Below the pieces are notes generated by a model. That model saw nothing but the letters and a program-made list of their open reading frames with translations. It ran no database searches and had not been told where the DNA came from. From an uncultured Halomicronema sp. (GTDB taxonomy: Bacteria > Cyanobacteriota > Cyanobacteriia > Phormidesmidales > Phormidesmidaceae), in NCBI GenBank assembly GCA_937899725.1, contig CALCCA010000020.1:1-37948 (forward strand): a DNA stretch of 37,948 nucleotides, written 5' to 3'. Shown here in pieces: positions 1-37,948 of the stretch. A program made the position numbers and the translations under genes. Numbering within the stretch: position 1 is the stretch's first letter; each line of letters begins with the position of its first letter.

Positions 1-301
1 CCGAGGGAGAAAGCCGACTTGTCTGTGTAGCTGTAATTCGTAGAACTGGTATTAGACCCATTCCGTGGACTTCCTACAACCCATAACGACTCAGGTAAGT
101 AGCGGCAGAAAACTTTGACGCCCTAAGACATTTTGCTGGCCGCTTCCTCTCGCTCCACAAATTCATACGCTTGTCAATGTGTGAGTCTTAACCGATTCGA
201 TTGATTTAAGTCTAAAGATTTTTGGATTTTTTCTAGAAAAAGAGTGTTTTGTAGCACTTTTCTACTTTCTGGGACTGTATACAGTACACACAATCTCGCA
301 A
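1..301. other. Left-edge non-coding region upstream of potA
   Basis: I see no convincing gene here. The stretch is AT-rich from about 190 on, as expected for a promoter region, and leads directly into the ABC ATPase gene. A perfect 12-base palindrome ACTGTATACAGT lies at 274-285, and GTA-N9-TAC is found at 251-265. Either could bind a regulator, but neither is diagnostic. Confidence 0.4.
274..285. promoter_or_regulatory. Perfect 12-bp palindrome just upstream of potA
   Basis: ACTGTATACAGT equals its own reverse complement and ends 16 bases before the first possible start codon of the ATPase gene. It contains TATACA, which could be a -10 box, but no good -35 sits 17 bases upstream. An operator or a promoter element is possible; a chance palindrome is not excluded. 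Confidence 0.3.
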
Positions 302-1489
302 ATGCCCACTGCGGCTAGGGTTTGGTCTATGGCTCAGTCTTCCACCATGCTATCTACCCCTGAGAGTTTTTCGTCTGCTGGTTCGTCCCCAGTTCAACCA
401 GGGCATGGGTTAGATATTGAGGGAGTGACTCATCGATTTGGCGAGGTCACGGTGTTGAACCAAATCCACCTGCAAGTGGAACCGGGTGAGTTTGTGGCCT
501 TGTTGGGACCCAGCGGGTGCGGCAAGACGACGCTTCTTCGTCTAGTGGCCGGGTTTCTGACGCCGACAGTCGGTCATATCCGCATCGACGGGCAGCGGGT
601 CGAGCATATTCCCACGCACAAACGCAATGTCGGCATTGTGTTTCAGAATTATGCCTTGTTTCCCCATATGACGGTGTTTGACAACATTGCCTATGGGTTG
701 CGGGCTCAAAAAGCCTCTGCCAGCAGAGTGCGATCGCGCGTTCAAGAAATGCTGGAACTCGTGCAGTTAGCGCAAATGGGCAACCGTTATCCCAGTGAAC
801 TGTCTGGGGGCCAACAACAGCGCATTGCGTTGGCCAGAGCCCTCGCGGTAGAGCCGCAGATTTTGCTGCTGGATGAGCCGTTTAGTGCGCTCGACAAAAA
901 TTTGCGGCTGGACATGCAGATTGAAGTGAAGCGACTGTTGACCGAGCAGGGCATCACCACCATCTTTGTGACCCACGATCAGGAAGAAGCCTTGAGTATG
1001 GCGGATCGCATTGCCGTGATGTCGCATGGCATTGTGCAGCAGTTTGATCCGCCAACGACCATCTACGATCGCCCAGCGACCCTGTTTGTCAGTCAGTTTG
1101 TGGGAACCACGAACCTGATTCCAGGCACGTTAGTGCAGCAGGATAGTCATGGCTGTGTCGTCGCCCTGACAGATGGCACGGAGATCGCGTTGGCAACCAT
1201 CCCAAATGTGCCACTGCAGTCCCCGGTGCAAGTGGCCATCCGTCCGGAGAATCTGCAGCTGAGCCCTAATCCCAGTGCCGGGGCGATCGCGGTTGAAGTT
1301 GAGATTTGCTTGCCGCTGGGCGCCAGTACCATCTACGAAGTCCGCACCGCTGGTGGTTTGCGGATCAAAGCGACCCAACCCCGTGGCGTGGGGGTTGCCG
1401 CCCTGCCCACCGGGGAGACCTTGTATCTGACCCTGACTTCCACAGAAGCTTGTGCCATTTTCCCCGTTGATGAGACGGCTGGAGTATAA
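302..1489 (+). CDS. potA: ABC transporter ATP-binding protein, PotA-type (spermidine/putrescine class)
   Basis: ATPase subunit of an importer, acting on the cytoplasmic face with the two permeases downstream. The nucleotide-binding domain has Walker A GPSGCGKT (residues 69-76), Q-loop FQN (114-116), signature LSGGQQQ (167-173), Walker B ILLLDEP (187-193) and the switch His in VTHDQ (225). A TOBE-like region fills roughly residues 270-390, as in the PotA/FbpC/MalK group; this and the 395-residue length fit the family. The first ~35 residues are not conserved-looking, so the true start may be Met10 (base 329) or a later Met; no clear ribosome site decides it. Gene order ATPase, binding protein, permease, permease supports one operon. 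The substrate (polyamine or another small amine or compatible solute) is inferred from the class only. Confidence 0.9.
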   Translation: MPTAARVWSMAQSSTMLSTPESFSSAGSSPVQPGHGLDIEGVTHRFGEVTVLNQIHLQVEPGEFVALLGPSGCGKTTLLRLVAGFLTPTVGHIRIDGQRVEHIPTHKRNVGIVFQNYALFPHMTVFDNIAYGLRAQKASASRVRSRVQEMLELVQLAQMGNRYPSELSGGQQQRIALARALAVEPQILLLDEPFSALDKNLRLDMQIEVKRLLTEQGITTIFVTHDQEEALSMADRIAVMSHGIVQQFDPPTTIYDRPATLFVSQFVGTTNLIPGTLVQQDSHGCVVALTDGTEIALATIPNVPLQSPVQVAIRPENLQLSPNPSAGAIAVEVEICLPLGASTIYEVRTAGGLRIKATQPRGVGVAALPTGETLYLTLTSTEACAIFPVDETAGV

Positions 1490-1583
1490 ATCAGCCGACT
1501 CTCTTTTCTGTATTGCATAGAGAATTACTTTCTTCTATGAGCAATTGTTTTTTATCTAACCCGGTGTTAGGAGAGTTCATGTC

Positions 1584-2720
1584 ATGGTGAATCGTCGAAT
1601 CAATCAGATATCCCGCCGCTCTGTTTTAGGCGCGGGATTATTTGTCGGTAGCAGCCTGTTGCTCAAAGCCTGTGGCCAGCCCCAGTCCGCAGTGCCTGAA
1701 GGAGAGGAGTCGGCAGCCACTGAAGAGACCGGTGGCGGTGCAGTCGGCGGGTCTGTCATTGCCGTTGCCTATCCCGGCGCTTGGGAAGAAGCCCATCGAG
1801 AAGTCGTCGCCAGCCAGGTCAAGTCCAGTCAGAACGTGGATGCCACCATTGTTCCCCTCCTCGCCAATGACCAAGTGGCCCAGCTCGTCGCCGCGCCTGA
1901 CAATCCCCCCTTTGACGTGTGCTTGTTGGATGAAGGCCCCTTCCGAGCGGCGCCCCGTGAAGAAATCCTGCAACCCTTCCCGGCAGAACTCAGCCCCAGC
2001 TTCGCCAAACTCTTCCCCGACTTCCAGGGGGGTGAAGAAGGCTGGGGGCCAACGGTGGCGGTAACGGCCATCGGTATTGGCTACAACGCAGATAAATATG
2101 ACTCTCCGCCCGTCGGGTGGGAAGACCTCTGGAATCCTGAAAATGCCGGTCGGGTGGGTCTCGTCACGATGAACAGTTCCTTGGGCACCGCCTTCATGGT
2201 GGAAGTGGCCAAGCGCTTTGGCGGGAGTGAAGCCGATATTGAAGTCGCCTTCGAGAAAATTCAAGAACTCCTGCCGGATGTGGCGGCGGTTGCGCCGAGT
2301 CCCGGTGCTTTAGCAACACTGCTGCAGCAGGGCGAAGTAGACATTGCCCCGCTGTATCTCAATGACATCCTGGCCATGCGGGAAGCGGGCTTGAATATGG
2401 GCTGGGCCGTTCCCGAGGGCGGTTCTATCGGCATCCGCGCCACCATGAGCATTGTCAAAAATCCCCAAGCTTCTGTAGAAGCTGCCGCCGCTTACATCGA
2501 CACGGTCATCAGTGAAGAAGCTCAAAATACGCTGGCCGCCCCACCTTACTTCTTTGGCCCCACCAACAGCGGCGTCCAGTTGTCTGGCCCCTTTGAGGAG
2601 CTGTTCTCCAGCAGCAATCCTCAAGACTTCATTGCTGAGTTGATGTATTTGGATTGGGACACGATCAACCTCAGCCGCGCCGAGTGGATTGAACGGTTCA
2701 ACCGTGAGGTCACGATCTAG
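1584..2720 (+). CDS. potD: Extracellular solute-binding lipoprotein, PotD/family 1
   Basis: Periplasmic substrate-capture component of the PotABCD-type importer. The N-terminus combines a twin-arginine motif SRRSVLG (residues 10-16) with a hydrophobic stretch and lipobox LKAC (27-30), so it is probably exported folded by Tat and anchored as a lipoprotein at Cys30. A Ser/Glu/Gly-rich linker follows (about 31-55). The rest resembles the two-lobed PotD/SBP family in length (378 aa) and in context. GGAG lies 13 bases upstream of the ATG at 1584. The gap of 94 bases after the ATPase gene and the 1-3 base junction with the next gene indicate cotranscription. Polyamine specificity is not proven by any residue I can read. 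Confidence 0.87.
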   Translation: MVNRRINQISRRSVLGAGLFVGSSLLLKACGQPQSAVPEGEESAATEETGGGAVGGSVIAVAYPGAWEEAHREVVASQVKSSQNVDATIVPLLANDQVAQLVAAPDNPPFDVCLLDEGPFRAAPREEILQPFPAELSPSFAKLFPDFQGGEEGWGPTVAVTAIGIGYNADKYDSPPVGWEDLWNPENAGRVGLVTMNSSLGTAFMVEVAKRFGGSEADIEVAFEKIQELLPDVAAVAPSPGALATLLQQGEVDIAPLYLNDILAMREAGLNMGWAVPEGGSIGIRATMSIVKNPQASVEAAAAYIDTVISEEAQNTLAAPPYFFGPTNSGVQLSGPFEELFSSSNPQDFIAELMYLDWDTINLSRAEWIERFNREVTI

Positions 2721-2722
2721 TG

Positions 2723-3583
2723 ATGTCTGCCAAAGCGCTCCTCAAAGCCGGAAAAGGCTGGGCTTTAGTTCTCCCCCTCACGCTTTTCCTCTTGTCCTTT
2801 TATCTGGCACCGATTGTGCTGATGGTCATCACTAGCCTTTCCCCCGGTGGGGATGGGGGTGGTTTGAGTCCGAGTCAATATGTCAAATTTTTTGGCGATG
2901 GGTTCAACCTGAAAGTGCTGTGGGAAACCGTATGGCTGGGGATTAAGACCACCCTGGTTTGTCTTTTGCTGGGCTATCCCCTCGCGCTATTGCATAGCCG
3001 CACGCGGCCTGGCAACTGGCGTAGCATTTTGACGTTTTTGATTGTGCTACCGCTGCTGACCAGTGCCGTCGTGCGCACCTTTGCCTGGATTGTCATTTTG
3101 GGACGGCAAGGGGTGATTAATTCCACGCTGCTCAGCTTGTCCCTCATTGAGGAGCCGCTGCGGCTGTTATCGACCCATCACGGGGTAGTGGCCGCCCTGT
3201 CTCAGATTCAGATGCCGCTAATGATTTTGCCCTTGATTGCGGCGATGGCGCGGCTCGATCCGAATTTAGAGTCGGCCTCCGCCAGCTTGGGGGGGACCTC
3301 ATGGCGCACCTTCTGGCGCATCACCTTGCCGTTGACGTTGCCGGGGATTATTTCGGGCTCCTTATTAGTCTTTTCGGCGTCGGTCAGTTCCTTTATTACG
3401 CCATCGGTGATTGGGGGGGGGCGCATTATGTTTATGCCCATGTATATCTACCAGCAGGCGATTTCTTTGTTTGATTTTCCGTTTGCGGCCACCATTTCCA
3501 CCGTATTGCTGGTGACGGTATTGCTGGTTGTGGTCTTGCTCAGTTCTCTAGGACGCTTGACCCGTTCCTATACGCACACGTAA
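2723..3583 (+). CDS. potB: ABC transporter permease, PotB-type
   Basis: Inner-membrane permease with about six hydrophobic segments. The EAA-type coupling motif that contacts the ATPase is readable near residues 185-215 (ASASLGGTSWRTFWRITLPL). Length of 286 aa is normal for PotB/PotC subunits. An in-frame GTG at 2720 overlaps the TAG of potD by one base, while ATG at 2723 follows immediately; I take the ATG. The near-overlap implies translational coupling to potD. Confidence 0.88.
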   Translation: MSAKALLKAGKGWALVLPLTLFLLSFYLAPIVLMVITSLSPGGDGGGLSPSQYVKFFGDGFNLKVLWETVWLGIKTTLVCLLLGYPLALLHSRTRPGNWRSILTFLIVLPLLTSAVVRTFAWIVILGRQGVINSTLLSLSLIEEPLRLLSTHHGVVAALSQIQMPLMILPLIAAMARLDPNLESASASLGGTSWRTFWRITLPLTLPGIISGSLLVFSASVSSFITPSVIGGGRIMFMPMYIYQQAISLFDFPFAATISTVLLVTVLLVVVLLSSLGRLTRSYTHT

Positions 3584-3666
3584 GCCGCTGGCGGTTCAGC
3601 CGCCCTCACGGTTTTCGCTGCGTTTGATGTATCCGTTTAGCGTTAACCTCTCAGTCGGCATTGAAT

Positions 3667-3757
3667 CCCCTCTTGGGAGGGGCATTGGGGTGGGTTCATC
3701 GGCGCGCAATTGCGATCGGAACCCACCCCGCCCTACGGGCACCCCTCCACTGGAGGA
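3667..3757. repeat. Interspersed hairpin repeat between the two permease genes
   Basis: GGGGTGGGTTC (3687-3697) is the exact reverse complement of GAACCCACCCC (3719-3729). The outer flanks CCTCTTGGGAGGGG and CCCCTCCACTGGAGG extend the dyad imperfectly, giving a hairpin of roughly 90 bases around a loop that includes CGATCG. GGGTGGGTTC-type palindromes are a familiar kind of interspersed repeat in filamentous cyanobacteria (from general knowledge, not a search). It sits inside the operon and explains the unusual 241-base gap there. It may also act as an RNA structure that sets potC expression. Confidence 0.7.
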
Positions 3758-3824
3758 GATCAGCAGTTATGAACTAACGCTAAAAACGTACGTTTTGATA
3801 CGTGCAGTCTCTGAGGTATTTGAG

Positions 3825-4682
3825 ATGGCCAATCCGACCCTTTCTCCCACGGCGCGATCGCCCCAAAAGTCGGCAACGGACTGGAGTCGTGTCACCTTCA
3901 ATGCCGCGTTACGCTTGGGTGCCTACACCGCGCTGCTATTGCTCACCGCGCCAACCATCATCATCTTGATTGCGTCCTTCTCCTCGGGTGAAACTTTGCA
4001 GTTTCCGCCTGCTGGTCTATCGATCAAGTGGTACATTGCCTTGCGCGAATTGCCGGAGCTTTGGGCTGCCGCTTGGAATAGCCTCTGGGTGGCCACGGTG
4101 ACGACGTTGACTTGTATTGCCTTGGGGTTTGCTGCGGCGCTAGTCATCAGCGAGCGACGCACCCCTTTAACCCAGTCCCTCGAAGCTTTGTTCATGTCTC
4201 CTTTGGCCATGCCGGCCCTCTCTGTGGGTTTGGCATTACTGGTCTTTTTTAACTTCATTGGTTGGCGGGTATCTGTGACGACGCTGATCATTTCCCACAT
4301 CGTTGTCGGGGTGCCCTACCTGGTGCGGACGATTTTGGTGAGCCTCAGTCAGATGAGTTCGTCGTTTCGGGATGCCTCGGCAAGTTTGGGGGCTGGTTCC
4401 TGGTACACCTTTCGCCACGTGACGTTTCCCTTGGCCCGGCAAGGGGTGATTGCCGGGAGCTTCATCACGTTTTTGACTTCCTTCGACAACATCACGGTTT
4501 CCTTGTTCGTGTCGGATGCGCGGACTCAGGTGCTGCCGGTGCGGATGTGGACACTGGTGCAAAATAATTTGGATGTGCGAGCAGCCTCGATCGCGGGCGT
4601 TCTGGTGTTCGTCACCGCTATCTTGATGCTGGCGATGGAGCGGTTTGTGAACTTGTCTCGCTTTGTGGTGAGCGATCGCTAA
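3825..4682 (+). CDS. potC: ABC transporter permease, PotC-type
   Basis: Second inner-membrane permease of the importer. Met at 3825 gives a 285-residue protein, matching its 286-residue partner. The reading frame is open back to 3624, but that part translates the hairpin repeat and is unlike any permease N-terminus, so I reject the longer start. About six membrane segments are visible. The coupling motif ASASLGAGSWYTFRHVTFPL mirrors that of PotB and lies at about residues 182-201. The separation from potB by 241 bases is unusual for this operon type and is explained by the inserted repeat. Confidence 0.87.
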   Translation: MANPTLSPTARSPQKSATDWSRVTFNAALRLGAYTALLLLTAPTIIILIASFSSGETLQFPPAGLSIKWYIALRELPELWAAAWNSLWVATVTTLTCIALGFAAALVISERRTPLTQSLEALFMSPLAMPALSVGLALLVFFNFIGWRVSVTTLIISHIVVGVPYLVRTILVSLSQMSSSFRDASASLGAGSWYTFRHVTFPLARQGVIAGSFITFLTSFDNITVSLFVSDARTQVLPVRMWTLVQNNLDVRAASIAGVLVFVTAILMLAMERFVNLSRFVVSDR

Positions 4683-5001
4683 TTAAACCGCATCAAGATT
4701 CAGATCTGGAATTTTGTGCCGAACCTCACCTCACCGCCTACGGCACTTCTCCTTGAGGAAGGACAGGTTTAGTAAAATATCTGGTTTTGCTCCTCAGAAA
4801 AATTCTGATCATTAAAGCTAGGATATTTGCAGTGCGGGACAACCAATCGAGTATATGTTCTCGCTGAAGAGGGTGATGCCATTCCACATAATTACTCACT
4901 ATAAGATGGGCACAAAAGCCAACGAAAGCCTTATAACCGAGATATTTTGACGACTTTGAGAGACCATCGTTTTAGGTGGCAAGTTTCTCTCTAATAAGCT
5001 G
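4683..5001. other. Non-coding convergent interval; target of a possible insertion
   Basis: No gene is supported. Around 4720-4770 there is a piece resembling another cyanobacterial interspersed repeat (CACCTCACCGCCTACGGC followed by TTCTCCTTGAGGA). A minus-strand frame stays open for about 67 codons between 4974 and 4774 but has no recognisable start or homology, so I do not call it. The interval lies between the 3' ends of potC and the amidase gene, and ends at the GTTAGAC that marks the proposed cassette boundary. Confidence 0.4.
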
Positions 5002-6358
5002 TTAGACTTCCTCTCTTGAGCCTTTCTTTTAGAAGAGATAAACTCAACTCAAACAAAATTCACTCTAGCGATAGCTATTCTTAGCCATGAATCAAGAGCA
5101 TGTGAACAATTTGGCTAAAGGAAAAGATTTTTGGAATGAATGGCGAAAACATAATGTAGATATAGAACCTGACTTCAGAGAAGCTCAGTTAACTGATATG
5201 GATTCGCATTTAGTTGCCCCCTTAAAACGGAGAAGTTTAAGAGGCTACGACTTGAGTAGAGCTAATTTTTGGCGAGCAAACCTTAGAGCCGTAGATTTGA
5301 CTGAGGCAAATTTGTCTGAAGCATACCTTAATCAAGCAATTTTGGAGGAAGCTGATCTAAGTAGAGCGAATTTGCAAAGTGCTTGGGTTGAAGAGGCTAA
5401 TCTATGCAAAGCCTCATTTCAGGAAACTAATTTATGTTCAACTCAGCTTTGGAGATCAAATTTATCTAGAGCAGATTGTAGTAATGCTTTATTTTGTCAC
5501 GCAAATCTAGGCGCAACTGATTTATTCAAGGCAAACTTTAGCAATACTTGCTTACGGAAGTCCAACCTCCAAGGAGCCAGACTTGTAGAAACTAATTTTG
5601 AAAATGCAGATCTAGGAGAAAACTCTGTTTGGGGAGTATCTGCTTGGGATTTAAATTTGGAGGGTTCCATACAGTCGAATTTGATTATTACATCTAAGGA
5701 CAATGCCGCTATTACAGTAGATGACCTCGAAATCGCTCAATTTATTCACATATTGCTGAACAATCAGAAAATTCGTAAAGTTCTTGATACGATTACGTCA
5801 AAAGTTGTGTTGATACTTGGACGCTTTACATCTGAAAGAAAGGCTATTCTAAATGCTCTTCGTGAAGAACTTCGTAGTAGAGATTATTTATCAGTAGTTT
5901 TTGATTTTGAGAAACCTTCTGAGCGAGATTTGACTGAAACTGTATCTACTCTTGCTCATCTCTCAAGATTTGTGATTGCAGATATTACAGATGCGAAGTG
6001 CATACAGCAAGAGCTTCAACGAATAATACCCTCTCTGCCTTCACTCCCAATTCAGCCTATCATTCTTGATTCACAGCATGACTACGGTATGTTTGGGGAC
6101 TTTGGGGCTTATCAATCTGTTTTGCCGCCTTATCGTTATAAATGTATAGAGCAGCTGTTAGTTTCTCTTGACGACAAGGTTATTGTTCCAGCATTAAGGC
6201 GAGCACAGGAAATTGCCGAAAAACGTAGAGAATTCGAAGCTCATCTTAGGTGATATTTAAATCGTACTCTTTGGTGTTGTCTAACAATCGTGTTAGAGCA
6301 GACTGGCGAAGAGTTCGATGTGAATTCGAAAGTTACTGGCAGATGCTCAACACGATTG
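5002..6358 (+). mobile_element. Candidate single integron-type gene cassette
   Basis: The element holds one gene (5087-6253) followed 25 bases later by an attC-like site. Integron cassettes start with TTRRRY and end with the attC site up to the G of its R' box. Here GTTAGAC (5001-5007) precedes the gene and is the exact reverse complement of the R'' box GTCTAAC (6279-6285). That is what circularisation of a cassette requires: joining G6358 to T5002 would recreate GTTAGAC facing GTCTAAC. The content is clearly more AT-rich than the flanking operons. No integrase gene and no second attC are in the window, so it would be a lone cassette at a secondary GTT site or the edge of a remnant array. The boxes and complementarity are seen directly; the mobility is inferred. 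Confidence 0.55.
5087..6253 (+). CDS. Pentapeptide-repeat protein with TIR/Rossmann-like C-terminal domain
   Basis: Residues about 45-190 are pentapeptide repeats of the A(D/N)LXX type (for example ANLRAVDLTEANLSEAYL), which fold as a right-handed beta helix and usually serve as an interaction scaffold. From about 238 onward the sequence alternates beta strands and helices (VVLILGRF, YLSVVFDFE, FVIADITDA) in the pattern of TIR or nucleoside deoxyribosyltransferase-like folds. A Glu in QQEL, after the FVIADITDA strand, lies where such enzymes place a catalytic Glu. This fits an NAD- or nucleotide-processing effector, but the function is inferred. No signal peptide or membrane segment is seen, so it is probably cytosolic. 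The gene is AT-rich, lacks a clear ribosome site, and is the only gene of the cassette-like element. Confidence 0.8.
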   Translation: MNQEHVNNLAKGKDFWNEWRKHNVDIEPDFREAQLTDMDSHLVAPLKRRSLRGYDLSRANFWRANLRAVDLTEANLSEAYLNQAILEEADLSRANLQSAWVEEANLCKASFQETNLCSTQLWRSNLSRADCSNALFCHANLGATDLFKANFSNTCLRKSNLQGARLVETNFENADLGENSVWGVSAWDLNLEGSIQSNLIITSKDNAAITVDDLEIAQFIHILLNNQKIRKVLDTITSKVVLILGRFTSERKAILNALREELRSRDYLSVVFDFEKPSERDLTETVSTLAHLSRFVIADITDAKCIQQELQRIIPSLPSLPIQPIILDSQHDYGMFGDFGAYQSVLPPYRYKCIEQLLVSLDDKVIVPALRRAQEIAEKRREFEAHLR

Positions 6359-6364
6359 TTATGC
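6279..6364 (+). other. attC-like recombination site (integron 59-base-element architecture)
   Basis: R'' GTCTAAC (6279-6285, fits RYYYAAC), 6-base spacer AATCGT, L'' GTTAGAGC (6292-6299), a 45-base centre, L' GCTCAAC (6345-6351), 6-base spacer ACGATT, R' GTTATGC (6358-6364). The arms pair over 13 bases (TAACAATCGTGTT) and then GAGC/GCTC, with a single unpaired A in L''. Such an extrahelical base in L'' is a hallmark of folded attC sites. The centre holds a small hairpin (TTCGA/TCGAA). The third base of the R' tail (T) departs from strict GTTRRRY, which is acceptable if that half belongs to the target site. The 86-base length is typical. Confidence 0.6.
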
Positions 6365-6508
6365 CCAGCGAATAGTTGCTCCCAAGCGGCAACCACTCCT
6401 AAGAGACAGCAAGGGTTCATCAAAATCGAGTTAAAGACACCCAGGCGATTCAAACCGTAACTTTTGAGCGATTTAGTCCAAAGTCCAGGCTCAAACTATT
6501 TTTGAGCC

Positions 6509-7939
6509 TCAACGACCAGAACTTTTCCGCTCAGGCCAGCGATGGCGAAACCCCAAAGCTTCCTGCAGAGCGTAGGCAAATTGCAGCAGGGTCGCTTCGC
6601 CGTGGGGTGGGCCAATGAGCTGCATGCCAATGGGAAGTCCCGAAGCCGTCCAGCCACAAGGAATCGAGAGGGCGGGGAGACCCGTCAGCGAGATGGTGTA
6701 AGTAATGGTGAGGTAGTCGATGATGTTGTGTAGGGGCGTGTCGTTGACCCTCAGCACCTCCGGCTGATCGTGGGGAAAGGGCGGCACGCAGGCGCTGACG
6801 ATCGCCAAAATATCGTGGGTTTCAAAGAAGTTCAGAAAGTTGCGGTAGAGCTGGTCACGCTGAGCAGAGGCGGCCAGAAAATCAGTCGCAGAGAGGTCTT
6901 GACCACGGGCTACGTTCCACCGAACGGTGTCAGTGAGCTGCTCAAAATGCTGTTCGTAGTGCGATTTTTGCTTGTACCAGAGGAGCGCCGCTCGCATCGT
7001 CTCGAAGGCCGATCGCGCCATTGAGCAGTCAGGATGGGCCGGGGTCACTCGCTGGCATAGGGGTGTCAGACGGGCGATCGCTTGTTCAAACACCGCTTGC
7101 ACCTCAGCATCAACGGGCGTAATGCCCAGATCGGCACTGAAGCCCACGCGGACTTTACCCATGAGTTGGTCAACGACAGTTGCATCGAAGGTGGGGAGTG
7201 ACCACGGAGCGGCGATCGCGATCGGATCAGCCGCGTCCCAACCGGCCATCACCGAGAGCATCAGCGCGGCATCTTCGACGGTGCGCGCCAGAATGCCATC
7301 GGTGTCGAGATAGTCCCACAACAGCGGTTTGCGCGATCGCGGAATGCGACCCGCACTGGGGCGCAGGCCAACCACCCCACAAAAGCTGGCAGGCGTGCGG
7401 ACGGAGCCGCCCATGTCGGTGCCCTGGGCGAGGGCACCCATGCCCGTGGCGACTGAAACCGCTGCCCCACCGCTCGACCCGCCAGAACTGCGAGTCGGAT
7501 CATAAGGATTTGCAGTCGGGCCAAACAGCGGATTGGTGCAGTGAGCGCCGAGGCCAAATTCGGGCGTGTTGGTTTTGCCGAGGAGAATACCGCCCGCCTG
7601 CTTCAACCGGGCAATGCACAGCTCGTTTTCGTTAGGAACCCAGTCCTGGTAAATCAGCGACCCCATCGTGGTACGGACACCCGCCGTTGGCGTCAGGTCC
7701 TTGGCTGAAAAGGGCATCCCCGCTAACGGCCCCAGGGATTCCCCCCGACTGCGGGCCTCGTCAACCTGCTGCGCCGCCGCCAAAGCCTGATCAGCACAGA
7801 CGGTGATCAGCGCCTGTAGCTTGTCGTTAGACTGTTCAACCGCTTGCAAACAGCTGTCAATGACCTCCGTGGCCCGAATTTCTTTTTGCGCGAGCCCTTG
7901 CTGTAGCTGAGTGGCAGACCATTGATGGAGTGGCTTCAT
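6509..7939 (-). CDS. Amidase signature family hydrolase
   Basis: Cytosolic amide hydrolase of the Ser-cisSer-Lys type. The triad is readable as Lys80 (MPFSAKD), cis-Ser155 (GGSSGG) and nucleophile Ser179 (GTDMGGS), within the classic signature that runs on to FCGVVGLRPS. Length of 476 aa is usual for the family (GatA, AtzE, nicotinamidase-like and indole-acetamide amidases). It is not GatA by context: it ends a seven-gene operon of transport and hydrolysis genes, and its ATG overlaps the upstream TGA (ATGA, 7936-7939), so translation is coupled to the racemase-like gene. It probably releases ammonia from an amide intermediate; the substrate is not readable. Confidence 0.88.
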   Translation of the reverse strand: MKPLHQWSATQLQQGLAQKEIRATEVIDSCLQAVEQSNDKLQALITVCADQALAAAQQVDEARSRGESLGPLAGMPFSAKDLTPTAGVRTTMGSLIYQDWVPNENELCIARLKQAGGILLGKTNTPEFGLGAHCTNPLFGPTANPYDPTRSSGGSSGGAAVSVATGMGALAQGTDMGGSVRTPASFCGVVGLRPSAGRIPRSRKPLLWDYLDTDGILARTVEDAALMLSVMAGWDAADPIAIAAPWSLPTFDATVVDQLMGKVRVGFSADLGITPVDAEVQAVFEQAIARLTPLCQRVTPAHPDCSMARSAFETMRAALLWYKQKSHYEQHFEQLTDTVRWNVARGQDLSATDFLAASAQRDQLYRNFLNFFETHDILAIVSACVPPFPHDQPEVLRVNDTPLHNIIDYLTITYTISLTGLPALSIPCGWTASGLPIGMQLIGPPHGEATLLQFAYALQEALGFRHRWPERKSSGR

Positions 7940-8673
7940 GGGGCCTCAGTCGTAAACAACTGCCCCCAGCCTTTCACTGGCGTGGGGTCAGCTCCAGCGA
8001 GAAGCAACGATTTCCAGACCACGACAGAAATGGTGTCATAAATAGGAATGCCGATGTGCGCTTCGAGATCAGCCACCAGGGGCGCGGCCCTGAGGTTGGT
8101 GCAGAAGGTGGTAATCGCCTGGGGTTGCGCTTGGGCAACGGCCTTGACCTGCTGAGTAATGCTGTCTGCGGTGACCTCGGAAAAGGCAAAGTTGACGGAC
8201 AAGTCCAAATGGCGTTCGGCGATGCAGTCGAAGCCTGCTTGACGGTAGTTATGCACGATCTTGGACTGGACATCATCGGTGTAGGGCGTGACCAGCCCAA
8301 AGCGGCTAATTTGCTGCCGCTGAAACAGCTCGTTGAGCGCCAATACGGATGTGGTCGCCGGAATACCGGTGACGGATTGAATGCGATCGCACAATTGCAC
8401 ATCTCGCTCGAAGCCTAGCCAACCTGCCGAGGTGCCATTCCAGGCAATCACGTCGACGTTGGCATCGGCTAGCAGTTCGGCTGCGGTGAGCAAGGGGCGA
8501 TCGTCGAATTGTCCCAGCGCGGCCGCCGATAGAGAAATTTCGGTGACGCGAAAGCGGCTGAAGTGGGCCGAGACGTGATCTAACTCTTGCAAAATTGCGG
8601 TCGTAACCGGCTCTAACACCGTGTTGGATGACGGCGTCAGCATCCCTAATAAAACCCGTTTTTCTGCCGACAT
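7936..8673 (-). CDS. Asp/Glu racemase superfamily protein, maleate isomerase / arylmalonate decarboxylase-like
   Basis: The N-terminal TPSSNTVLEP (residues 13-22 from the chosen Met) and the overall two-lobe pattern match maleate cis-trans isomerase and arylmalonate decarboxylase proteins. Those enzymes use cysteines in two symmetric pockets. Here the C-terminal one is present (TFCTN, Cys191), but the N-terminal pocket reads WNGTSAGW (residues 78-85) with no Cys, as in decarboxylase-like or otherwise divergent members. I start at ATG 8673, four bases after the stop of the previous gene; an upstream in-frame Met at 8718 would overlap that gene by 41 bases. It sits between DUF1980 and amidase genes. 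Isomerisation or decarboxylation of a diacid intermediate is a plausible role. Confidence 0.75.
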   Translation of the reverse strand: MSAEKRVLLGMLTPSSNTVLEPVTTAILQELDHVSAHFSRFRVTEISLSAAALGQFDDRPLLTAAELLADANVDVIAWNGTSAGWLGFERDVQLCDRIQSVTGIPATTSVLALNELFQRQQISRFGLVTPYTDDVQSKIVHNYRQAGFDCIAERHLDLSVNFAFSEVTADSITQQVKAVAQAQPQAITTFCTNLRAAPLVADLEAHIGIPIYDTISVVVWKSLLLAGADPTPVKGWGQLFTTEAP

Positions 8674-8677
8674 GGCG

Positions 8678-9163
8678 TTAGAAAACCCCGTTGATATAAA
8701 CCTTTTGCGGTTCGTCAATGGCAGTGATGGTATCAGGTTTCACAATCAGGGTAGGACGGTTGCGATACAGCGTGGTGCCAAAAGTCCCCTGTATCCGTAG
8801 CCACTGGTCAGCCTCATAGGTGTCGGCGGTGTCAGTGGCGATCGCCAGCCCCAGCGGCACCGTATCGGCTAGGCAACAGCGAATGATCCGCCGCGCCAAC
8901 ACAAACTGATTGGGCATCGGGGGAAAAGGTCGATGGACAAAACCGATGATGTCAACCGGTTGCCCCGGAAACTCGTCCACGGGTTCGCGCACTGAGGTGA
9001 TGAGGCGTCGCCACTGCAACACGTTGCGCTGGAGCGGATCGGGTTCCTCGCCCGCCGGTTCGGCATAAGACCAAATATCGATCGCGGGTTCATCCTTCGC
9101 CGGTTCCTTGCCCGTGACGAACTGCGTCAGATTTTGCAGCAGTGGAAACTTCTTCAACCTCAT
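8678..9163 (-). CDS. DUF1980 / TIGR03943-like C-terminal domain protein without membrane part
   Basis: Residues about 65-161 resemble the C-terminal domain of the TIGR03943/DUF1980 (YcgQ-like) proteins: VDIIGFVHR, FVLARRIIRCC, DTVPLGLAI, LRIQGTFG and the closing IDEPQKVYING are characteristic. Family members are normally longer and start with membrane helices, paired with a DUF318 permease. Here the 161-residue product has a polar N-terminus and no membrane segment or signal peptide. It is still intact and embedded in an operon: ATG at 9163 lies two bases after the ATPase stop, and its own stop is four bases before the next ATG. That argues for a retained function with the ABC transporter or enzymes rather than a dead fragment. 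Its role is unknown. Confidence 0.65.
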   Translation of the reverse strand: MRLKKFPLLQNLTQFVTGKEPAKDEPAIDIWSYAEPAGEEPDPLQRNVLQWRRLITSVREPVDEFPGQPVDIIGFVHRPFPPMPNQFVLARRIIRCCLADTVPLGLAIATDTADTYEADQWLRIQGTFGTTLYRNRPTLIVKPDTITAIDEPQKVYINGVF

Positions 9164-9165
9164 GG

Positions 9166-9969
9166 CTAAACCCGCGTATCCAACATTTCGGCGAGTTCCT
9201 GTTCTTCAAAGGCGCGCACCACCTCCGATCGCAGGTGCTCAACAAACAGGTTGCGGTGATACTCAAAACCTTTGCTCATCATGTCGCGGGGGCGCTCCAT
9301 CTCGATGGGAATCATCTCTAGCACGCGACCGGGATTCGCGGTGAGAATGAGGACGCGATCGGCCAGATAAACCGCCTCATCGATATGGTGGGTGACAAAA
9401 ACCACCGTTTTGTTCGTCCCTTCCCACAGCTCTAGTAAGAACTTCTGCATCTGGTGCCGGGTTTGCACATCCAGGGCCGCAAAGGGTTCATCCATCAGCA
9501 GCACATCAGTGCCCAGACAAAGGGCGCGAGCGATGCAGGCGCGCTGTTGCATGCCTCCCGAAAGCTGATGGGGATAGCGGGTAGCGGACTTCAGCAAGCC
9601 CACTTGTTGCAGGTATTGCTTCGCGCGCTCCGTCCGTTCCTGTTTGCTGATGCCCTGCAGGTCGAGGCCAAAGGCGACGTTATCCAATACCGAGAGCCAA
9701 GGAAACAGAGACGCCTGCTGGAAGATCATCGAGCGATCGGTCGAAGGCCCCGTAATCGGCTCGCCGTTGTGGATCATGGCTCCCGAGGTCGGCATGTCTA
9801 GACCCGCCATCATGCTGAGCAGGGTACTTTTGCCGCAGCCACTCGGCCCGATGATGACCAAAAATTCGCCTGGATGAACGGTAAAACTCACCTCATCGAT
9901 CGCTAAGTTGGCATCCGCACTGTCGGGATTCCAAATTTTCGAGAGGTGGTCACAAATAATTTGTCCCAT
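9166..9969 (-). CDS. ABC transporter ATP-binding protein, NrtD/SsuB/TauB family
   Basis: ATPase of a nitrate/sulfonate/taurine-class importer. Walker A GPSGCGKST (41-49), Q-loop FQQ (83-85), signature LSGGMQQ (136-142), Walker B VLLMDEP (156-162) and switch His194 (VTHHIDEA) are all intact. The LSGGMQQR form and 267-residue length without a TOBE domain are typical of SsuB/TauB/ThiZ. It is the third gene of the transporter set (binding protein, permease, ATPase), 40 bases after the permease gene, and is followed almost without gap by the DUF1980-like gene. The ligand class cannot be fixed from the ATPase. Confidence 0.9.
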   Translation of the reverse strand: MGQIICDHLSKIWNPDSADANLAIDEVSFTVHPGEFLVIIGPSGCGKSTLLSMMAGLDMPTSGAMIHNGEPITGPSTDRSMIFQQASLFPWLSVLDNVAFGLDLQGISKQERTERAKQYLQQVGLLKSATRYPHQLSGGMQQRACIARALCLGTDVLLMDEPFAALDVQTRHQMQKFLLELWEGTNKTVVFVTHHIDEAVYLADRVLILTANPGRVLEMIPIEMERPRDMMSKGFEYHRNLFVEHLRSEVVRAFEEQELAEMLDTRV

Positions 9970-10009
9970 GATCTTCCTTGAGTGCCGCTATCTCCTAACA
10001 GTGAATCCC

Positions 10010-10903
10010 TTATAGCTGCGAAGCGCCCTTCCACCACAGCACGCGGTTTTGGAGCTGACGGAAAACCACGTCGAGCAGGTATCCCACCAACCCAATCACC
10101 GCCATGCCGAGAAACATCAACTTGGCGTTGAACATCTGGCGACCCACCATGACGATCGCCCCTAAACCCGTATTCACGCCCACCATTTCTGCCGCCAGCA
10201 CCGCCATCCACGCCGCAAAAAAGTTGATCCGCAAAATGAAGAACAGGTCAGGAATAATGGCGGGCAGGATGACCTTAAACATCACCTGCCGTCGACTGGC
10301 CCCCAGCACTCTAGCCGTATTGATATAGAGCTGATTGACATTGCGAATCGCATTGACCGTGGCCAACGTTAGCAAAAAGAAAATACCGATAAACACCACA
10401 AAAATGGCGGCACTATCGCCAATACCAAAGGCCATGATGGCAAAGGGAATCCACGCAATGGGTGCAATGGGTGCCAGCAGCGTAATGACCGGCAAGGTCA
10501 ATTTGCCAAATAGGTCAAAGTAGCAGGCCAAGCCGCCCACCCCGAGCGCCGCGACAAAGCCCATGACCAGACCAATCAACACCCGTTTCAGCGTGGCCAC
10601 AATCGCCGTCAACAGCACAAAGTTGCCCCCGGTGCGCTCCACCCCAATCCGGGGCGCGAGAAATTGATCTTGGTTCGCAATTTCGGCAAAAAATTCGTGA
10701 GGCGGCGGCAAGATAATGGTATTGGTCCACCCCAGTACGGTAATCAGTTCCCAAATGCCAATGAAGAGCCCCAACGAAATGCACCACCACATCACCGACT
10801 GCGCCGCATTTTTGGCCCAGCGGGTTCTCGCCGCTTGCCGCCCTGGGGCGGGCGCTGCTGAACGAACCGGGCGGGAAGCAGGGGGTGGCATTTTGGTCGT
10901 CAT
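10010..10903 (-). CDS. ABC transporter permease, SsuC/TauC family
   Basis: Inner-membrane permease. A basic and Pro/Ala-rich cytoplasmic N-terminus (residues 1-30) precedes about six hydrophobic segments. The coupling motif NTARVLGASRRQVMFKVILP, typical of the BPD_transp_1 domain in SsuC/TauC, is present near residues 190-210. Length of 297 aa is normal. The gene lies 101 bases after the binding-protein gene and 40 before the ATPase gene, all on the minus strand, in the standard order for this transporter class. Confidence 0.88.
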   Translation of the reverse strand: MTTKMPPPASRPVRSAAPAPGRQAARTRWAKNAAQSVMWWCISLGLFIGIWELITVLGWTNTIILPPPHEFFAEIANQDQFLAPRIGVERTGGNFVLLTAIVATLKRVLIGLVMGFVAALGVGGLACYFDLFGKLTLPVITLLAPIAPIAWIPFAIMAFGIGDSAAIFVVFIGIFFLLTLATVNAIRNVNQLYINTARVLGASRRQVMFKVILPAIIPDLFFILRINFFAAWMAVLAAEMVGVNTGLGAIVMVGRQMFNAKLMFLGMAVIGLVGYLLDVVFRQLQNRVLWWKGASQL

Positions 10904-11004
10904 GGTAAGAAATTAGCGTCAGCATCAACCGGGATAGCAAAGAGCAAGGCATGGGGCACGGTCGTCAGGCGCAAGTGTGAGCACAGTCCCCAGGCCGCCT
11001 GCGA

Positions 11005-12045
11005 TTAAGCGGTGGTTTTGATCTTCACTCGCTCCCACAGCTCCGGACTTTCAGCGATCACTTCTTCGAGCAGCGCGAAGTTGACGAAGTTGTCATCCAG
11101 CTCATCGTTGATGTAGTTCAGCTCTTTCATACTCTGGGCACGACTGTACATAAAGTCCCGCTTGTCGCGAATATCAACGCCTGGGGGCTGGGCTTGAGCC
11201 GCTGCGAGCAAGCTTTCCATGTCGGTCTTGTAGTACTTGTCGATCGTGGTTTGGGCCGCTTCTTCAAAGCCATTTTCGATTTGATATTGCGCCTCAAAAA
11301 AGACGCGAATCACATCTTTCACGACTTCTGGCTCGGCCTCAATGACCTCATTGCGAACCGCTAAAACGCAGTCGGGATAGCCCGCTCCGTAGATATCGGT
11401 GCCGTCGCCGAGAATGTTGCCATTAGTAGAGGTCTGGGCTTTGGTGGCGTAGGGTTCAATGTGGCTCACGGCATCCACCTGACCAGCCACATAGGCATTC
11501 AGTAACTCGGTGGAGTCACCCAAATACACCATTTCCACATCGTCGTAGGTTAACCCCTCCTTTTTGAGGTAGTCATAGACGACGACGTCTAACGTATCGG
11601 CCTGGAAAGTCGCGACTTTTTTGCCTTTGAGATCGGCAAAGGACTGGATCTCAGGCTTGGCAACGATAATCAATCCTTCGACGCCGCTACCAGCGACGAT
11701 TTGAAACGATGCGCCTTGGGTATAGGCCGCGATCGCATTGGTAAAAGGAATCACCGCCATTTCCACTTGCCCCGTGGCTAGTTGAACCGCCACGTCAGCG
11801 GGCATCGGGGTCAAAGCCGCGGTTCCCGTAAAGCCGTATTCGGCAAACAACTGCTTTTCGGCGGCGTAAAACAAAGGCATATTACAGAGTCCGGCCCCGT
11901 GGGCGAACTTGATTTCTCGCCCACCGTTAGCAGCCGTGTTAGTTCTCCCGGCACAACTGCTTAACACCGACAGCATGGCTGGCGTCAGGGCAGCCCCCAA
12001 GCTCATACCTAAAAACCGACGCCGACTGGCACTAGACCGAAACAT
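11005..12045 (-). CDS. ABC transporter substrate-binding lipoprotein, NMT1/SsuA-type
   Basis: Periplasmic ligand-binding protein. A Tat motif SRRRFLG (7-13) and lipobox LSSC (28-31) indicate a Tat-exported lipoprotein anchored at Cys31. The body has the NMT1/SsuA layout: an early FAHGAGLCNMPLFYA segment, MPADVAVQLATGQVEMAV, then DLKGKKVATFQADTLD, and a helical C-terminal part. Members bind nitrate, sulfonates, thiamin pyrimidines and other small ring compounds. Here the neighbouring amidohydrolase and amidases suggest a nitrogen-containing organic ligand, which is inference. The ATG at 12045 is preceded by GAGGAGAAA, a good ribosome site. The gap to the upstream gene is 102 bases. Confidence 0.87.
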   Translation of the reverse strand: MFRSSASRRRFLGMSLGAALTPAMLSVLSSCAGRTNTAANGGREIKFAHGAGLCNMPLFYAAEKQLFAEYGFTGTAALTPMPADVAVQLATGQVEMAVIPFTNAIAAYTQGASFQIVAGSGVEGLIIVAKPEIQSFADLKGKKVATFQADTLDVVVYDYLKKEGLTYDDVEMVYLGDSTELLNAYVAGQVDAVSHIEPYATKAQTSTNGNILGDGTDIYGAGYPDCVLAVRNEVIEAEPEVVKDVIRVFFEAQYQIENGFEEAAQTTIDKYYKTDMESLLAAAQAQPPGVDIRDKRDFMYSRAQSMKELNYINDELDDNFVNFALLEEVIAESPELWERVKIKTTA

Positions 12046-12147
12046 AAGCTTTTCTCCTCAATTCAAAGTGCAGACAGCAAACCGAACAATCACAAACAAC
12101 ACATCACAGACGGGGCGGGGGTATGAGCGGGAGACCTCACGATTGAC

Positions 12148-13701
12148 TTAACAAGCCGGACAACGACAGTTGGGACTGTAGAACGACTCGCAAGACTGAG
12201 GATCAAACCAGCCGTCATAGACCTTCTTCACATAAGGGAAAACTTCCTTCGCGAGTTCGCGCCGCCGCAACTCATCCGGCGTTAGCGAAGCCCGCATCGA
12301 CTCGGCGAGTTCTTCTAGCAAGGCCTCTTTGTCAACGCGGGTGAACTGACGATCTTGGAGAATCACCTCGCCATTGCACATCACCGTGTGAATGCCGTGG
12401 GTGCGGCTACGATGGAGCACCGCTTCCAGCACGGGAATCGTGTCGTCCAGGTAGGGATAGGCCAGGTGATGCCAGTCCATCAGCACCAGGTCGGCGGCTT
12501 TGCCCGGTTCGAGGGTGCCGACTTCCTTCGCGAAGCGGGTGGTGTGGGCACCGTTTTCCGTCGCCATCTGGAAAACTTGGGCAGCAGCGGGCACGAGGTT
12601 ATCCATCCCCGGTTCGCGGTGCAGCTTGAGCACGAGCCGCATCTCTTGCAGCATGTCGCGATCGTCATTAATGCCCGCCTCATCCAGCCCCATCCCCACC
12701 CGTACACCCTTCTTGGCGTAATAGTTCAGTGGCGCGATGCCGCTCTGCAGCCGCAGGTTAGAGCTGGCATTGTGGCAAATCATGGTGCCGGTTTCGGCAA
12801 TCAGGTCAATGTCTTCTTCAGTGAGCCAAACGCCGTGTCCCAAGGTCAGGTGCTCGCCGAGAACACCCAACTTATTCAGATGCTTGACGGCGGTCGTCCC
12901 GGTACGGCGCTTGGCATACTCCATCTGGTAGGGCGTTTCGAGCAGGTGCATGTGCATACCGACGCCATACTTCTGGGCGTACTCGTTTTGCTGGGTCAAG
13001 GCCTCATCGTCGCACCAGTGCAGGTTCGCCGGAGCAAGTTGAATGCGGATGCGATCGCTCGCCTGCCCCTCCCACTCTTTCCAGAGCGCCTCAAAAAACC
13101 ACAGATAGTCCTGAAGCGGCACTTCGTGAGGCTTGAGCAGCGCTTCCATGTCAGCGGCAATGCTGGGCGGCAGTTTGCTGACAAACTCATCGTTAGACTC
13201 GTAGACGAAATGGTTTTGAGTGCGGACGCCAAAGCAGTACGAGACTCGCATGCCAATGTCTGCATACGCTTTGAGCAACTTACCGGTGATGTCCGGCCAA
13301 TTACCAGCCGGGCCGGGCAGCCAGCCGTGAATGTGCTGCACCGTCGTAATGCCCGACTCAATCATTTCAAACGCAGAGTAGAGCGTATCGAGGTAAAAGT
13401 TGACCGGGCGAGCTGAGAGCCGAGAGGCAAACCACAGCTCTAGGGGATAGTCGAGGGAACCGAGTTGCAGCGGGGTCAACCCGACGTGATGGTGACTATT
13501 CACAAACCCTGGCATCACCACATCATGGGGCGACCCTAAAACTTCATCTGGCTGGTATTTAGCCGCCAAGGCTTCATAAGCACCAATTTCAACGATGCGG
13601 CCATCCTGCTGAAAAACTGCCCCATTTTCAATAATTTCTGCCTCAGTGCGGCTGAGTGCTTTGGTGATCACGTATTTGCCGCGAATCAATGTTGAAGCCA
13701 T
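12148..13701 (-). CDS. Metal-dependent amidohydrolase (TRZ/ATZ, cytosine deaminase-like family)
   Basis: Binuclear/mononuclear metal hydrolase of the amidohydrolase superfamily. The metal ligands are readable: HxH in NSHHHVG (His70, His72), His252 (HMHLLET), His289 (LGHGVWL) and Asp340 (GMGLDEAG). The chlorohydrolase/deaminase subgroup (TrzN, AtzB, guanine deaminase, SAH deaminase) acts on C-N or C-Cl bonds of aromatic or cyclic N-compounds. At 517 residues it is slightly long. The extra C-terminus ends in a cysteine cluster (CESFYSPNCRCPAC), which is unusual and may bind metal. First gene of the seven-gene operon, so its product probably catalyses the first or signature step on the imported substrate. 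The substrate is unknown. Confidence 0.87.
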   Translation of the reverse strand: MASTLIRGKYVITKALSRTEAEIIENGAVFQQDGRIVEIGAYEALAAKYQPDEVLGSPHDVVMPGFVNSHHHVGLTPLQLGSLDYPLELWFASRLSARPVNFYLDTLYSAFEMIESGITTVQHIHGWLPGPAGNWPDITGKLLKAYADIGMRVSYCFGVRTQNHFVYESNDEFVSKLPPSIAADMEALLKPHEVPLQDYLWFFEALWKEWEGQASDRIRIQLAPANLHWCDDEALTQQNEYAQKYGVGMHMHLLETPYQMEYAKRRTGTTAVKHLNKLGVLGEHLTLGHGVWLTEEDIDLIAETGTMICHNASSNLRLQSGIAPLNYYAKKGVRVGMGLDEAGINDDRDMLQEMRLVLKLHREPGMDNLVPAAAQVFQMATENGAHTTRFAKEVGTLEPGKAADLVLMDWHHLAYPYLDDTIPVLEAVLHRSRTHGIHTVMCNGEVILQDRQFTRVDKEALLEELAESMRASLTPDELRRRELAKEVFPYVKKVYDGWFDPQSCESFYSPNCRCPAC

Positions 13702-14242
13702 ATCTCACTCAGATAAATAGCCAGGAAAAAATAGACCGAAAAACATCGATCTGACCGATCAGATCCCCCTAATCAGCTAATACATGAAATCTGAACGAGC
13801 GATCGCAGACTGAGAAGTCGCCATCGTCACGAATCAGAAATCAACCTTGATTTTGCAAATACTTCTCTGGCATTGACCAGACGGCATTCAGGCAAACAAC
13901 AATAAAGTCTTGGCCAGAAAAGTCTTCAGGAAACGTTGCGCTAGTACCCAAGGGGTACCTTCCTTAAGAGGCTTCAACCACGCCAAGCTAAGCCCGAACT
14001 TATTGACAATGATATTACGAAGGAGTCTCTTAAAGCGTTGTATACTCAATTACATTTGACGACCTAAAACATTTCTTAAAAGACTTTTTTGCAAAAGATT
14101 TGACTGCATGAATCTTAAGGTAAGTCACCTTTCCCGAAGTCTATTGCTGGCTGATTTTGCCTGATGCATGAAGACTCCTCAAATATCTAACATCGATCAG
14201 AAACGTTGATTTTTGATGACATTTGGAATGATTATCATTCTC
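13702..14242. promoter_or_regulatory. Divergent control region between the seven-gene operon and the second amidase
   Basis: About 540 bases lie between two divergent genes of related function, so both promoters and any shared operator should be here. The best dyad is GTACCC-AAG-GGGTAC at 13944-13958. A TTGACA (14003-14008) and a TATACT (14041-14046) are present facing the amidase, but they are 32 bases apart and do not form one standard promoter. No small gene is supported within the interval. Confidence 0.4.
13944..13958. promoter_or_regulatory. Perfect 6-3-6 inverted repeat GTACCC/GGGTAC, candidate operator
   Basis: GTACCC and GGGTAC are exact reverse complements separated by AAG. It lies 243 bases upstream of the amidohydrolase gene and 285 upstream of the amidase gene. 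It resembles but does not equal the NtcA box GTA-N8-TAC; the spacing here is N9. A local regulator or a variant NtcA site is possible. Confidence 0.35.
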
Positions 14243-15601
14243 ATGGAATTCCTCACTGCCAGTGCTGCGATCGCACAAGTCATTAATCACCAGATACCCA
14301 TATCTAAAATCTTCAGTAATACTTTGCATCGAATTGAGGCTAGAGAATGCGATGTGAAAGCATGGACTTTTTTGGCCATCGAAGCTGCTCACAGGCAGAT
14401 GGCAATCCAGGAAGAATACGGTCGAGAAAGCTCCCCGGCAGACCTGCTGACACCATTTCCTCTCTTTGGTATTCCGGTCGGTATTAAAGATATTTTTGCC
14501 ACGGTTGATATGCCGACTGCCTGGGGAATGCCGCTTTATCGCGATCGCTACCTGGCGGCAGAAGCAGCCGTCGTGACTCGACTCAAAGCCGCTGGAGCCA
14601 TGATTTTGGGTAAAACTGTGACGACTGAGTTGGCGACTGCAACGGCTGGTCCAACGCGCAATCCCCACAACCTGGCCCATACCCCTGGAGGGAGTTCTAG
14701 CGGTTCCGCTGCCGCCGTTGCCGATGGCATGGTGCCGATCACGATCGGCTCGCAAACGATGGGGTCAATCCTCCGTCCGGCCGCCTACTGCGGTATTTTT
14801 GGCTTCAAACCGAGCTTTGGGCAGATTTCGCGTCAGGGGGTGATGCCAGTTTCCGCCGATCTTGATCATGTCGGCATGTTTGCCCGCTGTTTAGACGATA
14901 TTCGGCTCGTGTTTGAGGTGTTGATCGATCGAGCGGCTACCGCCGGCCAATCTCCAGTGGTGCGATCGCCCCAATCTAGCCGCCCTCCCCGCCTCGCCTG
15001 GATCAAAATGCCCCATTGGCATCTCATCGAGCCCGTTGCGCAAACTCGTCTACACCAGATGGTCGATGTTTTGTCTAAAGCCGGGGCTGATATCAATGCG
15101 GTTGAGTTGCCAACCGATTGTGCCGACTTTTGGGATACGACACAAACCCTGTGCGCCTACGGCTTGTATCAGCATCACGGTTGGTTACTGGAAAACCACG
15201 GGTCCTGGTGTTCGCCTAATCTTCAAGCCTGGCTGAAGCGCGGACAGCAGGTTGGTTTGTCTACCTACACAGCGGCGCTTCACCAGCGAGCGCGATATCG
15301 GGCCAGTATTGACAGCATTTTTCATGACTTCGATGCAATTCTGACCCCCGTCACCACTGGCCCCGCTCCCTCAGGGTTAGAAAATACCGGGTCACCTTTA
15401 TTCTGTGGTCTGTGGACGGTGTGTGGTTTACCCGCCATCAACATCCCCATCGGCCAGACGCTAGACGGTTTGCCGTTGGGATGTCAGTTAGTCGGACGGA
15501 GCCATGGCGATCGCCAACTTTTGCACATGGCCGAATACTGTTGGCAGCACCTCAAGCCGGTTTTTGGTGAAATCAAAATTCTAGAAGTTTGCCGACTCTA
15601 A
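14243..15601 (+). CDS. Amidase signature family hydrolase (AtzE-like subgroup)
   Basis: Second Ser-cisSer-Lys amidase. From Met at 14243 the triad is Lys82 (IPVGIKD), cis-Ser151 (GGSSSG) and Ser175 (SQTMGS). The block SQTMGSILRPAAYCG replaces the usual GTDxGGS and resembles the GTQTxGS form seen in AtzE-like and related amidases. Length 452 aa. Upstream in-frame starts exist (TTG 14213, ATG 14216 and 14228), but they add a hydrophobic, non-conserved leader; I prefer 14243, which begins where amidases normally start. It diverges from the seven-gene operon, sharing its control region, so it probably acts in the same pathway. The two amidases in this window are not close copies of each other. 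Confidence 0.82.
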   Translation: MEFLTASAAIAQVINHQIPISKIFSNTLHRIEARECDVKAWTFLAIEAAHRQMAIQEEYGRESSPADLLTPFPLFGIPVGIKDIFATVDMPTAWGMPLYRDRYLAAEAAVVTRLKAAGAMILGKTVTTELATATAGPTRNPHNLAHTPGGSSSGSAAAVADGMVPITIGSQTMGSILRPAAYCGIFGFKPSFGQISRQGVMPVSADLDHVGMFARCLDDIRLVFEVLIDRAATAGQSPVVRSPQSSRPPRLAWIKMPHWHLIEPVAQTRLHQMVDVLSKAGADINAVELPTDCADFWDTTQTLCAYGLYQHHGWLLENHGSWCSPNLQAWLKRGQQVGLSTYTAALHQRARYRASIDSIFHDFDAILTPVTTGPAPSGLENTGSPLFCGLWTVCGLPAINIPIGQTLDGLPLGCQLVGRSHGDRQLLHMAEYCWQHLKPVFGEIKILEVCRL

Positions 15602-15850
15602 CGCTGTTTTCTAAGAATGACTTTCCGGCCATCATTGAGCAAGTTTAGATCGAAACTGGATCGAAGTCTTTTTCATAAAGCCTGAAACTTTATTGGAATA
15701 AAGGCTTTAGAGCTTAGGTATCTACCATCGCACCGCAGAGGTCAGGAGTTTCTCCTTCAGAGACGCTCGCGTTCGCGTCAGCGTTGCGCAGCAAAACGAA
15801 TCTCCTATTCTCCCTTCTAAAAATGGTCTCGATTCCACATGTCTAGAGCA
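15602..15850. repeat. Intergenic repeats between convergent genes
   Basis: AAAGCCT (15678-15684) and AGGCTTT (15703-15709) form a weak hairpin just after the amidase gene that could serve as a terminator, though no T-run follows. Around 15757-15800 the sequence GAGACGCTCGCGTTCGCGTCAGC followed by GTTGCGCAGC is a palindrome-rich piece of the kind scattered in cyanobacterial genomes. No gene is seen. Confidence 0.4.
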
Positions 15851-16648
15851 TCACTGATTAGCGATCGCAGATCGTGATGCTAAAACCAGGGCTAAGCCCG
15901 CGATCGCCAGCAGCAAAACTGCCCCCATCCAGGCCCAGTTACCGAAACTGCCCCAGTTGATGCGGCGCACAGCGAGATCCACAATCACCACACCGACCAA
16001 GACCAAACTACTCAAGGTTAGCTGAATCAACCCAAAGGCCCAGATTTCCATCGCGGTGGCTTGCCGGGCAAGTAAGGCCGCCCCCGCCGCCCCGGTCAGA
16101 AACATGGCACTGTAAAGCTGGCAGTGAAGAGCATCTAGCGGCCACGGCCAGAAGAGGCCAAACTGAGCTGGCAACAGCAACAATCCGAAACCATAAACGC
16201 CCAGAACCGCCGCCTGCCATTGCAGATACCGCTGCCAACGGCGAGGCAAGGGCTGGCTCACGGTGAATATGGGCTTGCGGTAGTGCCAGAGGTAATAGCT
16301 CGACCCCAAGCAATCGGCCGCATAGACGCCAAACCAAATGGCAGTCGTCCGTCGCGTCAGGTCAAACTGCTCGATTTGCAGACAAGATACGACTAAAACG
16401 ACAGTCGTAAACACCCACATCATCGGCACCATCAGACGGCTGGCCAGCGCTCGTCGGTGCGTCACCAGCAACATCGAGAGCGCCACCAATGATGCGAGAT
16501 AGATAGCCCCTAAAAATCGGGTATTGAACGGGGTTAAAGACCAGACCCAGCGGGATCGAGCAAACTCTGGGAAGAAAAATAAACTGCCACCCACCAGCAA
16601 CAATAAGAGACTCGAAATCAGCGCCATGATGACTAGGGGCATTGGCAT
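15851..16648 (-). CDS. Multi-pass membrane protein of unknown function
   Basis: From the ATG at 16648 this gives 265 residues with about eight hydrophobic segments, evenly spaced, with short polar loops and a basic stretch in the middle (residues about 118-140, containing HYRKPIF and LPRRWQRY). I do not recognise the family. The frame extends upstream to 16705, but the extra 19 residues are polar and start codons there are not better supported. It is flanked by repeats and is transcribed toward the amidase gene, apparently alone. No catalytic motif or cofactor ligand is evident, so transport, sensing or a structural role are all open. Confidence 0.7.
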   Translation of the reverse strand: MPMPLVIMALISSLLLLLVGGSLFFFPEFARSRWVWSLTPFNTRFLGAIYLASLVALSMLLVTHRRALASRLMVPMMWVFTTVVLVVSCLQIEQFDLTRRTTAIWFGVYAADCLGSSYYLWHYRKPIFTVSQPLPRRWQRYLQWQAAVLGVYGFGLLLLPAQFGLFWPWPLDALHCQLYSAMFLTGAAGAALLARQATAMEIWAFGLIQLTLSSLVLVGVVIVDLAVRRINWGSFGNWAWMGAVLLLAIAGLALVLASRSAIANQ

Positions 16649-16833
16649 CGAGGCAGCGGAGTTCTGGATAGCGTTCTTTGAGGGCATGGGTACTATCGGT
16701 ATCATCTGAAGGAATGAGAATTGATGGGGCCAAATTTTGGGGTTTGCACGTCCTGTTGACTGGTTCCACCCATGTGTCGCGTCTCCCGGAGGAAACGTTT
16801 AAGAGTATTCCAAAGTAAAAATTATCCCGCCTG

Positions 16834-16898
16834 AAGACCCCGGTTTCTAGGAACCGCTCAACAGGCTCCGGCAAGTTTTTTACAGAAATCGGGGTCTT
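16834..16898. repeat. Hairpin repeat with 15-bp arms
   Basis: AAGACCCCGGTTTCT (16834-16848) pairs with AGAAATCGGGGTCTT (16884-16898) with one mismatch across a 35-base loop. AGAAACCGGGGTCTT-type palindromes recur between genes in many cyanobacteria (general knowledge). The frame translated through it is a repeat artefact and not a gene. It sits 185 bases upstream of the membrane-protein gene, in the run-in to a pseudogene. Confidence 0.7.
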
Positions 16899-16979
16899 GG
16901 ACACGTTATTTCTTGGAAGACTCTAAGTTAAATCGCCCCTGCAAGATTCAAAACGGCGATCTCAATACTTTGCCAGACT

Positions 16980-17949
16980 TCATTGCCTTACCTTGCTACA
17001 GCCCAACTGTTTGAGAATAGTGCTCTGGGCCTCCGTCAGGCCCACGACCCCGGTAATATCCATCCTTTCGTAGGGCTCCTGAGTCTTCAGGGTTTGCAAA
17101 CATTGCCCCGTCGCGACTGACTATAGTTTGACCGTTTTATCATCACTGCCGCTAGCGAGGCATTGCCCATCGGGACTAAACGCCACCGACCAGACGCTGT
17201 TGCGGTGACCTTTTAGGGTGTTCACACAGTAACCGGTTTGGACGTCCCAAAGTTTGACCGTATGCTCGGCTGCCGCTGGCGATCTGTTGTCCATCGGGGC
17301 TCACATCTACCGACATGACCCAGTTACTGTGACCGTGCAGGATCTGCTGGCATTCCCCTGTGCTGATGTCCCAAAGACGTACGGTTTGATCAATGCTGCT
17401 GCTCACCAGGTAGTCGCCTTGGGGCGCAAACGCGATCGCCCACACGCCACTTAGATGGCCGGAGAAGGTCTGTAGGCGTTGACCAGAGTCAACCACTCGG
17501 CCTCCCCGGCCTCGGTAGATATAGCAGAAGGCGGAATGCAGAAGTCGGAAGTCAGAATTGAAAAGCCTATTTGATGGTGCTTTCAGGCATTTGAGGTGAC
17601 CTGATCAAACTGCGGCTTGCTATAGCCCTGTGGTTTGCAGCAGCTCGCGACTAGCCGCCACGGGCAGACCGGTCAGGTGCAGGCAGCGTACGGGTAAGTC
17701 GTCTCCCGCCAGGATTGCCAATTGTCGGGGCCATACCCGAGCCGTTAACAAAAGGCAGCTCTGGTGACTCGTCTCCCCAATGGTTTGAAAGCGCTGACGG
17801 TAAGTGGCCCCGTCGGTGGGATCAGCGCGATCGCCCACCGGCAAAACCAATTCCACATTATCGAGAATGATTCAGACACCGACGGTGCCGCAGCCCGCCA
17901 ATCGCAGCGGATCGAGATAATCCCTATGTGCTTTGAGCGAGCGTGGCAT
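16980..17949 (-). pseudogene. Decayed NB-ARC / WD40-repeat (STAND NTPase) gene
   Basis: Three pieces of one cyanobacterial NB-ARC-WD40 protein are in order. The N-terminus MPRSLKAHRDYLDPLRLAG (start 17949) resembles the usual MPRSLKV... helix-turn-helix head. An NB-ARC piece follows (IILDNVELVL ... RFQTIGETSHQSCLLLTAR ... LPVRCLHLTGLPVA, about 17875-17620). Then come WD40 repeats (GHLSGVWAIAFAP, VRLWDISTG, VKLWDVQTG) ending in the family's C-terminal signature PYERMDITGVVGLTEAQ, with a stop at 16980-16982. The P-loop region and most of the repeats are missing. A stop interrupts the NB-ARC piece after GCGTVGV, a frameshift lies near 17275, and TAG replaces the Trp of the last repeat near 17125. 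Intact homologues act as nucleotide-dependent sensor or scaffold proteins. Confidence 0.82.
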
Positions 17950-18097
17950 GATCGTTCACCTCGGCAAACTCAGCAGTGGTGCCTGCATAGTGAAATCGTC
18001 TCACAATACACCGTAGCCCATCTAAAGACTTGAGCGTTGCTCCAGACAAAAACAAGCATCTGGCGATGGCATGGGTATCACTAGCGATCGCGGTCAT

Positions 18098-18127
18098 AAA
18101 AAAGGTTGAGGGCCTGCCCTCAACCTT
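18098..18127 (-). terminator. Rho-independent terminator (minus strand)
   Basis: A perfect 12-base stem AAGGTTGAGGGC / GCCCTCAACCTT (18102-18113 and 18116-18127). On the minus strand it is followed by a run of six T (18103-18098). It would stop leftward transcription coming from 18130-18600, where only gene remnants remain, so it is probably a relic of a lost gene. Confidence 0.7.
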
Positions 18128-18424
18128 GTGAAAAAGCGTTATGGTCTGCCGTCGGCATCGCGTCAGCTGTTTGGCTCAATCGCCCCGCCGTGGCCAAGTA
18201 CCACAAGCGAAAGGCTAGATGAGGCGGCCAGTGTCAACAGTTTTATCGGCAAACGCTGGCAGCCTCAATCCCATTGAAATAATCTGTGCTGCCATCGAGC
18301 AAGCTGGTAACCGTGGTGAACTCAACGCCGTCAATAGTGCCTAGATACTGTCAGCCATCCCCATAGCCCGACGAGTTCCCCAACGCTAGAGTCACCCCCT
18401 GATTTGGCAGTGGACTTCAAGGCC
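18128..18424. other. Gene-remnant interval with no intact coding sequence
   Basis: A minus-strand frame (about 18385-18245) reads like a protein fragment (YLGTIDGVEFTTVTSLLDGS) with stops on both sides. I do not recognise the parent. With the terminator at 18098-18127 pointing the same way, this is probably a decayed gene. Nothing else is seen. Confidence 0.3.
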
Positions 18425-18593
18425 ATGCCGTCTCAGTGGCAAGCACAGCTGTATGAGGCGGCCTGCGGTCTAGAAGGCAAAAAGGCAGCGCCTGATTCAG
18501 GAAATCCCTCTGGAACCAGCTGCCCTTGCCGCAACACTACAGGCATTGGCCACAGGCTATCAGTTCAACGAGATGATTAAATTGTTGCCGTAG
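18425..18593 (+). pseudogene. C-terminal remnant, probably of a hybrid sensor kinase
   Basis: MPSQWQAQLYEAACGLEGKK followed, after a +1 frameshift near 18485, by QRLIQEIPLEPAALAATLQ and ATGYQFNEMIKLLP with a stop at 18591-18593. This two-helix ending (IP..x..LA..L..L...FQF..I..L) resembles the extreme C-terminus of large cyanobacterial hybrid histidine kinases. No kinase or receiver domain is left upstream. The parentage is a pattern-based guess. Confidence 0.45.
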
Positions 18594-18631
18594 GGAACTG
18601 GACTCAACTTTGCTGAGAACTGTTGAGCCTC

Positions 18632-19264
18632 TTAGGCATCGCCGGTATCGGCAAAGGCCACATATCCACCTAGCGAGATCAAGCCGACACCGGTAGCGAT
18701 GCGCTGTCGCTTTCTGAGTTTAGGACTTGTTCTCAGTTTTTGCCCAATGGGGCCGGCTAAGGTAATCACGACGAGATCGGCCAGCGTATTCAACAGAACT
18801 GAGATACAGCCCAATAGCAAAAATTGTAGAAAGACAACCCCAGCGGGATCGACAAACTGCGGGATGAATGCCAGAAAAAACAGGGCTGTTTTAGGATTCA
18901 AAACTTCAACGGTAATGCCTTGCAAAAAGGCTTTTTGATAACCCACAATAACAGTGCCACTCTCACTAATAAACGCATCGCGGCTGAGAATTGTCTTGAT
19001 GCCGAGAAAAATAAGATAGGCAGCGCCGAGATACTTGACCAAGCTGAAGGCGATCGCTGAGGTCGCTAGCACCACCGAGACGCCTAAAGCGGCTGCCACG
19101 ACATGAAATAGGCCACCCACAGAAGTGCCCATCGCGGAAGCCAACCCTTCGGGTCGGCCTCCCTTTAAACTGCGGGTCATCACATAAAAGATGCCGGGTC
19201 CAGGCGTTATGGCAAGCACAAAGGCGGCACTGATGAACAAGCCTAGTGTGGCAAGATCGGGCAT
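18632..19264 (-). CDS. LysE/RhtB-family amino-acid exporter
   Basis: Inner-membrane exporter of about 210 residues with six hydrophobic segments. The family signature ITPGPGIFYVMTRSLKGG appears after the first helix, followed by GTSVGGLFHVVAAALG, as in LysE/RhtB/RhtC proteins. These export amino acids such as homoserine, threonine, lysine or arginine; the substrate here is not readable. I start at ATG 19264; an ATG nine bases upstream (19273) is also possible. The gene is alone, downstream of the deiminase-like gene on the same strand with a 136-base gap. Confidence 0.87.
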   Translation of the reverse strand: MPDLATLGLFISAAFVLAITPGPGIFYVMTRSLKGGRPEGLASAMGTSVGGLFHVVAAALGVSVVLATSAIAFSLVKYLGAAYLIFLGIKTILSRDAFISESGTVIVGYQKAFLQGITVEVLNPKTALFFLAFIPQFVDPAGVVFLQFLLLGCISVLLNTLADLVVITLAGPIGQKLRTSPKLRKRQRIATGVGLISLGGYVAFADTGDA

Positions 19265-19400
19265 GATAGTCACTCTATATTTGACACCGTCATGATGATT
19301 TTATTTGGCAACGCAAATGGTGTGCAGAATTACACCAACGCTAATCAGGCTCACCCTTAGATCGTGATCGCCCAACTTTTATGAAACGAGCGTGGACGTT

Positions 19401-20537
19401 TTAGGCTCGGGGCTGTTGTTGTGTAGTGCAGTGTATGCCCCCGCCACCAGCCGCGATCGCGTCAATGTTCAACTGTATGATGTGACGCTCAGGATAGAGG
19501 TCTTGCAAAATCGACTTTGCCCGACTATCGGCCAAATCATCACCAAATTCTGGGACTATCACCGCTCCATTCACCACATAAAAATTGATATAACCAGCCG
19601 CAAAATCATCTGTGGCAAACGTGGGTCGAATTGTTTTGGGGTTTTCCAATACGAGAATTTCTAACTGACGTTCATCAGCATCCGTCTCAGAGCGGAGAAT
19701 ATCCAGATTTTCTTTTGTAACGGCATGATCAAAGAAGGTCGGATCAGGCTCGTATCCGGCAACAACGACTCCTGGGCGAACGAAACGGGCGTAGAAATCA
19801 ATATGACCGTCGGTAATGTCTCGCCCTCGAATGCCAGGCAGCCAGATGATCTTGCGTAACCCTAAAAGTGGCTTAAGCCAGGCTTCAAACTCAGACTTAC
19901 TCATACCAGGGTTGCGATTACGATTGAGCACGCTACTTTCAGTAATCATTGCCGTGCCATGACCATCAACTTCAATCGCCCCCCCTTCTAATATCAGTTG
20001 AGTAGCCATTTCCTGACTGCCTATTTGTTCAATCACAAACTGAGCAACTTCGGCATCATGGCCATGTTCTTGTTTCTGCCCCCAGCCGTTGAAATTGAAA
20101 TCAATGCCCCGAAGCTGACCTGGCTCACGCTTAACGAAAACCGGCCCCGTATCACGCATCCATAGATCATCTAAAGGACAAGTGATTAAGGTGACTGAGG
20201 CACCAAACTTCTGCACAGCCAGCTCGTGTTCTGACTCCCGCACCAACATATAGACCGGTTCGTAGTCAGCGATTGATTGGGCGATGGTGACTAAATTATC
20301 TTGAACTGCTGGCAGAAGCTTTGTCCCCCAAATTTTACGGCTAGCCCCAAATGCCATCCACGTATGTTCATGAGGTTCTGATTCCTCAGGCATCCACCAA
20401 GTTGCAGGGGGCGGAACGGTCTTTATTGTGTTGAAGGTTCCACAACCGGAAAACATCTGACTCGTCAACACAGAACCGGCAAAAGCCGAAGAAAATTGAA
20501 TAAATGAGCGCCGGTTGATAGTTACCTTCCCGAGCAT
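19401..20537 (-). CDS. Agmatine deiminase family protein with Tat lipoprotein signal
   Basis: Guanidine-modifying enzyme of the agmatine deiminase / peptidyl-arginine deiminase (PAD_porph) family. It hydrolyses agmatine to N-carbamoylputrescine plus ammonia in known members. Family landmarks: LDDLWMRDTGPVF (122-134), LEGGAIEVDGHGT (183-195), GRDITDGHIDFYARF (238-252, catalytic His245) and GGGGIHCTTQQQP with nucleophile Cys370. Unlike the usual cytosolic enzymes it starts with a twin-arginine motif NRRSFIQF (8-15), a hydrophobic stretch and lipobox FSGC (29-32), so it should be exported and lipid-anchored. Family assignment is firm; substrate and location are inferred. Its location near a PotABCD-type importer in the same window may be coincidence (about 15 kb apart). 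Confidence 0.87.
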   Translation of the reverse strand: MLGKVTINRRSFIQFSSAFAGSVLTSQMFSGCGTFNTIKTVPPPATWWMPEESEPHEHTWMAFGASRKIWGTKLLPAVQDNLVTIAQSIADYEPVYMLVRESEHELAVQKFGASVTLITCPLDDLWMRDTGPVFVKREPGQLRGIDFNFNGWGQKQEHGHDAEVAQFVIEQIGSQEMATQLILEGGAIEVDGHGTAMITESSVLNRNRNPGMSKSEFEAWLKPLLGLRKIIWLPGIRGRDITDGHIDFYARFVRPGVVVAGYEPDPTFFDHAVTKENLDILRSETDADERQLEILVLENPKTIRPTFATDDFAAGYINFYVVNGAVIVPEFGDDLADSRAKSILQDLYPERHIIQLNIDAIAAGGGGIHCTTQQQPRA

Positions 20538-21134
20538 ACAGCTCAGCTCTCAGAAATCTGCTGCCTACTCTTATCCGAATCTACGCTATCGCACGATCTA
20601 CCCCAAACAACATGGAGCAATGGATCACTCGCAGTATAATGCCGCCAAACCCGGTAATGTACGACGAGTCGGGCCTCTGGTAGGCTCACATCGGCAGAGG
20701 GATGGCAAGTTTCATGCCAGTGCTGAATTTTCTCAGCAGTCTGTGCTCCGAACCATCAAAGCGTTGCTTAGCCCCAAAGAGGGGAAAATCGCCGCCGATT
20801 TACAGCAATGGGCGAAATCGGGGTGGGTGCAGGATTAGCAGTCCATCGAATCTTAAACTGAGCAAACAAGGGGCAGGTCTTGAAAGAAGCAATCGCGAGC
20901 CCTTCTAAAAACTGCGATCGCGCTATTGATCTGCGACGATGACTTACTCTTCCGTAGTCTAGAGCGTCTAAGTCGCATGCTCAAAATTGTCTGTTTTCGA
21001 GCGATCGCGCTGAGGATATTCATTTGGCTCATCCTCATCTTTACTTAGAACTTTGGTGTAACGACCAAGATAAGCGGCAGCAGATAACCTTTGAAGTGCC
21101 GTCAAGTCTCTCAACCGTCCGCTTTATTGATCTG
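20538..21134. other. Interval without a supported gene
   Basis: A plus-strand frame (about 20515-20838) ends in a plausible-looking helix-rich stretch (SVLRTIKALLSPKEGKIAAD) but has no recognisable family, and its 5' part overlaps the start of the deiminase gene. Another short frame at 21024-21248 overlaps the end of the small membrane-protein gene. I treat both as unsupported; either could be gene debris. Confidence 0.35.
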
Positions 21135-21563
21135 TTATGCTACGTCCTTTTCACCTCCATGTTTTATATAGTCACGCGATACACGGTGTACAAGACTGGA
21201 AGACATATAGAACAATGTGAAGCCAATCAGAGGATGCAATACCTCTAAATGAAACGGAGTTTTGAGATGAATGCTGCAAAACTGAAGTGCAAGCAGCATA
21301 GGTAGACTAGCCGCAAGCGCGCGAATCCTGTCTGAGAATGGGGCAATGAATGACCCGATCAGCAATAGTAGCGATAGTCCGCCATACCCCCGCACTAACC
21401 ATACATGAATAGTCCACCAGGCAGGATCGGTGAAGTAGGCAACACCAACTGTTAAAACCTGTGCAATTAAGCAGATATTGATGATGATGGCCGTTGAGTA
21501 GAAACCGATTTTTGCCCAATTGGCGACAGCAACATCGTAATTTGTTTCCGAAGCTGTGGTCAT
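21135..21563 (-). CDS. Small four-helix membrane protein (DUF6220-like)
   Basis: A 142-residue protein with four predicted membrane helices and short ends (IGFYSTAIIINICLIAQVL, then three more). Its size and layout resemble DUF6220-type proteins, but I am not certain of the family. It starts one base after the TGA of the DJ-1/PfpI gene, so the two are almost surely cotranscribed and translationally coupled. No enzymatic motif is seen; a His in the second helix region (WWTIHVWLVRGYGG) and others near the C-terminus could bind a metal or heme, which is speculation. Confidence 0.68.
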   Translation of the reverse strand: MTTASETNYDVAVANWAKIGFYSTAIIINICLIAQVLTVGVAYFTDPAWWTIHVWLVRGYGGLSLLLLIGSFIAPFSDRIRALAASLPMLLALQFCSIHLKTPFHLEVLHPLIGFTLFYMSSSLVHRVSRDYIKHGGEKDVA

Positions 21564-21564
21564 G

Positions 21565-22239
21565 TCAGCCTACCGACTTTGCGAGTTCTAAACTTGACAT
21601 TCCCTGCATAAACAACACTGCTTTGTTGACCAACTCAGGTCCCGCCTTTGCGGGCGAGCCGGTGTCAAATGGCGGTGCAGGATCGTACTCCAGTAATAGT
21701 TGAACAATTTTGGCAGTTTCCTCATCGTAGAGAATACTCGCGATCGTCAGGCCAAAATCGATCCCGGCGGTCACGCCTCCACCCGTGATGCGATTGCGAT
21801 CAACAACGACGCGCTCGGTTCCAACCTCAACGCCTAACTGTGCGAGTTGCTCCCGCATCCCCCAGTGGGTTGCTGCTCGATAGCCTTCTAGCAAACCAGC
21901 TTTTGCCAGAAACTCTGACCCGCCACAGACAGAGGTAATGAACTTAGCAGTGCGGCCTTGTTTACGAAAAAATTCTAGTACCTCTGGATCGTTTACGACT
22001 GCCGGCTGTTCCAAGCCACCCCCAACACAAATCACATCTAGGGGTGGGCAATTGGCAAAGGTGGTATCTGGCAATATCACCAATCCATCATCGGCGGTGA
22101 TCGGGTCTAGCGTTTTCCAGATCCGATGCAGTTCGATGCCCGGAAGCGCACCAAAAACTTGATGGGGACCAACCATGTCGAGTAGGGTCATGCCAGGATA
22201 AAAGACCAAGCCAATGGTGTATTTTGGGGAGTCAGTCAT
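21565..22239 (-). CDS. DJ-1/PfpI family protein (isonitrile hydratase-like)
   Basis: Cytosolic alpha/beta protein of the DJ-1/ThiJ/PfpI superfamily, 224 aa. The N-terminal YTIGLVFYPGMTLLDMVGP and the nucleophile elbow TSVCGGSEFLAKAGLL with its Cys (about residue 104) are typical of the isonitrile hydratase / GATase1-like branch. ITGGGVTAGIDFGL near residue 155 is also characteristic. Members include hydratases, glyoxalases and AraC-linked sensors. First gene of a two-gene unit with the small membrane protein. A truncated LuxR-type regulator lies divergently 97 bases away and may once have controlled the pair. Confidence 0.85.
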   Translation of the reverse strand: MTDSPKYTIGLVFYPGMTLLDMVGPHQVFGALPGIELHRIWKTLDPITADDGLVILPDTTFANCPPLDVICVGGGLEQPAVVNDPEVLEFFRKQGRTAKFITSVCGGSEFLAKAGLLEGYRAATHWGMREQLAQLGVEVGTERVVVDRNRITGGGVTAGIDFGLTIASILYDEETAKIVQLLLEYDPAPPFDTGSPAKAGPELVNKAVLFMQGMSSLELAKSVG

Positions 22240-22335
22240 GAATTAATCTCGTGGTAACTGTAATTGAATCTCCTCTTACCCTAGAAGCAGCAACCAACCT
22301 GGCATAGTCCTCGATCGAGTACTCTTTTCATCACT

Positions 22336-22660
22336 ATGGCGATTCCTCTGAAGCTTTTATCTGAGGAAATTCATCAGGCAACGAATGAAGATAGCTTGCG
22401 ATCTCCCTTGGCGCCAAAACTAGGTGAGTACTTTGGTGCTAAGCGATCGTTTTTTTTCTTCGACCAGCTTATAGCCGAGCAAAAGCTTCAACCTGTTCTA
22501 AACCTCGCCCTATCCCTGAAACATAATCCTGTAGCGCGTTATATCGCCGAACGCCATACTCCTTGTTCATGCAGGAATAGTGACAACACTCAAGGCTTGG
22601 AAATTAATCTGTCCGCGCCCGGATCATTGGCACGTGATGGCAGGACAGATCGTTAGCTAG
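22336..22660 (+). pseudogene. Truncated LuxR-type regulator (N-terminal domain only, frameshifted)
   Basis: The first ~75 residues (MAIPLKLLSEEIHQATNED..., FFFFDQLIAEQ, LALSLKHNPVARYIAERH) resemble the N-terminal domain of cyanobacterial LuxR-type regulators. After ERHTP the frame is lost; the +1 frame continues the family pattern as LVHAGIVTTLKAWKLICPRP then DHWHVMAGQIVS and stops at 22658-22660. The DNA-binding domain is absent. It is divergent from the DJ-1/PfpI pair, the usual arrangement of a local regulator. Family recognition comes from memory of such proteins and should be confirmed by alignment. Confidence 0.62.
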
Positions 22661-22680
22661 AGTGATGGCGAGTTCATGAT

Positions 22681-23556
22681 TTAGCTGTCAAGATTTAACA
22701 ACGTATAGGGATTTTCGAAAGAATGCTGAGACAGCATTTGTTCATCGTATAAGAAATAGATACTCCCCTCAGATGAATCTTCAATGTCGAGATTATGGCC
22801 ATCAAACTGAGCAAGAAGTCTCAGATTCCGAGCAAAATTCAGCATCTTTTCTGTAGCTTCCGCATTGCCCTCATCAAAATCTGACTCCGAAAGATGGTGG
22901 GCGGCGAAGTAAATCAGTCTGTGTGGATCTTGTTGACCTCTATGGGGATACCCGCCTATTTGATAGTCATCCCTTGGCAAATCAAAGAAATCACTCATTT
23001 CAGATTGGAGATCGCTGTAAGCATCTATTTCATCTTCAGAAAAGTTGAGCAGCGGCAAGTAAATACTGTTGTAGTGATAAGCATAGGGCAAAGAGGGAAA
23101 AGCGATCAGGCGGGCTCGCCATGTTGTTTCAATAAAATCGAAAATAAAGCTTAACTCATCGCTTTCATCTTCTTCAGGAAGCTCCAATACAGTTAGCTCA
23201 GAGCTAGGAAAGTAGAAGGCTTTTCCATATTCATAACTGCCATTAATGCCTTCATGAAACCAGAAAGAGAGTAGTCCATTACTGGGCAAGCCTAAATCAT
23301 AGGTGGTTCTCACATCTTCTAGATTAATCTGACCGAGAAAACCAAACACCATACCATCACTTTTTGGCCAAGCGAAGGTAGGTGGCACATGCGGCATTCC
23401 CCAAAGCTTTGTAGCCCCAAGTGGGATATTATCTTCGTCTGCAGCTTCTGGAATTAAAGCGATCGCCGGACGCACCAGCGCCATGATTTGATCTTGAACT
23501 ACGCTCAAGCCATATTCACTAATTTTTTGCTCTAGCTTCCTCAGCTTTTCTTGCAT
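22681..23556 (-). CDS. DUF1963 (YwqG-like) protein
   Basis: A soluble 291-residue protein with the DUF1963 pattern: LGATKLWGMPHVPPTFAWP near residue 46, FGFLGQINLEDV near 71, GLLSFWFHE near 94, QIGGYPHRGQQDP near 198 and a closing LLAQFDGH. Members are widespread in bacteria and of unknown function, sometimes near toxin or immunity genes. No signal peptide. The gene is more AT-rich than the enzymes around it and ends 20 bases from the LuxR-type fragment. Transcription is leftward and apparently independent. Confidence 0.8.
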   Translation of the reverse strand: MQEKLRKLEQKISEYGLSVVQDQIMALVRPAIALIPEAADEDNIPLGATKLWGMPHVPPTFAWPKSDGMVFGFLGQINLEDVRTTYDLGLPSNGLLSFWFHEGINGSYEYGKAFYFPSSELTVLELPEEDESDELSFIFDFIETTWRARLIAFPSLPYAYHYNSIYLPLLNFSEDEIDAYSDLQSEMSDFFDLPRDDYQIGGYPHRGQQDPHRLIYFAAHHLSESDFDEGNAEATEKMLNFARNLRLLAQFDGHNLDIEDSSEGSIYFLYDEQMLSQHSFENPYTLLNLDS

Positions 23557-23763
23557 TATTCTTGCTATCTAGAAATAGCAATTACCATTAAATATAGAAC
23601 TTTTAAATGTCAATCATTGATTGCCTTTGTCGCATAACGATCCATATTAACGTCAGATTTCCTCCCAATTATGGCAGTTGAGTTTTATCCGTTGCCTCTA
23701 TCCGTTTTATTAAAGGCATCTACGTAGGGAAACGCATTTAAAGAATGCCCCTATGAATCCGAT

Positions 23764-23810
23764 AATGACTTCGCTTAACCGACTTATCACGAGATTTAAG
23801 CGAAGTCATT
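23764..23810. repeat. Perfect 15-bp inverted repeat
   Basis: AATGACTTCGCTTAA (23764-23778) and TTAAGCGAAGTCATT (23796-23810) are exact complements around a 17-base loop. It lies 38 bases beyond the stop codon of the duplicated acs tail, so it may have been the native acs terminator stem, although no T-run follows. Confidence 0.6.
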
Positions 23811-23847
23811 TCACAAGCGGCATGAAAGGGAGAAAACTCGTTGTTGC

Positions 23848-24010
23848 TTAAGCCCCTTCGCGAAGTTTATCAAGCACGCTTTGGTCTTCCATCGTGGTGG
23901 CATCGCCGACGATATCTTCGCCACTGGCAAGGTTGCGGAGAAAGCGGCGGATGATTTTGCCCGATCGCGTCTTGGGCAACGAGTCCGCAAAGCGAATATC
24001 AGCCGGGCGA
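23848..24010 (-). pseudogene. Duplicated 3' end of acs
   Basis: This 163-base block encodes the last ~54 codons of acetyl-CoA synthetase ([17 protein letters not shown] ... [10 protein letters not shown]) and corresponds to 24840-25002. It is identical to acs over about 133 bases (23878-24010). In the last 20 bases before GC-rich stop context it differs at six positions, all synonymous, so both copies encode the same C-terminus. The frame continues upstream to 24114 through unrelated sequence, so no functional product is expected. The break at 24010 corresponds in acs to the base just before a HIP1 octamer (25003-25010). Confidence 0.88.
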
Positions 24011-24025
24011 TCTGGACAAACAAGC

Positions 24026-24178
24026 TTATGCAGAATCCTTAGGTTGTGACGATGGTTTCTGACTGACAGGCGGCTTAGGAGGCTTTGTAGGTCTTTTCGG
24101 CGGTAAAACCCCATGATTACTCTTTACAGGACCAACTGTTTTAGGATGATACTTTGAGTTTGTAGATTCTTCGTTCAT
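24026..24178 (-). CDS. 50-residue Lys/Pro-rich small protein
   Basis: A short gene with ATG at 24178 and TAA at 24026-24028. The product has no hydrophobic segment and its second half is almost wholly Pro, Lys, Ser and Gln ([17 protein letters not shown]). AGGAG lies about 12 bases before the ATG, slightly far but plausible. It follows the membrane-protein gene by 31 bases and ends 15 bases before the duplicated acs tail, so it completes a two-gene unit. A proline-rich, probably disordered adaptor for the membrane protein is a reasonable guess; I do not recognise it. Confidence 0.5.
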
Positions 24179-24209
24179 GAGGAAACAAATCTCCTAAGAT
24201 ATATAAAAG

Positions 24210-24779
24210 TCATGGCGTTGCTGAAAATATTTCACTGCGTAGAACTGCGTTTGGCATAACATTCTCAGATTCATATCTCGCTCCCGAAGCGTCTAGCAAA
24301 TCATGAGTTGCAAAAGCAATCAACATACATAGCCCTACTATAAATAGAACATACGAGGCCCAGTTAAAGAAGTTTGTAAAATCTTTAGAAAGTCGACTGC
24401 TTATCTGGATTTCAGCAGAATTTATGCTTCTAGTCTCAGATGAAGTCATACTGCTGTTGCGACACAATTCTTGATAGTCACGTTCAATTGATGCTAGTTC
24501 TTCCAGCCATGCATATGGACTGGCAATTAACGAAAATAGTATGAATATTAATGATAGGAAGAGGCAAATCCAGGAGATTGCTAAAAGCCATATATACTGA
24601 GGCGGAAATCCTATGAATCTGGCCAATGTCAAAGAGAAGCCAAGAGTCACTGAATAAAGGGCGACTAAAGTTTTATCACGCTCTTTTTGCGCTTCTACAT
24701 AACCTTGAAGATAAGGTTCTCTTTCCCTTAGGTAACTTAAGTAGGCTTCCTGCTGGTCTTGTTGATTGGAAGATACCAT
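24210..24779 (-). CDS. Membrane protein with helical hairpins, unknown function
   Basis: A 189-residue AT-rich gene. The charged N-terminus (YLREREPYLQGYVEAQKERD, about 15-34) looks like a coiled helix. Two adjacent membrane helices follow (about 38-90), then a polar segment (95-130) and another membrane region (about 133-160). The layout recalls SLATT-like and related small membrane proteins that are thought to act as pore-forming effectors in bacterial conflict systems, but I cannot confirm membership. It is bracketed by the two copies of the acs tail and is in a short operon with a 50-residue Lys/Pro-rich protein. Confidence 0.75.
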   Translation of the reverse strand: MVSSNQQDQQEAYLSYLREREPYLQGYVEAQKERDKTLVALYSVTLGFSLTLARFIGFPPQYIWLLAISWICLFLSLIFILFSLIASPYAWLEELASIERDYQELCRNSSMTSSETRSINSAEIQISSRLSKDFTNFFNWASYVLFIVGLCMLIAFATHDLLDASGARYESENVMPNAVLRSEIFSATP

Positions 24780-24789
24780 GACGCATAGC

Positions 24790-24838
24790 CGATGTAGAGG
24801 TCGCAGTAAAGTTTACTCCAACCTCTCATAAGACATCG
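24790..24838. repeat. Segmented dyad between the membrane-protein gene and acs
   Basis: CGATGT / ACATCG, AGAGGT / ACCTCT and AGTAAA / TTTACT are nested complementary pairs (24790-24838) separated by small internal loops, giving a long imperfect hairpin. It lies immediately after the acs stop codon and before the membrane-protein start codon. It could be a terminator stem, an RNA regulator of the two-gene unit or an end of the inserted element. No T-run follows on either strand. Confidence 0.45.
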
Positions 24839-24839
24839 C

Positions 24840-26810
<1,971 letters not shown>

Positions 26811-27133
26811 AGGAGTGAGGTGAGACGGCGAAATCTGCAGGCAGCTACTGTTTCAGCATCCTGTCTTTCAAACCATACTGTGTTTCTTGGTACAGCAAAG
26901 TCAGTCTGTGCATTTTTGTAACTTCGCCGGAGCGATTGGGCACGGGCCTCAGCCGCATGCGGCATGCGGAGGTTGGAATGCGGCATTAAGATGTTGATCG
27001 AATCACGACTTCAGCCATCTGGAGTGTTTTGACCTGACAGCAGTTTGCGGTACAACACAAACGTTGTCCGCCCTGGCGAGCGGAATGCGATGTTGACGCA
27101 TGGGCCACTGCACCATCAAACGCAGCCTCTACC
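26811..27133. other. Interval upstream of acs; no gene
   Basis: Contains the presumed acs promoter region and short GCATGCGGCATGCGG-type direct repeats near 26954-26970. I see no RNA gene, terminator or coding sequence. Confidence 0.4.
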
Positions 27134-27835
27134 TCAAGCTTCTGGAGGGGCTGTTTCTGTTGTGCTGGGGGATGGCGATCGCAGCTGCTGCATCAGCCAG
27201 GTAGCAGCAGCTGTGTTGGTTTCAGTAGCCAAGCGTTCTAGAGCTTGTTCGATCAGGGCGATCGCCAGGCCAGGGAGCACCTGCGACGCTTGAATCGGCT
27301 GATAAACCCCTGATGCATTGAGACCAAAGGCAAAGAGCCGCCGTCCTTTGACGTCAACCACCCAATATTCGGCAATCTGCAAACGGGCGTACAGCTGCTT
27401 TTGCTCATCCAGATCGATACTGAGAGTGGTATCAGCGATTTCGCCGACCAGGTCTGGCAGGCGATGACGGGGCGTCACAATGCGCCGAGGTTCACCGGGT
27501 TGCCAACGCGGAATCGCTTCACCTTTGTACAGCACCAAGTCAGGGGCGCAAGCCTGCGTTTCGGGTCGCTCAATCAAACATCGCCCGTAGGACTGCAAGG
27601 GCGGTTCGGGATAAAGGAAGGCCCACATAAAAAAGACGGCAGTCAGCAAATCGCTGAACGAAGCATGATTTGGCCCTTCTGTCCCCATATCAACCCACAA
27701 CCAGCCTTGATCAAAGGCAATTTTTTGCCAGTCAATCTCATTGCTATCTCGCCAGGCAACGTAGTCTTGCCAGGTCGCGCCGTGTTGCTGCTGAATGCGG
27801 CTCCGGGCTTGAGCGTTATCTAAGGAGATCGTCAT
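27134..27835 (-). CDS. Uma2-family (DUF820) putative endonuclease
   Basis: Cyanobacteria carry many Uma2/DUF820 proteins with a restriction-endonuclease-like PD-(D/E)XK fold. Here the core is readable as APDLVLYKG (about 96-104), LVGEIADTTLSIDLDEQKQLYARL and AEYWVVDVKGRRL, where the Asp, Glu and conserved Lys (DLDEQKQLY) of the fold appear. Length of 233 aa is slightly above the family average. The gene is alone, diverging from the HetZ-family gene across a 705-base interval. The biological role of Uma2 proteins is unclear; a mobile or DNA-maintenance function is suspected. Confidence 0.85.
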   Translation of the reverse strand: MTISLDNAQARSRIQQQHGATWQDYVAWRDSNEIDWQKIAFDQGWLWVDMGTEGPNHASFSDLLTAVFFMWAFLYPEPPLQSYGRCLIERPETQACAPDLVLYKGEAIPRWQPGEPRRIVTPRHRLPDLVGEIADTTLSIDLDEQKQLYARLQIAEYWVVDVKGRRLFAFGLNASGVYQPIQASQVLPGLAIALIEQALERLATETNTAAATWLMQQLRSPSPSTTETAPPEA

Positions 27836-28540
27836 GACTAGACACCGAGCGTTGCCAGAGCGGCCACTTTATATATGGCTTTCATTATGGGGCATCATCG
27901 CGATGGCGTGATCAGTGACGTTGATTGCCATCGGCCCCACAGCCTCTGGGCAAAGACCTTAACTTCCGGCCACAGCCCGATGCCCGGAAGTGCTCAGCTG
28001 CGGCTAGTACCAGTTCTACAAATTACCGCTACACAGACGAGTCGACTTTCTCTCAGTCGGAGACCCTGCCTGTTGGCCTGGCCTGCCCGTCGGGCTGACG
28101 ACGCCGCTCAGCCGACGTTCCTTGAGCGGCGTCGAAAGGAAGATCTATCGTCCAGTTTCAAAGAATGGGTATAAATCTGGGCAATGCGGTGAATCGCAAG
28201 ATGCGGAAATTCACGCTCGCTAATTTCAATTCCGGAAAGAAATCGCCACTCTCTCGACTGTCTACGGCTGGGGCGATCGCCTTCAGCCCAATTCAACGGT
28301 TACTAAAAGCCCTAAGAACAGCGGCGAAACTAGAGCCCCATCAGCATTTCAGAGCATATCTGTCGAATTTATTGAGCGGAATGGGTACGATCAGAATGTC
28401 CACCCAACTGGCACAGCCCCAAAGAGTGACACAATCTGGTCTTTTCAGAACCGGGTTGCTGGCTAAAGTAGGGTTACTTCAAGAGTTCACCGTTTGCCCC
28501 TGACCGGGCGATTTCGAGACTCTGTTCCGTGCACTACCCA
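27836..28540. promoter_or_regulatory. Divergent upstream region of the Uma2 and HetZ-family genes
   Basis: About 700 bases. It holds a strong 12-base inverted repeat CGACGCCGCTCA / TGAGCGGCGTCG (28099-28110 and 28123-28134, loop 12) with no T-run. An open frame at 28165-28503 has no family resemblance and I do not call it. The long leader suits a regulated developmental-type gene, but no binding site can be named. Confidence 0.35.
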
Positions 28541-29863
28541 ATGCTTATGAATCGCTCAATATCGTCTGCTTCTATAACGACCCTCTGCATTCAACCCTCT
28601 CACGACTCCACCAACAATCCGCCCGCCGCCCCCCTGGCGGTCGGTCAGGCGGAGGTAATTACGGTTTCTGACCATCGCCAAGCGGCCAACGTCACGCCGA
28701 TACCGACCGAGCCGCAGCCCTCTGCCGCTTTTATTGAGTGGGTCAAAAATGAATTCAACCGAGAACTGCCCGATAAAGTCAGTAGCCTGTCGCAAGTAGC
28801 CACCCGGTTAGCCAGCGAAGTCGATCGCATCTGTCGCATGAGCCAACGGATTCAAGCATCGGGAGAAGTGCTGCATTGGCAGCGATCGCTGGCTCGGCAT
28901 CGCATCAACAAATGTGTGAAATATTTCCAACTCGGTTCTAATCAGGGCCGGGTGGAACTACACGGGACCCTCAGTGCGATCGCCTATCGCTATATTGCGC
29001 CCCGGAAAGCCCAACTTGGGTTTGAGGGCCGCCGCACCCTGCTAGAAGATTTTTTGCAAGGCTTTTATATTGAGGCGCTCAAAGCCTTTCGTCGAGAAAA
29101 TGCCGTCGATGCCGACTATTCGCCGCGCACGCGCCTGCAGCTCTCGGAATATATGACCTTTTGCGAACAGTATGCCAAGCGGCGCATCACTATTCCGGGG
29201 GCCATCAACCAGCAGATTATCGTTTTGCGAGCCCAAACCTTTGCCCGTCGTCAACCCGATGAAACTTCCGTTGATATCGAGCGAGCGATGGATTCGGCCA
29301 AGTCCGATGAGATGGATGGGCCGAATCGCTCTGCCGCGTTGCAGCAGGTGCGAGAGCAGATGGTCACCGATGCGGTTGACCCGGCGGATCAGGTGTTGCG
29401 CGATCGCATTATTCAATCTCTGATTGAGTATCTGGAACAGCAAGACCAGCATGACTGCATCGATTACTTTGTGCTGCGTCTGCAAGACTTGCCCGCAGCA
29501 GAAATTGATGACATCCTCAATCTGTCGTCTCGGCAGCGGGACTACTTGCAACAGCGATTTAAGTACCATGTCGAAAAGTTTGCCCAGGTGCATAATTGGC
29601 ATCTCGTGCATCAGTGGTTGGGCATCGATCTAGAGCACAACCTCGGCCTGTCGCCGGAAGAGTGGAGCGGTTTTATCATCTCGCTCGAACCCCAGCAGCA
29701 GCAGCTTTTGCAACTCCGACGTGGGCAGATCCAGGCGGGACATTTGGAAATGGATACAGGCGAGCTGGCAGAACTTTTAGGCTGTACGCCGAAGCGAGTT
29801 AACCGGATCTGGGGACAAATCCTCAACCTGGCCTGGAAGTATCGCAATCAAAAGACCGCCTGA
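28541..29863 (+). CDS. HetZ-family (HetZ-related) regulatory protein
   Basis: The body strongly recalls HetZ of heterocyst-forming cyanobacteria: ASEVDRICRMSQRIQASGEV, LGSNQGRVELHGTLSAIAYR, EDFLQGFYIEALKAFRRE, YAKRRITIPG, IDYFVLRLQDLPAAEIDDIL and LSSRQRDYLQQRFKYHVEKF. HetZ is a DNA-binding regulator of early differentiation in Anabaena; homologues also exist in filaments that make no heterocysts. The C-terminal part (about 320-440) looks like sigma-factor-type helix-turn-helix regions (LAELLGCTPKRVNRIWGQIL). Start candidates are GTG 28529, ATG 28541 and ATG 28547; the first ~65 residues are variable. No patU gene, the usual neighbour of hetZ, follows. Confidence 0.82.
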   Translation: MLMNRSISSASITTLCIQPSHDSTNNPPAAPLAVGQAEVITVSDHRQAANVTPIPTEPQPSAAFIEWVKNEFNRELPDKVSSLSQVATRLASEVDRICRMSQRIQASGEVLHWQRSLARHRINKCVKYFQLGSNQGRVELHGTLSAIAYRYIAPRKAQLGFEGRRTLLEDFLQGFYIEALKAFRRENAVDADYSPRTRLQLSEYMTFCEQYAKRRITIPGAINQQIIVLRAQTFARRQPDETSVDIERAMDSAKSDEMDGPNRSAALQQVREQMVTDAVDPADQVLRDRIIQSLIEYLEQQDQHDCIDYFVLRLQDLPAAEIDDILNLSSRQRDYLQQRFKYHVEKFAQVHNWHLVHQWLGIDLEHNLGLSPEEWSGFIISLEPQQQQLLQLRRGQIQAGHLEMDTGELAELLGCTPKRVNRIWGQILNLAWKYRNQKTA

Positions 29864-30322
29864 TTCCCGTGTCTAACCCCTATCGGTGTGAGGCAACATC
29901 TGCCCATTAATCCTCATTCTCAATGGTCGAACTCCCAAGGCAATCTTGAAAATGCCGGGGAGCCAAGGGGCCAGGGGGCAAGATTTGTCGTCTTGTTTCA
30001 GGGAATTGGGATAAACGGGCGAAGACTCGCGTTCGCCATAGACGGTTTTGGCATCCGTAACATTGGCTGCGATCATGCTGCAGCGTTGCACAGCTCAGCG
30101 TCTGGCCCTCTAAGCACTATCTGAAGGGGACTGTCTGATAGGCGGATTCAGCTAGGCACATTCAGTTCAACAGCTTGCCCTAAAGTGCCTTGAACCCGTG
30201 AGTGGGCTCTCGTCATCAACCTTTTCGTTCTTTCGCCAAGTTTCATGGAGGAATCGATCGATCGCACCCAAACTGACTCAGTCAGTCGCCACAGAACTCA
30301 ATCGGCCACAGCCACTATCGGC
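29864..30322. other. Intergenic interval between convergent genes
   Basis: No gene is supported. GGGGAGCCAAGGGGCCAGGGGG near 29957-29978 is a low-complexity purine-rich repeat common in cyanobacterial spacers, and CGAAGACTCGCGTTCGCC at 30020-30037 resembles the other REP-like fragments of this window. No clear terminator for either flanking gene was found. Confidence 0.4.
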
Positions 30323-32503
30323 TCAACTGGCAGACTGCGATCGCTGCTCCCATTGAAAGACGCCTCTCACCAACCGAATTTCATCGTAGGAGTAGTCCTC
30401 ACCGAGGCGATCGCGCAGGTCACTGAGATGAAAACTCTCCGCCTGCTGCAATACCTGGCGGATCGTCGTTTGTCGATCAGCTGAGACCACTGGACTGAGA
30501 TCGACTGCAGTTCCCGCTTCGATGAGCGCGGCTAAATGCCCAATGATGGTAGTCGGGCGCAGACTCCGCAGCCGAGCAATCTCCTCAACCGAATGTCCCG
30601 CTTCATACAGCTGCAGCGTCAGGGCACGAGTATTGTTAACGACCGGCGGGGCACCGGGCACTGATTCCGGCTGAGCACCGACGCCATTTTCTTCACAAAA
30701 GGCGTTGATTTCATCCACAAACACCTGACCGTACTGATCTAGCTTGCGGCTCCCCACCCCCGATATGCGGCTGATTTTCGAGAGCGATCGCGGCATGCGC
30801 TGCGCCATTTGCCGCAGGGTACTTTCGGTAAACACGATGTAGGGGGGCACGCCCTGCCGGTCAGCCAAGCGTTTGCGCAGCGATCGCAATCGCTTCAACA
30901 AGGTCGCCGCTTCATCAGAAACCGCGTCCGTAGCGGCGGTACCCTGCAACTGCTCAGGCACAGCAATCTGCACGGTGAGCTGTTTGCGCAGCACCTGCCA
31001 GCTGGCCGCATTCAGCTGCAGCACCGGGTACCCATCCGTCGTTTCATCTACGAGCCCTTGATGCAACAGCGAACGCCCCAGCAGTTTCCATTCTTCGGCA
31101 CTGCGATCTTTGCCAATGCCGTGGGTCGATAGCTCATCATGGCGTAGTTCTACAATGCGCTTTTTTTGGGAGCCGCGCAGCACGTCAATCACGTGCACCA
31201 TGCCAAACCGCTCGCGACAGCGGGCCACGCAGGAGAGAAATTTTTGTGCCTCTACCGTCCAATCTTCAACGGGTTTGGGGTGGCGACAGTTGTCACAGCG
31301 ATCGCACTGCCCCGGAAAGGCTTCCCCAAAGTAGCCCAGCTGAATCTGCCGCCGACAGACCGGGCTTTCGGCATAGTCCAGCACCTGGCGCAACTGTTGG
31401 CGAGCGATGTTTTGCTCTTGCTCATCGGGCTTCTGCTCGATGATGTAGTTAATCAGCGAGACATCGCCATAGCTGAAATAAACCGTGCAGTGCGCCGGTT
31501 CGCCATCGCGCCCGGCCCGGCCCGATTCCTGGTAATAGCTTTCTAACGTGCGCGGCAAATCGTAATGGGCCACCAGGCGCACGTCAGGCTTGTTGATGCC
31601 CATGCCAAAAGCGATTGTCGCCACAATCACCTGCACATCATCGCGAATAAATCGGCTTTGGTTGCCGCTGCGAGTTTCATCCGAGAGGCCCGCATGGTAA
31701 GGCAGCGCCGCAATGCCCTCTTGCTGTAGCCGTCCGGCCAGCTCATCCACCCGCTTACGGCTAATGCAGTAAACGATAACGGCGCCCGAAGCGGCCTTGA
31801 TTTGGCGCACAAGGTGCGCGTAGCTATGGCGATCTTTAGGCAAGACCTCGTAGTAAAGATTGTGCCGGTTAAAGCTAGCCAGAAAAACGCGCGGTGCTTG
31901 CAGGCTGAGCTGAGCACAAATATCTTCGCGCACCCGAGTGGTGGCTGTGGCCGTCAGCGCCATCATCGGCACGTCGGGAAAGGCGGCCCGCAAGCGGTGC
32001 AGTTGGCGATACTCGGGACGAAAGTCATGCCCCCATTCGGAGACGCAATGGGCTTCGTCGATCGCAAAGCCCGACAGACCCACCTGCTGGTTTAAGCGCG
32101 ACAAAAATGGCCAAAAATTTTCGCTCAAGAGCCGTTCAGGCGCAACATAGAGCAGTTTCGTTTCACCACTGAGCAGGCTTTGCTGCCGCGATCGCACCGC
32201 GTCAAAGTCCAAACTGCTGTTGAGAAAGGTGGCGGCAATGCCGTTATTTTGCAGCGCATCGACCTGATCTTGCATCAGGGCAATCAGCGGCGAAACGACC
32301 ACCATCACCCCCAGCCGCAGCAGCGATGGCAACTGATAGCAGAGAGATTTGCCACCCCCGGTGGGCATGACCACCAGACTGTCTTGGCGGTTCAAAAAAT
32401 GCTCAATGATCTCGCGCTGCTGCAGGCGAAACTGGTCATAGCCAAAAAAGTGCTTGAGCGCTGATTCTAAAGAGGGCAGCGGGGTAGAAGCGGCAATCGT
32501 CAT
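30323..32503 (-). CDS. recQ: ATP-dependent DNA helicase RecQ
   Basis: 3'-5' superfamily 2 helicase for recombination repair. From ATG 32503 (726 aa) the domains run in order: helicase core with PTGGGKSLCYQ (motif I), DEAHCVSEWGHDFRPEY (motif II and the RecQ aromatic loop), QESGRAGRDG (motif VI); zinc-binding part with CRRQ...CDRCDNC; RQC winged helix; HRDC domain (YIVFTESTLRQMAQRMP, ISRISGVGSRKLDQYG); and a C-terminal helix-turn-helix (HTH_40-like, GHSVEEIARLRSLRPTTIIGHL). The frame is open upstream to 32611, but that part overlaps the preceding TPR gene and is not RecQ-like. It follows the TPR gene by 26 bases, so they probably form one operon. Confidence 0.95.
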   Translation of the reverse strand: MTIAASTPLPSLESALKHFFGYDQFRLQQREIIEHFLNRQDSLVVMPTGGGKSLCYQLPSLLRLGVMVVVSPLIALMQDQVDALQNNGIAATFLNSSLDFDAVRSRQQSLLSGETKLLYVAPERLLSENFWPFLSRLNQQVGLSGFAIDEAHCVSEWGHDFRPEYRQLHRLRAAFPDVPMMALTATATTRVREDICAQLSLQAPRVFLASFNRHNLYYEVLPKDRHSYAHLVRQIKAASGAVIVYCISRKRVDELAGRLQQEGIAALPYHAGLSDETRSGNQSRFIRDDVQVIVATIAFGMGINKPDVRLVAHYDLPRTLESYYQESGRAGRDGEPAHCTVYFSYGDVSLINYIIEQKPDEQEQNIARQQLRQVLDYAESPVCRRQIQLGYFGEAFPGQCDRCDNCRHPKPVEDWTVEAQKFLSCVARCRERFGMVHVIDVLRGSQKKRIVELRHDELSTHGIGKDRSAEEWKLLGRSLLHQGLVDETTDGYPVLQLNAASWQVLRKQLTVQIAVPEQLQGTAATDAVSDEAATLLKRLRSLRKRLADRQGVPPYIVFTESTLRQMAQRMPRSLSKISRISGVGSRKLDQYGQVFVDEINAFCEENGVGAQPESVPGAPPVVNNTRALTLQLYEAGHSVEEIARLRSLRPTTIIGHLAALIEAGTAVDLSPVVSADRQTTIRQVLQQAESFHLSDLRDRLGEDYSYDEIRLVRGVFQWEQRSQSAS

Positions 32504-32529
32504 GAAAGGTGTTGAGGGATGATCAGGCC

Positions 32530-32973
32530 CTAGTTTAACCACAAGCGCAGCAGGCGCGTCTCTTTGACATGCTTTGCAAAAGACCGCAGGGCGCTCACTT
32601 GCTGCCGCCAAGTTTTCATCACGGTGGCGGCTTTGGGACTCGCCTGATCTTTGCCCAAGGCTTGGTCGTAGCAGGCATAGGCAGCATCATACTGCTGCAG
32701 GCGATGGTAGGCTACCCCCTTAAACAACCAAGCTTGGGGATGATCTGGGGTGAGCGCCAGGGCGCGATCGCACGCCTCTAAGGCAGCCTCAGCCTGATCA
32801 AGATGAATCAGACAAACCGCTTGATTAACCCAATCGTCAAGCTGTCGTTCGCTTTCAGAAATTTGCTGCAGCTGACTCAAGGCCACTGCATAATCGCCTT
32901 GCTGCAGCAGCGTTGATACCGACGGCACCAGCGCGGTCACCGGCGGTTGGGGAAAAGAAGAATCTGTAGACAT
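32530..32973 (-). CDS. Small TPR-repeat protein
   Basis: A 147-residue soluble protein with about three tetratricopeptide repeats (AVCLIHLDQAEAALEACDRA, AWLFKGVAYHRLQQYDAAYA), ending in a basic tail. TPRs mediate protein-protein contacts; no catalytic motif is present. It sits directly upstream of recQ in the same direction, a 26-base gap apart, so it may be cotranscribed with it, though no functional link is known to me. Confidence 0.82.
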   Translation of the reverse strand: MSTDSSFPQPPVTALVPSVSTLLQQGDYAVALSQLQQISESERQLDDWVNQAVCLIHLDQAEAALEACDRALALTPDHPQAWLFKGVAYHRLQQYDAAYACYDQALGKDQASPKAATVMKTWRQQVSALRSFAKHVKETRLLRLWLN

Positions 32974-33511
32974 GCTGGGGCCAACTCACAAACCATCAAC
33001 AAAGATTGCCTCGTGGCTAAGGTTCCCATCCAGTTCAGCAAATGCGTTAGTCGCAACCACAAACTTTAAGTCACCGCTGGCCTGGGCATTGGCGGCCAGG
33101 GGAGCCCACGTTCGCACCCTAACCGTTAGGCTGAATCCCTCCAACCAACTGCATGCACCTCAACCACTGAGTTTCGCCTTCACCCCATGCTAATCGGGGC
33201 ATCACTAGAAACTCACAGGCAACACCCTAACAAACGCGCCTGCTACCCCAACTATAGATTCACAAACTTAATCTGATGATTACGTTTGTTTTCGGTAAGC
33301 TACGCGATCGCAACAACCCCTTCAAATTCCAGGTAGACCTGTGCAATCCTGACTGGAAAGGTCTTTCAACGCCTCAAGAACCCTTTTGCTCGACCCCAAT
33401 CATTGCGTAATGTAAACAAAATGCTGTCATGCCATCATGCTGGCTTGACAGCAACCGGGAGCAGCCGTTAACTTGGCATCCATACCCGGGTCACACAACC
33501 TAGAACGCAAC
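32974..33511. promoter_or_regulatory. Upstream region of the RHH-ycf46-ycf35 operon
   Basis: About 540 bases with no supported gene between two divergent units. The best promoter-like pair is TTGACA (33445-33450) and TTAACT (33468-33473) with a 17-base spacer, 38 bases before the RHH start codon. The -10 is poor (3 of 6). The long AT-rich tract around 33250-33300 fits a regulatory region. Confidence 0.35.
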
Positions 33512-33865
33512 ATGGAAGACCAGCAAAAGGCTACGAAAGTTACGCTCTACTTACCTTCGGATTTGCATCGTCAGCTCAAAATCCGTTCTGCGGTTGATGG
33601 CGAGCCCATGTCGACAATGGCCGAGCGCGCACTGAAGTTTTATCTGTCTCACGCTGATGTGGTTGAAGCCTCCACAGAGCATGGCAGCACTTACAAAACC
33701 TATAGCTGTCCCAGTTGTGCCGATTCGGTTGTGGTGAGAGACGGGCAGCTAGTTTCGGTTAAAGAGGCGATTCAGGCTGCGCCTAGTGATGGCTTGCCCG
33801 TAGCAGTACCTGAAGTTGTTGCTGAAGGTTCACGGCCTGAAGAAGGTCAGCTAGTTCACTGCTAG
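33512..33865 (+). CDS. Ribbon-helix-helix-type small protein with CPSC motif
   Basis: From ATG 33512 the product has 117 residues. Residues about 7-45 (KVTLYLPSDLHRQLKIRSAVDGEPMSTMAERALKFYL, read in two overlapping halves) have the strand-helix-helix pattern of RHH DNA-binding proteins. The second half carries CPSC (about 69-72) and ends in Cys, which could bind a metal or respond to redox. It is the first gene before ycf46 and ycf35, 98 bases upstream of ycf46. In cyanobacteria these three types of gene often occur together and the cluster has been described as stress-responsive in Synechocystis (slr0373-slr0376 region, from memory). A role as local regulator is inferred. Confidence 0.72.
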   Translation: MEDQQKATKVTLYLPSDLHRQLKIRSAVDGEPMSTMAERALKFYLSHADVVEASTEHGSTYKTYSCPSCADSVVVRDGQLVSVKEAIQAAPSDGLPVAVPEVVAEGSRPEEGQLVHC

Positions 33866-33923
33866 GGACTGTCTTGAGGCAGTTCAGGCAGCTAGATAGT
33901 TTGGTTTCAGTCCGCTTGTGATC

Positions 33924-33937
33924 GCGCCTCAGTTGAG
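33924..33937 (+). other. Short hairpin in the leader of ycf46
   Basis: GCCTCA-GT-TGAGGC forms a tight hairpin 26 bases before the ATG of ycf46 and just before its ribosome site AGGAG (33950-33954). It could set translation or mRNA stability in the operon. Confidence 0.35.
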
Positions 33938-33963
33938 GCCCATGTTATGCCAGGAGTGATTTG

Positions 33964-35478
33964 ATGAGAGAAGATCTCGACATACTCATAAAGGCGCAGT
34001 ATCCCCTGGTCTATTTGGTGACGTTTGAGGAAGAGCGAGCCGAGCAAGCGATCGCTAGCGTGGCGCACACGCTGCGACCTCAGCGGCGGATTTACACTTG
34101 GACGATGACCCACGGCATCGTGGAGCATGGCCAGCCTCGCAACGTCACTCAGCACAACAGCACCGTTTCGCCAGAAGCTGCTGTGGAATGGGTGATTCGC
34201 CAGCGCGAGCCGGGTATCTATGTTTTCAAAGATCTTCATCCTTTTAAGGACTCCCCTGCCGTTACTCGCTGTTTGAGAGATGCGATCGCGGGTTTCAAAG
34301 ACGCCCAAAAGACCATCGTTCTCATGTCTCCTGTGCAGGAGATTCCGATTGAGTTAGAAAAGGAAGTCGTTGTGCTCGATTTTCCGCCGCCCACGATGGC
34401 GGAGTTGAATCAGGTGCTGAGCAGCGAATTGGATGTCGCGAAGAGTACCCGCATCACGACTGATGTGCGAGAGAAGTTGCTCAAAGCAGCCTTAGGGTTA
34501 ACCCGCGATGAAGCTGAGAAGGTCTACCGTAAAGCCCATGTCACGGCTGGCAAGCTGACCGAAAGCGAAGTCGATATCGTGCTGACTGAGAAAAAGCAGC
34601 TAATTCGTCGTAACGGCATTCTCGAATTCATGGAGGTGGATGAGACCATCGACTCTGTGGGGGGATTAGAAGAGCTCAAGCACTGGCTAACCCAGCGCTC
34701 TAATGCCTTTACCGAGCGGGCTCGGGAATATGGTCTCCCCCAACCCAAAGGCATGCTGATTCTAGGGGTGCCGGGCTGTGGCAAGTCTTTAATTGCTAAA
34801 ACCACTTCACGGCTCTGGGGGTTGCCCCTGTTGCGGCTGGACTTGGGCCGAGTGTATGACGGCTCGACAGTAGGGCGATCGGAAGCGAATTTGAGAAATG
34901 CCCTGCGGACTGCCGAATCGATTTCGCCCGCGATTCTCTTTATTGATGAAATTGATAAAGCCTTTGCCGGGAGTTCGGGCTCATCCGATTCTGACGGGGG
35001 TACCTCAAGCCGGATTTTTGGCACCTTTCTCACCTGGATGCAGGAAAAGACCTCGCCCGTATTCGTCATGGCCACCGCCAACCGAGTCGAACGACTCCCT
35101 GGTGAGTTTCTGCGCAAGGGCCGGTTTGATGAGATTTTCTTCGTTGATCTGCCCAACGAGGCAGAACGCAAAGACATTTTCAACATTCATCTTCAAAAGC
35201 GCCGACCCGACACTGAGCGCTTCGATTTAGAACAGCTTGTCAAAGTTTGCGATGGGTTCTCGGGTGCCGAGATTGAGCAAGGCATCATTTCCGCCATGTA
35301 TGAGGCTTTTGCCCAAGACCGGGAGTTTACCCAACTCGATATTATTGCTGCGATCCGGGCGACGATGCCCCTGTCTAAGACGATGAATGAACAGGTGACA
35401 GCCCTGCGCGATTGGGCTCGTCAACGGGCAAGGCCCGCAGCAGCCTCCGTCGCTGAATATCAGCGCATGGAGTTCTAA
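33964..35478 (+). CDS. ycf46: AAA+ ATPase, Ycf46 family
   Basis: Soluble AAA+ ATPase of 504 residues. The N-terminal half (1-220) begins LDILIKAQYPLVYLVTFEEERAE style and carries the Ycf46-type pre-domain. The AAA module has Walker A GVPGCGKS (about 268-275), Walker B ILFIDEID (about 322-329), the second-region MATANRVERLPGEFLRKGRFDE with the arginine finger, and a C-terminal helical lid. Plastid and cyanobacterial Ycf46 is linked to CO2/stress response and photosynthetic regulation. TTG at 33961 is also in frame, but ATG 33964 is favoured with AGGAG nine bases upstream. It is followed by two hairpins and then ycf35. Confidence 0.9.
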   Translation: MREDLDILIKAQYPLVYLVTFEEERAEQAIASVAHTLRPQRRIYTWTMTHGIVEHGQPRNVTQHNSTVSPEAAVEWVIRQREPGIYVFKDLHPFKDSPAVTRCLRDAIAGFKDAQKTIVLMSPVQEIPIELEKEVVVLDFPPPTMAELNQVLSSELDVAKSTRITTDVREKLLKAALGLTRDEAEKVYRKAHVTAGKLTESEVDIVLTEKKQLIRRNGILEFMEVDETIDSVGGLEELKHWLTQRSNAFTERAREYGLPQPKGMLILGVPGCGKSLIAKTTSRLWGLPLLRLDLGRVYDGSTVGRSEANLRNALRTAESISPAILFIDEIDKAFAGSSGSSDSDGGTSSRIFGTFLTWMQEKTSPVFVMATANRVERLPGEFLRKGRFDEIFFVDLPNEAERKDIFNIHLQKRRPDTERFDLEQLVKVCDGFSGAEIEQGIISAMYEAFAQDREFTQLDIIAAIRATMPLSKTMNEQVTALRDWARQRARPAAASVAEYQRMEF

Positions 35479-35482
35479 AGCT

Positions 35483-35526
35483 TTTTCTCCAGTTCGCTGG
35501 AGAAAAGGGCTAGCGATTGTGCTAGC
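35483..35526 (+). other. Two intercistronic RNA hairpins between ycf46 and ycf35
   Basis: First: TTTTCTCCAG-TTCG-CTGGAGAAAA (35483-35506), a perfect 10-base stem closed by a very stable UUCG tetraloop. Second: GCTAGC-GATTGT-GCTAGC (35509-35526). Neither has a T-run after it on the plus strand, so they look like RNA stabilisers or processing sites rather than full terminators. They begin five bases after the ycf46 stop codon. Confidence 0.55.
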
Positions 35527-35625
35527 AGCTCACCTCGAAGGTTGAAAAGGGATCCATCCCTATCCGTCTTCATCTCTCTCTCAAACCTCGTTGTCTCTCT
35601 TAAGTTCTCTCCAGGAGGAAACACT

Positions 35626-35976
35626 ATGTCTCACTTCAGCACCCTGCGCACGAAAGTTGCCGATGCTGCCATTCTCAAGCAGTCTCTCTGTGACCTCGGC
35701 ATTTCGGTCAAGACCGAAGCTGATGTTCGTGGTTACAACGGCCAACGTGTTCGTGCCGACATCGTTGCTGTTTTAGAAGGCGAATACGATCTGGGTTGGT
35801 CTCGCAATGCCGATGGCAGCTTTGATCTCATCGCTGACCTCTGGGGCGTTGCTAAAAAGCACAACCAGACTGAGTTGATCAACTCCATCAACCAGAAGTA
35901 CGCAGTCAACAAGACCTTGGCTGATGTCAAGCGTCCTGGCCTACAGAACGCTAACGTCAAGTTGGTGCTTCAGTAA
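35626..35976 (+). CDS. ycf35: DUF1257 protein Ycf35
   Basis: Small conserved protein of 116 residues of the Ycf35/DUF1257 family, found in plastids of algae, in cyanobacteria and in cyanophages. The start at 35626 is fixed by a perfect AGGAGG eight bases before the ATG; the longer frame from 35542 lacks support. The typical opening MSHFSTLRTKVADAAILKQS and the closing ANVKLVLQ are present. It is the last gene before a strong terminator. A function in stress or photosystem regulation is suspected but not established. Confidence 0.88.
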   Translation: MSHFSTLRTKVADAAILKQSLCDLGISVKTEADVRGYNGQRVRADIVAVLEGEYDLGWSRNADGSFDLIADLWGVAKKHNQTELINSINQKYAVNKTLADVKRPGLQNANVKLVLQ

Positions 35977-36001
35977 GCTCACATTGCGTTCCCAGATATT
36001 C

Positions 36002-36034
36002 GGGCGGGCTCAATCAGTTGAGCCCGCCCTTTTT
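36002..36034 (+). terminator. Rho-independent terminator after ycf35
   Basis: A perfect 12-base GC-rich stem GGGCGGGCTCAA / TTGAGCCCGCCC with a TCAG loop (36002-36029), followed by five T (36030-36034). It ends the RHH-ycf46-ycf35 operon and separates it from the creatininase gene. Confidence 0.92.
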
Positions 36035-36083
36035 GTATGCTCTTTAAGGCATCCGGTCCTCAGTTCAGAAACTTGCCCCCGCC

Positions 36084-36950
36084 ATGATGCACGGTTTTAT
36101 TCCGCCGCAGCGCTATTTTGCTTATCTCACCTGGCAGCAGATTGAGGCCCTGCCCGACAAAGCCCATGTGGTGATCGTGCAGCCCATGGGCGCAATTGAG
36201 CAGCATGGCCCCCACCTGCCCCTAGCCGTGGATGCCGCGATCGCCACCGCCGTCTTAGGCAAAGCACTGACCCAACTGCCCGAGGCGCTGCCCGCCTACG
36301 CCCTGCCGCCCCTCTACTACGGCAAGTCCAACGAACACTGGCACTTTCCGGGCACGATTACCCTGTCGGCGGAGACGCTGCGCCAGATACTGTTGGAATC
36401 GGCAGCTAGCCTGTATCGCGCCGGATTCCGTAAACTTATCTGGCTCAATGCCCACGGGGGACAACCTCAGGTCCTCGACATGGCGGCCCGCGACCTGCAC
36501 CAAACCCATCCCGACCTGATGGTGTTTCCCCACTTTGTGTGGAACGTGCCCAACCCAGCAGCTGAACTGCTGACACCGAAGGAGTTGGAGTTGGGCATTC
36601 ACGCGGGCGATGCGGAAACCAGTCTGATGCTGTCGATTTTGCCCGATCAGGTACAGCCCGACCAAGCCGTTTGCGAATATCCCCACGGGCTACCGACAGA
36701 CGGGCTGCTGAGTATGGAAGGGGCATTACCCTTTGCCTGGGTCACCCGTGACCTGACCCGCAGCGGCGTGTTGGGCGATGCCACGGTGGCGACGGTAGCC
36801 AAGGGCGATCGCCTGTTAGCCGCCTTAGCCGACGGCTGGGTGCGGGTAATTGAGGCGGTTCACCGGTTTCAGCAACCAGCCGCCTGGCGCGACGAACCCC
36901 ACCCAGATGAATCGCTGAAAACTAGACCGCCAGAGCCGCCGCCGCCCTAA
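36084..36950 (+). CDS. Creatininase family amidohydrolase
   Basis: Metal-dependent cyclic-amide hydrolase family (creatinine amidohydrolase, MftE, FAPy deformylase-type). Ligand motifs are visible: PMGAIEQHGPHLPLAVD (about 34-50, with Glu, His and Asp ligands), WLNAHGGQPQVLD (about 118-130) and GIHAGDAETS (about 172-181, with the metal Glu). Length of 288 aa is usual. ATG 36084 is followed by a second ATG (36087); either may be used. The Pro-rich C-terminus ends at an ACCGCC / GGCGGT hairpin (36926-36956) overlapping the stop codon, which may act as a weak terminator. The substrate is unknown. It is not next to the amidase operon. Confidence 0.85.
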   Translation: MMHGFIPPQRYFAYLTWQQIEALPDKAHVVIVQPMGAIEQHGPHLPLAVDAAIATAVLGKALTQLPEALPAYALPPLYYGKSNEHWHFPGTITLSAETLRQILLESAASLYRAGFRKLIWLNAHGGQPQVLDMAARDLHQTHPDLMVFPHFVWNVPNPAAELLTPKELELGIHAGDAETSLMLSILPDQVQPDQAVCEYPHGLPTDGLLSMEGALPFAWVTRDLTRSGVLGDATVATVAKGDRLLAALADGWVRVIEAVHRFQQPAAWRDEPHPDESLKTRPPEPPPP

Positions 36951-36988
36951 GGCGGTTTATCAGTTAGTCATGCAGCAGCAATGGTTGT

Positions 36989-37948
36989 TTAGAATTTCAA
37001 AAACGTCAGCACTTGCTCAATAAATACAGTTCTTCCTCGTTCAGGACGATCATTAAACAGGTAATGTGTTGCGCCTGAAATCGCGATGGTTTGTGCCACC
37101 GGAGCATTCACCAGTTCAGATGCGATCGCCACAGCATCTTCCGGCCGAGACCAAAAATCGAGGGTTCCCCGCACAAAAAGGGTGGGTGTGTAGATGTCAC
37201 CAGCCTCCCAATATCGATATCCTTGAGCAAGGTTGAAACTTTCCTCCCGGTAAGCCGTCGGAATTCGAGCGCTGGCCGGGGTGCGGGTTTGACTCGTTGG
37301 ATCTAATCGAACAGCAGTCCGGGCATAAGCCTCGGCAACGGCTGGATCACGCCACTGGGCTTTGTCATCCACCGGAATCGAATTATCCCACCCTCCTAGA
37401 AATCCGTTGTAATCAACCAAGCGGTACGCCCCCCCGCTAGCGTCAAAGGTTCCAGGCTCATCGGGGTTTTCAAATCGCTCAGTCAGCGGCCATGAGGCAT
37501 CCACCCCGTAGAGGCTGTTGAGCATAATCAGATGGCTGACCCGATCGTTATAACGACTGGTATACAAACCCGCCCAGTGTCCACCCGTTGCCCAGCCCAT
37601 CAGGGCAACGTGGGGTTGCTCAGTGCGAGCGCGGATCCACTCGACCACAGCATCAATATCACGAACAGCTTCCTCCGATGTCACTGCCGGAGGGTTTCGA
37701 TTGACCGGTTCATGCAGCACTCTCGGACGGGTTGAACGTTCCCAGCCACGGACATTCATAATGTAGACGCGATGTCCTGCTTGAGCGAAATCGGCGGCCA
37801 AAGAATAGCCAGGAACATCAAGGTCAAAAGAAGCAATCCCGCCAGGGCCACCGCCATGAATCAACAGAATCGGTACGCCGGTCGGCGCAGAGCTTGATAG
37901 GGAGCACGTCATCCGTTCATGGTAGAAAAAATATCCTAGAAGATATCG
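36989..37948 (-). CDS. Alpha/beta hydrolase, partial at the right edge
   Basis: Serine hydrolase of the alpha/beta fold. The oxyanion region is LLIHGGGPGG, the nucleophile elbow reads MGWATGG, where Ser is replaced by Ala at the usual G-x-S-x-G centre, and a late His is in SGATHYLF, with an Asp in RGTLDFWS. The frame has no stop upstream of the Met at 37912: codons continue as YLLGYFFYHER to the window end, so the true start is probably outside and this gene is incomplete. The Ala (and a Cys-less, Ser-less elbow) raises doubt about classic esterase activity. The gene runs toward the creatininase gene. Confidence 0.82.
   Translation of the reverse strand, partial: RYLLGYFFYHERMTCSLSSSAPTGVPILLIHGGGPGGIASFDLDVPGYSLAADFAQAGHRVYIMNVRGWERSTRPRVLHEPVNRNPPAVTSEEAVRDIDAVVEWIRARTEQPHVALMGWATGGHWAGLYTSRYNDRVSHLIMLNSLYGVDASWPLTERFENPDEPGTFDASGGAYRLVDYNGFLGGWDNSIPVDDKAQWRDPAVAEAYARTAVRLDPTSQTRTPASARIPTAYREESFNLAQGYRYWEAGDIYTPTLFVRGTLDFWSRPEDAVAIASELVNAPVAQTIAISGATHYLFNDRPERGRTVFIEQVLTFLKF

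Follow-up and report, generated by a model that had tools for sequence, protein, structure and literature searches.

A stand-alone DUF1980_C protein with a predicted OB fold accompanies an NMT1-type ABC importer in cyanobacteria and is a candidate accessory of its ATPase

The window analysed here (the whole stretch of 37,948 nucleotides) carries, within the operon of an NMT1-type ABC importer, a gene for a stand-alone protein of the DUF1980_C family, and in two groups of genomes this gene was found in exactly those genomes that also encode the substrate-binding protein (SBP) of the importer. Tentatively, at close to an even chance, we read the product as an accessory subunit of the importer, cytosolic and with an OB fold, most likely docked on the ATPase, which it would stabilise or gate; we infer the contact, regulation, ligand, metal and cytosolic location of the protein from the comparisons below. 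The genes follow one another on the minus strand in the order amidohydrolase, SBP, permease, ATPase, DUF1980_C, racemase-like and amidase, and the features of the locus are these:

14012..14053, minus strand: putative NtcA-type promoter, GTA-N8-TAC, 22 nt, TAN3T
13918..14002, minus strand: conserved two-hairpin leader RNA, 5' of the amidohydrolase gene (RNA models R1 and R2)
12148..13701, minus strand: amidohydrolase of the TRZ/ATZ type, a relative of 8-oxoguanine deaminase and atrazine chlorohydrolase (profiles, solved relatives)
11005..12045, minus strand: SBP, NMT1/SsuA-like (profiles; RR...C signal by eye)
10010..10903, minus strand: ABC permease, TauC/NrtB/SsuC-like, with scores below the cut-offs of those families (profiles)
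9166..9969, minus strand: ABC ATPase of the NMT1-type importer (profile matches)
about 9166-9195, minus strand: conserved C-terminal tail of the ATPase, LAEMLDTRV (ATPase comparison)
8678..9163, minus strand: stand-alone DUF1980_C protein, 161 aa, predicted OB fold (ORF, Pfam, NCBIfam, alignment, AlphaFold model)
7936..8673, minus strand: protein resembling Asp/Glu racemase, maleate isomerase and arylmalonate decarboxylase, a variable partner of the core (profiles)
6509..7939, minus strand: amidase-signature hydrolase, a variable partner of the core (profiles)

The DUF1980_C reading frame starts with ATG two bases after the stop codon of the ATPase gene (9166-9168), and the ATG of the racemase-like gene (8671-8673) follows it after four bases. 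Reading frame and profiles thus bear out the earlier note, in which an intact, stand-alone DUF1980-like product of 161 residues with these short junctions was described inside an ABC transporter operon. That note had also taken the tight packing as a sign of function; function itself is supported by selection and by linkage to the importer, whereas the packing is a weak argument because the junction with the ATPase gene, 2-7 bases in nine of the 17 genomes with the gene, loosens in the other eight (18-34 bases in four, 84 to about 315 in four). By eye, a pentapeptide-repeat-like protein is encoded next to the operon at 5087-6253 on the plus strand, and the C-terminal tail of the amidohydrolase (12148-12190, minus strand) is cysteine-rich (CESFYSPNCRCPAC) and variable among relatives.

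By profile the 161-residue protein belongs to DUF1980_C: it matched Pfam PF21537 with an E-value of 1.6e-19 and a score of 70.4 bits, above the gathering cut-off of 25.9, and this was the only family found at E<=1 in a Pfam scan that gave no match to the TOBE or STAS profiles. It also scored 100.8 bits with NCBIfam TIGR03943 (curated cut-off 88.8), but the aligned part was confined to profile positions 95-221 of 221, which means that the N-terminal membrane part is absent. Having neither membrane segments nor an adjoining permease partner, it falls outside the canonical TIGR03943 permease subunits. The gene has no DUF318-type permease beside it; its neighbours in the window are, by profile, ABC importer genes and hydrolases, and in the relatives they are importer genes (tblastn). 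Elsewhere in its genome the host has a canonical TIGR03943 gene of 246 codons with three predicted transmembrane segments, adjoining a 349-aa ORF that by eye resembles a DUF318-type permease. No solved structure related by sequence was found at E<=1, and the titles and abstract openings searched contained no report on a stand-alone DUF1980 protein or on the leader RNA. DUF1980/TIGR03943 homologues are called genes of unknown function in an excerpt from a 2017 paper (PMC5584981), and a Staphylococcus DUF1980 protein is entered in the lipoprotein table of an excerpted second one (PMC5020093).

As the match covers the C-terminal half of TIGR03943 only, the gene might be a functionless truncated relic of a TIGR03943 gene, and the earlier note had named a membrane part elsewhere in the loci of close relatives as the mark of such a truncation. 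We looked for that part in the stretches around the stand-alone gene in 17 genomes, where the canonical membrane-part profile found nothing at E<=10; the same profile recovered the canonical TIGR03943 gene of the host at 1.5e-53. There are 17 orthologues in two families, and dN/dS was 0.04-0.19 in seven of eight pairs of stand-alone genes, the eighth (the window against L007) being saturated at synonymous sites. A tree of 42 domains grouped the 12 stand-alone rows of the host's order in one clade (100/98) on a long stem, with the resident canonical copy on another branch and not sister to it; long branches make the place of the clade among the canonical sequences uncertain, and the tree was built without the five rows of the second family. 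On these grounds we reject the relic, which we regard as next to impossible. Two copies depart from the common form: the one in genome G570 (L146:2855-3241) is about 30 residues short around strand 4, with W121 and G126 among the missing ones, and retains the C-terminal YINGVF, so that either this copy is decaying or the barrel can do without that part, and the G395 protein ends before INGVF.

Whole-genome searches with a six-row alignment detected the stand-alone form in 12 of the 63 genomes of the host's order (180-327 bits), the remaining matches there reaching at most 83 bits and lying mostly within frames of canonical length, and in 5 of 36 genomes of a second family. A search for contigs of close relatives had given five, all cyanobacterial and all with the short form. 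A sample of the phylum (1 of 386 genomes positive) had early suggested one order only, and a sample of the class, with 16 positives among 388 genomes (11 from the host's family, five from the second), added the second family. Orthologues of the SBP (at least 434 bits) occurred in the same 12 genomes of the host's order, with paralogues only (at most 113 bits) in eleven further ones, and in the same five genomes of the second family. Across the 99 genomes of the two groups, 17 had both SBP and DUF1980_C gene, 82 had neither and none was discordant; at all 17 loci the stand-alone gene comes after that of the ATPase. DUF1980-only proteins beside NMT1-type transporters, for which the earlier note had proposed a search, do exist, in 17 genomes and two families.

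The amidohydrolase gene does not follow the same pattern. In G390 and G422 (L095, L094) it adjoins the genes of the racemase-like protein and the amidase, the SBP, permease, ATPase and DUF1980_C genes all being missing between them, and whole-genome searches of both yielded no match to the SBP or to stand-alone DUF1980_C; G390 is a draft genome with a stop inside its amidohydrolase frame. Conversely, the draft genome G395, with genes for SBP, permease, DUF1980_C and an ATPase whose frame is broken, gave no amidohydrolase match at E<=1e-60. The stand-alone gene thus tracks the importer and not the amidohydrolase, and of the earlier suggestion of an accessory to transporter or enzymes it is the transporter that agrees with the distribution; the uncoupled loci speak against the enzymes. 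A transposase-like ORF, seen by eye, occupies the usual place of the amidohydrolase gene before the importer in G395 (L074:1-1554). Other arrangements noted by eye include the Phormidium FACHB-1136 locus (L004:8680-15296), where a further amidohydrolase gene, a hydantoin-racemase-like gene and hydantoinase-like HyuA/HyuB genes come after the operon, and a second NMT1-type importer of the host (L139:1129-8287), which adjoins ORFs resembling nitrile hydratase (CTLCSC) and isochorismatase and a GTPase similar to metal chaperones.

Six proteobacterial plasmids, taken from 250 records that matched the SBP in a comparison of plasmids, carry orthologous SBP, permease, ATPase and amidohydrolase genes with 41-58% identity (41-54% for the importer components), and four of them also have a carbon-nitrogen hydrolase gene, placed between those of the ATPase and the amidohydrolase. 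The stretches fetched from these six plasmids contained no DUF1980_C, nor did tblastn at E<=1e-3 give a DUF1980_C match on them, its 18 hits all being to Bacillota or Calothrix. As the importers on these plasmids do without DUF1980_C, the protein would not be needed for basic transport.

The ATPases beside the domain share a feature at their C-terminus. All 11 intact ATPases of the host's order have L-A/V-E-M-x-D-T at their end, followed by two or three residues, and all five of the second family have LAEMLDTR, so that the tail is present in 16 of 16; in G395, where the ATPase frame is broken, the protein finishes with LAEMLDN and three further residues. The six proteobacterial orthologues stop at the last common motif (tail in none of six), and no tail was found in three related cyanobacterial ATPase types without a DUF1980_C neighbour. 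On this comparison the tail is a candidate docking site for the DUF1980_C protein, though it could simply be lineage-specific.

Using an alignment of 47 rows, AlphaFold2 predicted an OB barrel (mean pLDDT 85.1, pTM 0.76) with five strands at residues 69-77, 86-95, 100-109, 121-133 and 136-148; this model replaced an earlier poor one from six sequences (pLDDT 62). With the predicted model as query, the best Foldseek match was to an SSB (E 7.5e-4) and the best VIA match had Z 9.1 over 93 residues with an rmsd of 3.8. The top matches of both programs were SSB, PriB, the Asn-, Lys- and Asp-tRNA synthetases, Ten1-containing complexes, RPA and MCM, all of which contain OB folds; a predicted OB fold shared with such proteins says nothing of function. 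No TOBE, molbindin or STAS name appeared among the best 50 matches listed by Foldseek and VIA. Residues W51, G74, C96, C97, D100, P103, W121, G126 and P152 are invariant in the 47 rows, and in the model the cysteine pair 96-97 sits at the turn joining strands 2 and 3. The resulting CC..D motif is present in all 17 stand-alone proteins and is common to the canonical rows aligned; a canonical relative on a Calothrix plasmid, outside the alignment, has no CC. Two segments set the stand-alone form apart, residues 28-42 outside the barrel, which are strongly conserved in it and not seen in canonical rows, and the C-terminal INGVF, found in 16 of 17 stand-alone proteins and likewise not seen in canonical rows. 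Their conservation is as expected of a binding surface.

The two forms also appear to differ in the side of the membrane on which the domain lies. Among 14 canonical proteins, a crude hydropathy cut-off gave three segments in eight and fewer in the other six, and in seven of those eight the loop leading into the third segment is more basic than its predecessor (in the eighth the third segment is misplaced), an arrangement that would weakly place the canonical domain outside. The lipoprotein entry in the excerpt of PMC5020093 fits this location. None of the 12 stand-alone proteins of the host's order has a transmembrane segment or a signal-like N-terminus by hydropathy, the best 15-residue mean within the first 40 residues being at most 0.90 in all 12; no twin-arginine motif or lipobox was seen by eye in the stand-alone proteins, and their N-terminal segment is amphipathic, with a hydrophobic moment of 0.49-0.85 over 11 residues. 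The domain thus appears, from sequence features, to have changed sides, from outside in the canonical form to the cytosol in the stand-alone form.

In the mechanism that we propose, the importer would bring a small nitrogen compound into the cell for the hydrolases, and the DUF1980_C protein would dock on the importer ATPase, perhaps through its extra C-terminal tail, and there stabilise or gate it, the trigger possibly being the sensing of the imported compound or of a metal at the conserved CC..D hairpin. That the importer is nitrogen-controlled and takes up such a compound for the hydrolases is probable; the nearest solved structures to the amidohydrolase are methylthioadenosine/S-adenosylhomocysteine deaminase, atrazine chlorohydrolase and 8-oxoguanine deaminase. 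Action on the ATPase is suggested by the one-to-one linkage with the SBP, the position of the gene next to that of the ATPase, the tail, the OB barrel, the conserved surface, the selection and the precedent of MlaB. A wider version of the same idea, in which the protein would be a separate OB-fold regulatory subunit of type I ABC importers, made from an outside-face domain moved to the cytosol and docking on the ATPase tail, with the leader RNA maybe a riboswitch for the same nitrogen compound, we consider somewhat unlikely.

Presence together with the transporter would also be expected if the protein served the imported substrate and not the ATPase. It might then be a cytosolic buffer or carrier that binds the entering compound, or a metal bound to it, and hands it over to the enzymes, with no action on the ATPase. 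OB folds serve in ligand binding and molbindins bind and carry molybdate, and such a carrier would account for the linkage to the transporter and for a CC..D motif held in common with the canonical rows; it leaves unexplained the ATPase tail and the long conserved segment outside the barrel, and we find it unlikely. A metallochaperone loading the amidohydrolase or other enzymes of the cluster seems quite improbable to us and was demoted because amidohydrolase-only loci were found: G390 and G422 have the enzyme but not the domain, G395 has the domain but not the enzyme, and no domain lies in the stretches around any of the six proteobacterial amidohydrolases. In its favour are the relatives of the amidohydrolase, which belong to a metal-dependent superfamily, and an annotated GTP-binding protein gene near canonical DUF1980 genes on two of three Bacillota plasmids, which hints at metal homeostasis. 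Finally, the protein might be exported, or anchored to the membrane by a short N-terminal helix, and work outside with the SBP, as the weak prediction for the canonical domain and the amphipathic N-terminal segment would allow; against this stand the missing hydrophobic core of a signal type in all 12 proteins and the twin-arginine motif and lipobox not seen by eye, and we hold this to be very unlikely.

Upstream of the amidohydrolase gene, the box GTA-N8-TAC with TAN3T at its spacing is the arrangement of NtcA-type promoters. A strict box occurs in all 11 loci of the host's order that have both transporter and amidohydrolase, with TAN3T 22-23 nt after it in nine of them; of shuffled sequences, 2-12% contained the strict box and 0-2% the full arrangement. 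There was no strict box at the two transporterless loci (G390, G422) and none within 520 nt upstream in the four loci of the second family; farther upstream one of these four (L145) has a strict box near the leader RNA, with no TAN3T seen by eye at the right distance.

The leader RNA lies downstream of the NtcA-type promoter and is made of two hairpins with 16 pairs, six of which show compensatory changes in eight sequences, and of a conserved loop TTGGCGTGG and junction CTAGCGCAAC. Model R1 found it in four loci of the second family that were absent from its building set (43-71 bits), and in 14 distinct rows, which had been fitted to the model, nine of 16 pairs had changes in both partners, compared with a mean of 4.1 after shuffling. 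Of the 17 genomes that have the stand-alone gene, whole-genome searches located the leader in 14, the exceptions being G395, G408 and G427; they located it in G390 as well. In G570 it is on the contig and strand of the SBP gene, in G437 a second copy stands ahead of a partial amidohydrolase match, and in G516 partial copies precede a short paralogous amidohydrolase ORF; by eye, transposase-like ORFs lie between two partial leader matches at L142:1248-2609, as if inserted into a leader before such an ORF. In the phylum sample the host alone exceeded 24 bits with the leader RNA model; matches of about 17-27 bits elsewhere were treated as noise, and one weak match, L121, was discarded when its sequence was read and the conserved core was missing. 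Neither the window nor nine related loci gave a match to an Rfam family at its gathering score, and the 571 nt around the leader gave four matches below the gathering scores (E 2.5-8.2). The leader is a candidate riboswitch.

Compared with known systems, the SBP, permease and ATPase have their nearest NCBIfam relatives in TauABC, SsuABC and NrtABCD, although no curated cut-off is reached and the DUF1980_C gene is an addition. With the canonical TIGR03943/DUF1980 proteins (YcgQ, ScfB), which have a DUF318-type permease partner, the protein shares a homologous C-terminal domain above the cut-off and the CC..D core; it differs in standing alone without membrane segments or such a permease beside it, in its place in an NMT1-type importer operon, in its extra conserved N- and C-terminal segments and in forming a separate clade. 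The TOBE domains of ModC/MalK-type ATPases and the molbindins are likewise OB-type domains linked to the ATPase of an ABC importer, but here the gene is separate, there is no TOBE Pfam match and the family is DUF1980_C. Nearest in idea is MlaB, a small separate cytoplasmic protein that, in the excerpt of its description, binds the ABC ATPase MlaF, which has a C-terminal extension of its own (PMC7367683); MlaB is a STAS protein, whereas here an OB fold is predicted, the importer is of another family and the contact is one that we infer. If our preferred reading, the subunit docked on the ATPase, is right, the DUF1980_C protein would work like MlaB or a TOBE domain though it belongs to neither family.

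DUF1980/TIGR03943 is a family without a settled function, and a soluble single-domain member tied to a defined importer offers a convenient way to find out what the domain binds. Should it prove to act on the ATPase, it would be, like MlaB, a small protein of its own that controls an ABC ATPase, and would show that a domain predicted to lie outside was recruited to the cytosol. The leader RNA and the NtcA-type promoter make the question of the substrate testable.
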